From: Pegea sp. RAD2-039 | Lineage: Eukaryota; Chordata; Thaliacea; Salpida; Salpidae | Assembly (NCBI GenBank): GCA_034620365.1 | Contig: JAQGEQ010000332.1 | Coordinates: 124,001 to 188,000 of the forward strand | Direction of reading: 5' to 3' | DNA length: 64,000 nt | Shown here: positions 1-64,000 of the stretch, one piece after another | Numbering within the stretch: position 1 is the stretch's first letter | Layout of the letters: the number at the start of each line of letters is the position of its first letter | Notes under the pieces: model-generated | Seen by the model: only the letters and a program-made list of their open reading frames with translations | The model's database searches: none | What the model was told of the DNA's origin: nothing | Translations under genes and position numbers: made by a program

Positions 1-2272
1 TTATAAGTATTATCTGTTTATAAAACATTGTTATTAATAATTTTTTTTTTATATTACAGATTACTATCTATTACTAGATATAACAATCTAGACTATATAG
101 ACTAATTATTTAGTTAAACAATTTTATATCTTATTTATATAACAAGAAGTTTTGATTAAACTATGAACACCATACAAATTATTGTTATAAAAAATATTTA
201 GACTTTATATTTAGACTAACTGGTTTAAATTCTTTAAGAGATTCTTTCTTTATATTGAAATAATAATATATTAACTTACTTTGATTTCACTTATTAACTA
301 AGAAGATAGATTTTATCTTGAAAAAAGGTTTTAAAAATAATAATATTTATTATTCAAATTTCTATAATAATAGCATTTCTACTTCTATTGTTAGAAATCT
401 ATTAATAATAACAATCTAAATTTCTATCCAAAAAGAATAAATGTTATTTTAAGATCTTAACTAAAATGACAAAAACGACAACCTAGTTAATGAATTTCTA
501 ATGAGTTTACAACTATTTTAATAAACATAGAATTACATTTCTACAAACCTCATGAGTCCAGGTTCCATTTGCAGTTTTCCAGATGTTAGAAACTATTCTG
601 TGATTACGTTTGGCTCCGCTATTGGTATTAGTGAAAAAGTAATCTTTCCATTTGTTCATTTTTCTGAGAAATAAATTTGTTAATCAAAAAAAATATTTAA
701 TAAAGTTGTAAGATAATTGCTGCAATGCTGTTTAAGTATGTTCCTCTACAGTGTATTATTTTTATATCTCTTATTGTAAATTAATTAAAAAACTAATCTT
801 AATTTGTTTCAAATGAATGCTTTAAACCGTGGAAAAATTAATATACTCAAAATAACAATTAAGATAATAAACAAATAAAAATTGCTTTCTGAAAACTTAG
901 TACACTGGAAATACACTATGCTTCAAACGTTGAGAGAAAAATCAACTAAAATAAATTTAACTACCTAAGCTTTAGACTGACAGGCTTAGTAAAAGGAAAT
1001 AAAAAGTGGCTAGTATAAAATTAGCCGTTTCGAGTTTTCTTATCAAGAATATATTTTAGTTTTATAATATTTTTTGTAAAACAGCTCTTTAAAAAATTCT
1101 TATTTACATTTGTTTATTAACAATAAACATTTTATTAATCAATTGAATATTATTCAATTTAAGAGTAGCAGTTTATTTTCAACGGAATCTTGGAGTCTAA
1201 AAGGCCATATAATGAGTATTTTTTCAAACATAATACTTTCATTTACATTCTAAAATTTAAATTAGTTATTTGCTTTGTTTATTTTGTAAGAAACGATTTA
1301 TTACTTCCTACAGCTAATAAAAATTAACGATAAGGAGTAGAAAGATAAAAAAAGGTCTTAAGTATCATTACTGAGTATATTTGAAATAAAACGAATAAGA
1401 ACACTGCACCGACATAAGTAAAATATAATATGTACTAAAAAAACGTAATACAACAAAATAAATAAAGAACGTGAGAAAACTGGCAGTGTTATACATCATG
1501 TGTAAAAAAATACGTAGATTTTAAACAATTTGGAAAGTTTTTGATATAATGGTGGATTCAAGAAGAAAACTTTTAATCATTGTTATCCAGATAAAAAGGA
1601 CCGTTGCTTAAAGATGTTGTTAAAGTTTTTCAGCGAGTAATTTTTATGGATAGTTCTCTGAGGATGGATGAGATAATAAAAATTTTTAGGTGTTCATTAT
1701 TGTTAAGATAACAAATATTAAAAATCTTTAAAACAATTAAAAGGCCACAAAAAGGCGTTGATTATATAAAGATTTCAATATTGACTTTTAAGACGATCTT
1801 TTTATATCTTCTCTTCCTAAGTAGAAAATAGAAATGGACTTCTTGTAATTTATACAGAGAACTTGTACAGAGATTTAATGGAAGGGTTTGCATGTTTGGA
1901 AGTTTGTTACAAATTTGTTAAATGTTGAAAATTTCTAAAAAACTAGAAAAAATGTGGCTTTTTGTTTACTCTATTAATAGGTATACAATTCCAAATCTAC
2001 CTTTTAATGATGTTAGGAAACCGTTTTACTTCTTTGGTAGAGGCAAAAAAACTGCAGTCAACACCTGATAGAACATCATTGATACCATCATAATTTCCAT
2101 GATTACAATTCTGTTTGCTTGGAATTTGAACAACGAAGGAAAATGTTTGATTAGGCTTGAATTCTATCATGCTGTGAACGCATGTAATTTCAGAAAGCTT
2201 TTATTTATTAACGTTGATAGTGTTCAAGAAATTATGTCAAGAACTTGTTAAAAAAGAACACGATTCAAAGTA
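1..2272. other. AT-rich region without a recognisable gene
   Basis: I see no open frame with family features on either strand. The stretch near 1740-1830 has weak resemblance to 9950-10030, so part of it may be old repeat sequence related to the dispersed family described at 9.4 kb. Nothing else can be supported. Confidence 0.5.
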
Positions 2273-2460
2273 TTAACACTTGATTTGAAAAAGTAACAAT
2301 TTGAGTAGGTTATTGGCATCGAGTGAGCTTACAAAAGTATGGCCTACAATGGCTAAACCAAGATTGTTAAACGATTTTCCCACAATTGTTGAATCAGGGT
2401 TAATTAAATTAATTTTATTAAAATTAAATTCTACTAAAATCACGACACACCACAACCTTC
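2273..2460 (-). mobile_element. LINE ORF2 endonuclease relic
   Basis: The minus-strand open frame of 60 codons aligns by eye with the endonuclease part of the LINE ORF2 at 13.7-15.6 kb. Shared features in order are an FNF-type motif followed by I and NP, then GK.FN, then V...LDANNL, then a Q. These correspond to the region around the GDFN catalytic motif, where the relic reads VEFNF, so the catalytic G and D are lost. The fragment is short, has no flanking open sequence, and is clearly dead. It shows that the same LINE family has older copies in this neighbourhood. Confidence 0.6.
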
Positions 2461-3142
2461 TATAAGGCCTTAATAAATTATTTCTTGAATGTTTAAAATA
2501 AAATTTTTTTACTAATCATAATTTTCTCATTCTTCCTCTTTTTGCTGCAACACTGATGCTAAACTGCATAATTAATCAATAAACACAGCCTTTTTAATTT
2601 TATCTGCATCAGATTTTATCAATTAAACCAAACTATATCTTTAATTACAATAAAATTAATCAAAGAACTTCAGTTTTTTTAAAATTTACACTTAAATGTT
2701 TTAAAGTATAAAATTGAAAATTCTGTTAGACAGCAGTAAAAGCCTTAGAAAATTTTCTACGCAGAGGAATTTGTAAAATTTAGGAAAAAACATTATACTC
2801 AAACATTTGCACGAACAGCAAAACTTTGACTCTTCAATTCAAGCCTTAAAGATTCTTCCATGTTAAAATTGATTATGGTGCTTATTCAGTAAAAATAATT
2901 TAATTACAGGGCGCTCATGACAACTTTCGTTAACCAGTAAGTAAACAACTTTCCAGTGCTTTGACATGATCTAACTTTTTGAATCGAGCCAAAGGTCAAT
3001 TAGAACTTTGATAAGTATAAAAGATCTCCAAATTTCAAAAACAAATACACTTATTGACTGAAAAATTCGTATCAAGTACAGTATTTTTACTTGATTGAGT
3101 CAACGTACTCAAAATAGACGCTTGTAAACCATTCGTCTGATA
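2461..3142. other. AT-rich spacer, nothing recognised
   Basis: No open frame, repeat or RNA gene could be supported here on either strand. Confidence 0.5.
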
Positions 3143-5560
3143 TCACTGTCTCAAGAAGGCTTGTAATGAAGTGTTTACCTGATTAACTGCTTTATCTGAC
3201 ATTGATAAGATATCAAAGTGTGCCTTCGAGTCGAAGCACTCGACAAAGGTGGTTGTATGTGAGTCTATGAATACAATCGACTCAAGAAGGCTTATGTTTA
3301 TTCTGTTTAAATGATAAATTACTTTATACGACAAAGAAAGAATGTGAAAGTAATTGATCGAGTCCAACTACATGAAAAAGCTACTTATGAATAACTTAAA
3401 TTGACTCAATAAAGTGTATCTTTGGTTTTTTAAATGTCTTTCAGTTTATCGAACATTAAATTGATTAGTGTTTGATCTAGTCGAACTATATGCCATGGCT
3501 GCTTGTCAAACGGTCAACAATTAAATCAAACTGAAGAAGAAAATCCATGGGAATTTATAGTATCAGAAGTTTATGGAGTATCAAAGTGTTTGATTGAGCC
3601 GAATTAATCAACAATGCCACATGTAGGCCGTACTTTTAGTAGAAGTTTTGAAAGTTTTCTAACATTTTTTGCTGTCTTCTGTATAGCTGGTGATTTCATT
3701 GTCATGAAAGACTCCAATTAAAAAATCTTGTTTACCAACTTTAATTCATTTAAATTAATAAAGCTACAAAACCCTATAAATAAATTACTTTCTAGATCTT
3801 GTAAAGCGATTTAACAAATGTTTATTATTCTATGATATTTATGTGAATGATATTGGAAATAGTGACACGCTTTGATTGATCTTATAATAATTTAAAGATT
3901 AGTTTGGTATGGTTGATAAAATCAAAATTTAAAGTAAAAAAATTATTAATTATAAGTTTAAAGATTAATTATTAATTTATGCATCTCTTGTATTATAGCA
4001 CCAGTCTTGCAACTAAAAGACCATAACAATAACAATTTATATTTACTAGAAAAAGTTAAGCTTAAGCATTTAAAAAACAAACTTTTTGTTATAAAAGTTA
4101 TACAAAACTTTAGTTCGTTTCAAGGTTAGAAATAATAAATGAACTAACAAAATCAATTCCTACATCTCTAAATGTGACTCCTCAATCCTTTCTCAAAAAA
4201 TAAACTATTACAAAATTTACCACCACCAATTTTATTTGACTAAATAATTAAACATATAATGAAAAAGCTTGAAGTTATTGAAGAAGAAAGAAAACTAGCG
4301 TCAATTTTGATTTGAAAATTAATTTTAAGCTGCAATATACCATTTGAAAAGAATATTATTGTTACATTTAATCTTACTTAATAGTAAAAAGATCTAATTG
4401 TTCTCATTCCTTTAGGCTCTTCTATAATGAAGTTGAGATGTTAGGATTTTCAACATCCGTCTGATGAGGAAGAGGGGCTTTTCTTTTCTTGTAACATCGA
4501 AATGCCAACAAGAGCACAATCAACAGCCCAAGGACTAAAACTAGGATTGCTAGTAAAATCAAAAACAATATTTCAAACTTAAAGTAAATAGATATTAAAA
4601 AAATGTTTGATATAAACTTTAATTGTTTGGAAAAAAGTAAATTTGTATTTTTAGAAAACAAATTTTTTTAGCAATTGAACTTCAGTTAACTTATTTTACA
4701 AAAGTAAGTTTAAAGCAAATTATATTTTTTGTAATGTATTACTCACGTCCAATAGCTGGAGGTTTTGAAGTAGAAAAAGCAAGTGCTTCACCATCCCAAT
4801 CTGCAAAATTGATTACTATCATTTATAATTTTAAGAAGAAAACATTAAATGAAATTTAGAAAATAGATTCGCTTACCGTTAATTGTCACTTGATTAGGCT
4901 TACTGTTGCAAAACTCAGTGTAGCAACAGTAACTCCTATATCTGGTGGTATTAGGAAACGTACATTCAAATGGTACGCCTCCAAAGAGAGTGGACTCTTT
5001 GGACGCACAGCCATAAAAACTCTGTTCCTTTTTTATCATGTAAAAACAAATGAATATTAACTAAGATAGTATAATAAAACAAAAAAATAGTTTTTAAAAT
5101 AAATGCTTTATCTGATAAAAATTTTGATTTCACCTTCATGTTTGGGGGTTTTTCCCACTCGGAAATACAACCATATGAAGTAATGCAAAAAGGTGCACCA
5201 CTTTCATTTCGGATGCAGTTATCTTTAATTTCCTCAGCCAAGTTACCTCGGCACCAACATTTATAAGATTTGCTCATTCTGTTGTAAATTATTATATTTA
5301 TCTACTATTACCTGCAAAATAAATAAAAAATAAGTCCTTTGAAGTCATAAAACTTCATAAATATAGTAAATAATAAAGTTACAAGATGATCAAAAATAAA
5401 AAAAGATTCTATTAAAGTGAAAGTATTTATAAGAGAAAGAACTTATCAATCATTATTAGAAATAATCAGAAGTTGTTAACAAATATCTTAATTTATATAA
5501 TTATAAAAAAACATCAAGACGCATTTTTATACAGAAATTTTCTTAAGTTTAAAATCTCTT
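3143..5560. repeat. Segmental duplication, block A (direct copy of block C)
   Basis: This block holds receptor-like gene copy A and its flanks. It is colinear, in direct orientation, with about 53.6-56.0 kb. Matching landmarks are the short minus-strand frame at 3143-3367 against 53567-53803, the stretch around 3470-3720 against 53940-54190, the stretch at 3825-4000 against 54297-54460, all four coding exons, and the sequence upstream of the first exon to about 5560. The part from about 3825 to 4560 is also matched at 11.70-12.43 kb (block B). The copies differ by many substitutions and small indels, so the duplication is not recent. Confidence 0.85.
4422..5277 (-). CDS. Kinase-less TGF-beta type I receptor-like membrane protein, copy A
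   Basis: Hand-built exons on the minus strand: 5277-5134, 5027-4877, 4800-4747 and 4549-4422, with phases 0, 1 and 1 at the junctions, giving 158 residues from the first Met. The ectodomain has ten cysteines in the order of the activin/BMP type I receptor domain: KCWC, then a Cys, FC, GC, GC, EC, CC and FCN at the end (CCYTEFCN). A spacer exon follows, then a membrane helix (about residues 117-133) and a basic RCYKKRK start to a tail of about 25 residues. There is no GS box or kinase, so by layout it is a decoy of the BAMBI kind; that role is inferred. The last exon uses the acceptor CTAG before CAATCC; the more obvious upstream acceptor gives an immediate stop. The tail stops earlier than in copies B and C. 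No signal peptide can be joined simply: an in-frame TAG lies upstream of the Met. It could be a decaying copy. Confidence 0.65.
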
Positions 5561-5996
5561 AAAATCAAATAGTTTTAATTATATAAGTTTTTTTTTTAGA
5601 AAAAAAATAATTTCATCTAATATTAAATTAAAATTACATTAAGCTAATTAAAAATTAAGCATTACTACACAAATAATTAATAAATAAACAGTGGTTTTTT
5701 AAATCTATCTAACACCATTATTAATATAATTAATGTGGTTAATTTTTGTATGTTAATTGTAGGTATTATTAAATAAATGAAAGATAAAGTTATTTTAAAA
5801 ACAAAAAATAGTAGGCTGTAAACAAATCCACATCATTAAAACAATTCTTAAATCTTAATTGCTTTTCTGATAAAAAATTTTGATAAAAATTTTAAGATTT
5901 AATTTTAGCTTATCTGAACTGAGGTTTGAAGCCTGAAAATATTTCTGAAAAGTTCACAAATTATATTTTATAAAGCAATCGACATAAACTGAAACT

Positions 5997-7830
5997 ATGT
6001 CCAACGTCTGGCATCACGTAAAGACCGATGAATTGCTTCATAATTTAAAATGGCCAAGCAAAATCATTCTTCAGTCGAATATATTTGACAGCCAGCCAGG
6101 CTTCTCTTTATACTTAGAAATGATCGAACACTTTGACCTCAAGTCAAGGTTCGGAAAAACATGTGACCATTTAAAAACAACAAATAAACCAGTTTTCAAA
6201 ACAACAAAGTTTTTCAACTAAACATATTTCTAAGTAGTTCGAGTAGATTTAATTTTGAAATCGAAGCAAAAGGAGTTAAAATTTTTAAATATTTAAAAAG
6301 ACCAAGTGCAGTTGTTTTAAAGTCAATGATTTTACAATAAAAAAGTTTAGTCACAAAAATTTCACTGCGAAAAGAAAACAGTTAAATTATCAAAAATAAA
6401 TTTAAAAAAATTATCTTAGCACAATTGCTCAACTAATCAAGCTATACAAATTTTTCAAATTAAAATTTTTTTATTATTCTTCATAATTTATTCGCTAAAT
6501 ATACATTTTTAAAATCAAAGCAGAATTTGTGTGCGATTTTGAGCCACTATTTTAAAATAATCACTTGTTTAATTTATGATTTATACTGAATTTTATAGGG
6601 ATTTTAATAGCTAGGCCAAATTATATTTGATTTTATAAATAATCAATTAATATTTAACTGAATAGTTGCAAAGTTTAGAAAAATAAGTTGCTTACGAATA
6701 TCTTTATTTGTAATTATTTACACCAAGAAAATTTTCGAACAAAGATGTAAAAACATTAGATTTTTTATACTAACGTTTTATTACCTATAATTTAAAGTCA
6801 TAAATATGTTAATTTATAAATCCACTATTACCAGGCTTTTCCAGAACACCAAGGGTTTGACCAAAGCTAGCCTTATATTTCTAATTATTTATTGAATAGA
6901 TTAGATCATTAATATTTATTTTAAAACCCGGGTTGAAAGTCCTATCTCATACAACATAAATATTTTGATATTTTTTGTGTTAACCAAAGTTTTTGGGAAC
7001 AATTGTAAATGATAGCTCACTAAAATTCCATTCTAGCAACTTAAAGTTTATTTTGTCTGTTATTGTTCTGTGTTTATTTCTCATGTCAGTTTTTGACAAT
7101 TTGTTTTGCAGTTTCGTTATGTCCAACATCTAGCATCACCTGAAAGTCCGATAAAATGCTTGATAATTTAAAATGACCAAACAAAAACCTTATTCAGTCG
7201 AAAATATTTGTCAACTAGCTGACCAAAGGCTTCTTCCAGTACTTAGAAATGATCGAACACTTTGACCTCAAGTCAAGGTTCGGAAAAACATGTGACCATT
7301 TAAAATCAACAAATAAACCAGTTTTCAAAACAACAAAGCTTATTAACTAAACTTTAAAATATATTTTACGTAGTTCGACTAGATTTAGTTTTGACATCGA
7401 AGCAGATGGATAAAAAATATCTAAGCATTTAAAAAGACTAAGTTCAGGTGCTTTAAAGTCAACGATTTTACAATAAAAAGGTTTAGTCAAACAAATTTCC
7501 TGTTATTACCCATAATTCAAGGTAATAAAAATGTTAATTTTTAAATCCAGTCTTACCAAGCTTTTCCAGACCATCTGTTTGGTCAAAGCCAGCTTTATTT
7601 TTCTAATTTTTTCTTGAATAAATTATTTCATTATAATTTATTTTATATTTTAATATTTAAACTTCCTATCTCATAATGAATAAATATTTTGATAGTTTTT
7701 GTGCTAACCAAAGTTTTTGGGTACAATTTAAAATGATAATTTACTAAAATCCCATTCTTACAACTTAAAGTTTATTTTGTGTTTTTCTCATGTTTGTATT
7801 ATAAAACTTTGTTTCGCAGTTTTCTGATGT
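5997..7830. repeat. Tandem duplication of about 1.1 kb
   Basis: The segment from about 5996 to 7080 is repeated, diverged, from about 7118 to 7830. The clearest match is 6110-6225 against 7240-7350, where a run of roughly 60 bases around GACCTCAAGTCAAGGTTCGG is identical. The second half also matches (6770-7080 against 7500-7800). The first copy holds a plus-strand open frame of 74 codons at 5997-6221; in the second copy the frame is broken by indels and stops. I do not recognise the encoded peptide, and I do not call it a gene. Confidence 0.75.
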
Positions 7831-9419
7831 TTTAATTAAAGATAAATTTCATATTTAACAGAAACTCTTAATTTTGTGCGAAAAATAGAAAAAAATCCTT
7901 ATCTCAACCAACCTTAATTATAAAATAAAATATTTGTTTCAATAGGATTATGTCAAGCTAAGTATGAAGTTAGAAGCAAAAACAAAAAAATGTTCTTAAT
8001 AAACTTACATTATTCAATTAAATTGACCTTAAAATTTTTTCGAATATAAATATAAAGATTTGTAGAAAAAAAAATAAGAATTTGTCCGGATATTGATGTA
8101 TGAGATTTTCAATTAATTTATATAAAAATAGGAGAGAAGGTAAAACAACCGATAAATTCTGCTTACTTTATCGTCTACAGGGTTAAGTCAAGCGTAGCAA
8201 GTGAGTATTTACCTTTATAAGATATCTGTGGAAAAGAATAAATTATCATATTTGAATAACCGGAAACGTTTCTGGAAAAAAGATAATTAAATTCAAAAGA
8301 TATATTTTCAACTTCAATTAAAATTTACATGCAAAAAAATATTCCAAAAATTAATTTCTGAGACTAAAAACAAATTTCTCTTGAAATTTAAAAAGAATTA
8401 GAAAAAATAAAAGAAAGAGATAGATTTTATGATAAAAAAGTGATCATTATAATAAGTAATGACATTCTTTTTTTTTGATAAGTGAAAACTTAAATCGAAA
8501 TCAAATTCATAATTTTTACAAAAGGTCATTTAATATAAAACTATTAAATTGAAACTACATTCAAAAATTGTACTTTGATTTTTCGTGATTATAATTTATT
8601 TTGTTCCTTTAAAAGGGTATTAAATTTATAAAATAGCAACTTTAAAATAATTTATAAACTTAAGTCCAAAATTTATCAAGAATTTTTGAATGTTATCACT
8701 TTAAACGTCAAATAAAAATAGATTCACTCTAGCATAAGTCTTGATGGTATCTAAGATAATGATGAATTTCTTTCAAATGTTTAATAAGAATCATAGACAG
8801 GAAAATAAAAATTTTAAAAGTTTCTCGTGAGAAAAAAATATGATACAAATCTCAGAAAACTGTTTTGATTTATTGTATTTTGCTCATCCATTACAACAGA
8901 AAAACTACTCACAGATTATATTAAATCGAATTGAATTTAAGATTTTAACCCATTGTTAACTTTGTTAAGAAATAAATTTTATTTTGCTAAAGATTAAAAA
9001 GATAAATTCAAATTTTCTTAGCATATTTGCCGGTAAAAAAGTAAATATACTTGTAAAAGTTTTTAAAGAAGAATCAAATTTGATAAATAATCACCTGTCT
9101 ACATCTCTTACTAGAAGATGTTTGAGATTGCTGAGTAGATTCTATATAATTTTCTTTCCTGTGCACTTTGGTTTGCTACAGATGTTGTTTTCTACCTTTT
9201 TTCTCTACGCTCTGCAATCTACTGCATTGTAAACATAGTGAGCATTTGGTTCATAAATAAGAATTAAATTCTATTGGTTATCCTGTTAACGTTTAAAGAT
9301 AACTAGCTAACCACAAATAAAATTTTTCAAACATAAGGAAATTTTGATTAAAAAGGGAAATCAGTAAATTTGTAATACAATGCAAAACATCATGTTACAA
9401 TGCTGATAGAGATAAATAT
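7831..9419. other. AT-rich region without a recognisable gene
   Basis: A plus-strand frame of 82 codons at 8984-9232 ends in a hydrophobic segment, but it has no family match, no clear start context and no splice partner that I can see. Nothing else stands out. Confidence 0.4.
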
Positions 9420-10465
9420 TTTACAAAATGTTTTAAGAAGAGCTAGAGGATTCAAAAATTAGTTTAATTTAAACGCTCAATGAGCTTTAAAGGGCGATAA
9501 TCGATCTCATAAGTAATCTGATATCAAGTTATTAACCTAATAATGAAGTTAAATGTAAAACCACGAGTTAAAATAAGTATAAATGAACTGATAAATTCTT
9601 TTAAGTTACAATCTTGAATTATTACTTTTCTAAAAACTTGTTAAGTTAAAAGGAATCTCTATCTTTAGTTTTAAAGTATAGTTTTATAGGATTTATTTAT
9701 TATGGGAACGAAAATAACTTCTTCAAAACATGTCAATTTTAGGGTTATCAAAAAATGATTCTTGATGTTAAGTAAGATAACCACAACTGTCTTTAGGGCG
9801 CCAAGTTTCCTCTCAAATTTCATAAAAGCTGTTACAAAGGCAATAAGGTTGGTAAGCGGCTTAATATTGATCAAGAGCCTCAGAGAACGTATGGGAGGTT
9901 ACAATTTGTATAGTAATCTGTAAAGTTATTGGGTTGTGTTAATAGGTCAAATAAAAGGCTTTGATTTGGCAAAGATTTAATATTTAGTTTTTAGAGACGC
10001 TCTTCGTATGAAGAAAGTACATGCTACATCTAAGAAAAGCTTTTTGATGAATGATCTTTAGACGTATTCAAGCCCTGTATTACTTTTTTTATGGTGAGGA
10101 CAGCTTACGCTATGAGTTGAAAATTAAATTAGATTAGAGTTTAGTTCTAATTTACGACTGATGTTTGTTTTTATTTTCAACTTTATGTAAGTATAATAAA
10201 AATTATGGTTTTTTCTTAACTAAAGAAAGATTAGCGGCCGAGAATAATTATTTTAGTTTGAATGATTAGAATACGAAACATTTTTAAAATCAGATTTTAA
10301 GCATTATACTTTTGTGTTATGGTAAAATAACAATAACAATTAAAATATTAATGTTGATAGTCTATTACAAGTTGCATTCATCTATACTCCGAAAAAAAGT
10401 CCAAGCATACTAATCATTGCTGTCATGTAAGCAAGAAGAAAAAAAGCAGTATGTTTACGTTAATG
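9420..10465. repeat. Dispersed repeat family R1, longest copy
   Basis: The left part (9420-9800) is repeated at 15613-16002, and the right parts (9825-9875 and 10265-10460) are repeated, joined together, at 34455-34710. The minus-strand frame at 9671-9874 is partly conserved in the 15.6-kb copy (the peptide FEEVIFVPII is kept), which suggests the family once coded for protein on the minus strand. A reverse-transcriptase 3' part is possible but I could not align the diagnostic motifs, so the class stays open. Confidence 0.6.
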
Positions 10466-11259
10466 AATGAAAAATCTAAGAAATAATATGTTTTAAGTTT
10501 TTTTTTATAGATTCAAGCTTATTTTGTAAACAATGCATTGGTAGTTGTATCTTTTAGTATTAAGTTAAATATAAAAGCAAAGGACAATCTACCTACTTCT
10601 GTTGTATTAAATAGTTAAGTAACAGAGTAGCTACAAACTTGCAGCATTTATACTTTTAAAGTTTTCTTCAAAAATGCTTAAACTACCATATCTGTTTTGT
10701 ATTACTATTTTTCATATTATCAAATCTTATTAATTTTTAACATTAGCACGTGACTACACAGCGTTTTGTTAGTGGATAATAAATTGCAATGTTGTTTTGT
10801 TCTTATATTTGTGTTTGTTTGTTCTATACTAATAGTTCTATTTGTTGTTAATGCATCGAAATGTTTATTTTTTACGAAGACATTAATTATAAATCGGCAT
10901 TGATTAATCTTGCATATAAATTGACTGTTTGAATTTTGTTTATAAACGGTCAATTCAAATGCATGATTTTCATTTGCACTGATCTTCAAAAAAGAGGTTG
11001 TTTTATTGTTTTTTTCGTTGTTGTTTTATTGTTGATAACTTGAACAGATAGTCACCGAGGAATCGAGACATCTTGTAAAAACGTGATTGAAAGTTAATAA
11101 CTTTGTATCAGTTTCTTTCAACGTCAGCATAATTAATAAATCTATATAATGACAACTCGCAATTGAGAACGGGATGAAAACGTCATTATATTTACTTTTC
11201 TAAAATATAGTCTCATCGTCTGAACTCTTTAAGTCCTCTAAGAAGAAAAAAGCTTATTA
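10466..11259. other. AT-rich spacer
   Basis: No gene recognised. A short T/G-rich stretch near 10998-11035 resembles the 11-bp minisatellite unit at 19 kb but is not a tandem array. A minus-strand frame of 89 codons at 10720-10989 has no features I recognise. Confidence 0.4.
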
Positions 11260-11640
11260 GAAGATCAGTGAACACTAGTAATTCAACGTTTAATTTAATC
11301 AAATAAAAATTGATTTGAAAATCAGTTGTTTACAAATAAACAATCTATTTCATCTCATACAGTTCTAAGTAAATTCTACAATTATATGATTTTATATGAA
11401 GAATCTAATTTACGTGATAGAAGACAATCTGACATTTTGTGGTTACTTAAGTTTTTGTTGAAAACAAAGAAGTATCTCAAAAAGTTTTGAAAGTTGTAGC
11501 TTACAATTCTTCCTAAACTCTCTTGATATCTGTTGCTAATAACTAAAAATCAAAGTACTCAAATTTCTTTACACTTATATAGACCACAAATTATCTTTAA
11601 TTTCAATGAGAAAATCTTTTATTGGCAATAAAACTATAAA
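11260..11640. repeat. Dispersed repeat family R2, copy 1
   Basis: This stretch is homologous, in direct orientation, to about 20026-20640. Landmarks shared by both are TTTTATATGAAGAA, GTTGTAGCTTACA, a GATATCT element and AATCTTTTATTG at the end. No coding potential is seen. Confidence 0.65.
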
Positions 11641-11697
11641 ATCCCATAAATTAATATTTTTCTAAAGTTTTTAAAGCTAATTAAAATTTTTTTATAT

Positions 11698-12430
11698 TTC
11701 TATGATATTTATGTGAAAGGTATTGGAAATAGTGACAGGCTTTGATTGATCTTATAATAATTTAAAGATTAGTTTACTACGGTTGATATAATCAAAATTT
11801 AAAGAAAAAAAATTATTTAAGATAAGTTTACAGATTAATTATTAATTTATGCATCTCTTGTATTATAGCACCAGTCTTGCAACTAAAAGACCATAACAAT
11901 AACAATTTATATTTAGCAGAAAAAGTTAAGCTTAAACATTTAAAAAACAAACTTTTTGTTATAAGAGTTATACAAAAATTTAATTCGTTTCATGGTTAGA
12001 AATAATAACTTAACTGAAAAAATCAATTCCTACATCTCTAAATGTGTCTATTCAATCTTTTTCCAAAAATTAAAGTACTTCAAAAATTACCACCACCAAT
12101 TTTATTTGACTAAACAATTAAACATATGATGAAAAGACTTGAAGTTATTGAAGAAGAAAGAAAACTAGCTTCAATATTGATATGAAGAATTATTCTAAGC
12201 TCCATTACACCATTGTAGAAGAATACTAGTGTTAAATTTCATCTTACTCCTTAGTAAAAATATCTACTTTGATTCCTTTAGGCTCTTATATAAGGAAGCT
12301 GAAATGCTAGGATTTTCAACATCCGTCTGATGAGGAAGAGGGGCTTTTCTTTTCTTGTAACATCGAAATGCCAACAAGAACACAATCATCAGCCCAAAGA
12401 ATAAAATTAGGATTGCTAGTAAAAGAATAA
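11698..12430. repeat. Segmental duplication, block B (partial)
   Basis: A third, shorter copy of the block that carries the receptor-like genes. It matches 3825-4560 (block A) and 54297-55055 (block C). It contains the 3' flank and the last exon only; beyond about 12430 the similarity stops, and LINE sequence follows at about 12.6-12.8 kb. Confidence 0.8.
12264..12415 (-). pseudogene. Orphan last exon of the receptor-like family, copy B
   Basis: The minus-strand frame is open for 50 codons plus stop behind the same CTAG acceptor used in copies A and C. It encodes the membrane helix (GLMIVFLLAF), the basic RCYKKRK stop-transfer segment and a tail that ends KSLKESK. Codon by codon it is closer to copy A in the RCYKKRKAPLPHQTDVENP part, but its tail runs on past the point where copy A stops, as in copy C. 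None of the ectodomain exons is present upstream; a LINE begins a few hundred bases away. It is probably a gene remnant, though the exon itself has no lesion. Confidence 0.75.
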
Positions 12431-12794
12431 AAAATATTTAATACATAACATAAATTCTATTTGAATAAGGTTATTCAGGTTATAGGTTGTTAGGATAACA
12501 AATTTATTCTGATATTGCTTATAAGCTTTGATAAAACTGTTTTCAGTAAAGGATTTGTATATTTTTTGTGATCATATCTGGATTAGAAATCAATTTGGAC
12601 TTTTTATCATCTTCAATTTCTATATACTCTATTTGAATAACTGCTAATAAGCTGTGATTAAGTTTTGTGGTGTATTTATTAATTATATTTTATTAACTTG
12701 GTATATTTGTTTATATATTTATTTATATACAAATCACATACAATTATCTGACTTATAAATTTCATACTTTGGTGGGAGTTACTAAAAATCTATC

Positions 12795-13790
12795 ATGGAA
12801 ACTATGGTAGATACAAATGGCAGGACCTTGCGGTTAAAAGCTCCAAAAAACCCAAGCAAACCAAGTTCTTCACAACAAGCTTGCAATGGCAATTGCCAAG
12901 CTTGTAACAAAACTTGCTCTGGTGAAGATATGGCAATAGATTGCATCAAATGCCTCTCTAGGTTTCACCTCACTTGTAGTGATGTGAATAAAAAATTATA
13001 TGATATATTTGAAAATAATAAAATGCAGCAAGTGGGATTTTGTTGGTTCTGCATTAAATGTAGATCTATGGACAAAACAACTACCTCGTCCAACACTAAC
13101 AAAAGCTTATTGTCCGACATCAGCAACACCATGTCCACTGAATTGGCCAAATTAAAATCCGAAATTGGCAACGATGTTGCCAAAATCAATGAAAAGATTT
13201 CTATCTTATCAAAATCTATGGATGAACTGGATGCCTCCACAAAGAAGCCTCTCACATGGGCCTCAGTTGTTGGTAATTCTGGATCCGAAAAAAATACTAG
13301 CGTGGTGCAACTTCTTGCCAAGAAGGTTACTGACACGCACAAAAAACTTACTCTGGACCGGGAGGATAGAGAAAACAATGTCATCATCTTTGGTGTCTCC
13401 GAGACTGATAAAGACGATGACATCAAGACTTTTAATCAAATGAGCACTCAAAGCCTTGGTTTTGTGGACGCTCCAAAAGTTTCAATGACCAGACTCGGGG
13501 CAAAAAGATCAAATCATAAAAGACCGTTAAAAGTGTCTTTTCAGGAAAGATGGGACAAACGTAAGTTTCTTGCTAAGCTGTATAAGCTTAAGCAGGACGA
13601 AAAATTCCAGGGCATCAGAGTAGCACATGATATGTGTGACGATGATCGCTCAGAAAATAAGCGTCTTCTAAAAGAGGCGTACAGCCGAAATCAGAAAGAG
13701 CAACCAACTGATTTCAAATACAAAGTTCGAGGTCCACCATGGGCTTTAAAGATTGTGAAGGTCTTTTCAAAAAACGGAAGTGCAAAATAA
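12795..13790 (+). mobile_element. LINE ORF1, PHD-type zinc finger and nucleic-acid-binding protein
   Basis: An intact 331-codon frame. Residues about 30-90 contain paired cysteines and a histidine in a PHD-like order (CQAC, CIKC, FHLTC, CWFC and IKC). The C-terminal half has the usual LINE ORF1 arrangement: a segment reading NVIIFGVSE, then RPLKVSF and a basic region ending in KRLLKEAYSRN. PHD-bearing ORF1 proteins are known in CR1/L2-type elements of invertebrates. ORF1 overlaps the upstream end of the ORF2 frame, so the two are closely packed. GC content is higher than in the surrounding DNA, as expected for an element that arrived more recently than its flanks. Confidence 0.85.
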
Positions 13791-15626
13791 CTACTGGACC
13801 CACATCATCCTTATTCAACCTCTCTTCGCACAAAATTATTAATACTATGCTTCCAGCTCAGGATAACAGTACACAGAAGCCTATCACCAAATCTTACAAG
13901 TGTCAAAAAGACAATTTTTCCTTTATATTAGGTATGTTTTTCAACGCACGGTCAATTGTCAACAAAATTTTCGAATTGAAAGCTCTTTTGCTTTCTCAAG
14001 ATTTTACATTTGTTTTCATTACCGAAACTTGGTTGAAACCCTTTTATCCTGACTCCTTTCTGGATGACAGTGATCTTTCTCGTGCTTTGCGCTGTGACAG
14101 ACTGTTTGATAGAGGCGGCGGTGTTTGTGTAATCTATAAAACATCACTGGCACCTATGATTTCAAGAATTAAGATAAATACCATTGACTGCCCAGGATTT
14201 GAGATTATTGCTTTCAATTTTCATTACTCAAAGTCTAAGTTTTCCCGCTTTATATGTACCTACCTACCACCATCTAAAGTTAACGATGATGTTACTATTA
14301 AGGCCTTATTGAAGGTTCTGAAAAGCCTAATTTGTCCTGAGATCTATATTCTTGGGGATTTTAATTTTCGTAGAATTGATTGGAATAACCCAAATTTAGC
14401 ATTCAATGGAAAATTGTTTAATTTGAATGGAGACAAAACTTATTTAGCCAATCTGAGTCATGTCTTTGTAAACTTCCTTGATGCCAATAATCTATCTCAG
14501 ATGGTTACTTTTCCAACCCAAGTTAGTGGTAATACTTTGGATCTTCTCATCACATCAAAACCTGAGAACGTTATCTACGTTGATCAAAATGAACCTTTTG
14601 CTCTGACATGCGATCACAACATGATTGAATTCAAGCTCCATCAAACTTTTTCTATGAACGTTAAAACTCCAAGCATACGGAACTTTTATCGTGGAAATTA
14701 TAACAGTATAAACAAGTTTTTATCAGGTGTTGACTGGATTTCTGTTTTCAACTCTACCGAAGACATCAATGATATCTACTCGAGGTTTACTAACATTGTT
14801 AATGAGTCAATTAAAAAGTTCATACCTTTATATAGAGTCAACAAAAAAACCACACTTGCCAAGATATTTAAGGAATTTACAGCATTTGAAAAACCTCTTA
14901 TACAAACAAACTAAAGCAGATCCTTCCATCAAACCTCTATACAAAGATCTTTGTCTAGTCTACAAGAAATCAGTTTATAGCTTCTATTTAGGAAAAGAAA
15001 GTGTAATCTTATCTTCACCTAGCAAGAAAACGTTTTTTGGCTTCATTAATCACAAGCTTAAGGCGAGATCTCATCTAACTCCCTTGCTTGATAACGCCAA
15101 TCAGCTGGTGATGGAACCAAAGAATAAAGCTGAATTGCTAAACAAACAATTTGAAAAGGTTTTTATAACCGATGATGGCAATACTCCTACTATTTCCTAC
15201 TCCAATATCCTTTCAAATATCTCTGAGATGGTAGATCTAGACATAACAGCTGATATAGTATCTAAGGCTATTTCTTCTCTAAAATCAACAGTTTCCAACA
15301 CCCCAGATCAAATCCCAGCTTTGTTTTTAAGAAAAAGTACTTCTTCTTTAGCGCTACCCTTATCGCTACTCTTTAACATGACTCTTAAGCGGGGAAGACT
15401 TCCACAAATTTGGAAGAATGCTATTATTACTCCAATTTATAAGAAGGGTCCCAGAAACACTGCACTTAACTACAGACCAGTTTCGCTGACTTCGGTTATC
15501 TGCAGAACTCAAGAACACATCATTCACAACCATATAACTAGCCATTTGACGGAGCATCATCTAATATCTGATGTCCAGCATGGCTTTGTTAAGCAAAGAT
15601 CTTCTTTAAGTTACAAAATGTTTTGA
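13739..15626 (+). mobile_element. LINE ORF2 (endonuclease and partial reverse transcriptase), broken and truncated
   Basis: The first frame (13739-14914; likely first Met at 13847) carries an APE-type endonuclease: FNARS, ITETWL, GDFN, LDLL and CDHN occur in the expected order. The reading then shifts to another frame (open 14727-15626) at an A-run near 14840, where one extra base breaks the protein. The second frame continues into the N-terminal part of the reverse transcriptase (ITPIYKKG, NYRPVSLTSV, QHGFVKQRS). The sequence ends abruptly at about 15612, before the YADD active-site motif, and runs into repeat family R1. The element therefore cannot move by itself. The family assignment to the CR1/L2 group rests on ORF layout and motifs only. 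Confidence 0.85.
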
Positions 15627-16002
15627 GAAGAGCTAGAGGATTCAAAAATTAGTTTAATTTAAACGCTCAATGAGCTTCAAAGGGCGATAATCGATCTCAT
15701 AAGTAATCTGATATCAAGTTATGAACCTAATAATGAAGTTAAATGTAAAACCACAAGTTAAAATAAGTATAAATCAACTGATAAATTATTTTTAGTTACA
15801 ATCTTAAATTATTACTTTTCTAAAAATTTGTTAAGTTATGAGGAATCCCTATCTTTAGTCTTACAGTCTAGTTTCATAGGATTTATCTATTATGGGAACG
15901 AAAATAACTTCTTCAAAATATGTCAACTGTAGGCTTATCAAAAAATGTTTCTGGATGTTAACTAAGATAACCATAACTCTCTTTAGGGCGCCAAGTTTCC
16001 TC
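15613..16002. repeat. Dispersed repeat family R1, copy 2
   Basis: Nearly continuous homology to 9420-9800 in the same orientation, starting exactly where the LINE ORF2 sequence stops and ending at GCCAAGTTTCCTC. The junction at 15612/15613 is therefore a sharp boundary between two repeat families. Confidence 0.75.
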
Positions 16003-17192
16003 GTAAATTAATAATAACGATAATAATTTGTCGTGGGAAAGTTTTTGTGAGAAACAAAAAGTTTGACATTTCTCATACAAATATATTGACTCATGAAATT
16101 TTACTTATCAGGTACAGCAGCCTCACAAAACGGTAAAATGTAATTCTCGATTAACTTTATTCGGCAAGACTAGATCATTTATCTAATTATTAAATTAAAG
16201 TTATTTTGCCAACAATTATAAAATCGATCAAACTTATGTAAGCAATAATATAATTGTCGATTTGAAAAGTAAGAATTATTTAAATTATTTTTTAATTTTC
16301 TGGATGTTTCTGTTTTGCGCATCAGTTAGTTTTCGCCTAAAGCAGATGCTTTAAATTGCATATGGTCACAATTAAGATGTCTAAAACTCTCTGCACGAGG
16401 CAATTATTGCATACAACACTATGGCCACTTGGGATCTACACACGTGGTCAAAAAACTTGACGTCTAACTATTTTAACTCTGTCAAAAATGAAACTATTTG
16501 TACCCAAAGAAGATTAGCTTTTTTTTTTAAATTCACCATAGAGCAAGGTGAAAACAGTTTACGTTAAAGTTGCTGCATATGTAATTAGGACACTGAAGGT
16601 TGTTTTATAGACCACAAATCTGCTTACCAGTATACAGTATTCTTCACTAGTTGGCAGTCCACTAATAAAATTTGTATAGTGAACAGAAAATTAATTTCTA
16701 AGTTGATATTAAGTTAATCATTTTAATTCTTAGTAGCGTTTGATTTTTTCAGCAAGTTTCATTGGCTTTTTACTCATGTTTTTTGCTACAAAGTCTGTAA
16801 TTCATCTTCTGCAACCATGCGTTAAATGCAAAAAGTTAAAAAAATAGATTAAATAATGTGACAGTTATAGGTTACCAAACGAAGGATTAAAGTTTCATTA
16901 TTCTAATATTAAATATCTTTAATACTAAAATAAATCAATTAAATTAAAAATAGACATCTTGGTAATAGTTTGAAATATTTTTGAATTGATTAAAAGAAAA
17001 ATCTGCTGTTAAGTTACAACGAGAAAAAAAAAAGATTCAAAAGAAAAAGGTAAAAGTTATCGTTAGCACAGCGAGAGTTTAATCACTCTACATCTACAAT
17101 AATAGCCTGGCGTGGTCACTGGAGAAATCTGCAATATTTAAATATTATCTATCTTGCAAATATTTTCTTAATTCAAAGAAACAGCAAACAAA
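16003..17192. other. Spacer upstream of the MARVEL-like gene
   Basis: No coding sequence recognised. The promoter of the gene that starts at 17193 should lie at its right end, but I see no element I could name with confidence. Confidence 0.4.
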
Positions 17193-18388
17193 ATGTCAGA
17201 AAGTTGTTTTGAGTAAGTAAAGCTTGATTTTGTTTGACTTACTCTTCTAGAAAGATAAATTTATATTTTGTTTCTGAGAAGTTTGTTTGGTGTAAAACAA
17301 TTTAATAACTTGGCAAGCACTGCTTTGTTGTTAGTGTTTACTGTGATACATCAAAAGTTTGAACTTGCTTTTAAAAGTAGTTATTTAAAAGGCAAAGAAT
17401 CCTCTGAACAACTTAGTAAAAATGAAGGTAATATTTGATATTAAAGCTTTTAGATTAGTGATTATATTTAAAAAATGTATTTTGCAAATAAATATTCAAA
17501 TCAGTGAATACTTATGACGTTTTTCTTCTACTATCTTGAGACTTTTTAATTTAATACATATTCTTTTACAATTAATCTGTTTTTGATTAATTTATCATTG
17601 TGGCACGTTTGATAAAAGACGACTAAGATTTGTAATTTTTAAAATTTTGACCAGAAGACCAGCGGTTAAAACGTTATGTTTGATAATTTGGTTTACAAGT
17701 TTTATTTATAGATAATAATGTTTCTAATTTTCACTTTTTTCACATTTCTATTAACAGTACACTTATCAACATCTACGATGCTTGCTTACACTAGCATGAT
17801 GGAAGTTTCCTACTTTTTAGCGGCCGTAATTGCCAATTAGATTATTAACAATTATCGGATTTTTGTTTATTATGAAATCCTTCTTACACGTAATTGAATG
17901 TTTTCTGTTCATATTTATTTTATTTTTGGAGCCATAATAAAGATCACGACGACATTTTACCAAAGATTATCCTATGTTATTTTATCTGACTAGTTTTATG
18001 TTCAGTATTTTGTATACTAGTAATATAAAAACATTCAAGTCCTTTAAGCTAAAACAATCACAATCTAAATTTCTCAAATACATTTTTTGATCATTTTTTT
18101 CTAATTTATTGTGATTTTATTTCTAAGTTTTATATATATTTTGTTATAAATTTTAATAATAGTTTCAATTAATGTCATCAATTTACTCCAATTACTATTC
18201 ATGCTATCGCAGGGGTTGTCTATTTTGCAACTACAGTGGCTGGTTCATTGACAACATTGTTAGAAATCAACGATGAAAAAAGATTGATATGCGACTTTGT
18301 GCTTTCAACAGTCTATGTTTTTTATAGTTGTTGTGCTTTAATAATTTGTAAAAACGAATATGAAGAAAATTCCTTTTACGATGTTTAG
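17193..18388 (+). CDS. Small four-helix membrane protein, MARVEL-like
   Basis: Exons 1 (17193-17212) and 2 (17282-17427) join in phase 2 through GTAAGT and a GAAG acceptor and encode MSESCF followed by DLFGVKQ and a first hydrophobic helix (STALLLVFTV). Exon 3 starts at 17758 after TTAACAG in matching phase 1 and gives a second helix (MEVSYFLAAVIA). The last exon (18213-18388, after CGCAG) gives helices three (VVYFATTVAGSLTTLL) and four (DFVLSTVYVFYSCCALIICK) and ends in NSFYDV and a stop. Four helices with short loops and the VYFA pattern in helix three fit MARVEL/CMTM proteins, which act in membrane traffic and junctions. Exon 3 can only end in phase 0 (GCC before GTAATT) while the last exon needs phase 1, so a small exon is missing from my model or the end of exon 3 is wrong. 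Confidence 0.5.
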
Positions 18389-18954
18389 ATATTATCTTAC
18401 TGCTTAGTCACCGAGTCGCAATTTAATGTTGTATTTTAATTAGACCGAAAAATATTTAAAAAAGAACTAATATTAAACATTTTAGATCTTTAAAAAACTT
18501 AAATGTGAAACTAATTGAAAGTTATTTAAAGCAAAATTGAGATATGTTCATTCCAAAGAAAAATATCTTCATAGTTTCTTTGCCAGTTAATTTTTTGCCT
18601 TAATAAAATAGTTGCAGGGATTTTTTTAAACTTTTGTTTTATAAATCAGTTTTATATTCTTATTACATAAACTGTTAGGTCGAAGAAATGAAAAAATATA
18701 TAATAAAATTTACGAGGAACTTTAGTAGCTCTGACTTTTTTATATTTGCCTAAATGAAATACAACCTTATGAGTTTTCATTAAAAGCTTAATTTGAAGTT
18801 TCCTAATTGGTTTATCTTCGTATGGAGATTTTAAAAACACATCTCATAGAAATGAAATAATAAAAACTTTAAATTTTCTTATATTTAAACTCTTGCGTAT
18901 AAGATAATAAGGATAATATAAGGATAATAAACATTGATTTAATGAATAAATTTT
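18389..18954. other. AT-rich spacer
   Basis: Nothing recognised beyond 3' flanking DNA of the preceding gene. A 62-codon minus-strand frame at 18652-18840 has no supporting features. Confidence 0.4.
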
Positions 18955-19734
18955 CTGTTGCTGTTGTTTTGTTGTTATTTTGTTTTTATTTGTTTCGGTT
19001 GTGTTTTTGTTTTATTGTTGTTTTATTGTTGTTTTATTGTTGTTTTATTGTTGTTTTATTGTTGTTTTATTGTTGTTTTATTGTTGTTTTATTGTTGTTT
19101 TATTGTTGTTTTATTGTTGTTTTATTGTTGTTTTATTGTTGTTTTATTGTTGTTTTATTGTTGTTTTATTGTTGTTTTATTGTTGTTTTATTGTTGTTTT
19201 ATTGTTGTTTTATTGTTGTTTTATTGTTGTTTTATTGTTGTTTTATTGTTGTTTTAGTTTTTTATTGTTGTTTTATTGTTGTTTTATTGTTGTTTTATTG
19301 TTGTTTTATTGTTGTTTTATTGTTGTTTTATTGTTGTTTTATTGTTGTTTTATTGTTGTTTTATTGTTGTTTTATTGTTGTTTTATTGTTGTTTTATTGT
19401 TGTTTTATTGTTGTTTTATTGTTGTTTTATTGTTGTTTTATTGTTGTTTTATTGTTGTTTTATTGTTGTTTTATTGTTGTTTTATTGTTGTTTTATTGTT
19501 GTTTTATTGTTGTTTTATTGTTGTTTTATTGTTGTTTTATTGTTGTTTTATTGTTGTTTTATTGTTGTTTTATTGTTGTTTTATTGTTGTTTTATTGTTG
19601 TTTTATTGTTGTTTTATTGTTGTTTTATTGTTGTTTTATTGTTGTTTTATTGTTGTTTTATTGTTGTTTTATTGTTGTTTTATTGTTGTTTTATTGTTGT
19701 TTTATTGTTGTTTTATTGTTGTTTTATTGTTGTT
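18955..19734. repeat. 11-bp minisatellite (TTTTATTGTTG)n
   Basis: From 19009 to 19734 the unit TTTTATTGTTG is repeated about 66 times with only one clear interruption near 19252-19262. The 50 bases before it are T/G-rich and look like a degenerate start of the array. Because 11 is not a multiple of three and the unit lacks stops on the plus strand, all three plus-strand frames are open and spell an 11-residue hydrophobic period (FIVVLLLFYCC). I regard these frames as by-products of the repeat. The plus strand of the array has no cytosine. Confidence 0.97.
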
Positions 19735-20025
19735 ATACTAAAATTTTTTATTTTATTATCATCAAACAATATTGAAAATAAAGAAGAATTGTTAACACAT
19801 AATACTATCAGAAACTTAAAACTAGATCTTTCGTTATAACATTTTAAACTTTTAATGTTTGATTACAATCAACCAATCTAGTTACTTCTTAGGAAGTATT
19901 TACACACATTCTAAAACATCAACCTGTTGATAGTTTCAAAATTAAATAAAATAATTAGGCTAAAATGTTAGACATCTGAATTTGTTATTTCACTTTTTGG
20001 TTTAAAAAGGAATAAAATTATCAAA
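19735..20025. other. AT-rich spacer
   Basis: Nothing recognised. Confidence 0.4.
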
Positions 20026-20640
20026 AGATCAGTATAATATCTCAATATTTTATTTAATCAAGCAAAAGTTCATTTAAAAAAAGTTTTTCATAAGTGAAAT
20101 TTTCATTCATGTTGGTCACGTGACAACATTATTCACTGAAAACTATTTTAAATTTACTATAATGCAGTATTAGTTTTGGAAGAAGAAAACACTAATGTAA
20201 TAAAATCAGTTTATTTTAATATTACTGAACTAAGTAACTTGACCGTATCACCAAACAACTTGAAAAAAAAACAGTTCTTCCGCAGTATTCTATAGATTAA
20301 TGAAAGCCCTTGTGCTAGCAGAAAAGAAGGTAATAACCAAACAATTCATCTCATAAAGTCCTAAATAAATTCTAGAATTTTAAGATTTTATATGAAGAAG
20401 CTAATTTATGTGTTAGAAGATAATCTCACATTCTCGTGATGAAAAAACTTTATGTTAATCACAAAGAAGTATCTTAGAAAATTGCCAAAGTTGTAGCTTA
20501 CAGTCATACCTAAGCTCTTATGATATCTCTTGTTAATAGCTAAATATCAAAATATTCACGTTTCTGGACTCTCATATAAATCACGAATAATCTTTAATAT
20601 AAATGAATAAATCTTTTATTGACGACATATCATCAAGTTG
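20026..20640. repeat. Dispersed repeat family R2, copy 2
   Basis: Direct homologue of 11260-11640, diverged by substitutions and small indels over most of its length. No coding potential. Confidence 0.6.
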
Positions 20641-22565
20641 CAACTCAATAAGATATTTGAATAAATTAAAAATTAATAGCTCTCAAAATGCAGTTAGTTC
20701 AATAAAAATTTCAATTTTGAAAAAGAATGTTTGATAGGAAACTTAAAAATCAGATATAAGTCAGAATATTTGTGATATAAAAAAAGTTTGTCAATGATAT
20801 AAGTATAATAAAGAAGAACATTACAGGGAATGTTAAAATTTAAACTATAAGAAGTTTATATGAATTATTATATGACAAAAAGGACTTAGAAAAACATAAA
20901 AAATTTCAACTAAACAAAATCACTTCATCATTTGCCAAACATGGATGATGTAAGATCTATGTAGTTGATGCCCTCTCTTGTGGATGGAAGGAGTAATAAT
21001 GTCTTTAAAGTAATTTACTCTTTGAAAATCAGGAAATGCTGATGTGAAATTATCTTAATCCTAATTTCACATCTTCAGTCCAATCAGCTGAAAGTGTTTC
21101 AACCACATCTGTCTTCTTTCCTCATTATTTTTTCTTTCAATTTTCCATAAACCATGATATAAATTTGTTAAAATCAATAATAAATAAATACATATTTAAA
21201 TAGTATAGAAATATTCATTAAATTAATTTTTACTACTAAACAACACAAGCATGTAACTAAGTATAAATAAACAACCAGATGAAGAATATTTTGAAAACAA
21301 AATGACATCAATTGAAAACTTAAATCAATTTCATATTTCAATTATATACAAAATTCCATCAAACATAAATCAAAAGTACAAAAATGTATTCTTCTATAAT
21401 TATATAGTTTGTTATCTGGTAGAATAAAATCAAATAAATGTTTTAAAATAAAATAAAAGGAAATAAATTTATATTTAAATTCAAATAACAAATTTTCAAA
21501 GATGATTTCAAATGACATGATAGAAAACAATCAAACATTTATCAAACAGAAGGGATTAGATTCAAATGCATAGAAATTTGTAAGAAACTAATAAACATTT
21601 TGAAATTATTATAATGTGATGATCTGGTTTAATTAATAAATAAATTTTGTGAATAATATTATTATTTATTTTAAAATAAATCAAAAATTGATGTGAGAAT
21701 TAAATTATAAATTATTTGTCTATAATAGTTTATTTGACAAATATTTATTTGAAGTAAAATAGGAATTTTAAATAAATATTAGTTTATTTGAAAATATGAA
21801 AAAATATATAAATATTATACTTCATCTGATCTTCATCTATGGTGACAGTATCTTCATCAATGATGTAACACGATAATGTCATCATAGACTTCCTTAATCT
21901 TCATCCTAACAAAAATTCAGTTATTTAAAACTTATTATATTTAACAAAATCATGAATTCGAATTTGAAAAAAAAAACATTTAAAATGAATTTAAACTATT
22001 TTTAATACAAATTTACTTAGAAATAAGAGTTCAACAACATGTTGAATGATTGGAAAGGATTATCAAAAGATAAATTTGAAATAATAATAAAAAATCAATG
22101 ATTTTAAGAATATAAATAAAATTAATCAGATGGTTAACTTTCTTATATTTCAACCGCTAGCTGGCGCCACACACCTTTTGTAAACAAATCAGATGATTTA
22201 TAAGAATTTATGATTTTCTAATTACTATTCAATAAAATAAAAAAAATCTTCACTGAATTTATTTCGAATAGTTGATGAAAAGTTATTTAAATGAAAAATT
22301 TGTTGATCAAATCTTATGAAAATTACTTTTATCAATAATTAAATAAATATTTTATAATAAAAATTAAAAATTATTTTAAATTTTGAAGATTGAAGTAAAT
22401 CAGAAAAAGTTTATTTCTATTTATTTTCCAATAAATATATTTATGAAACTATTTTAAAAAATTTAAAACAAATTTATTCTTAAATTTAAAAAAATATATA
22501 TATAAATCTATTAGTAAATAAGTCAACAAAGGAAATTTCAAAATAATTCTCAAATTGAATCCAAA
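20641..22565. other. AT-rich region with a few exon-like islands
   Basis: Two islands of higher GC stand out on the minus strand, near 20930-21130 and 21830-21905. In the second, an acceptor-like TTGTTAG precedes a frame of 15 codons ending in a stop. I cannot link either to a gene. The rest is very AT-rich. Confidence 0.3.
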
Positions 22566-22567
22566 CC

Positions 22568-23164
22568 TGAATCATTTAAATGGTGGCATAAAACAAGACC
22601 AGATGGAATCTGGTGCTGATGCTACAGGTGGAACTGATCTTGATGTAACTACAACAAAATATTGAGTTCTCCAATCTATTAAAAAGACAATTTTAACATT
22701 TGTTGAAGGACAGTAGTGACAAAATGATCCATAAAGTTTGTAGACCACATTGACCTGGAACATTAGCCATGAAGTACAATTTTTGGTAGAAACTCCAATA
22801 TCTGCTGGAGGTTCTGTTAGTAGAAAACCATCATCTGTGATTAAAAGTTGTTAAAAATTATGATTAATCGAAGATTGAATAAGCAAGAAGTGAGAAAAAA
22901 CTAATTAGTCAAATTTATAATTATTAAAAATACAAAGGTTTGTGAGGTGGGTTAATCAAAAGATTTTATAAAAAAAATTAAACTGAAAACACAAAACAAT
23001 CTGAACGTTTACAACTTTTTGTACAACCTTTTTAAAGTAAACTAATGCCAAAAAGAGACCATTGTTCTCTTCTGGTCTTTTCCCATATTTGTGTAAAGAA
23101 TTAAAAATAATAATTACACCAAAAAATAGTTCTATTGAGGTGAGCAACAAGATTCCAAATGAAA
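22568..23164 (-). CDS. Unrecognised membrane protein, two candidate exons
   Basis: The upstream segment (23164 down to about 23028) follows a good acceptor (GACTTTTAG) and encodes a hydrophobic helix, GILLLTSIELFFGVIIIFNS, then HKYGKRPEENN and a second hydrophobic run. The downstream segment (22832 down to 22568) follows TTAATCACAG and encodes DDGFLLTEPPADIG, a cysteine-containing part (CTSW, FCHYC) and ends PPFK and a stop. The two segments do not join in phase with any strong donor that I can find, so they may belong to one gene with a missed exon or to different genes. No family is assigned. The composition, richer in GC than the flanks, supports coding. Confidence 0.3.
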
Positions 23165-24828
23165 CTAAAAGTCAAAAAAATGATTGAATTGATAAAGAAG
23201 AACTAATAAATGAGATCAAATCTCATAAGTTCTCAATGATGTTATAATCAAACAAAATTGAAAAATTATTCTGTACAAATAAGATTTATTTTTAAATTTA
23301 AAGCAAGAATGTCAAATAAACCCAAGTATGGTGGAAGATACCATTCCTCTGATGAAAAAACGACAACAAGCCTTTTTACCAAGCTGTTTCAACGTCTTTC
23401 AATATGGGATTTTAATATTGGATCAATTATCATGAACCTCTCAAATTTAGAATCTATAAATAAACTAATTAAGAATGAACTCCAACCATCAACTACTTTG
23501 ACAATTTTTTCACAACTAAACTTAAATAAAAAAAAGTTAAAACTTCACAAAGGACCTATAAAAACTCTAGGTCAAAAATAGTAGGTTGCCAAGTTGAGTA
23601 AGATCGAACTTGATTAAAAAACTAACTATGCCTCTTAATCCTATCCTTTAATATTAACTTGGATTTTATTAAGTGACTTTTAGAAAAACTTATAAGATCA
23701 ACATTTTGTTGATGTATTTGTACCATAAGAGATTGGTATTAAACAAAACGACTATATAACACATTCACTTTAACAAAGCCAAGAACCAATTGTTTGGGAC
23801 CACATGGAGAGAAAGACTTAATTAAGAAATGAAACAATCAAGCATTCTGCAGTTACAAATTGTTCTAAGGATTTAGTATTAGTAAATGATATTTAAAGAG
23901 ATTTTATAGAGAAATTAAATTGTTATTTTCAGATAAAATGAATAAAACAATTTAATAATCAAAAATTCACATTAAATTTAATAAGTAAATTAATTTCATC
24001 AAAATTTTCATTTACACCATTTCCATGAATAAAATGATTAGATTACATTTGGTAAGGATTAAAAGTCAGGAAGAAACATACATATAATTATATTTTTACT
24101 AACAACCATTACAATTAAAACCAATATTCTAAACAAATTCACCAATTATTATTATATTTAAATCAATTATTAGATAAAAAAAAAATATTATTAAAAAAAA
24201 TTATTTTAAATCAAAATGTTGATTAATTAAACTCACTTTTATTTTTTAAGGATGAAAACAAGAGCTTGAGCTAACCAATTTAAAATTTGTTGGAAAAGAT
24301 CATAATATTTTGTTATAATAATATCCTGAAATAAAAAATGAGGAAAAATTATTCAGAAGCTACAATTGGCTTTATCAACAAAAGTAATTAGTTTGTTTTA
24401 ACTATTTTTAAAAAATCACAAGGTTTAAATAAAGATAATATAAAATGAAAAAGTTAAAAATTTAACTACTTCCTAACAAAATTTAAAATTATTACCTTAT
24501 TTATAAACTAAAAACAACTTTTTGGAAAACAATATTTAACATATGACAACGTAAAACCTAACAAGAATTATTTAGATGAACACAAAATAATTAAAGTTTA
24601 ACTAAAATGGCGTTTCTAAAGTTTAAGTAATTTAAATAGTGCACATTCGAACAATGAAATAAATACAATCTTTTAAGTTTATTTTTAATTAAAATATTAG
24701 TTTATAATGCTTTTATTCATGTATGTTTATCTATTTACAGTCTACTATTAGTAAGCACATTATCAAGCAATTAAGCAATTGAAGAAAAAAGTTTCATTTA
24801 ATTTATTAGAGTTAAATTTATTAGTAAT
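23165..24828. other. AT-rich region without a supported gene
   Basis: A plus-strand frame of 107 codons at 23258-23581 and an acceptor-flanked minus-strand segment near 24249-24343 are open, but neither shows a family motif or a consistent splice partner. Confidence 0.3.
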
Positions 24829-25250
24829 TTATACAAAATACCCACTTACAGTTACACAAATTTTGACGACATATATTACATCTAAAAAGCCCATATCACC
24901 TAGTAAGTTAATCAGTGAAACTTTGTTTCCATTTCGCACATTTAGTACTTCAAACCAGCTGACATAAGACGTTATCATGTCGGAATCAATCGTGTTGTTG
25001 AAACAGAAGTTAAACCATTTTATCTTTGCCACAACTATCGATTGAAAACTTTTTTTCCTTTTTACTTTTTTTTATTGTTAACATCGTCTGTAAATCTTTT
25101 TTGTTATGTCTTTTGAGAACTTCTGAAATGCCATGTGTTACATATTTTTCTTTCTATATTTCTAATTCAATAGAAGAATTAATTCTAGATACTAGAAATT
25201 AGTGAGATTGTGTGTTAGCGAGAGATGCTCTCTTCAAGCACCCTACTTTG
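24829..25250 (-). repeat. Dispersed family R3, copy 1, with open frame
   Basis: One of three homologous stretches (others at 39005-39320, plus strand, and 45650-45930, minus strand). The minus-strand frame at 24829-25032 encodes FNFCFNN, then SDM..S followed by WFEVL, then NKVSLINLL and GDMGFL. Copy 2 has the same order of residues with SDM, WFQVL, INVL and GDIGLL. The upstream flank shares AAAAATATGTAACACATGG-like sequence in all three. It could be a fragment of a mobile element or of a multi-copy gene; I do not recognise the protein. Confidence 0.55.
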
Positions 25251-25344
25251 CAATTAAATTAGAAAAATAATTTGAAAATCTTTACTATTAATTTATAAAA
25301 CTTATAAATACTTTATAAGTAAAAATGGATTTTGCATTTGAAAA

Positions 25345-28300
25345 CAAAGCCAAAAAGCGATTTTAATTCCAAAGGTAGCTGAGAACCTATTTTTAGTTTT
25401 GAGGTTAGCTGAGTTCCAGATTTTAGTTCCAAAAGTAGTTGTGTCACAAATTTTCGTTCAAAAAGTAGCTAAGTTCCACATTTTAGTTTTGAGGCTAGAT
25501 GAGTTCCACATTTCAGATCAAAGGTAGCTGAGTCCCACATTTCAGGTCCAAAGTTAACTGAGTTCCACATTATAGTTTTGAGGCTAGATGAGTTCCACAT
25601 TTTAGTTCCAAAAGTAGCTGAGTTCCACATTTCAATTCCAATGATAGGTGAATTCCACATTTGAGTTACAAAGTTAGCTAAGTAACACATTTTAGTTTTG
25701 AGGCTAGTTGAGTTCCAAATTTCAGATTAAAGACAGTTGAGTTCCACATTTCAGTTCCAAACGTTGCTGACTTCCAGATTTTAATTCCAAAGGTAGCTGA
25801 GAACCAAATTTTAGTTTGGAGGCTAGCTGAGTTCCATATTTTAGTTCCAAAAGTAGCTAAGTTCCACATTTCAATTCCAAAGGTTGCTGACTTCCAGATT
25901 TTAATTCCAAAGGTAGCTGAGAACCAAATTTTAGTTTGGAGGTTAGCTGAGTTTCACATTTTAGTTCCAAAAGTAGTTGTGTCACAAATTTCCGTTCAAA
26001 AAGTAGCTAAGTTCCACATTTTAGTTTTGAGGCGAGATGAGTTCCACATTTCAGATCAAAAACAGTTGAGTTCCACATTTCAGTTCCAAAGGTTGCTGAC
26101 CTCCAGATTTTAATTCCAAAGGTATCTAGAACCAAATTTTAGTTTGGAGGCTAGTTGAGTTCCACATTTTAGTTTCAAAAGTAGCTGAGTTCCACATTTC
26201 AATTCCAAAGGTTGCTGACTTCCAGATTTTGAATCCAAAGGTAGCTGAGAACCAAAATTTAGTTTGGAGGATAGCTGAGTTCCACATTTTAGTTCCAAAA
26301 GTAGCTGAATTCCACATTTCAGTTACAAAGGTAGCTAAGCTCCACATTTCAGTTCCAAAAGTAGCGGAGTTCCACTTTTTAGTTTCGATGTTGTTGTGGT
26401 TCTCATTTCAGTTCTAAAAGTAGATGTATTCCACATTTCAATTCCAAACGTAGCTAATTTCCACATTTTAGTTTTGAGGCTAGACGAGGTTCACAATTCC
26501 GATCAAAGGTAGCTAAGTCCCACATTTCAGTTCCAAATGGTGCTGAGTTCCACATTTTAATTCCAAAGGTAGCTAAATTCTACATTATAGTTTTTAGGCT
26601 AGCTGTGTTCCACATTTTTGTTCCAAAAGTAGCTGAGTTCCACAATTCAATTCCAAGGGTTGCTGACGTCCAGATTTTAATTCCATAGGTATCTGAGAAC
26701 CAAATTTTAGTTTGGAGGATAGCTGAGTTCCACATTTTAGCTCCAAAAGTAGCTGAGTTCCACATTTTAGCTCCAAAAGTAGTTGAGTTTCACATTTCAG
26801 TTCCAAAGGTAGCTGAATTCCTGATTTTAATTCTAAAGGTAGCTGAGAACCAAATTTTAGTTTGGAGGATAGCTGAGTTCCACATTTTAGTTCCAAAAGT
26901 AGCTGAATTCCACATTTTAGTTCCAAAAGTAGCTGGGTTTCACATTTCAGTTCCAAAGGTAGCTGAATTCCTGATTTTAATTCTAAAGGTAGCTAAGAAC
27001 CAAATTTTAGTTTGGAGGATAGCTGAGTTCCACATTTTAGTTCAAAAATTAGCTGAGTTCCACATTTTAGCTCCAAATATAGCTAAGCTCCACATTTCAG
27101 TTCCAAAAGTAGCGGAGTTCCACATTTTAGTTTCGATGTTGTTGTGGTTCTCATTTCAGTTCTAAAAGTAGAAGTATTCCACATTTCAATTCCAAACGTA
27201 GCAAATTTCCACATTTTAGTTTTTAGGCTAGCTGAGTTCCACATTTTTGTTCCAAAAGTAGCTGAGTTCCACATTTCAATTCCAAGGGTTGCTGACTTCC
27301 AGATTTTAATTCCAAAGGTATCTGAGAACCAAATTTTTAGTTTGGAGGATAGCTGAGTTCCACATTTTAGTTCCAAAAGTAGCTGAGTTCCACATTTTAG
27401 TTCCAAAAGTAGCTGAGTTCCACATTTTAGTTCCAAAAGTAGCTGAATTCCACATTTCAGTTCCAAAGGTAGCTAAGCTCCACATTTCAGTTCCAAAAGT
27501 AGCGGAGTTCCACATTTTAGTTTCGATGTTGTTGTGGTTCTCATTTCAGTTCTAAAAGTAGATGTATTCCACATTTCAATTCCAAACGTAGCTAATTTCC
27601 ACATTTTAGTTTTGAGGCTAGACGAGGTTCACAATTCCGATCAAAGGAAGCTATGTCCCAAATTTCAGTTCCAAATGGTGCTGAGTTCCACATTTCATTT
27701 CCAAAGGTAGCTAAGTTCCACATTTTAGTTTTGAGGCTAGCTGAGTTCCACATTTTTGTTCCAAAAGTAGCTGAGTTCCACATTTCAATTCCAAGGGTTG
27801 CTGACTTCCAGATTTTAATTCCAAAGGTATCTGAGAACCAAATTTTAGTTTGGAGGATAGCTGAGTTCCACATTTTAGTTTCAAAAGTAGCTGAGTTCCA
27901 CATTTTAGTTCCAAAAGTAGCTGAGTTTCATATTTCAGTTCCAAAGGTAGCTGAATTCCTGATTTTAATTCTAAAGGTAGCTAAGAACCAAATTTTAGTT
28001 TGGAGGATAGCTGAGTTCCACATTTTAGTTCCAAAAGTAACTGAGTTTCACATTTCAGTTCCAAAGGTAGCTGAATTCCTGATTTTAATTCCTAAGGTAG
28101 CTGAGAACCAATTTTTAGTTTTGAAGTTAGCTGAGTTCCAGATTTTAGTTCCAAAAGTAGTTGTGTCACAAATTTCCGTTCAAAAAGTAGTTAAGTTCCA
28201 CATTTTAGTTTTGAGGATAGATGAGTTCCACATTTCAGATCAAAGGTAGCTGAGTCCCACATTTCAGGTCCAAAGTTAACTGAGTTCCACATTATAGTTT

Positions 28301-31300
28301 TGAGGCTAGATGAGTTCCACATTTTAATTCCAAAAGTAGCTGAGTTCCACATTTCAATTCCAATGATAGGTGAATTCCACATTTCAGTTACAAAGTTAGC
28401 TAAGTAACACATTTTAGTTTTGAGGCTAGTTGAGTTCCACATTTCAGATTAAAGACAGTTGAGTTCCACATTTCAGTTCCAAACGTTGCTGACTTCCAGA
28501 TTTTAATTCCAAAGGTAGCTGAGAACCAAGTTTTAGTTTGGAGGATAGCTGATTTCCATATTTTAGTTCCAAAGATAGCTAAGCTCCACATTTCAGTTCC
28601 AAGAGTAGCGGAGTTCCACATTTTAGTTTCGATGTTGTTGTGGTTCTCATTTCAGTTCTAAAAGTAGAAGTATTCCACATATCAATTCCAAACGTAGCTA
28701 ATTTCCACATTTTAGTTTTTAGGCTAGCTGAGTTCCACATTTTTGTTCCAAAAGTAGCTGAGTTCCACATTTCAATTCCAAGGGTTGCTGACTTCCAGAT
28801 TTTTATTCCAAAGGTATCTGAGAACCAAATTTTAGTTTGGAGGATAGCTGAGTTCCACATTTTAGTTCAAAAATTAGCTGAGTTCCACATTTTAGTTCAA
28901 AAATTAGCTGAGTTCCACATTTTAGTTCCAAAAGTAGCTGAGTTTCACATTTCAGTTCCAAAGGTAGCTGAATTCCTGATTTTAATTCTAAAGGTAGCTA
29001 AGAACCAAATTTTAGTTTGGAGGATAGCTGAGTTCCACATTTAGTTCCAAAAGTAGCTGAGTTTCACATTTCAGTTCCAAAGGTAGCTGAATTCCTGATT
29101 TTAATTCCTAAGGTAGCTGAGAACCAATTTTTAGTTTTGAGGTTAGCTGAGTTCCAGATTTTAGTTCCAAAAGTAGTTGTGTCACAAATTTCCGTTCAAA
29201 AAGTAGCTAAGTTCCACATTTTAGTTTTGAGGCGAGATGAGGTTCACAATTCCGATCAAAGGTTGCTAAGTCCCACATTTCAGGTCCAAAGTTAACTGAG
29301 TTCCACATTATAGTTTAGAGGCTAGATGAGTTCCACATTTTAATTTCAAAAGTAGCTGAGTTCCACATTTCAATTCCAATGATAGGTGAATTCCACATTT
29401 CAGTTACAAAGTTAGCTAAGTAACACATTTTAGTATTGAGGCTAGTTGAGTTCCACATTTCAGATTAAAGACAATTGAGTTCAACATTTCAGTTCCAAAC
29501 GTTGCTGACTTCCAGATTTTAATTCCAAAGGTAGCTGAGAACCAAATTTTAGTTTGGAGGATAGCTGAGTTCCACATTTTAGTTCCAACAGTAGCTGAGT
29601 TCCACATTTTAGTTCCAAAAGTAGCTGAGTTTCACATTTCAGTTCCAAAGGTATCTGAATTCCTGATTTCAATTTCAAAGGTAGCTGAGAACCAAATTTT
29701 AGTTTGGAGGATAGCTGAGTTCCACATTTTAGTTCCAACAGTAGCTGAGTTCCACATTTTAGTTCCAAAAGTAGCTGAGTTTCACATTTCAGTACCAAAG
29801 GTAGCTGAATTCCTGATTTTAATTCCAAAGGTAGCTGAGAACCAAATTTTAGTTTTGAGGTTAGCTGAGTTTCACATTTTAGTTCCAAAAGTAGTTGTGT
29901 CACAAATTTCCGTTCAAAAAGTAGCTAAGTTCCATATTTTAGTTTTGAGGCGAGATGAGGTTCACAATTCCGATCAAAGGTTGCTAAGTCCCACATTTCA
30001 GTTCCAAATGGTGCTGAGTTCAACATTTCAATTCCAAAGGTTGCTGACTTCCAGATTTTAATTCCAAAGGTAGCTGAGAACCAAATTTTAGTTTGGAGGC
30101 TAGCTGAGTTCCACATTTCAGTTGCAATGTTAGCTGAGTTCCACATTTCAATTCCAAATGTAGCTGAGTTACGCATTTTAGTTTCGATGCTAGTTGTGGT
30201 TCTCATTTCAGCTCCAAAGGTAGCTAATTTCCACTTATTAGATTTGAGGCTCTTAGAGTATTACATTTTATTTCCAAAAGTAGTTGTGTCACACATTTCC
30301 GTTCCAAATAGTGCTGAGTTCCACATTTCAATTCCAAAGGTAGCTAAGTTCCACATTTTAGATCCAAAAGTAGTTGTGTCACAAATTTCCGTTTAAAAAG
30401 TAGCTAAGTTCCACATTTTAGTTTTGACGCTAGTTGAGTTCCACATTTCAGATCAAAGACAGTTGAGTTCCACATTTCAGTTCAAAACGTTGCTGACTTC
30501 CAGATTTTAATTCCAAAGGTAGCTGAGAACCAAATTTCAGTTTGAAGGCTAGTTGAGTTCCACATTTCAGTTCCAAATGGTGCTGAGTTCAACATTTCAA
30601 TTCCAAAGGTTGCTGACTTCCAGATTTTAATTCCAAAGGTAGCTGAGAACCAAATTTTAGTTTGGAGGCTAGCTGAGTTCCACATTTCAGTTCCAATGTT
30701 AGCTGAGCTCCACATTTCAATTCTAAATGTAGCTGAGTTACACATTTTAGTTTCGATGCTAGTTGCGGTTCTCATTTCAGCTCCAAAGGTAGCTAAGTTC
30801 CACATTTTAGTTTTGAGGCTAGCTGAGTTCCACATTTTTGTTCCAAAAGTAGCTGAGTTCCACATTTCAATTCCGAGGGTGGCTGACTTCCAGATTTTAA
30901 TTCCAATGGTATCTGAGAACCAAATTTTAGTTTGGAGGATAGCTGACTTCCACATTTTAGTTCCAAAAGTAGCTGAGTTCCACATTTTAGTTCCAAAAGT
31001 AGCTGAATTCGTGATTTCAATTCCAAAGGTAGCTAAGAAGCAAAGTTTAGTTTGGAGGCTAGCTGAGTTCCACCTTTCAGTTCCAATGATAGCTGAGCTC
31101 CACATTTCAACTCCAAATGTAGCTGAGTTACACATTTTAGTTTCGATGCTAGTTGTGGTTCTCATTTCAGCTCTAAAAGTAGCTAATTTCCACATTTTAG
31201 TTTTGAGGCTAGATGAGTATCACAATTCCGATCAAAGGTTGCTAAGTCCCACATTTCAGTTCCAAAAGTAGCTGAGTTCCACAATTCAATTCCAAAGGTA

Positions 31301-32998
31301 GCTAAGTTCCAGATTTTAATTCCAAAGGTAGCTGAGAACCAAATTTTAGTTTGGAGGCTAGCTGAGCTCCACATTTCAGTTCCAAAGGTAGCTGAATTCC
31401 TGATTTTAATTCCAAACGTAAATGAGAACTAAATTTTAGTTTGGAGGTAAGCTGAGTTCCACATTTTAGTTCCAAAAGTAGTTGTGTCACAAATTTCCGT
31501 TAAAAAAGTAGCTAAGTTCCACATTTGAGATTTGAGGCTAGATGAGTTCCACATTTCAGTTCAAAACGTTGCTGACTTCCAGATTTTAATTCAAAAGGTA
31601 TCTAGAACCAAATTTTAGTTTGGAGGCTAGTTGAGTTCCACATTTTAGTTCCAAAAGTAGCTGAGTTCCACATTTCAATTCCAAGGGTTGCTGACTTCCA
31701 GATTTTAAATCCAAAGGTAGCTGAGAACTAAATTTTAGTTTCGAGGTAAGCTGAGTTCCACATTTTAGTTCCAAAAGTAGCTGAATTCCACATTTCAGTT
31801 CCAAAGGTAGCTAAGCTCCACATTTAGTTCCAAAAGTAGCGGAGTTCCACATTTTAGTTTCGATGTTGTTGTGGTTCTCATTTCAGTTCTAAAAGTAGAT
31901 GTTTTCCACATTTTAATTCCAAACGTAGCTAATTTCCACATTTTAGTTTTGAGGCTAGACGAGGTTCACAATTCCGATCAAACGTAGCTAAGTCCCACAT
32001 TTCAGTTCCAAATGGTGCTGAGTTCCACATTTCAATTCCAAAGGTAGCTAAGTTCCACATCTTAGTTTTGAGGCTAGCTGAGTTCCAAATTTTTGTTCCA
32101 AATGTAGCTGAGTTCCACATTTCAATTCCAAGGGTTGCTGACTTCCAGATTTTAATTCCAAAGGTAGCTGAGAACCAAATTTTAGTTTGGAGGCTAGCTG
32201 AGTTCCACATTTCAGTTGCAATGTTAGCTGAGTTCCACATTTCGATTCCAAATGTAGCTGAGTTACACATTTTAGTTTCGATGCTAGTTGTGGTTCTCAT
32301 TTCAGCTCCAAAGGTAGCTAATTTCCACATATTAGATTTGAGGCTCTTAGAGTATTACATTTTAGTTCCAAAAGTAGTTGTGTCACACATTTCCGTTCCA
32401 AATGGTGCTGAGTTCCACATTTCAATTCCAAAGGTAGCTAAGTTCCACATTTCAATTCCAAAGTTAGCTAAGTTCCACATTTTAGATCCAAAAGTAGTTG
32501 TGTCACAATTTTCCGTTTAAAAAGTAGCTAAGTTCATTTTAGATTTGAGGCTATATGAGTTCCACATTTCAGATCAAGGACAGTTGAGTTCCACATTTCA
32601 GTTCAAAACGTTGCTGACTTCCAGATTTTAATTCAAAAGGTATCTAGAACCAAATTTTAGTTTGGAGGCTAGTTGAGTTCCACATTTTAGTTCCAAAAGT
32701 AGCTGAGTTCCACATTTCAATTCCAAAGGTTGCTGACTTCCAGATTTTAATTCCAAAGGTAGCGGAGAACCAAATTTTAGTTTTGAGGTTAGCTGAGTTC
32801 CACATTTTAGTTTCCACTTTCATAAACTTTCTGAGTTTCCACTTTGTTAAGTGGCTAGCTTAGTTTTAATTTCAGTTCTGAAGGTAGCTGAATTCCACAT
32901 TTCAGCTCCAAAGGTAGTTTTGTTCCGCATTTTAGTTCCAAAGATAACTGAGTTCCACATTTTAGTTTCGAGGCTAGTTGATGTCCACATTTTAGATC
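25345..32998. repeat. 30-bp satellite array, 7.6 kb
   Basis: About 250 tandem units of 30 bp. A typical unit reads GTAGCTGAGTTCCACATTTT followed by AGTTCCAAAA. Units fall into recognisable variants (for example those with GAGGCTAGCTGAG, with GAACCAAATTTTAGTTTGGAGG, and with GATGTTGTTGTGGTTCTC), and the variants recur in the same order in several longer stretches, so the array has an irregular higher-order structure. Since 30 is a multiple of three, frames stay open over many units on both strands: plus-strand frames spell a ten-residue period like AEFHILVPKV, and minus-strand frames spell periods like MWNSATFGTK and ELKCGTQLLL. The longest is 237 codons. Frequent stops elsewhere argue against one protein. 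Confidence 0.97.
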
Positions 32999-33000
32999 AA

Positions 33001-33660
33001 GTCACAAATTACAGCTTACATAACTGAATGTAAACAAGTATGATTATTATAGTATTTTATATTTTCAACTAATCCTTTTAAAATTATAATTAATTTAGAA
33101 AAGTTAAGTTAACTTTAAAAACTTTTATGATTTTTCAATCATATATTTAGTAGTTACATTTAATCTAAATTTATGTAAACTTAATAAAGTACATTCAGAT
33201 TTTTTAAATCTTTTCGAAGTCTTTAATTACATAATTTTGTTCAGCTCTAATCTTTCCTAATTGATATTTAGCTACATGACATCAATTTTATGACTGATTA
33301 TTCCTTTCAATATTTTTTCAGAGTAATGAATGCAATTTAATTGATGGTGTAATTGAGTAGAAGGACTACAAGCTTCAAGATCTCAAGATTAAATGTTTCA
33401 GTGATATGTACAAATTGAGGTAACCATTAGATGATTTGATAACTTGCAAGTTGGTAATTTCTACTATATAATTGTTCTAACTTTTCAAGACAATAGTTTT
33501 TAATTGTTTATTGTTTTGAGGCTGCTTTTACAGACTAAATTTATTTCTGTACATTCAGGATATACTAGATGTAGATAATAATAAATGAAATGTTCTATAT
33601 AAAAAATTTATTCTCTAATTGACTAGTTAATAGTCAAGATCCATTAATCTAAAAATATCA
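33001..33660. other. AT-rich spacer between satellite and its outlier
   Basis: No gene or repeat recognised. Confidence 0.4.
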
Positions 33661-34022
33661 ATCTAAAAGGAAGTTGAGATCCACATTTTAGTTTCGAAGA
33701 TTATTGAGTTCCATAAATTAGTTTTCAAGATAGTTGAGATCCAAAATTTAGTTTCAAAGGTAGTAGAGATTCAAAATTCAGTTTTAAAGATAGTTTGGAT
33801 TCAATTTTCAGTTTCAAAGAAACTTAAACGCCTTAGAAGCCTTAGGGCATTTTGTTTCTGAAGATATTTGAAAGCTAAATTTCAGTTTCAAGGATAGTTG
33901 TGATCCACATTTCAATTTCAAAAATAGTTTAGGGTCGCATTTTTGCTTCTAAGATAGCTGAGATCTATATTTTACTTTCAAAAGTAGGTGAAATCCACAT
34001 TTCAATTTCAAAGATAATTTAA
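33661..34022. repeat. Diverged outlier of the 30-bp satellite
   Basis: About 12 degenerate units spaced about 30 bp, with the pattern GAGATCCACATTTTAGTTTC and variants. They match the main array in the TCCACATTTTAGTTTC part but are much more diverged from each other than units in the main array, so this looks like an old edge of a once larger array. Confidence 0.75.
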
Positions 34023-34454
34023 AATTTTATTTTGATATATATTTATCGTGCTTTTTGCTAATGCTGAAATAAATTAAAATTCAAGTCGTAGTTAACAAGG
34101 ATAATTGCAATTATTTTATATTATCAGTATTTATTCCACGTGTGGCTGCAACTTAAACATTCAGCAGCTTCTAAGAAGATCTAAAACAAAGAGGTATCAC
34201 AAATTACGATTAATAAAGAAAGAACACAAGCATTGTCAAACCATAAGTAAACCGTAAATTATGAATCAAAAGTATAATATGAAGAAACGATGGAATAAAG
34301 TAAGGTAACCGGCAGGGCTATCATTTGATAAGGAAAATAATTATATCTTGCTTATAATCATTTTTTTGTAAACAAAGTTTTTAATAATGCCATATATTTT
34401 GATGTAGTGATGGAATCGGGAAAAGAATTTAAAAGAATTTGGTTACTTTTTTAT

Positions 34455-34710
34455 AAAAGCTGTTACAAAGGCAATAAGGTTGGTAAGCGGCTTAATATTG
34501 ATTAAGAATACGAAACATTTTAAAAATCAGTTTTTAAGCATTATACTTTTGTGTTATGGTAAAATAACAATAACAATTAAAATATTAATGTTGACATGTT
34601 ATTACAAGTTGCATTCATCTATACTCCGAAAAAAATCCAAGCATACTAATCATTTGTCATGTAAGCAAGAAGAAAAAAAGCAGTATGTTTACGTTAATAA
34701 ATGAAAAGAA
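34455..34710. repeat. Dispersed repeat family R1, internally deleted copy 3
   Basis: Matches 9825-9875 and then 10265-10460 without the roughly 390 bases in between. The open frame at 34480-34704 is only part of this repeat and I do not call it a gene. Confidence 0.7.
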
Positions 34711-35634
34711 TTCATTAACGTGTATCAAGAATTTGATATATTTACTTTTCCAAAATATTGGCGGAAACATATTATATTGCATTATATAAAAATTTACGTT
34801 TCTAACCTTAGCAAGCCACCTTTTTTATTACTATACAAAAGGAAAGACATTTTATAAAAGTTTCTTTATTACTTGATAATGAACGGCGTATCTAAAGCTG
34901 TGTAATCCAATAAATATATTTATAGAAAATTACAAATTAAATCATGAAAATTTATAAACCATAAACTCTATGAAAATAGGATTTAGGTTGTAAATAAAAA
35001 TGTAAAATTAAAAAACAAACTCAAACAGGCATCAACTTTGAACTCCAGATTTCCTTCTGAACAATTTTGGCATATAAAATTACAAGCACCAATGTTTCAA
35101 AAATAGTCTGTGAGTTTCTAAAAAAAAAAACGGGTTATAAACACTCTATTACCAATTTTTTCTGATATTTTTTTTATATTATTTTATTCGCCTATATTAA
35201 ATAGTTTAACTGATTTTTTATTTTATCTTAACTGTGCTTAAGAAGTTTTTAAAAGCTTATTTGAAAATAATTTGAAACTGATTTGATCTAAAAATTAAAA
35301 ACTTGAATAAATTACCTAGTTATTTTTTTATATATTTTTTTTAGTTATTTTTAATTTGATTACAATAATTTTTATAATGTACTTTTTTATGAAATTCTGG
35401 AAACATTAAAAAAATTTAATTTCTTTTTTTATTTATTTATATTTTTTTGAAGGATTAGTTTTAGAAAATAAGCTTTGTTATAACTGGATTTATATTCTTA
35501 TTTAACAACTAAAGTAAAAAAACATAAAAAGAACAGCATCATATAGGTTTAACAATTATATATCAATAATAACATTATATAAATAATTTTCTACTTTTGT
35601 ATTTTAGGTGCACCTGTTCTTAAGAATATTCATA
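34711..35634. other. 5' flank of the UHRF1-like gene
   Basis: No coding sequence recognised. An acceptor-like ATTTTAG ends at 35607, 27 bases before the presumed start codon, so a non-coding first exon probably lies somewhere upstream. Confidence 0.4.
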
Positions 35635-38460
35635 ATGTATATAAAATTAAGGATATCGAAAAATCATCTACTTTTTAGAGTTGGTAAGACAGCAAAAGTT
35701 ACAAAATTAAAAACATTTTTAGGAAAAATTTTACAAATCAGTGATAAGTTCATAGAAATTTATCATCTTGGAACACCATTAAATGGACCCCAAGGAATCT
35801 ACTTTAGACAGATATTCCTTAATGTTTATATAGACTATGCTGGCTGTCAGAGAACGCAAGAAGATATTGAAAAAGCCATTGAAAATCTCAAGAAACCTTT
35901 TGAGTATTTGGATGTGACATTTGTAGGCAAATTATCGGTAAGTAATGTAATCTTAAGGATAAAATGTTCTAACTTTTTGTAAAAATGATTCTTAAGAAAA
36001 TAAGAGTAATATATAAAAATCCTGGGCAACTTATAGTTGAAATCTCATCCCAGTATTATCAAGAAGATCCACTTAAAGTGTTGCCATTACAGAAAGGACT
36101 CTCCAATAAACTACATTCTGCTGAGAAGGGAAGTCAACCAATCCAAACAACAAGCTCTAATTGTGAAGTTAAAAGTCCGAATGAAATTCCTTTAAATTCT
36201 GAAGTATATAATGGTATGATTATTAAAGATAAACCAACTTCCAACTATAATATAAAGATCTTGTAGTTGTCAAAACTGTTAGTGATGAAAAACAACTAGA
36301 CAATACTACTGAGAAAAAAAGTGATTCCAATGAACCAGAAAGTCAGGATATACAGTCAACAAGTTTTCAGCCATCAAATGATGACCATGAATTAAGTAAA
36401 ATATATGTCATTTTCTATATTTTTAATGAAGTATAACATTAAATTTAATCAAATAACCTAAAATAGAAGCTAAATGACCTAAATTTATTGAAAAAATGTT
36501 TACAAAATTTTAAATGAAATAAATTGAAATCTTTTTAGCCGGATCAAGCAGAAAAACAAGACAAACAACAATTGAATCTTTTATTAGAGGTAAACGTAGT
36601 AATTTAAATCTGTTTGTTTAATTAAACGTTTTATATTCAGTAAATGATGATAATGATGTGGCTATGAACCAAGATAATGAAAATACCATCCAAAGTCCTC
36701 CAATTAAACGTAAGAAATTGATATCAACAGACAACACATCTACCTCGACTGGTAAGTCTTGTCTGCTTTTGAAAGAATGAAGTAATTCTTAAGAAGTAAA
36801 TATAAAGCAATAAAGTCCATATTTACTTATGAAGTTGCGTGCAGTTTCATTTGACAAGTCTTTGTTTGCATTAACAACAAAACACGATTTTAAGGTGATC
36901 AGATATCAGATATTTCTTGGGAAATACAATTGAATAGTAAGGAGCACCGAAGTTTGGAATTAGAGCTATCACAGTTGGCCAGTAGATTCAAGTCAACAAT
37001 TGAATATTCATCGCCAGTATCAAATAGCAATGGTAAGTTCTGTTAAACTTTTAACTAAAAATGTTAATTATCAAAACACGCTGGGGTATAAATCAGAAAA
37101 ACTATTTGAATAGATGTTTCGGTATTTATTTTCCAAAAAGTTTTTAGTTGTAACAACGAGTGGGTTTTCTACTGCTTATTTTAAACTGTATGCAATTTTC
37201 AAAGATGAAGATGTTCAAAATGAAGAAGATGATGGAGAAAGTACAGACGAGGCTGATAAGACAAAAGAAGTAGTAGAAAAAATTCTTGAAGACAAAGATC
37301 GTAGGGATACAGAAAATGAAGACGAGGAGGAAGCTGAGAAAGAAAATGAGTCTGCAGTGGTAAAAGCACTATGCGTAACCACTCCTAAAGATGAAGCAGA
37401 ACCTGTTGTAGATACAAAACAACAAAAAAGAGAAGAATCAACATTACTTCTAGTTGAAAAAAGCCAGCGCAGTGTACCAAAGTTAGATTTCAAAAAAATG
37501 TCTGCTGAGGATTTCGAACGAGAATTACATTTAAGTAAAAAAAGATTTGTATATCAATGTAACAAAACATCGACTTTGAAACGAGTTTCATTAAACGAAA
37601 TGAAATATGATCCATCAAAACGTCTAATCAAGATAGATGACTTTGATATCTATCCACATAATGTATTTGCTACAGTTATTAATGATGATTTATTAATTGA
37701 TCTCTTACCAGGAAGAATGTTTGCTGCTTATTTAAAAATCTTTGGTCAGAGGAAAGCATTGTATGCTGTAAACCTCTTAGATAAGACTGATTGTCAAATG
37801 GATGAAGCTCATGTAAATCTTTTTGTTGCCGATTTTGGCGTATATAAAAGTGTCAAGATTAAACGCAATACCATCAAATATCAATTGCAATTCTCTGTGG
37901 CTGACGTTCTGACAAAGGGTACTAATTGGACATGGAATGAACAATTAGATAAGGCAAAATCACAAACGAAACCTAAAACCTCAATAACTGAAGATTTGAA
38001 GTTGGAATACGTTAGTGAAAACATTCATGATACCTTTGGAAAAATTCGAAAATTAGATAAAGGTTTTCTAGCGAATGATCGAGAAACCTTAGCAACAAAG
38101 AGGGTTCATAAATCAAGAGAACACTTTTTATGCACTAAGAATGGATATTTGTGTTCAATTATTATTAATGATATGTTCTTGGTGAGAGATTGTGGATCTT
38201 CTTTTATAATCAAAGGTCGAAATAAAAAGGGTAGACCACGTAGTAGTTCGGAAAAGATGCTTTTTGAAATATTCGTCGTCATGGAAAAGTTTCAAGATCG
38301 AGCAAACCAAGCTGCGTCAAAAACTGTACGAGTAGTACGAAGTTCCCATTTACAAAACAAGTATTCCCCAAAAACAGGATTTAGATATGAAGGCTTGTTT
38401 AAACTGAGAGATGTTACTGAAGTTGATAACCACATTCAATACCAATTCATTTTAGTGTGA
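35635..38460 (+). CDS. UHRF1-like protein: ubiquitin-like, PIP box, SRA-like, no RING
   Basis: Seven exons join in consistent phase: 35635-35937, 35997-36213, 36258-36395, 36539-36589, 36641-36751, 36895-37032 and 37148-38460 (756 residues; introns 44-143 bases). The N-terminus (MYIKLRISKNHLLFRVG, then TKLKTFLGKI and YHLGTPL) matches the UHRF1 ubiquitin-like domain. Residues 228-235 read QTTIESFI, a PCNA-binding PIP-like motif close to that of DNMT1, followed by a basic PPIKRKKL. An acidic stretch follows (about residues 325-400). The C-terminal 140 residues match the SRA domain: FGKIRKLDKG, VHKSRE, NGYLCSIII and best KTVRVVRSS with FRYEGLFKL. The protein stops right after SRA, so the RING E3 part of UHRF1 is missing, and I see no tandem Tudor or PHD. 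The aromatic residues that hold 5-methylcytosine in UHRF1 are not conserved. Likely nuclear, chromatin or replication linked; that is inferred. Confidence 0.75.
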
Positions 38461-38474
38461 CAATGATCTACATT

Positions 38475-38480
38475 AATAAA
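38475..38480 (+). promoter_or_regulatory. Polyadenylation signal
   Basis: AATAAA 15 bases after the stop codon of the UHRF1-like gene, a normal position for cleavage shortly downstream. It supports the assigned 3' end and thus the absence of a downstream RING exon. Confidence 0.6.
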
Positions 38481-39004
38481 GTTGAATGTAAATAATTTGA
38501 TTTTTAGTTTACTTTATGTTGTAATAGCATTGTTTTTGTTTTCTGTAAAGTTAAATGTATTCATATTAATTTTCTTGTGATTCTTTTAAAAGTTTAAACA
38601 GCGAAATTATTTTGCAACTTTTGAATAAAAACATGGATAGAAAATTATTGTTAATTTTTTTGTGCTTGCTGTGAATTTCAATAATAAGAAACTAAAGATC
38701 TTTCAAGTGCTGTTTAATTTATTTTAAAGTGAATTTAAAGAATAAATTCTTCAATTTACAATTTCTATTTGGTTGCTAGAAAAGTTACTTAATAGAAAAA
38801 TGATTAATTTTTCCTTAAAAGGATTTTTTTAATACTTATGATTCATCAGCTGGAAATAAGAATAAGAGAAATGAACTTTAAGTTCATAGGTGAAAGCGCT
38901 TCAAGGTTTAATAGTCAGGACTTCAAAACGTGTTTACTTATTATAAAAAGTTTGAACCAAGAGTTTGCTATTTATTTATTTATTAAAATAAACGCAATAG
39001 AGCG
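38481..39004. other. AT-rich spacer
   Basis: 3' flank of the UHRF1-like gene; nothing else recognised. Confidence 0.4.
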
Positions 39005-39320
39005 TGTCTGAAGAAACACCTCTTGCTGATACACATGTTTGCAAATAATATTAAATATAATTCAGTTGTTAATATAGAAAGCAAAAGATGTTACACATGG
39101 AAATTCAGTATTATTACAATAGTAATAATATTATCAAAAGAGAAAAATATCATCTTGTTCAGCTTGAACAACGCGAGTAATTCTGACATGACAATTTCTG
39201 ATGGCATCTGGTTCCAAGTACTAATTATGCAGTATGAGAACAAATCTTCTTTTATTAATGTACTGATTAAACCCGGTGATATAGGCTTATTAAGATGTAA
39301 TGTGTTTCATCTGAGTTGAT
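39005..39320 (+). repeat. Dispersed family R3, copy 2, with open frame
   Basis: Plus-strand frame of 98 codons (39023-39319) whose second half reads SLNNASNSDM, then WFQVL, INVL and GDIGLL and ends HLS. It aligns with the minus-strand frame of copy 1 at about half of the positions in this part, with conserved spacing. The upstream sequence shares AGCAAAAGATGT and CACATGG with copy 3. Confidence 0.55.
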
Positions 39321-41040
39321 GTAACTTGAGGGAAGGAGTAATAGAAAAGAAAGTATCGAATTTAAAGTCAACTAAATAGTTGATAATTTCTAAAATAACA
39401 ATTAAGTAGTAATTCATCCATCGAAGTTTCAAAGTATCTAAATTTAAAAAGGTAAGACAATGTTCAAATTTATTCTATTTAATATTAAGTTTCTTTTATG
39501 CCAATCTCGTAAATATTGCTTAAACACATTTAATTTTTTAACCAATTTGATGTAATATTTTCATTACATGAAAAAAGTGTTGTAGATAATTTACTGTGAA
39601 ACAAGCAGTTTTTCAAATTTCTTTAAAACATTATGTATATAAGCTTTTTGGTGTTTCAACTTTTATCTAAGGCTTTTCGGAAATTCTTATGAAAATAATA
39701 ACTCTGTAATTAAAGGAAGATATCTTTTTTCTGAGCAAATCATAAGAAAAAAGTATTTAATAAAAATAATGATTATTTTAGAAGAAGACTAAGAATTTTG
39801 GAGTATCTGTGTAATAAGTATATGTGTAGTAAGTTTAAAATTAAATTCTTTCATAGTTAAAAATCAATCACTAAATTGATTTCAAATTTCATAATTTCAA
39901 ATAACTTAAACAATAAATAGAAACCAATATTTAAATGTAGAATACCATCTTCATTTACCATATAGTAATTAGATACATTTCTTAATAAAGCATTTGTTAT
40001 AATTAAGAAAAACTTGTTAAGTTTAAAAAGTAGGGTTTACAAAATGTAGTTTTAGTAATTTATTTATAAAATGAGAAGAGTAATGAAATAGCTATTCTAA
40101 TTTGTCAATTAAATTGATAAAGTTTTTGAACAATAAAACGGACTTTCTGGCTATCTTAAAATATTTTTTTATATTCTCAAGTTTAAAAGTTGAAGATAAA
40201 TTTACAAATTACTTTCGAATACCTTGTTTTCAAATCTAAAGCTAAAAATTAATTAGTTGATTTCAATCTTCGACGTATAGAATCATTTTGTTTTATTTAA
40301 ATTTGTAAAAGTTTTTACATCATTTTCAGAAGCTTAAATAGACCTTTGATGAAGTAATCGTTAATCAGGTATTTATCACTTAATAAGTAAAAATATTTTT
40401 CAAGCATAACCTAAATTGAATAAAATAAAAGGTTTGTTGAGGTTTAACTATATTTTACTATGAGTTTAACTCTTAAGACAAAAAACTAATAACTTAGCGT
40501 TTAAAATTTTTTTTCTTTACGTTTTATATAGAGACTAAATTTAAACATGAGCAACGAGATAGTGAAGCTAATTCTTCACTTAATTCCTAGTCATCGTGTA
40601 AACCTGGTCTTTATTTAAATAGGTAAATTAAAGAGATCTAGTTTATATGCAGCAATATTACCTCTGATGTTTGGTCATCAGTTTTATTTAACAGAATCGA
40701 TGCTAAGTGTATATGACCAAAATTATTCGATTTTTCGTAAAACTTTTTGTAAATATTAGCTAAACTTAATTATTAAAACTTAATATTTTTTAGCGCGATA
40801 CTTTCATTAAAGAAAATACAATTAAATATTTTTCTAAAAAGTTGAAATTGCAATTATTTGATTAGGTTCTAGAGATTAACAGTTATTTCAAAACATAATA
40901 AAGAATGAATTATTGAACAACAGCACTATATGCCCTTGTATTTTTGTAGATGACTGTAAACAAATATTTATTGGAATGATGACAACGTATTAGATTATTT
41001 TTAAACGCATAATGTATCTTCGCCAACTATAAGTAAAAAG
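39321..41040. other. AT-rich region, nothing recognised
   Basis: No open frames of interest on either strand and no repeat relation noticed. Confidence 0.4.
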
Positions 41041-41070
41041 TATTAAAATATAGTACCGTGATTTCTTCAG

Positions 41071-41168
41071 CAGAAGCAAAGATAATAAGAGTAGAACCAG
41101 TCATTGATTCTGAAATAAGTTGTTACTGTCCTAATTCACTTGGCTACGTCACCGACCAACAGGTCTAA
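41071..41168 (+). other. Exon-like island
   Basis: After TTTCTTCAG an open stretch encodes EAKIIRVEPVIDSEISCYCP and then NSLGYVTDQQ before a stop. GC content is well above the flanks. There is no partner exon that I can identify and no family match; it may be the remnant of a mobile element or of a lost gene. Confidence 0.2.
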
Positions 41169-42260
41169 CGAGCTTTTTTTTGACTTTCTAACATAATCGC
41201 TTATTGAAAAATAAGAGAACAGAATGTGATTATGTATTACATACATCATGCCGATTGAAAATTCAAAATTGTCATAACCAACAATATCAAATATGAAGTA
41301 TCTCAGTTTTTAAGTAAAATTTTCGAAGAGGAAGTCATAAAAAGAACTAGAAAGTTAACATCTTCTACAAATAAAATAAAAATTTTAATAAAATAGTACC
41401 ATTGTTTTTCTCACAGCAAGAAAAGGGAATAATGAGAACAAACTGGTTAAAATTACTCCTCTAATAAATACAAAAATAAATTATAATAATAAATCATTTT
41501 ACATAATTTAAAAATCAAATGGAAAATCTCCAATGAAATTGTATACAAACCTATTAATTTTATATCAATAAAATCTGTTATAATTTTCTTTTCACCGTAT
41601 TATGTTTGAATTATTAAACGTTTTGTACAGACTAATTTTGAATTTGATAAACCGAAGTATATATCTAGAGTATTATTAACACGTATATTGTCTGAGTACT
41701 ACGTATTTTGTTTAAAAAATAAATTGAAGGTAAGCATGCTTGATGCTTGACTGTATTAGTTTGTAGTTTTAAATACCTAAAAAAAATATTTGATAATCAA
41801 ATGCTGATTTCTCGTAGCTAGATCTAAATTATAGTTGTAAAATCTTAATCGTTTAAATTTTAATAAACTAATTTTTTATTGGAGATAAAACAAAACAATT
41901 AGATATGATTATTGTTTGTTAAAAATCACAAGCAACTTTTACTTTTAAATAACTTCTTATTAGCTTCAATTAAAAGTTAACACACACGTTTAAGATTTTT
42001 AAAATACGTTGTAAGACTATTATCATGAAATTGGAATCAATCATAATCATCATAATTTCCGAATACGTCAAAAGTATAATGAATGACATTTGAATGAAAC
42101 TTTTTTATCTTCGCTACGTTAATAAGGGTTTAAAAGTTACCAAAATCAGACAATAACTATAAAATATTAATTCATAGTAGTTAGTCAATTAAAAACAGTT
42201 TAAAACACAAAATTAAATTTGTGAAAAATATCAAATTAAGAATAAAATATAAGTTTGTCG
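41169..42260. other. AT-rich spacer
   Basis: Nothing recognised up to the polyadenylation signal of the RING gene. Confidence 0.4.
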
Positions 42261-42266
42261 TTTATT
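42261..42266 (-). promoter_or_regulatory. Polyadenylation signal of the RING-H2 gene
   Basis: AATAAA on the minus strand, 16 bases beyond the stop codon at 42283. Confidence 0.6.
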
Positions 42267-42282
42267 AGTGACACAAGCGTCC

Positions 42283-42774
42283 TTAAGAAGTCTCATTATC
42301 AATAGTTGTGATCAACTTTAAGCCACAACTTGGACAATGCAAGCAACATGACCAAAAGCGAACCGCACAAGCATAATGAAACTTGTGCTTACATTTTGTG
42401 GTTATAAACTGTAGAATTTCTTGATTTTGTTTACTACAAATACAGCAAATAGGTTCACCACAAACTTCGCTTCGAAAAAAAGTTTCAGCAGCTACTTTAT
42501 TAAGGATCTTATGACCGACAGGAAAATCATATGGGCATTTCATATTATTGCATTTTTCTATCAGCTCTTTGATTGTCGATGATGTAAGAGCTGTATCATT
42601 ATAGTCTTCTTCGTTTTTCACAACTTCTTTTGTAATATTTTCTGTTCGGTTCAATTCTCCTTTAGTCAGAGCCATCTCTTCTAGAAACAAACTTTATTAC
42701 GTTTTTATGAAAGAATTAATTGTTATAGTAAATACTACCTTTCTCCTTTTCTTTTATTTCTGAATAATCCTTTG
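42283..42774 (-). CDS. RING-H2 zinc finger protein, probable E3 ubiquitin ligase (5' end incomplete)
   Basis: The last exon (42680-42283) encodes about 130 residues ending with a RING-H2 finger: CCIC, 14 residues, CKHKFHYAC, 10 residues, CPSC. All eight metal ligands are present in order C-C-C-H-H-C-C-C, as in ubiquitin ligases of the RNF type. A 36-base exon (42774-42739) is flanked by CTACAG and GTAGTA and joins in phase, adding KDYSEIKEKEKEE before MALTKGE. Exons further upstream are not resolved. A candidate first exon lies at 45502-45449 (MFENSTKQINRLVYQEYQ, then GTAAGT), but it ends in phase 0 whereas the 36-base exon needs phase 1, so either another exon lies between or the two are unrelated. 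The protein has no membrane segment in the part seen. The substrate is unknown. Confidence 0.7.
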
Positions 42775-45448
42775 CTGTAGTTAAAAAAATAAATGTAAAC
42801 ATTAAATTTTAGATTAAGCTTGTTAATCTACGCACAAATTAGATAACTTATAACGAACTTTTATAGATACCTTTAGTAAACAAAACTTAAAAAAAGTATG
42901 TTAATAGAAGTATATTTTTTAAAGAAATCATTAAAAAGTAAACAAAAACAGTACAAATAATAAGTTTGAATGTTTGCTAAACAAATCTTGTAGAAGATTA
43001 TTATCTTAAGGTTGTTTGTCAAAGTTCAAACAAGAAAAAAATTAAGTTAATTAACAGTTCTAAGAGAATCGTTATTCTACTCTAATAATTTAACTAAAAA
43101 CTCCCGAAAATCATGAAATTTTAACAAACCTTTTTATCCAAATGGATTATAAAAACCTTCTAAAAACTAACACGTTAATATAAGTCTCAAAATATCGCTG
43201 AATTTTCTATTCTCTAAAAGATCAAAACCTACGATCATAAATGATGTACAAATTAAAAATACTGAAAATAGAAAGTTTTTAGCAGATAAGATGCCTGAAT
43301 AAAAGAAGATAGTATACACTCAAAACAACTTTAATCTAGTTATGGGTATATGACCTATTTATAAATATCTACTAAAGTTTCCAAAAATTCTAAATAAAAT
43401 TTGATGAAATTACTGCACTTTGGAAAATTAAAATTACTAAATCTATTCAAACAAGCTATTTAATTAATGTCTTTCTTTTTTCAATTAATAATTTCATAAT
43501 TTTGACAAATAAGTCTTTTATTATAGTAGTAACAAATCTCTATTATAATAAAATCTTAATTTATTTTTTGAAGAAAAAAATAAGAAATACTTAAAAACCA
43601 AATAAACAAGTTGATATGTACCTGATTAAGCCACACAATCAATCTCTAGTTAAGGCAAGCTAAAAATATTTGAAAAATCTATACTCATAAAAGTTTATAA
43701 TCCGGTTCGTCAACTTATTTCAATCTCACCAAATACATAACAAAGCTACAATCAACAACCTAAATAATGACGTCATAAAGAACGATTAAAGTTAAGCTTT
43801 GATAGTATTCAACTAATACTTCGATAATGCAAAACCTACTAAAATAACAATTAAATATTTCTGTGATAAACTATCGATTCATCAGTAAAATAAAAGTGTC
43901 AACATTTATATTCTATTAAAGAGAAAATACACCTTAAGTGTGTTAAGAAATAAAAATGGTATGAAAAAATTTCAACAATCTGATCTTACAAGTTTTTGCT
44001 TATTGAAGAACTATTTTTTGAAGCGTAATTTACTTCAAGGATATTTATTTCGATTTCAGTCAACAAATTGATAATGAAATTTTGATCGATATTATAAAAT
44101 CTTCGGTTTGGTTAAAATCGAGTTTTACTAGACAAAGTTTTATTGAAAAGTCAGATGACTTGACATGAGAAATGATTTTGTACACAACTTCTCATCTTGC
44201 ATATCTTTTAAATTATGAAAAGAGATTTATTTTGAAGTGTTTAACATTTGCAAATAATAAAATAAAGAGTTATACAATACAAGAGTTAGCAAAATAAAAC
44301 TTTAAAAATGAATCAATCACTTTTAATTTATGACGTCATAACTCCATGTGAAAATTTGACGAAGATTTTGGTTAAGCATTACAGTTAATAGGTAATTAGG
44401 GTATTTATTTTCAGGTTTGATTCTAAAGGTTCAAACTAAATCTCTTAAGGAAACATTTTTCCTTAAAGTTTTGGGTAATAGTAAAAAGTTCTACTCTTGC
44501 TTAAATAAGTTTTTTTTGTAGTAGTTGACTACACATGAAATATAATGAGAAATCTAATCAATTCTCTCAAAAATTCTCTCGATTTTTGTAATGAATGAAA
44601 AAAAAAACTGAGAGCTTGATGATGATGCAATCAAAATTATTAATTGTTGGAGCTTATTTCTTTAAAGTTTTTAATTAAGTTTATTTTCGAACTAAACTAA
44701 GAATTTCATGATTATTTCCATGGATTCAAATTATCAGCTATTTAAGAATCAATTTTATTAGGCAAATACTTGATTCATCTTTTAAGTAGTACAAAATAAC
44801 TATATCCACAATAAACTTGATTTAACCCAAATTGAACAATTTCACAAACAAGTTAAAAATAATTAAGGTTTAATTGAAACTTTAAGCACAAACTTGAAGC
44901 ACATAAGTTTCATATACAACAAGCTTAATCTTGAATTTACGCATCACTAACTTTTCTTATAGAAAAATTTCTCCTTACCTCATCGAAGATGTTCAAAATC
45001 GATGTTTTTGTGTTTGTACTTTTTGTACATCATCTTTACGTTTGATAGGATATCTTCGATATTGTGTATGTAAGTAGAATTTAAATTAAATCTTTTAAAA
45101 ATTGACGTATTCAAGAAAATTTTTTATTTAAATTTTAAAGAAAAGAAACTAGACTACATTTCAAATGTGTTCAGCCTTCTTATTTAGCTCAGATAAATTC
45201 GACTTTAAAAAGTCTTCAAATCTTTCTGAAAAACTTTAGAGTTAAATTTAAGTGTTAAATTTAATAATTCTATAAGTTTTATTCGTAAGTTTAAATTATT
45301 TAAATTAATTTATATGTCTCTTACTAAAAGCAAAATATTTTTCTAGTTTTTTTTTCAGATTTCAACTGAAAACAACCTTTATTAATATATATTATGACGC
45401 TATACTAAAAGTTTTACTTACAAGATAATTACAAAAGGTTCTACTTAC
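42775..45448. other. Long AT-rich stretch, possibly intron of the RING gene
   Basis: No exon could be joined in phase. An open, GC-richer island on the minus strand at about 44990-45060 has a GTAAGG donor but runs into a stop just before it, so I do not count it. Confidence 0.3.
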
Positions 45449-45502
45449 CTGATATTCTTGATAGACCAATCTGTTAATTTGCTTTGTAGAGTTTTCAAAC
45501 AT
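45449..45502 (-). CDS. Candidate first exon, minus strand
   Basis: An ATG opens 18 codons (MFENSTKQINRLVYQEYQ) that end at a perfect GTAAGT donor. It may start the RING-H2 gene 2.7 kb downstream, but the phase does not match the next exon found. Without a transcript it remains a candidate. Confidence 0.35.
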
Positions 45503-45649
45503 TTTAATACTCGACAAGTAACTTATACAAAATGTAGTTTTATTTACAAAATTATTCCATAAATTTAACTGCTTCTCAATTCAAGTATTGTTTCATCATT
45601 AGAAAACTTGTTCAGATGATTAGTAAATAAATTGTAAATATTTTTTTTT

Positions 45650-45930
45650 CAACCCACAAAATTCGTACTTAAAATCAGCTGTCATCAGACATTGTCGTGT
45701 CAGAATCCCTGTTCAAGAAGAAGTTGAACCGTTGTAATAATGCTAACATTGTCATTTCTAAAATGTGAATTTCTCCCTTTTTTATATTATAAACGTTTTT
45801 TGTAGTTGTTCACTGTTATATGCTTTGAGGACTACTGAAAAGCCATGTGCTACATCTTTTGCTTGCGATATTTCTAACTTAAAGGGTACTATTTGTGAAA
45901 ATATGTTTTAGCGAGAGGTGTTCGTTTAAA
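45650..45930 (-). repeat. Dispersed family R3, copy 3 (decayed)
   Basis: Minus-strand homologue of the R3 stretch at 24829-25250. The frame reads FNFFLNRDSD and TMSDDS and then has TGA where copies 1 and 2 have TGG for the W of WF.VL, followed by unrelated sequence. The upstream part (GCAAAAGATGTAGCACATGG) is well conserved. Confidence 0.55.
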
Positions 45931-45938
45931 ACATTGAG

Positions 45939-46057
45939 AGAAATGAATAAATAAATAAATAACTAAATAAATAAATAAAAAGATAAATAAATGAAAAATA
46001 AATAAATAGATAAATAAATAAACAAAAAATAAAAAGATAAATAAGTAAATAAAGATT
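45939..46057. repeat. (TAAA)n microsatellite
   Basis: Runs of AAATAAATAAAT with scattered changes over about 120 bases. Confidence 0.9.
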
Positions 46058-46957
46058 ATTCATAAAATATATTATTTTTTGAATTAAACAAAAATTCACA
46101 ATATATGAACTTTAAAAGAACCTTAAAAACTTAAAACACTTTAAAAGGTTTGACTGACAATTAGTAGCTCAAAATTTTTATTAAATCGATATTATTATTA
46201 AACAGTATTATTAATAAAATCTTTAAGAATTTTTAATTTTAATTTTGATGTCGCTTAACTATCAAAGTCTTGAAATTTGATCTTAGATAGTTTAAGCCAA
46301 TGAAACTACAAGATATAACGCTAAAAATGTTGGTGATGAAAAAACCCTAAGTTTTTTCTTTCCTAGAAAAATTTATAGATAAAATAATTTTGAAATATAT
46401 TTTGCACATGGAAAAATAGAAAAGCAAAAACAATTTATGTGCTGTATTAAAGTAACGTTTAAGATCTTTGAGTTTTTAAAACGTCTTAAGTCTGTCGAAT
46501 ATATAGTTTTACTAGCCAGTTTTACCAACCAGCAGTTGGCGATCTTTGCTGATTACAGCCTCATATTTTTAAAACACTTTCATTGGGGTTGACTTGCTTA
46601 AAAAATAATAAATTTGTGAGAGTAAAGTCTACATTGAAAAATTATAACTAATTAAATATTTTATCAATTTAACCAATTATTCTCTTTATTTATATTTGTT
46701 AACTTTACTTCCCCTTAATATCAACTGTTTTGAATGATTTATTGGAATGATAAGATCAAATCTATCTACATATGTTGAAACTTGTTGAAGATTGCTACTA
46801 GATATCACTCTATATTTATAAATTATTAATATAATAAAAAAGCAAGAAGAGACATATAGCTTGTTTTCAATAATATCTTTTCTATGAAAAATATCACAGT
46901 TCTGACTAAGTTTAAAAACAAGATCAGTTTTTACAAAAACAAATCATTCAGCAAAAG
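46058..46957. other. AT-rich spacer
   Basis: 3' flank of the CCN gene; nothing recognised. Confidence 0.4.
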
Positions 46958-46963
46958 TTTTAT
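46958..46963 (-). promoter_or_regulatory. Possible polyadenylation signal of the CCN gene
   Basis: AATAAA on the minus strand, 57 bases after the stop codon. Confidence 0.5.
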
Positions 46964-47019
46964 TTTAATTAATTCCATTTAACATTGCGATAAATATCAT
47001 TATAATTAATATTATTATT

Positions 47020-47960
47020 CTAATTCAACTCTCTGAATTTTGCTGAACACCGACACTTGCGTGGATATCTAAACAACATTGGAAGTTGATCTCCTGTACC
47101 ATCAAAGCAAGTGAAGTCAATCCATTTAGTGGCCCACTTCTCTACCATTTGACACCCTTCACAGGACTTCTTTCGGATTGGCTTCACACTTCGACATCCG
47201 TTGACTTCCAGGAAGAATCGTTTTCTATTTTCTAGCTGTAATTATTTTAAGTCTTAACTTTAGTTCTTGATATAAAATAATTAAAAGTATAAATAAAAGC
47301 TCTTCAGCTAGCTTCTTATAACTTACAACGTCGTTTGGACACGGTTTTGAGATGCATTTAGCAACTTCTTTCTTGGACTTGCAATTAAGACCATTAAAAA
47401 CAATTCGACTGGTAAATCCAACTCCACAGGTCTTTGAACATGGAGTCCAACGTTTGTTTCTTAGTTTTGAAGGACACATGTATCTTTTTGTTTTATACGA
47501 TAGCATTGTACCTCCGGATTCTGTAAAAATTTGAAATAAAAATAATTTTACTTCTCAACAAAGATTTAGTTATTTACGTCTACAAGTTTTGGTTTTAAAA
47601 TCGCAGCTGAGTTTGTCTCCACAAAGCTGTGCTGTATCACAATACTCTCCAAGTCGAGAAGGACAGATCCAGCAGCATTTACATCCATCTTCGATCACCG
47701 AATAATTGCCATGGCACTTGAGCGTGTCCTTTCGGTTTACAGGACAGATGCAGGATGAATCACAAATAGAGGACTCCTAAAAATTTTTATAAAAACGTTA
47801 CTTAAAATAATTCGAGTTATCAACCAGTAACACTCACTTGATATTCAACATGAAATCGACCAGTTTTACCATTGAAAGTCCGAAGTCCGTCTAAGCTACT
47901 GAGTGCAGAAGCTGTATAAGTATTCACAATGAGTAGCAAAATTATAGAAAAACTCTTCAT
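47020..47960 (-). CDS. CCN-family matricellular protein (IGFBP, TSP1 and cystine-knot modules)
   Basis: Four exons, 47960-47838, 47776-47578, 47520-47327 and 47235-47020, join in phases 0, 1 and 0 to give 243 residues. Residues 1-20 form a signal peptide (MKSFSIILLLIVNTYTASA). Residues about 42-107 form an IGFBP-type module: CDSSCICP, then GCKCCWICPSRLGEYC, very close to the GCGCC and LGE.C pattern of CCN proteins. The next exon encodes a thrombospondin type 1 module (RWTPCSKTCGVGFTSR, ending CISKPCPND), and the last a C-terminal cystine-knot module (LEVNGCRSVKP, CEGC, DFTC, KCRC). CCN proteins are secreted regulators of adhesion and growth-factor signalling. The VWC module that usually follows IGFBP is absent; the exon junction runs directly from IGFBP into TSP1. 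An acceptor-like TTATTTCAG lies just upstream of the ATG, so a non-coding first exon is likely. Confidence 0.85.
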
Positions 47961-50959
47961 CGCTTCAAAGTAATTCTGAAATAAGCAAAACAATTATTTA
48001 CATTAGCTCACAGAAATAAAATGTAACTCAACTGAATGCTTTCTTAAGTTGCTGAAATAAAAGCTTTGTAGATCAGTCTGTAAAGAAAGTTTAAAAGTTA
48101 TGAGGCGTGGTTTAAAAGCTATTTGTTTTTATACCGAGAGAATTGGAAAAAAATACGTGTATCAGGTTATCTTTTAGATAGATTTAAAAAGCGATAACAA
48201 GCTGTTTATTCGAACTCGATCAGTCATTCAGTTTAAAAACATCTTAAGTTATGATTTATATAAAATTGTTCATTAAAAAGATGAAAAATAAAAACAAGAT
48301 TTTAATAATTAACAAAAATATGTTTTTACAATTTTCTATTTGAGATAAGTAAAGTATTTTTGCTTTTAATTTTTAATAATTATTGAGCAATTTAATAAGT
48401 TTATCTAAGAATTATGCATCATGTCATCTTTAATATAAAACTTTAACATGTAAATGAACTTTAAATGTGATAAGTACCATAAATCATAAACATAAATAGT
48501 GTTTGTGTACAATGTACAATTCAAAGTCATCTACTTCATTGTAAATTTTCATTTTATCGATAGTATAAACAATTTATCTTCTTTGTAAATATTAATTTTT
48601 ATCTATCTGTTTGGAGAACTTTTTTGATTAAATCATAGGAAGGCTTTATTTTGTTTAATTTATAAATTGATAAAAACTGCAAAAATAACTTTTGAGCATA
48701 AATAAATAACAATATGACGCTACCTAAATCTAGCAATTATGAAGTTTTAAAATTAATATTTAATTTAAGCGTACTAAACTAAGAGATTAATTATTATAGA
48801 AAATAGTTTTTTGTCAAAGTAAAGGGTAATATTTTGATAACTTATTCCAAAAACGAAAATTTAATCACATTTTGTTATTATATGAAATTACAAAAATGTC
48901 AAAAGAAATTTAGTATATATTAAACTATTTTTCGATATAGAACAGTACAATTATAGAAAGATTTTTTCAAATTTATTGTATTAAAATATTTCAAAATATA
49001 ATGTAATTAACTCTATATATTTTTTTCACAATTAAAATAAAATTTGTTTGTAATCTGATAAAGGTTATCAGATTTAATCATTTACAGTAAAAACAGACAT
49101 AGCAAAGAGAAAATACTTACTTTAATATCGGAAGATATATACAATGTCTCATGAAAATTTGAAATATAAATAAATTTGGAGAAAATCAAGATATAAAGTT
49201 AAAAAAATTAAAACTCATATGTAAGAATGTAAATTAAGTTATTTTCATCGATTTATCTGCTAATGGCTTTACAGTTATGACATCATTATCATATCAATTC
49301 AATATTCTTTGAACCATATTACTGAAATTCATTCAACACAAAGAAGTATAACAAGATAAAATCAATATATTTCTGTAAGAATTTTAAAAGAATGTTTAAT
49401 GAGAGTTTAAGTTGAAAAAAAAACAAATTATTTACTTAAAAACAATGGAGTTTTAACAAGAACTGATATAATCAGCAACTTAACATTTGCGAGTAACTTG
49501 ATCATTAAATCAAATTCTTTTGTAGGACTGGAAAAAACATTCAAGCACCATAGCGTTATGTGGTTGCTTGATTTTAAAAGACTAATCGATTATTATAATT
49601 GAAGAAATTTCATATCTAGTTTGTATTAAGAAACTTTTTATGTATAAATTCAAATAATTTTTAAGAGTTTTTCAAGTATTATATATTTTTTATTTCATTA
49701 TAATTTTCTCTTTATAATCACATCAATTTCAGAATAGAGAATATAAGTTAAATATAAAATACGCACAATTATGACAACAATGAATTACACTTAACAGGAC
49801 ATTTATTTTCAATAATCTTTCAATTTCAAAAGAATTCTTTTTAATATTTAACGGACAATTCAACTTTTGATGTCAGATTATAGAGTTTTCAAAACATTTA
49901 GACTTAACTGCTGGTAAAAGTATTACCAAATTAACATACACTGAATAAACTACGATTTAACTCTTGAACTTGCGATGATTCACTGTGTTTTTTATATTTC
50001 CCTGTGAGTTCTGTTGACAATATTGTCTATGAACCTAGTGATACAGTTCTCTTGGTGCAAAATTCAAGGATGCATAGTCACATAAAATAAATTATTTAAG
50101 TAACTTTCATGACAATTTTTATTGGTCAGAATGAACGAAAGACCATAAAAGAATAAAAGACATCTACTGCTTCCGGCTATTAGCATAGTAACTATTAACG
50201 TATACTACAAAGAAGCATGGATCTATCATAGCATAGGTGTTAATTAATTACCAAATATTTAATGCAAAATGCGGTTGACAATCATAGTGTCTTATAAAAC
50301 ACCACTTTATTCGATTTATTAAAAAGAAATTAATTAAAACATTTAATGACAATTTTATAAAGCATATCATATCGAAAATATTCAAACTTTTGACATTTAA
50401 AGTGAAACCTAAACTTTCGTTAAAATCACTGTTTACCAATTTGTAAACAGTGTGTGCTATCGGTTTTTATTTAACAGGTTTTCATCTATTTTTAACATAG
50501 TAATTATAATTAAAAAAATCAAAAATTTATACATTATATAATATCATTTGATATTTTTTATAAAAGAAAATAATCGAATCAGAAATATTATTAAACTTGA
50601 TGAAAGCTGCACACATATTCAAAAAACAAGTTCTTCAAGTTGTAATATGGGGTTCATAGTAAAAAAGACTTATAAAAACTTTTGAAAGATTGTACAGAAA
50701 TCCTTCTTTTCAAACAATTAAGTAAAACACAATCTCCAAAAAAAAGAGTTTATATATTACAGCATGATTATACTTGGAGTATAAACAATAATTTTACATT
50801 TCACTTCGGAACTGTTTCCAGAAACCCTAAAATAACCAAGTAATCCTCTACATAGAAGTTCATCTCAGGTGAATAATACCAAAAAATACTTCATGAAATT
50901 ATAAAACTTTAAATTTTAAATTTATAAAACATTTAAATAAAAGGTTTTAGAAAACACCA
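47961..50959. other. AT-rich region upstream of the CCN gene
   Basis: No gene recognised. It should contain the CCN promoter and first exon, but I see no element strong enough to place them. The 63-codon minus-strand frame at 50248-50439 has no features. Confidence 0.4.
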
Positions 50960-53308
50960 TAGTCCGTGACCATACATACCGACTTTGGACAATGACCATA
51001 GAAAGTTACCTGGGACAGTGAATACAAATAGTGATCTATGACCTTTACCATACAAAGTGATCTGGGACAGTTACTAGGGATGGTGAACTGAGACAGTGAC
51101 TGTAAATAATGACTTGGGACACTGACTTTAGATGGTGAACTACGACTTGAGATAGTGACCTGGGATAGTGATGAGAGATAGTGACCTGGGACAGTGAGTT
51201 ATGATAGTGACTTGGTATAATGACCTGTCACAGTCACTATAGTGGCCTAGGACAATAACCATAGATAATGAAAATAGATAGTGGCCGGGGACAGTGACTA
51301 TAGTCACTTGGGACAGTGACCACAGAAAGTGACCACAGATAGTGACCATAGATAGTGACAATGGATAGCAACAATAGACAGTGACCTGGGACTTTATATG
51401 GTGAACTAGGAAAGTGACTTGGGATAGTGACCTGAGACACTGACTCGGGATAGTGATCTCGGTCAGTGGTTTTAGACAGTGACTATAGATAGTGAAGATA
51501 GATAGTGACCTGGGACAGTGAGTTAGGATAGTGACTTTAAATGGTGACCTAGGACAGTGACTTGGTATAATGACCTGGCACAGTGACTGAAGTGGCCTAG
51601 GACAATAACCATAGATAATGAAAATAGATAGTGGCTGGGGACAGTGACAATAGTCACTTGGGACAGTGACCACAGAAATTGACCACAGATACTGACCATA
51701 GATAGTGACAATAGATAGCAACAATAGACAGTGACCTGGGACAGTGACTTTAGATGGTGAACTACGAAAGTGACTTAGGATAGTGGCCATAGATAGTGAC
51801 CATAGATAGTGACCATGAATAGTGACAATAAATAGTGACCTGGGATAGTGACCTTGAACAGTGAGCTTAAATAGTGACACGGGACACTGACTTGGTATAG
51901 TGACCTGGGACATTGACCATAAATAGTTACTTGGGTCAGTGATTATCGATACTGACCATAGATAGTGACCTGGGATAGTTACTTAGGATAGTTAGCTGGA
52001 ATAGTGAATTTAAATGGTGACCTAGGACAGTTGCTCAGGATAGTGACCTTAGAAAGTAACATAGGATAGTGAACTGGGAAAATGACTATGAATAGTGACC
52101 GGGGATAGTGACTATAAATAGGACCATAGATAGTGACCACAAATAGTGACCATTGATAGTGACAATAGATAGTGATCCTTAACAGTGTCTTGGGAAAGTG
52201 ACCTGGGACAGTGAGTCGGGACAGTGACCACACATAGTGACCTGGGCAGAGGCTCTAGATGGTGACCAAGGATAGTGACCATAGATAGAGACCAGAGATA
52301 ATGACAATGGATAGTGACAATAGCTAGCGACCTGGGATAGTGACTTGGGCCAGTGACCATAGATAGTGACCAGAGATAGTAAAAAGAGATAGCGACTTTC
52401 GACAGTGACTATGGTGACTTAGGACAATAACCAAAGATAATGACAATAGATAGTGACCTGGGACAGTGACTATAGTGACTTACGACAGTGACCACAGAAA
52501 GTGACCATAGATAGTGACAATGGATAGCGACAATAGACAGTGACCTGGGACAGTGACTATAGTGACTTACGACAGTGACCACAGAAAGTGACCATAGATA
52601 GTGACAATGGATAGCGACAATAGACAGTGACCTGAAACAGTGACTTAAGATGGTGAACTAGGAAAGTGACTTGGGATAGTGATCTGGAACAGTGATTAGG
52701 GACATTGACCATAGATAGTGACGATAGATAGTTACCATGGTTATTTACCATGGATAGTGACAATGGCTAGTGACCTGGGAAAGTGACTAGGGAGTGTGAC
52801 CTTAGACAGTGACTATAAATAGTGACCTGGGATAGTGATTTTAGATAGTGACCATAGATAGTGACCATAGATGTGACCATAGATGTGACCATAGATAGTG
52901 ACGATTGATAATAATAATAGATAGTGATTTAAGACAGTGATTATAGATAAAGAGATGGGACATTGACTTTAAATAGTGACTTGGGATAGTGACAATAGAT
53001 AGTGACTTGGGTCAATAACCATAACTAGTGACCTGGGACAGTGACTATATATAGTAACCATAGATGGTGACCTAGGACAGTGACTTCGGATAGTGACCTG
53101 AGACACTGACTTGGGATAGTGATCTGGGTCAGTGATTTGGGACAGTAGCCATAGATAGTGACCATAGATAGTGACCATGGATAATGACAATAGATAGTGA
53201 CCTGGGACAGTACCTATAGATGGTGACCTTGGGCAGTGACCATAGATAGTGACCATATATAGAGATCTGGGACAGTGACTTGGCATAGTGATCTTGGACA
53301 GTGACTAC
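50960..53308. repeat. 13-bp minisatellite array, 2.3 kb
   Basis: About 180 units of 13 bp, based on GACCATAGATAGT, with frequent variants GACCTGGGACAGT, GACAATAGATAGT and GACTTGGGATAGT. The variants occur in recurring runs: calls of ATAGATAGT units are followed by CTGGGACAGT units, and longer blocks of more than 100 bases are nearly duplicated (for example 52441-52545 against 52546-52650). Long minus-strand frames, up to 257 codons at 51140-51913, spell a 13-residue period such as SLSMVTIYGHYLW. I take these as by-products, since several frames are open at once. Confidence 0.95.
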
Positions 53309-53566
53309 AAAAACGTTTCAAAACATTGAACTACTTTGATTGATCTTTTATTAGTTGTTATTTACAGGAAGACAATAGTTTACTTTGTCGTATTTTAACA
53401 TCAGTTTTGCAACAATAAAACGATTACAATGAGAAGTTTGTCTAGTAGAAAAAGTTAATGCTAAACATTCAAAAAATAAATAATATGTTTTGATGTCTGT
53501 ACAAAGATGTATACCTCTTTAAGAATTGAACTAACAACTATACTAAAAAATTAAATTGATACGTCC

Positions 53567-56000
53567 CTAAAAGTCTCCACTTAATCTCTTCTCGAAAAAT
53601 AAATCTTCATGCAATATACACCCACTCCAAGCTATTGAAGTATCTAAAAGATTAATTACTTTAACTGAAATTGATAAGATGTCAAAAAATGCCTTCGATT
53701 CGAAGCACTCGACAAAGGCGGTTGTATGTGAGTTTATGAATACAATCAACTCAAGAAGGCGTGTGTTTATTCTGTTTAAATGATACATTAGCTTATACGA
53801 CAATAAAAGAATGTGAAAGTAACTGATCGAGTCGAACTACATAAAAAAGCTGCTTGTGAATCACTTAAATTGACTCAATAAAGTGTATATTTGGTTTTTC
53901 TAAATGTCTTTCACTTTATCGAACATTAAAATGATTAGTGTTTGATCTAGTCGAACTATATGCCATGGTTGCTTGTCAAATGGTCAATAAATAAATCAAA
54001 CTGAAGAGGAAAATCTATAGGAATTTATAGTATCAGAGTCTTATAGAAGATCAAAGTATTTGATTGAGCCGAATTAATTAACAATGCCACAGGTAGGCCG
54101 TACTTTTAGTATAAATTTTGAAAGTATTCTAGCATTTTTTGCAGTCTTCTGTATAGCTGGTGATTTCATTGTCATGAAAGACTCCAATTAAAGAATGTTG
54201 TTTACCAACTTTAATTCATTTAAATTGATAAAACTACAAAATCACATAAATAGATAATTTTATAAACCTTTTAAAGCTATTTAACAAATTTTTAATATCT
54301 ATGATATTTATGTGAAAGTTATTGGAAAAACTGAAACGATTTGATTGATCTTATAGTATTTTAAAGATTAGTTTGGTATGGTTGATAAAATCAAAATTTC
54401 AAGAAAAAAAATTATTAAAGAGCTTAAAGATTAATTAATAATTTATGCATCTCTTGTATTATAGCACCAGTCTTGCAACTAAAAGACCATAACAATAAGA
54501 ATTTATATTTACTCGAAAAAGTTAATCTTGAACATTTAAAAAACAAACTTTTTATTATAAAAGTTATACAAAAAATTAATTCGCTTCATGGTTAGAAATG
54601 ATAACTCAACTAAAAAAATCAATTCCTACATCTTTAAATGTGTCTCCTCAATCCTTTCTCACAAAATAACGTACTACAAAATTTACCACCACCAATTTTA
54701 ATTGACTAAATAATTAAACATATATCATGCAATAAAATAAATCGACTCTTATCATGAAAAAGCTTGAAGTTATTGAAAAAAAAGAAAACTAGCTTCATTT
54801 TTGATTTGAAAATTAAATATTAGCTCTATTAAGCCACTTTAGAAGAATACTAATAATATATTTCATCTTACTCTACAGTGAAATTAAATATTTTGTTCTG
54901 ATTCCTTTAGGCCCTTCAATAATGAAGCTGAGAGGCTGGGATTTTCAACATCCGTCTTATAAGGAAGTGTGGATTTTCTTTTCTTGTAAAGTCGAAATGC
55001 CAACAAGAACACAATCAGCAGCCCAAAGACTATAACCAGGATAGCTAGTAAAATAATAAACATTATTTCAAACTTAAAGTAAAAAAATATTTGTTACAAG
55101 TTTTTATTGTTTGGAGAAAAGTAAACTTGTATTTTCAGACAACAAATTTGTTGAGCAATTGAACAGCAGTTAACTTTTTTTTATAAAACTAAGTTTAAAC
55201 CAAATTATATTTTCTAATGTATTACTCACGTGCAACAAGTGATAAGTCTCTATATGAAAGAGCTTCTTTACCATTATTATCTGCAAAATTGAATACTATT
55301 AATTAAATTCATGAAAAATTTTATGAAATAAATGGTAAATGAACCCTAGAAAATTGATTGTTAGCTTACCTATCATTGTCACTTGTTGAGGGTTACTGTT
55401 ACAAAATTCTTTGAAGCAACAGTAACTCCTATATCTGGTGGTATTTGGATAAGTGCATTCTATTGGGGTGTCTCCAAAAAGCATACCTTCCTTAGCACAT
55501 CCATGAAATGACCTCTCCTTTTTATCATGTAAAAACAAATGAGTATGAACTAAGATAGTATAATAAAAAAAAAGTTTTTGAAATAAATGCTTTATTTGAT
55601 AAAAATTTTAATCTTACTTTCATGTTTGATGGCTTGTCCCATTCGGAAATGCAACCAATAGAAGTGATGCAAAAATTTGCACCACTTTTATTAGGTAAGC
55701 ATTTGTCTTTAATTCGCTCAGCCAAAGGTCCACCGCACCAACATTTATAAGATTTGCTCATTTTGTTGTAAATTATTATAATTATTACCTGCAAAATAAA
55801 TAAAAAAATAAGTCCTTCAAAATCATATAACTTCATAAAATGTAGTAAATAATTAAGTTAAAAGATGAGTTAAAAATATAAAATGACTCTATTAAAGTTA
55901 AAGTATTTAGAAGAGATAGAATTTATAAATAATCTTCAGAATTTATAGAGGTTTTTAATAAATATCTTTATTTATATAATAAAATAAAACAATCTTAATT
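53567..56000. repeat. Segmental duplication, block C (direct copy of block A)
   Basis: Colinear with 3143-5560; see that entry for landmarks. It starts shortly after the 13-bp array and extends past the first exon of the receptor-like gene. Confidence 0.85.
54884..55836 (-). CDS. Kinase-less TGF-beta type I receptor-like membrane protein, copy C
   Basis: Exons on the minus strand: 55836-55618, 55517-55370, 55280-55230 and 55044-54884, joined in phases 0, 1 and 1, giving 192 residues. The N-terminus MKLYDFEGLIFLFILQVIII is a plausible signal peptide continuous with the ectodomain. Ten cysteines follow in the type I receptor order: KCWC, KC, FC, GC, GC, EC, CC and FC (SYCCFKEFCN). The spacing of GC, EC, CC and FCN is that of BMP/activin type I receptors. 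A spacer (DNNGKEALSYRDLSLVA) leads to one membrane helix (ILVIVFGLLIVFLLAF) and a tail of about 36 residues starting RLYKKRK and ending SEQNI. There is no GS box or kinase, and the tail ends in a genuine stop. By layout it is a pseudoreceptor that could bind TGF-beta ligands or receptors at the cell surface without signalling; this is inferred. Gene copy A is its diverged paralogue 50 kb away. Confidence 0.75.
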
Positions 56001-59000
56001 TTTATACTAACAATAAAACATCAAAAAGCACTTTAATTAAAAAACATTTATTAAAGTTTAGAAACACTTGGAAACATAATTTTAAATATATAAATTTTTT
56101 AAAGAAAAAGACATTTCTTTTACTATTAAAATTAAATTACACAACACAAATTACAAATTAGGTAATCATACACATATAAAAATAGAATCTTTTTTAAATA
56201 TAAATAATATTATTACTAATATAATTACTATGTTTAAAGGTTTGTAAATTAATATCATTACATTAGTGTAAACAGAGTAAAAATGTTTCAAAATTTATAT
56301 TCATAATAACTTTATTTACGTGTAAGCTTATATAAAAAGGATTTTTTTAAATATAAACCGTTACAAATTATAAGAAAATAATAATATTTAAGTTAGATTT
56401 GTTATTTTATAATTTCCACCAATAATTATAAGTTTTTAAAAAGGAATTTCTAAAAATATTTATATTTTATAATATACTTTTGGGAAATACCTCATTTAAT
56501 ACTTAAAATGATGAAGTATTTTGACCAATTATTAACATAACTTATGGCAATAAAAAAGAAATTTTACAACAAAAAACACAAACATCAGTTTGACTGCAGA
56601 AAATAAAAAAAAATATCATTGGCTATTGTTTAACACAATTATTTTAAACAGAAATATTCAAAGATTCAAGGACACTGCATAAACATAAATATATATTATC
56701 AAATATTAATAAACACCACAATGGAGAAAAAATAAACATTGGCAGTTTCACTATCCAATTCCATGAAAATTTTATTAAATCATAATATTTAAGGATATTT
56801 CTGAAAAATCAAACAAAAGTTATAGCAGAATTAGTAACAAAATATTTTCATGGTTACTTGATTAGGCCATAAGAGATAAAAATACTTGAATAACTAATGG
56901 CAGGACATATGGAACACCTATTGTTATTTAACAAGAAATCAAATAATGTCAGGTTATAGTTTTAAATTATTAAAAGGTGGAAACAGTAAATATAAGCTGG
57001 CTTTATATGTATAAATTAAAGCCTTAGGTCAATGGACTCTAATAATGATTTAAGAGTAAATCACTCAGTAGTGAAAAGGCTTGCATCATTGGCAGAAGTT
57101 GATTGATACAAATATTGAAAACAAGAGGACCAATTATGCCTTAAGAACATTCATTATAATATTTTTATATAATTAAATTCAAGTAAAACTTTAATTATAT
57201 TCAAGTAATATTTTAATATAAAAAAATTAAAGTGTATTAGTAATCATTAAATCCTAATTAATAAATCTAGAATATAAAATTATAAAAATAAAACTCTGAA
57301 AATTACCCTGAAATTGAGGAAGCAAAATGACTGCCGGAAACAAGAGACACAATTGAAAGCAATTAGAGCTTGAGTTGGAAAAGTGATGACCGAACAAAAA
57401 ATTTTAATTTTGGTTTAAACCCGAATTCGCAAATCATTAAATTTTTGATTTAAACTGTAAACGATTAAAGTTTATTCGGAAAAATATAAATAGAATTTAA
57501 CCGTTACTATTTAGAAAAAAATTGTGCTAAACAATTAATAGATTTATAATTTGTTCTGCGCGGAGCTTCATTAAACTTAAAAAACAAGTATAACATACAT
57601 TTGTAGTAATATACTTATTATTTTACATAATAATTATTACTAATGGTAAAACATGCTCAAAATAAAAACATAGAGCTTAATAAAGTTGTTAAAAATACAA
57701 TTACAACTTATTTTGGCAATCTGAAATGTTAAACTAGTGTTTTATTCGTGTATTAAAAAGTTGTTAATGCTAATGAAAAACATTGGTGATTTTTTTTACA
57801 TTGAGAATTATGATTCGTTTGATAGCTTCAATTTAAGAGTTGTGGATAAAGGCATTGTGAAAAAATGAGAAATTTTCGAGATAAACGTAGAATAATCAGT
57901 AATTCTATGGTTCGGTAGTTTAATTTCAAATGATAAGTATATTTCAGCATCCTTGTATTGTATGAAAATTCAAGAGATTCTACAAAACTTAAATAACTTC
58001 AAAGTAGCATGCCTTAGCGTGTTTATCTAAAACGAAAATAAATATTTATTAAAATCAAAGTTTCATGAAGCTATCAATGATATAAAAAATTAGTAATTAT
58101 AAAATTCAATAAACTAATAATTTAAAGTTGAAAATACACTAGAACAATATGAGTTGTATTTAAATCTACCTTACTATTACGATTCTTACTGAAGTTTTCT
58201 ATTTCAATATTCTAGATATAGTTTTGAATTTATATCTACTGAGTATTTTGAGTGAGATATGGTTAGCTTTAAAGATAATTTAGAATAATTAAAAACTTAT
58301 TTTACGAAATAGTTATGAAAATAATAAACATTTACTATCGAATAGATGAATTCAAAAATAAAAGCTAAAAGGAGTTTTGAAAACTCTCATACGACGAGTC
58401 ATTTTATAAAACAAATTACAGAGTTATAAATGAAAAAAGTGAAATTAAATTTAATAAGCACAGTTATTAACAATATTTTACAATATTATTATTGCAATAC
58501 TACTGCAATCTGCTGGTTGGTAAAAATACTTAAGTTGTAAAAATAACATTTTCCAGAATTGAAAATATACCTATTTATATAACTAGTTGAAAAATAATCA
58601 AAATCAATCACTCTAAACTGTTATAAATGATTTAAAACAAAAAAGTAAAATAGTTAATCTAGTTTAGCACTTTCTTACAAAACCTCTTAAATAATCAAAC
58701 TTTAACAAGGTTTAAATTAAAGGTTTTAGCATATGGCATAAAGATAAGTCTTCATTCCGTAATACTTTTTCAAACATGTCGCTTTGCAACGTTTGCTCCA
58801 AATTCTGAAAGAAGACTTTGTAGCTTGCCTTAGTAGAGTTTATTTTTGTATTTTTTAGCTATCTTAAGCCTTTGTAGTAAAAACTGGTGAATTTAGGGTT
58901 CTACTAAATTGTTTTCTTTTCAATTACTTATTTTTATGTTTCAAATGGTTTATTTTTTCAAATTTAAAGTTACACTTAAAATATATTATTTCAATGTTTT

Positions 59001-59458
59001 ATGTTGTTTAATTTACTTAAAATGTGCTTGTTTGGTGTTGCATATCAATTAAAATTTAAATTATTTTATATTTAAACTAATTTTTATTGTGAATGTTAAA
59101 CTTAAATTTTTATTGAAACTAAGAATGTCTTGGATAATGATTTATAGTTATAGTATAACTATGAAAACTTGTAAAATGCAAATTTTAGAACAAAACGTTT
59201 TCAATCACTGTTTTAAAAAATTATTGTGCTCATTGAAATTTTTGTTGTAATTCTTTTAGTTTAATTATAAAACAGTTGTAACCTATAGTAATTTCTTATG
59301 TTTATTTTCATTAAACTTGTATATTCAATAATAACAACGTAAGTTTTCAATAAAGCGTTTGTTTAAACCAAATTATTAGGTATGTAATCAGAGTTATATT
59401 CATGTATGAATTTTTATAATTATACAGACCTTAAGATACAGAAAAAGATATATAACAA
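56001..59458. other. AT-rich region without a recognisable gene
   Basis: Very AT-rich throughout with no open frame over 60 codons. The right end should hold the promoter of the 739-residue gene; TATACAG at 59422-59428 looks like an acceptor, so a non-coding exon may lie in this region. Confidence 0.45.
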
Positions 59459-61678
59459 ATGGATACAACAAAAGTTTTTCATTATTCTTCATGTTTGAAA
59501 GTATTTCCTTTAAAAGATCATCATTTTTATATTGTTAAATGCAATTTACTGAAAAGTGCACAGCAGCATTTGTTGGGTGAAGCTTTCCAACAAACTTGTT
59601 TTAACGTAGATAATATTGTTAGTAATTTGGACGATAATCTTATTGGAAAATTGTTGAAAAAACAAAACGTAGCCTTAGCTGGACATGTTTACTGGGTTTC
59701 AATAGATGATGACAAACTCAGTATATCAGAATTAAAAAACTTTAAAGTTGAAAGTGAAGAACTTGAAAAGGTGGTCGCTGATTTGTTGTTTCGACTTGGT
59801 TTTGAATATGCAAAAATGAAGTTTAAAAGTATAGAAGAATTTTTTGTTTGTCTTGAAATGTTAAAACATTTTCTTTTCATTTCTAACAAACTCCAAAATT
59901 GTCAAACTTTTTGGAAAAAGAGAGTATTAGCATTATCTGCTTTTATTTGTCTAATTTCAGACTCGCTGTCTAAAACTGATAAAAGTAGTCCTGATGCAAA
60001 TGCTAAACTTCAATCAATTGTTGAACAGTTTTCATTGATTTCAAATGACTGCATCACAAGATCAATTAAACTCGAATCATCTTTACACCATCATTATACG
60101 TTGCTTTCATTTTTAGATTGTTCTGTTTTCCAACTGATTGCACCTGATATCAGTGAGTTAGAAGTTCAATGTTATAAAGATCATATTTTTAATATGATGG
60201 GAAAAGTGTTTTACATTGAAATGATTTTACATTTTGAAAGAGAATACAAAGAAGTTTTAAATAGTTCAGTCACTCACTGCGGAAAATTTTTATATGACGT
60301 AATCACTAACAACTATACTAATAGAACTGACTCAATAATGGTTTCACTTGAATCTAAAAGGTTTTTTTCCTTTCTAATTATTTCCTTAAAGGTGCTAATT
60401 TCAGCCAAACTTATCAATTATGTCTTGTTTACATCTTCTGCTATTAGAATTAAAGATAATTTTGAATTTAATCCAAAAGTTTATAAACATTTTGACTTTC
60501 TCGAAACTACTAAATTAACATCATTAAATGTTGAGAAAGAAAACGGAATGGAAAAATTTAACAGTCTGAAATTGTTGTCTGAGCAGCTACATTGGATATC
60601 TAGATTGTCTTATCAAGTTGTTAGCTATAACAAAATATTTTTTTCATTTATAAACATCTACATTGTTATAAAAAATCATCTACGTAGAGAATTATCAAAA
60701 TACTTCGAGGTATTTCAGCAAGTTGTATTGGGTCCAAATGTAGATGATATATTTGACAGTGAAAGTTTCCAGAGACTAAAGCCTGCTACAAGCTATCTGA
60801 TGAAAATTCTAAAGTTTGCTGGCCTAATTGATTTATTCAAAACTGAGCTATTGATTACGTTTGAAAGGTTATTGAGAAAGTGTATAAGAACTAAAAATAA
60901 AACAGTATTAAACTCCTTATTATCACAAGTTTGGGAAGAGGTAAATGATTACATTGAGCAAATTATGATTAAAGAAAAGAAATTTTTAGACCTTTATAAG
61001 GATGACTTTACTATTTTGTTATTTCTCGTGGAAAATAAATTCTTTTTTCAATTTGGATTAAAGACTAAGCAAACAAAATCGTTTGTTGAATGTACAACAG
61101 CTTTGCCTTTATCCATTTTATCGAAAATTGAGACATCACAACTTCTGCAACTACTTAGCACTTATTTAAATATGATGAAGCATTCACATACATGTGACTA
61201 CTTAAGTTACAAAATCAAATATTACAAACTCACAGAAAAAATCATTAAACTTATACAAACATTGAGTTTTGTGTTAGCAAATTCGTCAATCAGCCTAAGT
61301 GAATATGGAAAACTTGAGGAGTTTTTCATTGAAAGTATTACTTTTTGTCAACGTTTAAGCTGGGCTAGAGGACGCTTATATGTATTTAGTTGTTGGTTTG
61401 ACATATTAAACTGTTTTTCTAACAAAAACCATGAGAGAGTAATCTTTGGTTACAAAATGTTAACTGAAATGTTACAGAATTTTACAAAAAATTCAGAATT
61501 CATAATAATCAATCAGCATATTGATTATTTTGTTGAAAGTTTGTTTGAAAAGTGCAGAGTAAACTCGCATAAAATCATGGAACGATTAAATCTTTGTCCA
61601 AAGTCAAAGCACAGAAATTCTATCAAAAGGGCATTGGAAAAGATTGACCAAGCTAAAAATATTTTTTATACTCGTTAG
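59459..61678 (+). CDS. Intronless 739-residue protein of unknown family
   Basis: A single uninterrupted frame starts at ATGGATACAAC (A at the -3 position) and ends CTCGTTAG. It is the longest frame in the window and has the codon usage of the other AT-rich genes here. The protein is rich in Leu, Phe, Lys, Ser and Glu with short amphipathic segments throughout, consistent with an all-helical, repeat-type fold. I see no signal peptide, no clear membrane helix, no zinc-binding cysteine pattern and no nucleotide-binding motif. Features that might help a search are ISELEVQCYKDHIFNMMGKV near 235, RLKPATSYLMKILKFAGLID near 440, and SWARGRLYVFSCWFDILNCF near 640. It could be a large helical scaffold of the genome-maintenance or trafficking type, but I do not recognise it. 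An intronless gene of this length among intron-rich neighbours could also be an old retrocopy. An AATAAA at 61943-61948 may be its polyadenylation signal. Confidence 0.75.
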   Translation: MDTTKVFHYSSCLKVFPLKDHHFYIVKCNLLKSAQQHLLGEAFQQTCFNVDNIVSNLDDNLIGKLLKKQNVALAGHVYWVSIDDDKLSISELKNFKVESEELEKVVADLLFRLGFEYAKMKFKSIEEFFVCLEMLKHFLFISNKLQNCQTFWKKRVLALSAFICLISDSLSKTDKSSPDANAKLQSIVEQFSLISNDCITRSIKLESSLHHHYTLLSFLDCSVFQLIAPDISELEVQCYKDHIFNMMGKVFYIEMILHFEREYKEVLNSSVTHCGKFLYDVITNNYTNRTDSIMVSLESKRFFSFLIISLKVLISAKLINYVLFTSSAIRIKDNFEFNPKVYKHFDFLETTKLTSLNVEKENGMEKFNSLKLLSEQLHWISRLSYQVVSYNKIFFSFINIYIVIKNHLRRELSKYFEVFQQVVLGPNVDDIFDSESFQRLKPATSYLMKILKFAGLIDLFKTELLITFERLLRKCIRTKNKTVLNSLLSQVWEEVNDYIEQIMIKEKKFLDLYKDDFTILLFLVENKFFFQFGLKTKQTKSFVECTTALPLSILSKIETSQLLQLLSTYLNMMKHSHTCDYLSYKIKYYKLTEKIIKLIQTLSFVLANSSISLSEYGKLEEFFIESITFCQRLSWARGRLYVFSCWFDILNCFSNKNHERVIFGYKMLTEMLQNFTKNSEFIIINQHIDYFVESLFEKCRVNSHKIMERLNLCPKSKHRNSIKRALEKIDQAKNIFYTR

Positions 61679-63350
61679 TTTCATATAGTTGACAAGAATG
61701 CTGATCCTTTGAAAAGAAACCATTGATAAAATTAAGTAAGAAAAGTCCTTTAAAACAAATAACTTGAATAATCGGTTAATTCTGAACTTGTTTTATTTAG
61801 ATAGTAATGATAATCTTGTCTGTAGCCTAAACTTTCATTGTTTTGTTTTTTAAATTATATATTTAATAATGTAGAAAAGTAGAGTGGTTTTACATTGTAA
61901 AAGTGGCTGGTTTAAGCCAATTGATTTAACAACGCAAGAAATAATAAAGAAATAGAATATAAATTACTAATTGTAGTTTTTTTTTTAAATATACCAGCCA
62001 GCTTACCACCACATTTCCAGTTAAACATTTTTATTTGTCATTACGTTATGTTCACAATAACTATAAGCATATTTTATTTTCTAATTTCATTATTTTCCAA
62101 AAATTGATATCAGTTACCCTATTACCAAAAATCACTTATCACTAAAAAAATAAATTTATGATATATAGACACACAAAAACAGCAAGTACATACAGCTACC
62201 ACAAATGCAGTGTAACTTTAAATTCTTCTATTTCTCTTTTTTTTTTGAAATATTGTAGTAGTTACAATCAACATCGTTTTTAAACTTTTCTCCTAACTGC
62301 TCCTTGATCTACAAAACTTCACAAACGCTAGAGAGCAGTGAAGAGAACTAACCAACTAATCTTAATGACGACATCATAAGAGAAGCACATCTCTAGCTCT
62401 TCTAAATATTCTATTCTAAAAAATAAAATGAAAATCTAATACAATAATATAATATTCTAAATATGAAAATATTTTAAATTTAAAGATATATTTCCAGGTA
62501 AAAATTTATTTAAGTTACAAAGTTTAATTCTTTAATTTGTAGATATAAATGTCAAAAATAAAAATAAAATTTATCAGAAATCTACCAGCTTTTTCATTTT
62601 TCACATTGGTTAGAAGCATTTCTCGATAACATTATTTTAAAAAGATCTAATGTAATAAATTTACCCGATGCAAAATTTGCTTGGAGTAACAAAGCAGCGA
62701 AAAAACTTAGATTTCTACTCAGAATTAAGGTATAATGATTTTACGCATGCATAACAAACAAAGGGAAAAACATTTTTAAATCGTTCAATTGTTTTGAATT
62801 CATAAAATTAGCTCAACAATTTTACTGTAGCACTAAATCAGAAGCTGCTGTGGTTACTGAAAGTTTTAAGTTACAAAAATTAAAATAAAAAGTAAAATAA
62901 AAACCAATAAAAGTTGCTTTGACTCGCTATTTATTCATGAGTGTATTTTTATCAAAGGAATCTTGTTTTTTTTGTAGATCAACAGTAACCCTGAAAAATA
63001 TCTACAAATTAGAATAGCGCAATATTTTAATCAAAGTAAAATTTTAAAACGAGTGTTTCTTGAAAATGTGATAAAAGATTTTGATTCAGTGTCTCTGAAT
63101 TACCTCGTGTTCAAATTATTCTGCTAATTTTGGAAATTTTAAAACTAGATCGATAATATGATATGTTAAGATCGAAAATTACTCGATAATTCCGCTTACT
63201 AAGCCAGGAATAGTACTGGAACACCTTCGGATATTTTACCACTTTTAATTTTAGAAAATTTGTTAAATTGATTAGAAATTTAAAGATCTAAAAAAAAGTT
63301 TGATGCACATATTGGCACCAATTTTTGTAAACGCCATAACTACTCTAGAA
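61679..63350. other. AT-rich region without a recognisable gene
   Basis: A GC-richer open island at about 62655-62730 on the plus strand has no partner and no family match. Nothing else was found. Confidence 0.4.
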
Positions 63351-63620
63351 CTATAATCTTATATAAAGAATATATAGAGCATCAAATATTAACACAGATC
63401 CATAATTGATGACTAGACTTAGATTGATATTGATTATAACCATAAAATTCCAGATATGTATCAGTCCTGAGATCATTCCACACCACAATGCCACTAATCT
63501 TTTTTGAAAAAATAAATCTGTATAAAACTTGAACCAAAACATAGAATATTTTCACCAATGATTTGTTGGAACGTCTCTGCAATTGGTCAAAACCATTAAT
63601 CAATTCTGCTATTCATGTTG
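63351..63620 (-). mobile_element. Possible decayed transposase fragment
   Basis: Two overlapping minus-strand frames, broken by indels, together have the look of an old coding region. The pieces FWFKFYTDL, IHIWNFMV and INYGSVLIFDALY weakly recall the central part of piggyBac-type transposases (a K-F-G-x-K-x-W region, then YLWNF and a DYG.G..V.D.L segment). No catalytic aspartates can be placed, and I give this only as a candidate. Confidence 0.2.
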
Positions 63621-64000
63621 TGAGAAGTTTTTCCAAAAACTTTATTCAATTTTTATTTACATTCATTGATGATAAAATTATTCAAAATCCATAAATTTAA
63701 TAACTTATAAGAGGTATTGAATCTATCAAAGATATGCTGTTCGCAGAATTTGTCACCATCAAAGTGAAATTGATGATGTCACTTATCAGTGAGATCAGAC
63801 GTTTTGTCATTTGCAACTGATTCTGATCTTTTCTCAAAATTCTATTGAAACAGCAAAATTGTATATTGAGAATTTTAAAGAATTCTCCTATTCTAGCTGA
63901 GAACCTCTTATACTAATTTACTTTTCTGCTGATCGATGACAGAGATAAGTTTGTTAACCAATTAGCCAACGTTTTTCTTTACTTTTGTCCTTATTCATAT

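Follow-up and report, generated by a model that had tools for sequence, protein, structure and literature searches.

The window, a 64-kb stretch of Pegea DNA, contains a seven-exon gene whose predicted product is a relative of UHRF1 that ends in an SRA core. UHRF1 and UHRF2 are the animal E3 ligases of maintenance methylation, and the SRA is the methyl-DNA-reading domain of UHRF1. We take it as roughly an even call that the gene is a highly divergent UHRF1 paralogue, or else encodes a protein that acquired its SRA part from one. In sequence, its nearest relative is a single-exon UHRF1 gene on contig C74 of the same genome. The features discussed below are collected in Table 1.

Table 1. Features of the window gene, and DNMT1-like loci elsewhere in the genome. 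Positions without a contig name are those of the window.
Feature	Position	Strand	Remark
Open frame between acceptor-like AG (35606-35607) and ATG	35608..35634	+	sequence and frame as read; role putative
Exon 1	35635..35937	+	101 codons from ATG 35635; as modelled
Exon 2 (linker)	36054..36213	+	joined gene model
Exon 3 (linker)	36267..36395	+	joined gene model
Exon 4, 51 nt	36539..36589	+	joined gene model
QTTIESFI, residues 206-213, PCNA-interaction (PIP)-box-like	36562..36585	+	final position non-aromatic
Exon 5 (linker)	36641..36751	+	joined gene model
Exon 6 (linker)	36895..37032	+	joined gene model
Exon 7: acidic stretch, middle region, SRA-like C-terminus, stop TGA	37205..38460	+	
Middle region	37471..37914	+	Tudor-like by eye only
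SRA-like domain	38035..38433	+	SAD_SRA positions 2-132 of 148; N-terminal two thirds suggestive only
Conserved SRA core VRVVRS..NKYSPKTGFRYEGLFKL	38311..38436	+	homology secure
Polyadenylation signal AATAAA	38475..38480	+	first base 15 past last stop base
DNMT1-like without catalytic motifs	L012 C32:24489; L013 C32:36749; L014 C32:10146; L015 C52:9209		replication-foci domain upstream

The gene is real. When its seven exons are joined, they give one frame of 715 amino acids with a single stop. The six introns, 51-172 nt in length, all run from GT to AG, and every junction keeps the frame. The first-pass annotation had read the gene in this way, and both its in-phase junctions and its polyadenylation signal are borne out. 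Intron 2 measures 53 nt and is required for a change of frame; introns of about 50 nt are also found in the UHRF1 gene on contig C76, where the gaps between exons are 56, 48 and 48 nt. The GC fraction is 0.331 in the exons, against 0.161-0.294 in the introns and 0.23-0.24 in the flanks. Exon 7 lies inside an open frame of 448 codons in AT-rich DNA, and 300 simulated 64-kb sequences (first-order Markov) had no open run longer than 215 codons. At the other end of the gene, a pyrimidine tract ending in AG, 27 bases ahead of the ATG, resembles a splice acceptor, and the reading frame is already open from 35608. The 5' end as modelled may be incomplete, with the stretch ahead of the ATG being possibly 5' UTR or the coding part of an upstream exon.

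The connection to UHRF1 is carried by the C-terminus. Against the Pfam SAD_SRA profile, the exon 7 frame scores 22.1 bits (E 1.4e-4), the last 187 residues score 24.5 bits (E 2.4e-5, aligned from profile position 2), and the last 55 residues alone score 20.3 bits; all of these, at about 20-25 bits, stay under the curated cut-off of 30.7 bits. Because the last 55 residues reach 20.3 bits by themselves, nearly all of the signal sits in VRVVRS..NKYSPKTGFRYEGLFKL. None of 200 shuffles aligned as well as the SRA-like region to a profile of four UHRF1 SRAs (hhalign), most of the shuffle tests given here relying on profiles built from four SRAs, three UBLs or two TTDs only. Likewise, none of 2000 shuffles did as well as the last 48 residues in pairwise comparison to the human, C74 and C76 SRAs; the scores were 96 for C74, 80 for C76 and 65 for human. 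Besides its own locus, a genome search with exon 7 hit only the UHRF1 gene on C74 and two partial copies. Sequence comparison thus confirms the SRA homology of the last ~40 residues, and to that extent the SRA-like C-terminus claimed in the first-pass annotation stands.

The N-terminal two thirds of the claimed SRA are another matter. In local pairwise comparisons of this part, 1397, 1857 and 880 of 2000 shuffles were as good as the real sequence. An HMM of the four UHRF1 SRAs scored 433 of 1000 shuffles of this part as high, and it gave the whole SRA region 27.4 bits where the C-terminal part alone reached 27.8. An AlphaFold model of the exon 7 core alone had a pLDDT of 33 and was unusable. 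The homology of the ~90 residues ahead of the core is only suggestive, and we read the whole as an SRA that is probably complete but strongly altered. The main rival to a diverged SRA paralogue is a chimera, in which an unrelated host protein acquired no more of an SRA than its C-terminal ~45 residues, from a duplicated fragment, and has no SRA domain as such. Its host part would consist of a ferredoxin-like or RRM-like N-terminus and the middle region. Such a capture would explain why the secure homology is limited to the last ~40 residues, it has a parallel in the partial SRA copies at two places on C74, and it would suit the ferredoxin-like model obtained for exon 1 (see below). We nevertheless consider it unlikely. 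Only the real sequence aligns from SAD_SRA position 2; none of nine shuffles of the N-terminal part does so, their alignments (16.9-21.1 bits) beginning at profile positions of at least 55. When that part is aligned globally with an anchor, only 58 of 2000 shuffles are as good. Finally, as a portion of one barrel, the SRA core would be unlikely to fold by itself.

If the protein is indeed a diverged UHRF1 paralogue, its SRA is probably no longer a reader of methylcytosine. In human UHRF1, Tyr466 and Tyr478 are described as sandwiching the flipped methylcytosine, Asp469 as bonding to it and Thr479 as recognising cytosine (PMC5995235). With these four positions counted on the human row of an alignment to UHRF1 from the PDB, the C74 gene has Y, D, Y and S and the C76 gene has Y, D, Y and T. 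The window gene reads SIIINDMFLVRDCGSSFIIKG at the pocket, giving F, no Asp in register, I and K, in a register that is uncertain because the first two thirds of the domain have no independent signal. In that alignment, none of the four residues is identical and at most one aromatic is left, and neither Y-x-x-D nor Y-T-G is present in the pocket region. Methylcytosine reading has probably been lost, and with the pocket gone, hemimethylation is probably not read by this protein.

By searching the genome with SAD_SRA, it is possible to see what stands beside the window gene. There are four matching places: one UHRF1 gene each on C74 and C76 and, also on C74, a pair of partial copies, which cover positions 58-140 of the profile. 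The C74 gene (L001:373-2439, C74:342265) is a complete, single-exon gene of 688 aa that matches UHRF1 in the PDB at 4.7e-92. The C76 gene bears introns. Both encode ubiquitin, PHD, SRA and RING domains, so the genome does hold full UHRF1, twice over. Since two fuller UHRF1 genes are present, the window gene is an addition and need not replace UHRF1. It lies under the threshold of this search, and further diverged SRAs could be missed in the same way. A decaying UHRF1 duplicate, a pseudogene in the making that is open so far by chance, would account for the rapid divergence and would be at home in a genome with partial SRA copies and abundant copies of UHRF1 and DNMT1. We find this quite improbable, since the gene, although set in AT-rich DNA, keeps 715 codons open across its seven exons, its splice sites are usable, a polyadenylation signal follows, and the GC content of the exons still exceeds that of the introns.

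The first-pass annotation also saw a ubiquitin-like sequence at the N-terminus, and this is not supported. A Pfam profile search finds no ubiquitin domain in the exon 1 protein, although both other UHRF1 genes match ubiquitin (PF00240) at 3.2e-10 and 7e-13. The shuffle tests are mixed. In hhalign, 6 of 200 shuffles fit a profile of three UBLs equally well. In pairwise comparisons out of 2000, the number of equally good shuffles was 29 for what we take to be the human UHRF1 sequence, 364 and 868 for the genome's two UHRF1s and 958 for ubiquitin. The AlphaFold model of exon 1 has a ferredoxin-like layout, beta-alpha-beta-beta-alpha-beta, at low confidence (pLDDT 65). Two fold comparisons of that model did not have ubiquitin among the matches listed, at least 50 in each, though exon 1 may have a ubiquitin-like fold all the same. 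Against the PDB, exon 1 has one match at chance level (phmmer, E 0.87). A genome search with exons 1-6 gave six matches, all at their own locus on contig C43, and found no paralogue of this portion. The opening residues M-Y-I-K-L-R, set beside M-W-I-Q-V-R of UHRF1, together with the human and hhalign comparisons, would suit a stripped UHRF1 that has a ubiquitin-like start and a working SRA and, though no ligase, serves maintenance methylation together with DNMT1, but we strongly doubt it in view of the comparisons to ubiquitin and the genome's own UHRF1s, the missing Pfam match, a low-confidence exon 1 model that is not ubiquitin-like and the loss of the pocket residues.

No Tudor match to the window protein appears in Pfam, and the likeness of the middle region to a tandem Tudor, noticed by eye, was dropped because 46 of 200 shuffles were equally good in hhalign against a profile from two TTDs. 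The tandem Tudor model PF12148 has no match anywhere in the genome, the two other UHRF1 genes included. Being blank even at those genes, the model is insensitive in this genome. The middle region has one PDB match, at chance level (phmmer, E 0.39). For the PHD there is no Pfam match, and the 715 residues include 8 Cys and no C-x2-C pair. There is no RING either, the protein ending right after the SRA. We regard the absence of RING and PHD from the predicted protein as confirmed. The middle domains and the RING had been described as absent or unrecognisable; for RING and PHD this becomes absence, while the Tudor is not detectable. Lacking a RING, the protein cannot be a RING ligase, and the earlier picture of a protein without a ubiquitin-ligase part of its own agrees with this. 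The sole frame in the window with a RING pattern lies at 42325-42447 of the minus strand; a small RING-like protein is encoded there (42283-42693, minus strand, 3.8 kb downstream of the gene), matching zf-RING_11 at E 0.0018, which is under the cut-off. Within the linker, QTTIESFI is a weak lead as a PIP-box-like motif: the pattern Q..[ILM]..F[FYI], which was loosened to fit and chosen after seeing the sequence, is present in 3.35% of 2000 permutations.

A role can be sketched for a diverged paralogue of this kind. The C-terminus would have an SRA-type fold with the core kept and the methylcytosine pocket gone, the fold as a whole being presumed. Our best guess, a conjecture, is that the protein would be a nuclear adaptor associated with DNA or chromatin. 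The SRA remnant would make sequence-independent contact with DNA or protein, and the long acidic, charged linker, perhaps by way of the PIP-like motif, might connect the protein with factors of replication or chromatin. A tie to PCNA or to DNMT1 would likewise be conjectural. Histone H3 would not be ubiquitinated by this protein.

Compared to UHRF1 and UHRF2, the window protein shares the C-terminal SRA core and has its best match within its own genome in the C74 UHRF1. It differs in being without RING, PHD and 5mC pocket residues and in having the SRA as its last domain, and the ubiquitin-like and tandem Tudor parts are not demonstrable in it. The SRA core motif is also common to the TagI restriction endonuclease (6ghs), which is the best PDB chain for the window protein (phmmer, E 0.29), and to plant SUVH SRAs, but the window protein has neither a nuclease nor a SET domain. 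UHRF1 homologues with an SRA and no RING are already in print, drawn as opaque boxes (PMC10538959). They are like the window protein in that combination, as far as description goes, and unlike it in that the text of that source, as excerpted, does not mention loss of the pocket. The chaetognath Paraspadella gotoi has duplicated, domain-poor paralogues of UHRF1 and DNMT1, which offers a likeness in the form of extra copies of both with lost domains in one animal; its UHRF1 copies are reported to have lost the ubiquitin domain, whereas the losses of the window gene include RING, PHD and pocket (PMC12460157). In the open-licence literature of PubMed Central, we found no description of the window gene, and we did not meet pocket loss paired with DNMT1 copies that lack their motifs. 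If the SRA fold has been kept without pocket and RING, this would be a natural separation-of-function relative of UHRF1, in which the functions of the SRA scaffold beyond reading methylation could be studied.

The DNMT genes give the genomic setting. A genome search with DNA_methylase gives 11 matches, which are seven DNMT1-like loci, one DNMT3 (8.9e-80 to DNMT3A) and three exons of a DNMT2 gene (6.2e-32 to DNMT2 for the largest exon match). A replication-foci domain lies upstream at all seven DNMT1-like loci. DNMT1 proper is present, in that three loci, two on C57 and one on C249, keep the catalytic motifs PCQ, ENV and QTR. In the other four all three motifs are replaced, and the frames are open over 832-873 codons. 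Two of these four, L014 and L015, share 96.8% identity; they may be allelic, as may their contigs, C32 and C52. By pairwise Nei-Gojobori estimates, in which the closest pairs have few changes, dN/dS is 0.82-0.89 for three of the motif-less pairs and 1.57-2.54 for the other three (dS 0.006-0.035), and 0.23, 0.24 and 0.59 within the motif-bearing trio. If the SRA fold is kept without pocket and RING, the window gene, next to such motif-less copies, would suggest that one animal lineage has a maintenance system that was reworked and is partly non-enzymatic. It is a long shot that the window protein and the four motif-less DNMT1-like proteins form the two halves of a second version of the maintenance system that does not methylate, evolving fast and serving as a replication-coupled reader, decoy or repressor, with mobile elements as one conceivable target. 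Two of the motif-bearing genes, L009 (C57:825001) and L010 (C57:819728), have 88% protein identity and stand ~4 kb apart in opposite orientation.

The rest of the window holds several other features. On the plus strand, 59456-61678 is an open frame of 740 codons with no Pfam match even at E 10. A 7.6-kb satellite (25360-32995), 2.6 kb upstream of the gene, consists of 255 copies of a 30-bp unit with 69% matches and by chance yields long open frames on both strands. A tandem array at 18962-19734 has 70.6 copies of the 11-bp unit TGTTGTTTTAT. At 12786-15626 lie the remains of a non-LTR retrotransposon, in which a PHD-like ORF is accompanied by an ORF for an endonuclease (Exo_endo_phos_2, 8.6e-12) and by the beginning of a reverse transcriptase (3.6e-4).
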